9,611 nt of DNA, taken from assembly GCA_019057975.1 (NCBI GenBank), contig JAHLWJ010000164.1, positions 1-9,611 on the forward strand, written 5' to 3'. The notes below the pieces were generated by a model. That model was not told where the DNA came from. It was given only the letters and a program-made list of their open reading frames with translations, and ran no database searches. Below are positions 1-9,611 of this stretch, piece by piece. Within the stretch, counting starts at the first letter, position 1, and every line of letters starts with the position of its first letter. The position numbers and the translations under genes were made by a program. The DNA is from Promethearchaeota archaeon. GTDB taxonomy: Archaea > Asgardarchaeota > Lokiarchaeia > Sigynarchaeales > SOKP01.

Positions 1-260
1 GCTTCGGTTATTTGATATCTTCCCCATTCTTCTTTTTCGATTAATTTTGATCTTAAGAGTAGATCAAGATGATGATTAATCGTAGTACGTTTAACATTTA
101 GGCGATCCAACATAAATGAAAAACTTCGAGGTCCTTTTAAGAGATATCCCAATATTAAAAGACGTTTCGAAGAACCAGCAGCCTTTAAAATAATTGTAAT
201 ATCTTTATAGGATTCTAATATTATTTCTGAGATATCATCTGGCGAACGCTCGTCTTCCAT
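1..260 (-). CDS. Winged-helix (ArsR-like) transcriptional regulator, N-terminal part
   Basis: The gene starts with ATG at 260-258 and stays open to the left edge, giving 86 complete codons; the C-terminus lies outside the window. The protein begins MEDERSPDDISEIILESYKD. Residues about 20-86 read as a winged helix-turn-helix: a helix containing SSKRLLILGYLLKGPRSF, then a recognition-helix region LNVKRTTINHHLDLLLRSKL, then the wing IEKEEWGRYQITEA. The phrase 'TTINHHLDLL..SKLIEKEEWGRYQIT' matches the usual ArsR/HTH_20 arrangement (helix 3, then 'gli...r.g..y.lt'). A GAGGT motif six bases before the ATG supports this start. It is transcribed divergently from the sugar importer, so it is the obvious candidate for the local regulator. 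No metal-binding Cys pair is visible in the part seen; the ligand is unknown and could be a sugar sensed by the missing C-terminal part. Confidence 0.8.
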   Translation of the reverse strand, partial: MEDERSPDDISEIILESYKDITIILKAAGSSKRLLILGYLLKGPRSFSFMLDRLNVKRTTINHHLDLLLRSKLIEKEEWGRYQITE

Positions 261-266
261 TTTAAA

Positions 267-272
267 ACCTCT
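267..272 (-). promoter_or_regulatory. Ribosome binding site of the divergent regulator
   Basis: On the minus strand AGAGGT lies six bases upstream of the ATG at 260. It matches the GGAGGTGA-type anti-16S complement and fixes the regulator start, which the minimum-length ORF listing would miss because the gene is cut by the window edge. Confidence 0.55.
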
Positions 273-317
273 AGTAATAAAGGAATATTTGATCTAGACA
301 AAAAAAACTTTATTTAT

Positions 318-331
318 CTAAAAAAATAGTA
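318..331 (-). promoter_or_regulatory. Candidate operator copy 1 (CTA-N6-TAG word) at the regulator promoter
   Basis: The minus strand reads TACTATTTTTTTAG, identical over 14 bases to the plus-strand word at 493-506. The core is CTA, six T, TAG, so it has dyad symmetry suited to a dimeric winged-helix protein, although the flanks are less symmetric than in copy 2. It falls at the start site predicted from the TATA candidate at 346-360, which would suit autorepression. Binding by the neighbouring regulator is inferred. Confidence 0.45.
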
Positions 332-345
332 CATTTTTCATATTT

Positions 346-360
346 GTATATTATTTATAG
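346..360 (-). promoter_or_regulatory. Candidate TATA box of the regulator gene
   Basis: On the minus strand the sequence reads CTATAAATAATATAC. An archaeal TATA box here predicts a transcription start near 325-330, about 65 bases before the regulator ATG, leaving a leader that includes the AGAGGT motif. The whole region is AT-rich, so TATA-like words are frequent by chance; the support is the spacing to the 14-bp repeated site at 318-331. Confidence 0.35.
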
Positions 361-446
361 ATTAAAATTTATATTTAAAAATTTCTTAAATTTTACATTC
401 TCAACTTAATTCAAACAATATTAATACATCTACTTATCTATGACGA

Positions 447-470
447 AACCGAAAAGTTTATATATATATT
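447..470 (+). promoter_or_regulatory. BRE/TATA promoter of the transporter operon
   Basis: The sequence ACCGAAAAG followed by TTTATATATATATT looks like a strong archaeal BRE plus TATA element. The box at 457-464 places the transcription start near 485-492. This gives an unusually long leader of about 135-140 bases before the binding-protein ATG at 626. Confidence 0.6.
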
Positions 471-489
471 GAAGAAGATAATAGAATCA

Positions 490-511
490 ATATACTATTT
501 TTTTAGTATAT
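490..511 (+). promoter_or_regulatory. Candidate operator copy 2: perfect 8-bp inverted repeat at the transporter start site
   Basis: ATATACTA, six T, then TAGTATAT form a perfect 8-bp inverted repeat. Half-site centres are 14 bp apart. The repeat begins roughly at the transcription start predicted from the TATA box at 457-470, where a bound dimer would block initiation. Its inner 14 bases (493-506) recur on the opposite strand at 318-331. The same sequence in RNA could form a weak AU hairpin, but duplication in both divergent promoters favours a protein site. Confidence 0.5.
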
Positions 512-540
512 CCTTTATAACAAAAATTTGAAAAAACTGG

Positions 541-571
541 AGTGTTTTAAAAAACATATTTTTTCAACACT
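541..571 (+). promoter_or_regulatory. Imperfect hairpin in the leader of the binding-protein mRNA
   Basis: AGTGTT (541-546) pairs with AACACT (566-571), and AAAAAA (549-554) pairs with TTTTTT (559-564) around a CATA loop, with a small TT/C internal mismatch. This gives a 12-bp interrupted stem 54 bases before the ATG. It is followed by a run of 13 A at 597-609 and a weak GGGG ribosome-binding motif at 614-617. It could stabilise the mRNA or keep the start region open. AT-rich composition makes chance pairing of the A/T part easy, but the GTGTT/AACAC part is less expected. Confidence 0.35.
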
Positions 572-625
572 AATTTAATAGAAAAAATTAATATATAAAA
601 AAAAAAAAATATTGGGGAAAAAAAA

Positions 626-2623
626 ATGAAAATTGGAAAAAAATTTCCCATTGTTATAGGTTTATTTTTATTTGCGATAATCCCTGTAGCAATGATCCCT
701 GTCACAGTAGCCGATGGGCCCTCTACCTCAGCAATCACCGGTATTCCCGATCAGCGAACTACAGACTCACCTCGTCATCAAACTATGTGGATGGCAGGAA
801 GTTATAATGGTGCAGGTAATTTTATACCATGGAGTACTGGTTTACACCCAGGCACAGATGCAGGAATGTATGAAACCTTATTTGGGAGAAATACTTTAGC
901 CGAAGTGGATGTTCCATGTATAGGTATTAGCTACTCATGGGGCGTAACAGGTGAAAATATAACCATTGAGCTAAATCCTAATGCTAAATGGTCTGATGGT
1001 GAAACAATTGATGCTTCTGATGTAGCATATAGTTTTGAACTTGCTGGAAAACAAGCTAGATATGTAACTGATTTTGCATTAAGATTTGAAGATTTTGTTG
1101 CAGTAGATAATGATACAGTTCGATTTGATATGAATCCTGGTTTTGAATCTAGTCGACAAGTCGAAGTTTGGATAAAAGGTAATATTCCAATTGTACCTGA
1201 ACATATTTGGACAACAATTGAAGCTGAAGAAAGTGATGCGGGTGATTTCTCAATTGCAGCCTTTCAATATGATTGGTTTGATGGAGCAGATACACCAGAC
1301 GAATGGAAAGTAATTTCTGGTCCTTATGCTCCTGTCTATCGAAATGCAATGGAGACAACTTGTATATATCAGTATAGAGGAGAAGATTGGTGGGGTCATG
1401 ATATTCTTTACACAGATCTCCCAAATTATTCACCAGACCAAAGAGATAATGCTGGCAGTGAAGGTGGTATTCCTAAATATTTGGCATCTAACGCATTTTG
1501 GGATAATCCCGCACAAGATCTTGCCTTTATTGAAGGAACAATAGATTTATTTGCTGGTTATTATGCCAACATCTGGGAAGTTTGGGAAAACGCTAAGGAA
1601 GGTAGCTCCCAATCATATGTTACTACTTGGTATGGTCATAATTCTCCTTACCAATTAGCAGCAAGTGCTCTTATAAATCTTGTTCCTAATCATCTTCTTG
1701 CAGATTCACCTTTAGGTATAGCAAAATTCAGAGAAGCCTTAGCATATGCTATTAATTATGCCCCTATTCCAGGTGATGCCGCTTCGGGATATTGGACACA
1801 AGCTAAACCTGGATGGCTCGATGATAATAGTATATTACATGTGCCCTATTATAATGCATCTATTACCGCAAAATACCAAAAATCTTTGAATGTTACCAAA
1901 GCTAAACATATATTAGGAAACATTACTGGTATGACAGGTTCTGTAGCTACCGGATGGATATATAATGGAGATCCTGTTGGACCTTACACGGCAATTACTC
2001 CTACTGGTTGGACTGATACTACTGCATTTACAACCTATGTAACAGCAGATATAAAAGCGAATTTAGGTATCGAAATAACAGTTTCGGAAGTTGAATATGG
2101 AACTGTTTATCAAGATAAAATAGCTAATCAAGACTTTGAGTTTGCTATGGGTTGTGTTGGAAATCGGTTAGCAGATCCTCCTGCAAGATTTCTTGATTAT
2201 CCGAGAGGAGAACACTTATGGAATAAAAACCAAAGCAGCTGGGATAACGATGAATTTAATGACTTATGGAATTTATTAGATGCTGCACCAGAAACAGAAT
2301 ATGCACAACATCTCGATAGAATGCAAGAAATTTTAGCTCAAGAAGTTCCAGAAATTCCTGGTTTTGTTAATGGATATTGGTATGCTGTTAATGAATATCT
2401 ATGGACAGGCTGGGCTACTGAAGATAATGACTTCCAACAATTAATTACCTCTTGGACAGATGATCAATTCGTCATGAAAACAAGATTAATGCTGAACTTA
2501 GTAAACACTGGCAGAAAACCATCAGCAGAAGTGATTCCATGGTTTGGTTTAGAAATCTTTGTATTGCTTGGGATTATTTCTATTACAATTCTAACTGGTT
2601 TTAGATTAAAAAGAAAGAGGTAA
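626..2623 (+). CDS. Extracellular sugar/oligopeptide-family solute-binding protein, membrane-anchored
   Basis: This 665-residue protein is the substrate receptor of the importer, family 5 extracellular solute-binding proteins (SBP_bac_5). Residues 1-29 form a Sec signal peptide: basic start, hydrophobic stretch at 8-27, and likely cleavage after VTVA. There is no lipobox Cys. Residues 121-140 (KWSDGETIDASDVAYSFELA) are the family signature. Residues about 637-660 form one transmembrane helix followed by RLKRKR, so the mature protein is anchored by its C-terminus, a layout common in archaea. The mature domain is rich in Trp and Tyr and has several N-x-S/T sequons, consistent with sugar binding and possible surface glycosylation. 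The substrate is not shown by the sequence; cellobiose or cello-oligosaccharides are inferred from the downstream phosphorylase and from known cellobiose-binding members of this family in Thermotoga and Pyrococcus. The ATG lies eight bases after GGGG. Confidence 0.9.
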   Translation: MKIGKKFPIVIGLFLFAIIPVAMIPVTVADGPSTSAITGIPDQRTTDSPRHQTMWMAGSYNGAGNFIPWSTGLHPGTDAGMYETLFGRNTLAEVDVPCIGISYSWGVTGENITIELNPNAKWSDGETIDASDVAYSFELAGKQARYVTDFALRFEDFVAVDNDTVRFDMNPGFESSRQVEVWIKGNIPIVPEHIWTTIEAEESDAGDFSIAAFQYDWFDGADTPDEWKVISGPYAPVYRNAMETTCIYQYRGEDWWGHDILYTDLPNYSPDQRDNAGSEGGIPKYLASNAFWDNPAQDLAFIEGTIDLFAGYYANIWEVWENAKEGSSQSYVTTWYGHNSPYQLAASALINLVPNHLLADSPLGIAKFREALAYAINYAPIPGDAASGYWTQAKPGWLDDNSILHVPYYNASITAKYQKSLNVTKAKHILGNITGMTGSVATGWIYNGDPVGPYTAITPTGWTDTTAFTTYVTADIKANLGIEITVSEVEYGTVYQDKIANQDFEFAMGCVGNRLADPPARFLDYPRGEHLWNKNQSSWDNDEFNDLWNLLDAAPETEYAQHLDRMQEILAQEVPEIPGFVNGYWYAVNEYLWTGWATEDNDFQQLITSWTDDQFVMKTRLMLNLVNTGRKPSAEVIPWFGLEIFVLLGIISITILTGFRLKRKR

Positions 2624-2659
2624 TAGATAAAAGCATATATAATTTTAAAAATAAATAAC

Positions 2660-2672
2660 TTTTTTTTCTTTT
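2660..2672 (+). terminator. T-rich tract, possible partial terminator after the binding-protein gene
   Basis: Eight T, one C and four T occur 36 bases after the binding-protein stop. Archaeal RNA polymerase commonly terminates at oligo-T without a hairpin. Partial termination here would give more binding protein than permease, a usual ratio for ABC importers. It is followed by a candidate new promoter. Confidence 0.35.
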
Positions 2673-2700
2673 ATTATTACGATTAAATATTTAAATCATT

Positions 2701-2720
2701 AAGGAAACTATAAAATACAA
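2701..2720 (+). promoter_or_regulatory. Candidate internal promoter before the permease genes
   Basis: AAGGAAA followed by CTATAAAATA resembles a BRE plus TATA element. It predicts a start near 2735-2740, only about 7-12 bases before the permease ATG at 2747. That ATG has no Shine-Dalgarno motif, which fits a nearly leaderless transcript. Confidence 0.4.
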
Positions 2721-2746
2721 ACAAACTTCTTTACTCTGATACTATA

Positions 2747-3844
2747 ATGAAGCTAACAGAAATGGGAATAATAGAGAAAAAAGAAAATGAAGAACAGGAT
2801 TCTTTTTCTGAATCAAGCGAAAAACAAAGTACTTTTAAAAAATTCATTTCAAATTCCTTTCTACATATGGCTATAAAAAAAGGAATTTTCTATTTTGTTG
2901 TATTTTTCATCGCACTCACATTGGCTTTTCTGATACCCAGACTGGTAGAGGGGAATATTTTAGAATATATTTATCAAAGACCACAAGGAACCCCTCAGGC
3001 AGTGTGGGATGAAGAGATAAAGCAGTTGGAAGAGTATTTAGGGTTAAATTATCCTCTTCATATTCAATATATTAATTTCTTAAGAAGTTTCTTTTTTGAA
3101 TTTGATTTAGGATATTCTACGTTATTTAGGCTTGAACCGGTAATAAATATAGTTGAAAGAACACTTCCCTATACTTTAATGTTAGTTGTTCCAGTTTTAT
3201 TAATTACTTTTTTCATTGGAAATTGGATTGGAGCCCGTGCGGGGTATTCTGGAAAAAGAAAAGATAAAATCGCTTATTATGTGTTTATAGTATTACAAAC
3301 AGCACCTTTTTTTTGGTTGGGCTATGTATTTGTGGATTTGTTTATTGTTGAATTAAACTGGTTCCCTTATGGAGGAACTGTACCGCCATGGGCATGGGAC
3401 TGGAATGCAATATCTACAATATTTGATCATTTCTGGTTACCTTTTGTAGTTTTAATCCTTACAAATATTGGAGGATGGTCTACTGGAGCATATTCACTTA
3501 TGACTTTTGAAAAAGGTGAGGATTATTTAGCATATGCAAATAAATTAGGATTTAGAGATAAAACAATGCGTAAATATGCGTTTCGTAATAGTATGTTGCC
3601 ACAATTTACTGGATTAAATTTACGTTTTAATGGATTAATTGGGGCAACATTGATTACGGAAGTAATATTTAATTTTCCTGGTTTAGGGGCTACAATGCTT
3701 CTAGCTTTTAAAAATCATGATTATAATTTAATTATTGGAACTTTTATAATAACTATTATAATAGTAGTTGTGGGAAATTATTTAATAGACATGTGTTATG
3801 CCGTACTTGATCCCAGAATACGAGTTGGAGGTAAAGGTGAATAA
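2747..3844 (+). CDS. ABC importer permease, DppB/OppB type
   Basis: This 365-residue integral membrane protein is one of the two pore subunits. A polar, acidic and Ser-rich cytoplasmic extension covers residues 1-43, longer than in typical DppB proteins. Hydrophobic segments lie at about 47-66, 141-164, 177-200, 228-250, 290-312 and 328-352. The extracytoplasmic loop between the first two contains LGLNYPLHIQYINFL and LGYST, as in this family. The EAA loop that docks the ATPase runs from E258 to P285 (EDYLAYANKLGFRD, then NSMLP). The C-terminus YAVLDPRIRVGGKGE is the family ending. The ATG at 2747 lacks a ribosome-binding motif; an ATG five codons later is possible. The next gene begins five bases after the stop, so B and C are surely co-transcribed. 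Confidence 0.92.
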   Translation: MKLTEMGIIEKKENEEQDSFSESSEKQSTFKKFISNSFLHMAIKKGIFYFVVFFIALTLAFLIPRLVEGNILEYIYQRPQGTPQAVWDEEIKQLEEYLGLNYPLHIQYINFLRSFFFEFDLGYSTLFRLEPVINIVERTLPYTLMLVVPVLLITFFIGNWIGARAGYSGKRKDKIAYYVFIVLQTAPFFWLGYVFVDLFIVELNWFPYGGTVPPWAWDWNAISTIFDHFWLPFVVLILTNIGGWSTGAYSLMTFEKGEDYLAYANKLGFRDKTMRKYAFRNSMLPQFTGLNLRFNGLIGATLITEVIFNFPGLGATMLLAFKNHDYNLIIGTFIITIIIVVVGNYLIDMCYAVLDPRIRVGGKGE

Positions 3845-3849
3845 AAAAT

Positions 3850-4773
3850 ATGACTAAAGAAATGTTATTAGAGACAAAAGGACCAGAATTAGAAGATAGT
3901 TCTTTTAAAGAAGTCTTAAAAGAGAAATATCATAATGCTATGGCTCGATATAAAGCTCAATTAATTTTGCTATTTGTTTTTTTGGTTGTAATATTGATAA
4001 TTGTAATTTTAACATATATTCCTCCCTTTAATGAACCTGAGAAAGTTTATTGGGTAGAAGGTAGCAGAGATAATTTTAGGGATCCAACATTCAAACATCT
4101 TTTAGGGACTGATCAACATGGAAGGGATTACTTAACTCGTCTATTGCATGCTATTAGAAATTCTTTAGTATTTGGTTTTATCACTGGTTTACTATGTACT
4201 GGAATAGCTGTATTTCTAGGTGTAATTGGACCCTTTAAAGGAGGAGTCACAGATACAACTACTTCCTTTATTACGAATATCGCTTTAGTTTTCCCCCAGA
4301 TACCTTTTATTTTATTAATGTCGGCTATTTTACAAACTCGTGAATGGTGGGTAACGATGCTAATCATAGGATTATTCACCTGGCCTTGGGCTGCACGTTC
4401 TATTAGATCTCAAGTTTTGACATTAAAAGAAAGAAATTATGTAAAAGTTGCAAAAATGTCCGGCTTAAAAGAGTCGAAAATAGCTTTCGTAGAAGTTTTA
4501 CCTAATGTGCTACCCTATATATTCTTGGCTTTTATTATATTTTTAGGTAATGCTATTATAATTGAAGCAGGAATAGCAATTATTGGATTAGGTCAACAAA
4601 ATTGGTTAACATTAGGTTTATTATTGAATCACGCAGTAAGTTGGGGTTTGATATATCCTAGAAGACTTTATGCTATGTGGTTGACTCCGGGAATTTGCTT
4701 GATATTAATATATTTAGCATTCTTCATAATACACTCAAGTGTAAGTCGGACCTTTGAACAAAGAAAAGCATAA
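3850..4773 (+). CDS. ABC importer permease, DppC/OppC type
   Basis: This 307-residue protein is the partner pore subunit. A cytoplasmic N-terminus of about 36 residues is followed by a first helix at 37-57. The family motif LGTDQHGRDYLTRLLHAIRN starts at residue 85. Further helices lie at about 104-126, 139-161, 166-182, 222-246 and 276-295. The EAA loop covers about 195-222 (RNYVKVAKMSGLKESK, ending VLPNVLP). AGGTGA ends nine bases before the ATG and overlaps the stop region of the B gene, which supports the start and suggests coupled translation. An ATG four codons later is a less well spaced alternative. Length and motifs are ordinary for OppC_N plus BPD_transp_1 proteins. Confidence 0.93.
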   Translation: MTKEMLLETKGPELEDSSFKEVLKEKYHNAMARYKAQLILLFVFLVVILIIVILTYIPPFNEPEKVYWVEGSRDNFRDPTFKHLLGTDQHGRDYLTRLLHAIRNSLVFGFITGLLCTGIAVFLGVIGPFKGGVTDTTTSFITNIALVFPQIPFILLMSAILQTREWWVTMLIIGLFTWPWAARSIRSQVLTLKERNYVKVAKMSGLKESKIAFVEVLPNVLPYIFLAFIIFLGNAIIIEAGIAIIGLGQQNWLTLGLLLNHAVSWGLIYPRRLYAMWLTPGICLILIYLAFFIIHSSVSRTFEQRKA

Positions 4774-4800
4774 AATATTAAAAAAGAAAGAAAATTAAAT

Positions 4801-5799
4801 ATGACAGAAGAAGTAATTAAAATAAAGGATCTTAAGGGCTATTATAGAGGATCATTTGGAGTTGTTCATGCTGTTGATGGAGTATCATTATCTGTTAATA
4901 AGGGGGATATAATGGGAATAACAGGTGAATCTGGATGTGGAAAAACGTCTTTAGCAGAATTAATAACAGGAAGACCGATACAGTTATTGCATCATGAGGG
5001 AGGGCAAGTTTACGTTAATGATCTTTCAATGTATGAATTAGTTGCAGAGGTTGTAAGAAAAGAAATTCTCTGTAAAGTGATGGGATATGTACCTCAAGCT
5101 TCCCAGAATTCATTAAATCCAGTTAAAAAGATTAGAAATTTTATATTAGATGCAATGAGAGAACGCATAGGAACAAAAACTAAAAATAAAGAAAAAGTTT
5201 TAAACCAAGTAGCCGAACACTTTAAAAAATTAGGTTTAGAAAAATCAGTTATAGATAAATATCCACATGAACTTAGCGGGGGAATGAAACAACGTGTCGT
5301 TGTAGGCATATCTACTCTATGGAATCCACTTATCTTAATTGTAGACGAACCGACAAGCGCATTAGATGTAACTACTCAACAACTTTTGATAAAAACATTA
5401 ATTAATCTGAAGAAAGCAGGAATTGTTGAGACAATATTATTTATCTCTCATGATCTTCCCACTCTAGCACAAATATGCAATTTATGCATAATAATGTATG
5501 CCGGAAAAATTGTTGAAAAAGCAAGTATGGATGATATCATTAGTAATCCTCAACATCCATATACTAAAATGTTGATACGTTCAATAGCATGTTTTAACCC
5601 AGATGGATCTGCTGAGACAAACTTAGAGGGAATTCCAGGAAGCCCTCCAGATTTGAAAAAGCCTCCTAAAGGTTGTAGATTTTATCCACGCTGTTCAAGT
5701 AGTTTAGAAAAATGTAAGGAAAACTATCCCCCATTTTTCATTCCAAGAACAGAGAGTAATCAAGTAGCATGCTGGTTATATGAGGAGGTTGGTGATTAA
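4801..5799 (+). CDS. ABC importer ATPase, DppD/OppD type, with four-Cys C-terminal domain
   Basis: This 332-residue cytoplasmic ATPase powers the importer. Visible motifs: Walker A GESGCGKT at 42-49, Q-loop Gln99, signature LSGGM at 158-162, Walker B LILIVDEP at 177-184 with catalytic Glu183, D-loop SALD at 186-189 and switch His217. The Opp/Dpp C-terminal domain follows from about 245 (NPQHPYTKML). It has four cysteines, C292, C298, C305 and C324 (CRFYPRC, EKC, VACW), the spacing associated with a [4Fe-4S] cluster in bacterial DppD/OppD proteins. The gene lies 27 bases after the C permease; only a weak purine-rich stretch precedes the ATG. All ATPase residues are intact. The start agrees with the N-terminus of relatives (first strand EVIKIKDLKGYY). 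Confidence 0.94.
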   Translation: MTEEVIKIKDLKGYYRGSFGVVHAVDGVSLSVNKGDIMGITGESGCGKTSLAELITGRPIQLLHHEGGQVYVNDLSMYELVAEVVRKEILCKVMGYVPQASQNSLNPVKKIRNFILDAMRERIGTKTKNKEKVLNQVAEHFKKLGLEKSVIDKYPHELSGGMKQRVVVGISTLWNPLILIVDEPTSALDVTTQQLLIKTLINLKKAGIVETILFISHDLPTLAQICNLCIIMYAGKIVEKASMDDIISNPQHPYTKMLIRSIACFNPDGSAETNLEGIPGSPPDLKKPPKGCRFYPRCSSSLEKCKENYPPFFIPRTESNQVACWLYEEVGD

Positions 5800-5801
5800 T
5801 A

Positions 5802-6602
5802 ATGAAGAAGGAAATACTAAAAATTCAAAATCTTACAAAAAAATATACCTCTGGTCTTATAAGAACCAAAGAGACAATAGCAGTTAAAGATACCTCATTT
5901 AATTTATATTATGGAGAGATTATTTCTCTTGTTGGTGAAAGTGGAAGTGGAAAAACAACTATTGCTAATTTAATTTTAAGATTTATTCAACCAACTGAAG
6001 GAGAAATATTTTATGATGGGAGAGAAATCCATGATATTCCAACGAAAGATTATTATAAAAATGTTCAAGGGATCTTTCAAGACCCTTATAGTTCCTTTAA
6101 TTATTTTTATAGAATTGATCATATGTTAAATCAAGCTTTAAAATATAGTCTAAAGGGTATTACCAATAAAAGAAAAGCTCTTGAATCTGCGTTAAGTATT
6201 GTTGGGCTTAATAAAGAAGACATTTTAGGAAGATTTCCACACCAAATTTCGGGAGGACAATTACAGCGTGTTTTAACCGCAAGAGCGTTATTGTTTAAAC
6301 CTAAATTAATAATCGCAGATGAACCAACAAGTATGATTGATTCGAGCTCCCGGGCAGATATTTTAAACCTTTTCAAAGAATTAAAAGAAGGAACAACTTA
6401 TACGGAAGGTATATCAATAATATTTATTACACATGATATAGGACAAGCGCAATACATATCAGATCGGGTAATAGTTATGAAAGAGGGGATTATCGTAGAG
6501 GAAGGTCTAACGGATGACGTTTTTCTCAATCCTCGTCATCCGTACACTCAAAATCTATTAGGGTGTTGTCCAAGCATTTATCGGAAATGGGAATTTGAAT
6601 AA
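5802..6602 (+). CDS. ABC importer ATPase, DppF/OppF type
   Basis: This 266-residue protein is the second ATPase, expected to pair with the D subunit. Visible motifs: Walker A GESGSGKT at 45-52, Q-loop Gln93 (IFQDPYSSFN), signature ISGGQ at 149-153, Walker B LIIADEP at 169-175 with Glu174, D-loop SMID and switch His211. The Opp/Dpp tail begins at about 243 (NPRHPYTQNLLGCCPS) but ends soon after. The protein is therefore shorter than typical OppF (about 310-330 residues) and lacks the four-Cys segment seen in its partner. The ATG follows the upstream stop by two bases. GGTGA lies six bases before it, inside the end of the D gene, so translation is probably coupled. Confidence 0.94.
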   Translation: MKKEILKIQNLTKKYTSGLIRTKETIAVKDTSFNLYYGEIISLVGESGSGKTTIANLILRFIQPTEGEIFYDGREIHDIPTKDYYKNVQGIFQDPYSSFNYFYRIDHMLNQALKYSLKGITNKRKALESALSIVGLNKEDILGRFPHQISGGQLQRVLTARALLFKPKLIIADEPTSMIDSSSRADILNLFKELKEGTTYTEGISIIFITHDIGQAQYISDRVIVMKEGIIVEEGLTDDVFLNPRHPYTQNLLGCCPSIYRKWEFE

Positions 6603-6620
6603 AGGTAATTAAGTCCCTAA

Positions 6621-6645
6621 ATGCAAATTTAAAATTATATTAAAA
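6621..6645 (+). promoter_or_regulatory. Candidate promoter of the phosphorylase gene
   Basis: In the 108-base gap before the phosphorylase, ATGCAAA followed by TTTAAAATTATAT resembles a BRE/TATA pair and predicts a start near 6655-6665, some 50 bases before the start codon. A promoter would allow the enzyme to be made apart from the transporter; read-through from the importer operon is equally possible. The 14-bp operator word is not present here. Confidence 0.3.
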
Positions 6646-6699
6646 GAGTTCAATTAAAACAATGAAATTCTCTCATTCTTTCTATGTTAAACTCTATAT

Positions 6700-6705
6700 A
6701 GGTGA
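6700..6705 (+). promoter_or_regulatory. Ribosome binding site that decides the phosphorylase start
   Basis: AGGTGA lies five bases before TTG 6711. It overlaps the GTG at 6702, which it therefore could not serve, and an in-frame TAG stop at 6699-6701 excludes any start further upstream. The motif is the same as those used by the C permease and F ATPase genes. Confidence 0.7.
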
Positions 6706-6710
6706 ATATT

Positions 6711-9155
6711 TTGAAATATGGATATTTTGATGATGAAAATAAGGAATATGTCATTACAAGACCGGATACTCCTCTTCCATGGATTAATTATATAGGGTGT
6801 GAATCGTATTTTGGTATCATCTCTAACACTGCTGGTGGATTTTCTTTTTACAAAGATGCAGGATTGCGCCGTGTAACTCGATATCGTTATAATAATGTTC
6901 CTACTGATTTTGGTGGACGTTATATATATATTAGAGATAATCAAACTTCAGAATATTGGTCTCCAACTTGGCAACCTACTCGCCATAAATTAGAAAAATA
7001 TAACTGTAGACATGGATTAGGATATACCATAATTAGTTCCATTCACAAAAATATTGAAGCGAGAATCCGTTATTTCGTTCCTCTAGGTGATGATCTAGAA
7101 ATTTGGCAGTTAACTTTAAAAAATCATCGTAAAGATTCAATAGATCTATCAATATTTTCTTGTATCGAATTTTGTTTGTGGAATGCTCACGATGATTCCA
7201 CAAATTTTCAAAGAAATTTTAATCTTGGAGAAACTGAGGTCGAAAATGGAGTAATTTATCATAAGACTGAATATCGTGAAAGGAGAAATCATTTTGCGTT
7301 TTTCGCTTGTTCAGAATCCATTGAAGGATTTGATACACAGAGAAATGATTTTTTGGGCTTATATCGGGGTTGGGATAACCCTCTTGTAGTAGAGGAAGGA
7401 CAATCATCTGATTCTGTAACCCATGGTTGGGCACCTATAGGTTCTCATCATTTGAAGATTACCCTAGATCCTGGTGAAACACATCAGATTATTTTTCTTC
7501 TTGGTTATCATGAAAATGAAGCTAGCCAGAAATTTGATCCCATTGGTTCTCAAAAAATTAATAAAACGACAGTTATGAAGATAATCACTAAATTTTTAAA
7601 TCCAATAAATGTTAATAATGCTTTTAAAACTCTAAAGATTCATTGGGAAAAATTACTTGGTGCTATGCAAGTCGATACGCCTGACATTCACACTAATAGA
7701 ATGGTTAATATTTGGAATCCTTATCAATGCGTAATTACATTTAATTTAGCTAGATCTGTTTCACTTTTTGAATCTGGAATTAGTAGAGGGATTGGATTTC
7801 GTGATTCTAATCAAGATTTACTTGGATTTATACATATGGGTCCAACAAAAACCCGAGCGCGAATTTTAGATCTAGCATCTACTCAACTTCTAACAGGTGG
7901 AGCTTATCATCAATACCAACTGCTAACAAAACGGGGTAACAATGCGATTGGGAGTGGATTTAATGATGATCCACTTTGGTTAGTATTAAGCGTTGCATCA
8001 TATCTAAAAGAAACAGGCGACTGGAGTATTCTAGATGAGCAACTACCCTATGAGAACAAGTCTGGAACTGAACAACCGCTAATTCACCATTTAAAGAGCA
8101 GTCTACAATATATATATGAACGATTAGGTCCACATGGATTACCACTTATCGGTCGAGCAGATTGGAATGATTGTTTAAATTTAAACTGTTTTTCTGAAGT
8201 TCCTGGTCAACCTTTCCAAACGACAAAAAATAAGGAGGGAAAAGTAGCTGAATCGATGTTTATAGCTGCTTTATTCGTTAAAGTAACAAAAGAATTTGCC
8301 AAAATCCTTCAACAAAGGGGTTTAGTTGATCAGTCGAGGAAGTATCTCGAATGGGCAGAAAAAATGAATTCCACGATTCTGAATTATGGTTGGGATGGAG
8401 AGTGGTTTATTCGGGCTTATGATGATTTTGGAAATAAGGTTGGTTCTCATGAATGCGAAGAGGGTCAAATTTATATTGAACCACAAGGATTTTGTATTTT
8501 TGCTGGAGTGGGTATAAATGAAGGCTTAGCAGAAAAAGCACTCTATTCTGTGAAGAATAAATTGGCTACACCTCATGGTATCATGCTACTTCAGCCAGCA
8601 TATTCCAAATATTACTTACATTTGGGTGAAATCACTTCTTATCCCCCAGGATATAAAGAAAATGGTTCAGTATTTTGTCATACAAATCCTTGGATTATGA
8701 TCGCCGAAACAATGGTTGGAAACGGTGATACTGCTCACGATTACTACAATCTTATTAATCCCTCAGCACGAGAAGCTATTAGTGAAGTTCATCGATGTGA
8801 ACCATATATTTATGCCCAAATGATCGCTGGAAAAGATGCTCCGACTTTTGGAGAAGCCAAAAACTCTTGGTTAACTGGAACTGCCGCTTGGAATTTTATA
8901 GCGATAACAAATTATATCCTTGGCATACGCCCTGTTTACAACGGTCTATTAATTTCACCAATAATCCCTAAAAATTGGTCTGGATTTAAAGCAACTCGCA
9001 TCTTCCGTAATGTAAAATATCAAATTTCTGTAGAAAGGGTTGGTACTGGTAATAAACCAATAATATATGTAGATGACAAACAAATTGAAGGAAATATCAT
9101 ACCATTACCACCTCAAGGGATTAAAGAAAGATTCATAAAAGTTAAAATCTCCTGA
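6711..9155 (+). CDS. cbp: Cellobiose phosphorylase, GH94 (TTG start)
   Basis: The enzyme reversibly converts cellobiose plus phosphate to alpha-glucose 1-phosphate plus glucose (EC 2.4.1.20) in the cytosol; no signal peptide is present. From TTG 6711 it has 814 residues, as expected (about 810-825). The N-terminus then reads MKYGYFDDENKEYVITRPDT, matching bacterial cellobiose phosphorylases from the first residue. Domain order follows GH94: N-terminal beta-sandwich, helical linker, alpha/alpha six-barrel from about residue 330, and C-terminal beta domain. Landmarks include NAHDDSTNFQRN, YHKTEYRERR, GFRDSNQD at 362-369, and GRADWNDCLNLNCF at 481-494 carrying the catalytic acid (D487 or D484). 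H657 (VFCHTNPW) and T722-G723 (LTGTAAW) are the phosphate contacts known from GH94 structures. All look intact. Cellodextrin or laminaribiose phosphorylase is less likely given the N-terminus. It probably acts on sugar delivered by the upstream importer. Confidence 0.95.
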   Translation: MKYGYFDDENKEYVITRPDTPLPWINYIGCESYFGIISNTAGGFSFYKDAGLRRVTRYRYNNVPTDFGGRYIYIRDNQTSEYWSPTWQPTRHKLEKYNCRHGLGYTIISSIHKNIEARIRYFVPLGDDLEIWQLTLKNHRKDSIDLSIFSCIEFCLWNAHDDSTNFQRNFNLGETEVENGVIYHKTEYRERRNHFAFFACSESIEGFDTQRNDFLGLYRGWDNPLVVEEGQSSDSVTHGWAPIGSHHLKITLDPGETHQIIFLLGYHENEASQKFDPIGSQKINKTTVMKIITKFLNPINVNNAFKTLKIHWEKLLGAMQVDTPDIHTNRMVNIWNPYQCVITFNLARSVSLFESGISRGIGFRDSNQDLLGFIHMGPTKTRARILDLASTQLLTGGAYHQYQLLTKRGNNAIGSGFNDDPLWLVLSVASYLKETGDWSILDEQLPYENKSGTEQPLIHHLKSSLQYIYERLGPHGLPLIGRADWNDCLNLNCFSEVPGQPFQTTKNKEGKVAESMFIAALFVKVTKEFAKILQQRGLVDQSRKYLEWAEKMNSTILNYGWDGEWFIRAYDDFGNKVGSHECEEGQIYIEPQGFCIFAGVGINEGLAEKALYSVKNKLATPHGIMLLQPAYSKYYLHLGEITSYPPGYKENGSVFCHTNPWIMIAETMVGNGDTAHDYYNLINPSAREAISEVHRCEPYIYAQMIAGKDAPTFGEAKNSWLTGTAAWNFIAITNYILGIRPVYNGLLISPIIPKNWSGFKATRIFRNVKYQISVERVGTGNKPIIYVDDKQIEGNIIPLPPQGIKERFIKVKIS

Positions 9156-9197
9156 AAGACAATACTGAAGTGAAGTGCTTTTTAACAATATAGATAC
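9156..9197. other. Short spacer after the phosphorylase
   Basis: Between the phosphorylase stop and the recognisable gene fragment there is only a T5 run at 9179-9183, which might help termination on the plus strand. The minus-strand reading frame of the fragment stays open through here but shows no recognisable similarity. Confidence 0.3.
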
Positions 9198-9353
9198 TTT
9201 TATGAAACCAAATCCTTCCTGTTCAATTCCTTATACCATAATATCTGTGAGATGCTTTAAATCTCCAACAAATCCTCTTGCTATGAAGATAGCCCTCGCA
9301 TCAATCATTAAAGACATTAGATTATATTGATCTTTGTAATTTACTCTTGGTGT
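9198..9353 (-). pseudogene. Fragment of a 2-oxoacid:ferredoxin oxidoreductase beta subunit
   Basis: On the minus strand one frame reads TPRVNYKDQYNLMSLMIDAR, then AIFIARGFVGDLKHLTDIMV, then a TAA stop (9233-9231), then GIEQEGFGFIK. This resembles a segment of the thiamine-diphosphate beta subunit of pyruvate/2-oxoglutarate ferredoxin oxidoreductases, where a conserved stretch has the form 'NP..LAL..GATF.ARG..GD.KHL..I...GIEHKGF.F.DV.SPC'. Here the glycine of GAT is replaced (DARA), a stop interrupts the helix, and the expected DVxSPC after GF.FI is degraded to KVSI. Upstream the frame is closed by a TGA inside the GH1 gene; downstream it dissolves before the phosphorylase. The fragment has no start and is too short to be functional. 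It is evidence of an older gene at this site. The similarity is from memory of family sequences, not from a search. Confidence 0.65.
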
Positions 9354-9611
9354 TAACTTTGGAAATCAAAACCATTTTTCATTATAACATCTCGATACCA
9401 AAGAGCGCTTTTCTTCCATATTCTTTCTTGCGTCTCGAATTCGACTCTAATTATCCCAAAACGTTTTGAATAGCCCCATAACCATTCGAAATTGTCCATC
9501 AATGACCAAACAAAATAACCCTTTAAGTCCACACCATTATTTATCGCTCTACTTGCGGCTTCAAAATAACGCTGAAGATAACTCAAGCGATCGTCGTCTT
9601 GTACTACTTTA
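9353..9611 (-). CDS. GH1 beta-glucosidase, C-terminal end (cut by the window)
   Basis: The minus strand encodes the last 85 complete codons of a glycoside hydrolase family 1 enzyme; the rest lies beyond the right edge. The frame enters as KVVQDDDRLSYLQRYFEA, so the apparent TTG start at 9586 is an internal Leu codon. Next come AINNGVDLKGYFVWSLMDNF, then EWLWGYSKRFGIIRVEFETQ, then SALWYRDVI and a stop at 9355-9353. LKGYFVWSLMDNFEW is the GH1 signature near the C-terminus. Its Glu and Trp contact the glucose in subsite -1; 6-phospho-beta-glucosidases have a different residue here, so a non-phosphorylated substrate is expected, in keeping with an ABC importer rather than a PTS. The acid/base (NEP) and nucleophile (TENG) motifs are outside the window. 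It converges with the phosphorylase gene and probably hydrolyses beta-glucosides in the cytosol. Confidence 0.93.
   Translation of the reverse strand, partial: KVVQDDDRLSYLQRYFEAASRAINNGVDLKGYFVWSLMDNFEWLWGYSKRFGIIRVEFETQERIWKKSALWYRDVIMKNGFDFQS

Follow-up and report, generated by a model that had tools for sequence, protein, structure and literature searches.

A stop-bearing, truncated fragment of an oxidoreductase beta-subunit gene at a probable rearrangement junction between two sugar genes in an Asgard-type archaeal genome

The window, by which we mean the whole 9,611-nucleotide stretch of DNA analysed, carries on its plus strand genes for a family-5 solute-binding protein (626–2623), two permeases (2747–3844 and 3850–4773), two ABC ATPases (4801–5799 and 5802–6602) and a GH94 cellobiose phosphorylase (6702–9155; Pfam PF17167 and PF06165). 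On the minus strand, the 3′ end of a GH1 beta-glucosidase gene (9353–9610; Pfam PF00232, E = 4e-31) is cut by the window edge. The GH94 gene is complete to its usual end, as 19 of 80 relatives align to its residue 816 or 817. Its closest solved relatives are cellobiose phosphorylases over the full length, with 3qde_A scoring 1087 bits and the chitobiose phosphorylase 1v7v scoring 487 bits. The binding protein is closest to oligopeptide-type binding proteins of known structure (2o7i, E = 4.8e-32). These are Thermotoga proteins that bind cellobiose. Judged by these gene assignments, the island (626–9155, with the binding protein, permeases, ATPases and GH94) together with the GH1 gene is likely a cluster for cello-oligosaccharide uptake and phosphorolysis or breakdown. 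Our literature search found no report of cellobiose phosphorylase together with Asgard.

Between the two sugar genes lies a minus-strand remnant of the beta subunit of 2-oxoacid:ferredoxin oxidoreductase (OFOR) at 9195–9365, with 9359–9195 as its firmest extent. The remnant is recognised by the NCBIfam profile NF008820, by our own 48-row HMM and in a codon table, and comprises 57 codons, one of which is an in-frame TAA stop (9231–9233, minus strand, from the codon listing). Read from 9365 to 9195 in a single frame without frameshift, it gives PRVNYKDQYNLMSLMIDARAIFIARGFVGDLKHLTDIMV, the TAA at 9233–9231, and then GIEQEGFGFIKV. The two peptides on which the original prediction was built, separated by a stop in one minus-strand frame, are indeed present, and the full frame makes the match longer than those peptides. 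The predicted location was 9353–9198; the match runs from 9359, perhaps from 9365, to 9195.

The proposed likeness to OFOR beta subunits is borne out by significant profile matches. With the stop written as X, the remnant matches NF008820 (2-oxoacid ferredoxin oxidoreductase subunit beta; PRK11866) at E = 3.5e-10 and TIGR02177 (PorB_KorB) at E = 2.4e-6, and the 39 residues ahead of the stop match NF008820 at E = 1.7e-6 on their own. The PDB chain 5b48_B, a 2-oxoacid–ferredoxin oxidoreductase beta subunit, also matches the remnant (E = 4.1e-5). The NF008820 match covers profile positions 149–197, or 49 of 287 positions. It was originally described as the conserved C-terminal half of the subunit; the subunit was right, but only these positions are present and everything from the S/Q-P-C motif onward is missing. 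The remnant scores at most 39.7 bits against the curated NF008820 cut-off of 402 bits, and is neither full-length nor above that cut-off, as expected because only about one-sixth of the OFOR beta protein is present.

To our own HMM, 51 loci with a blastp hit contributed 48 intact OFOR beta subunits, three having been dropped for E-value or length; all 48 rows come via bacterial genomes. This HMM scores the remnant frame at 37.0 bits, compared with −1.8 bits for the next best piece in the six-frame window; among 300 six-frame shuffles of 9156–9400, the highest score is 3.4 bits. The 57 codons of the remnant align without gaps just after the G-Q-x-S-P-T-S motif of the relatives, and their F-V/I-A-R-G-F core is also present in the remnant. 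Unlike an intact OFOR beta subunit, the remnant amounts to about one-sixth of the protein, contains a stop, and has no detectable preceding or following part.

Intact bacterial relatives align to residues 3–57 of the fragment with an identity of at most 45%, and none of the listed intact matches has an internal stop. A match at E ≤ 0.001 was found in 73 of 301 genomes of one phylum (that of genome G003) and in 47 of 299 of another (that of G020). A search of 5.8 billion proteins with the fragment, padded with X, yielded 27 candidates, none of which matched at E ≤ 10, and aligning the fragment to masked relatives for use as query did not find a close intact relative either. A search of plasmids gave no match; three phage matches of 21–27 bases (E 0.2–0.8) were taken as chance.

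At the GH1 side of the remnant, the GH1 product resembles PDB enzymes up to residue 82 or 83 of its 85 in the five alignments listed. This limit corresponds to 9367–9362, and it coincides with the start of the OFOR similarity at 9365–9359. The two similarities therefore meet within about 10 bases. Among 40 tblastn alignments at E < 1e-3, the OFOR match starts at 9359 in 22, at 9353 in nine and at 9365 in one. The GH1 stop codon (9355–9353) falls inside the OFOR-like DNA, in another frame. At the GH94 side, 31 of the 40 alignments end at 9195, and a 39-base spacer (9156–9194), in which the C-terminal HMM detects no OFOR similarity, separates the remnant from the GH94 stop codon. The remnant thus sits between two sugar genes with both of its ends missing, as had been proposed.

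The missing parts of the subunit were sought on both sides. In intact OFOR beta subunits, the region upstream of the matched stretch carries a GDG motif and binds TPP and metal. No such region was detected beside the remnant: an N-terminal HMM scores −2.4 and −2.7 bits upstream of it in the two frames scored, where the DNA codes for GH1. For the following part, which begins with the S/Q-P-C motif in intact relatives, the C-terminal HMM scores −2.1 bits at best, where shuffles average −1.3. Searching the whole window by tblastn with the 48 intact subunits gave 150 hits at E ≤ 10, and those outside the remnant have E-values of at least 0.027, except for three gapped alignments (L119, L139 and L094) that contain the remnant and extend to 9132–9120. 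This extension holds an LQYC sequence resembling the QPC motif, but we discounted it, its score with the C-terminal HMM being lower than the mean of the shuffles. As to alpha, gamma or delta partner genes, open reading frames from the OFOR loci, searched by tblastn with a limit of 0.01, listed no further intergenic match in the window, which stops 246 bases past the remnant.

We examined the state of decay by comparing the fragment with 39 thinned intact bacterial rows at conservation cut-offs of 60, 70 and 80%. The fragment keeps seven of 15 conserved residues at the 70% cut-off and six of 10 at 80%, and none of the 39 intact rows is so low; with the 60% cut-off, 11 of 21 are retained in the fragment and two of the 39 rows are equally low. 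Two Sulfolobus OFOR chains from the PDB keep 12 of 14 conserved residues each, compared with seven of 14 in the fragment. Over the remnant stretch, the mean identity is 0.42 among the 48 intact rows and 0.33 between the fragment and the intact rows (maximum 0.45). The low count of conserved residues favours relaxed constraint in the remnant, although lineage divergence may account for part of this apparent loss, since the intact comparison rows are bacterial.

The codon composition of the remnant remains gene-like. Its frame has one stop where 5.1 are expected from base composition (probability of one or none, 0.031), and its codon log-likelihood in the OFOR frame is matched by three of 5000 base shuffles, while 24% of the 57-codon windows in resident genes have a codon score no higher. 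This codon signal is not unique, as the AT-rich spacer at 261–625 reaches 9.90 at its best offset, compared with 9.97 for the remnant. The G+C content of the remnant by codon position (0.44, 0.28 and 0.23) is like that of the resident genes, and its overall G+C content is 0.316, compared with 0.164 in the long spacer 261–625. With an in-frame TAA and both flanking parts undetected, the remnant combines a disabling change with truncation, as a pseudogene does. To us it looks like a pseudogene fragment of moderately young age, with few conserved residues yet gene-like codon composition.

Taken as a whole, the stretch is in our view a defunct fragment of an OFOR beta gene, truncated at both ends and lying at a junction of rearrangement in the genome of an Asgard-type archaeon, a reading to which we give a probability of about 85%. 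In the sequence of events that we envisage, a bacterial-type GH1 gene would have been joined into or next to an OFOR beta gene by illegitimate recombination, with deletion of the subunit gene's front part. After that, the GH1 frame would have come to terminate at an out-of-frame TAA within what had been OFOR codons. On the GH94 side the end of the subunit would have been lost separately, and the remnant, presumably without a useful translation product, would be decaying neutrally. The original interpretation is thus partly supported. Its further step, the invasion of an OFOR locus by a sugar gene, would be plausible, and the simplest order would be a resident OFOR gene broken by the later arrival of GH1.

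A gain of the sugar genes has circumstantial backing from the bacterial titles of the GH94 relatives and from the third-position G+C content (GC3) of GH1. The best 80 GH94 relatives listed among genome contigs all have bacterial record titles, and their best segments are 68–69% identical. In the GH1 tail, 29 of 86 codons end in G or C; for the other genes the figure is 588 of 2844 (Fisher p = 0.0067, from 86 codons only), and none of 2249 86-codon windows equals or exceeds it. The GC3 of GH94 (0.211) is not aberrant. The high GC3 of the GH1 tail (9353–9610) hints at recent import. Among bacterial GH94 loci, a GH1 match was found near GH94 in nine of the 84 searched. One of these, in an Anaerolineae MAG (L009, 2543–5268), has a GH1 gene, 57.7% identical, immediately upstream of GH94 and in the same orientation, whereas in the window the two genes are convergent on opposite strands with the remnant in between.

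The alternative that survives best, and that we consider possible though distinctly less probable, is that GH1 and the OFOR beta piece were imported already joined from a donor, so that no resident OFOR locus was broken. The direct abutment of the remnant on GH1 is in keeping with such a joint import, as are the lack of any OFOR trace on the GH94 side and the fact that GH1, if anything, is the compositional outlier. A joint import should, however, have left the two pieces with a shared composition, and the GC3 of the remnant (13 of 57 codons; p = 0.74 against the other genes) is resident-like and differs from that of the GH1 tail, although both samples are small.

A perfect 11-base inverted repeat (9132–9206) may mark a breakpoint. 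One arm (9132–9142) lies in the 3′ end of GH94 and the other (9196–9206) in the end of the remnant, and each encodes FIKV in frame, the first on the plus and the second on the minus strand. It is the only such repeat with a gap of up to 100 bases in the window, and its outer arm stops one base from the OFOR border; the K of the remnant's FIKV is absent at that position in the 48 intact rows. The repeat was noticed post hoc, and 40 of 1000 shuffles of 9000–9611 contain a comparable one. It may be the trace of a break through microhomology or template switching, or it may be chance. A flip of the 53 bases between the arms was rejected because GH94 already ends like its relatives. We regard it as a speculative combination, and an unlikely one, that GH1 took its stop codon from the broken OFOR gene and that template switching at the 11-base repeat created or rewrote the scar's far end. 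If true, the locus would be a readable record of an Asgard sugar island built at the cost of an oxidoreductase gene.

The same repeat bears on the idea that the remnant has acquired a new function, for example as a hairpin that ends or protects both convergent transcripts. It joins the region of the GH94 stop to the end of the remnant with 11 pairs, and the 96 bases at 9120–9215 fold with the repeat on both strands at −12.4 and −13.2 kcal/mol, values that stand without a shuffle control. We think this improbable, as a scan of 9050–9450 found no terminator-like site, no Rfam family reaches its gathering threshold in the window, and the shuffles yield such repeats at the frequency given above. 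We likewise consider it quite improbable that the remnant is an artefact of assembly, produced by two wrong joins or by a sequencing error that created the stop. In favour of an artefact, the remnant is short and the window very probably derives from a metagenome; against it, two false joins 170 bases apart would be required, and chimerism does not produce a loss of conserved residues beyond that of all 39 intact rows at the 70 and 80% cut-offs. A fortuitous likeness within an AT-rich spacer, for which one might cite the lack of any Pfam family at E ≤ 10 and a best identity to an intact relative of 45% over the matched span, is refuted by the profile scores, including that of the unbroken part, and by the shuffles.

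The remnant is therefore a real junction scar. A truncated gene at a rearrangement junction is a well-known kind of event, and the gain from one more case is thus modest. Prokaryotic pseudogene fragments that arise from gene gain and decay (Liu et al. 2004, PMC522871) are likewise truncated, stop-bearing and located beside likely foreign genes; in comparison with those fragments, the remnant is joined so tightly to its neighbour that the neighbour's stop codon falls inside it. Few features record directly what a newly gained gene has displaced, and gene fragments at junctions belong to them. Should the OFOR locus indeed have been invaded, a sugar-breakdown island grew over a gene for a ferredoxin-linked oxoacid oxidoreductase in an Asgard-type archaeon, and the breakpoint of GH1 is fixed to about 10 bases.

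The first permease has its best relatives at 92, 88 and 83% identity, and the close ones that are named belong to Promethearchaeota, Lokiarchaeota and Hermodarchaeota, which makes an Asgard archaeon the most likely host; viral contigs searched with this permease gave no relative. A partial minus-strand gene (3–260) at the edge of the window, divergently oriented to the transporter genes, encodes an ArsR/HTH_20-like helix-turn-helix domain and is a possible regulator of that cluster.
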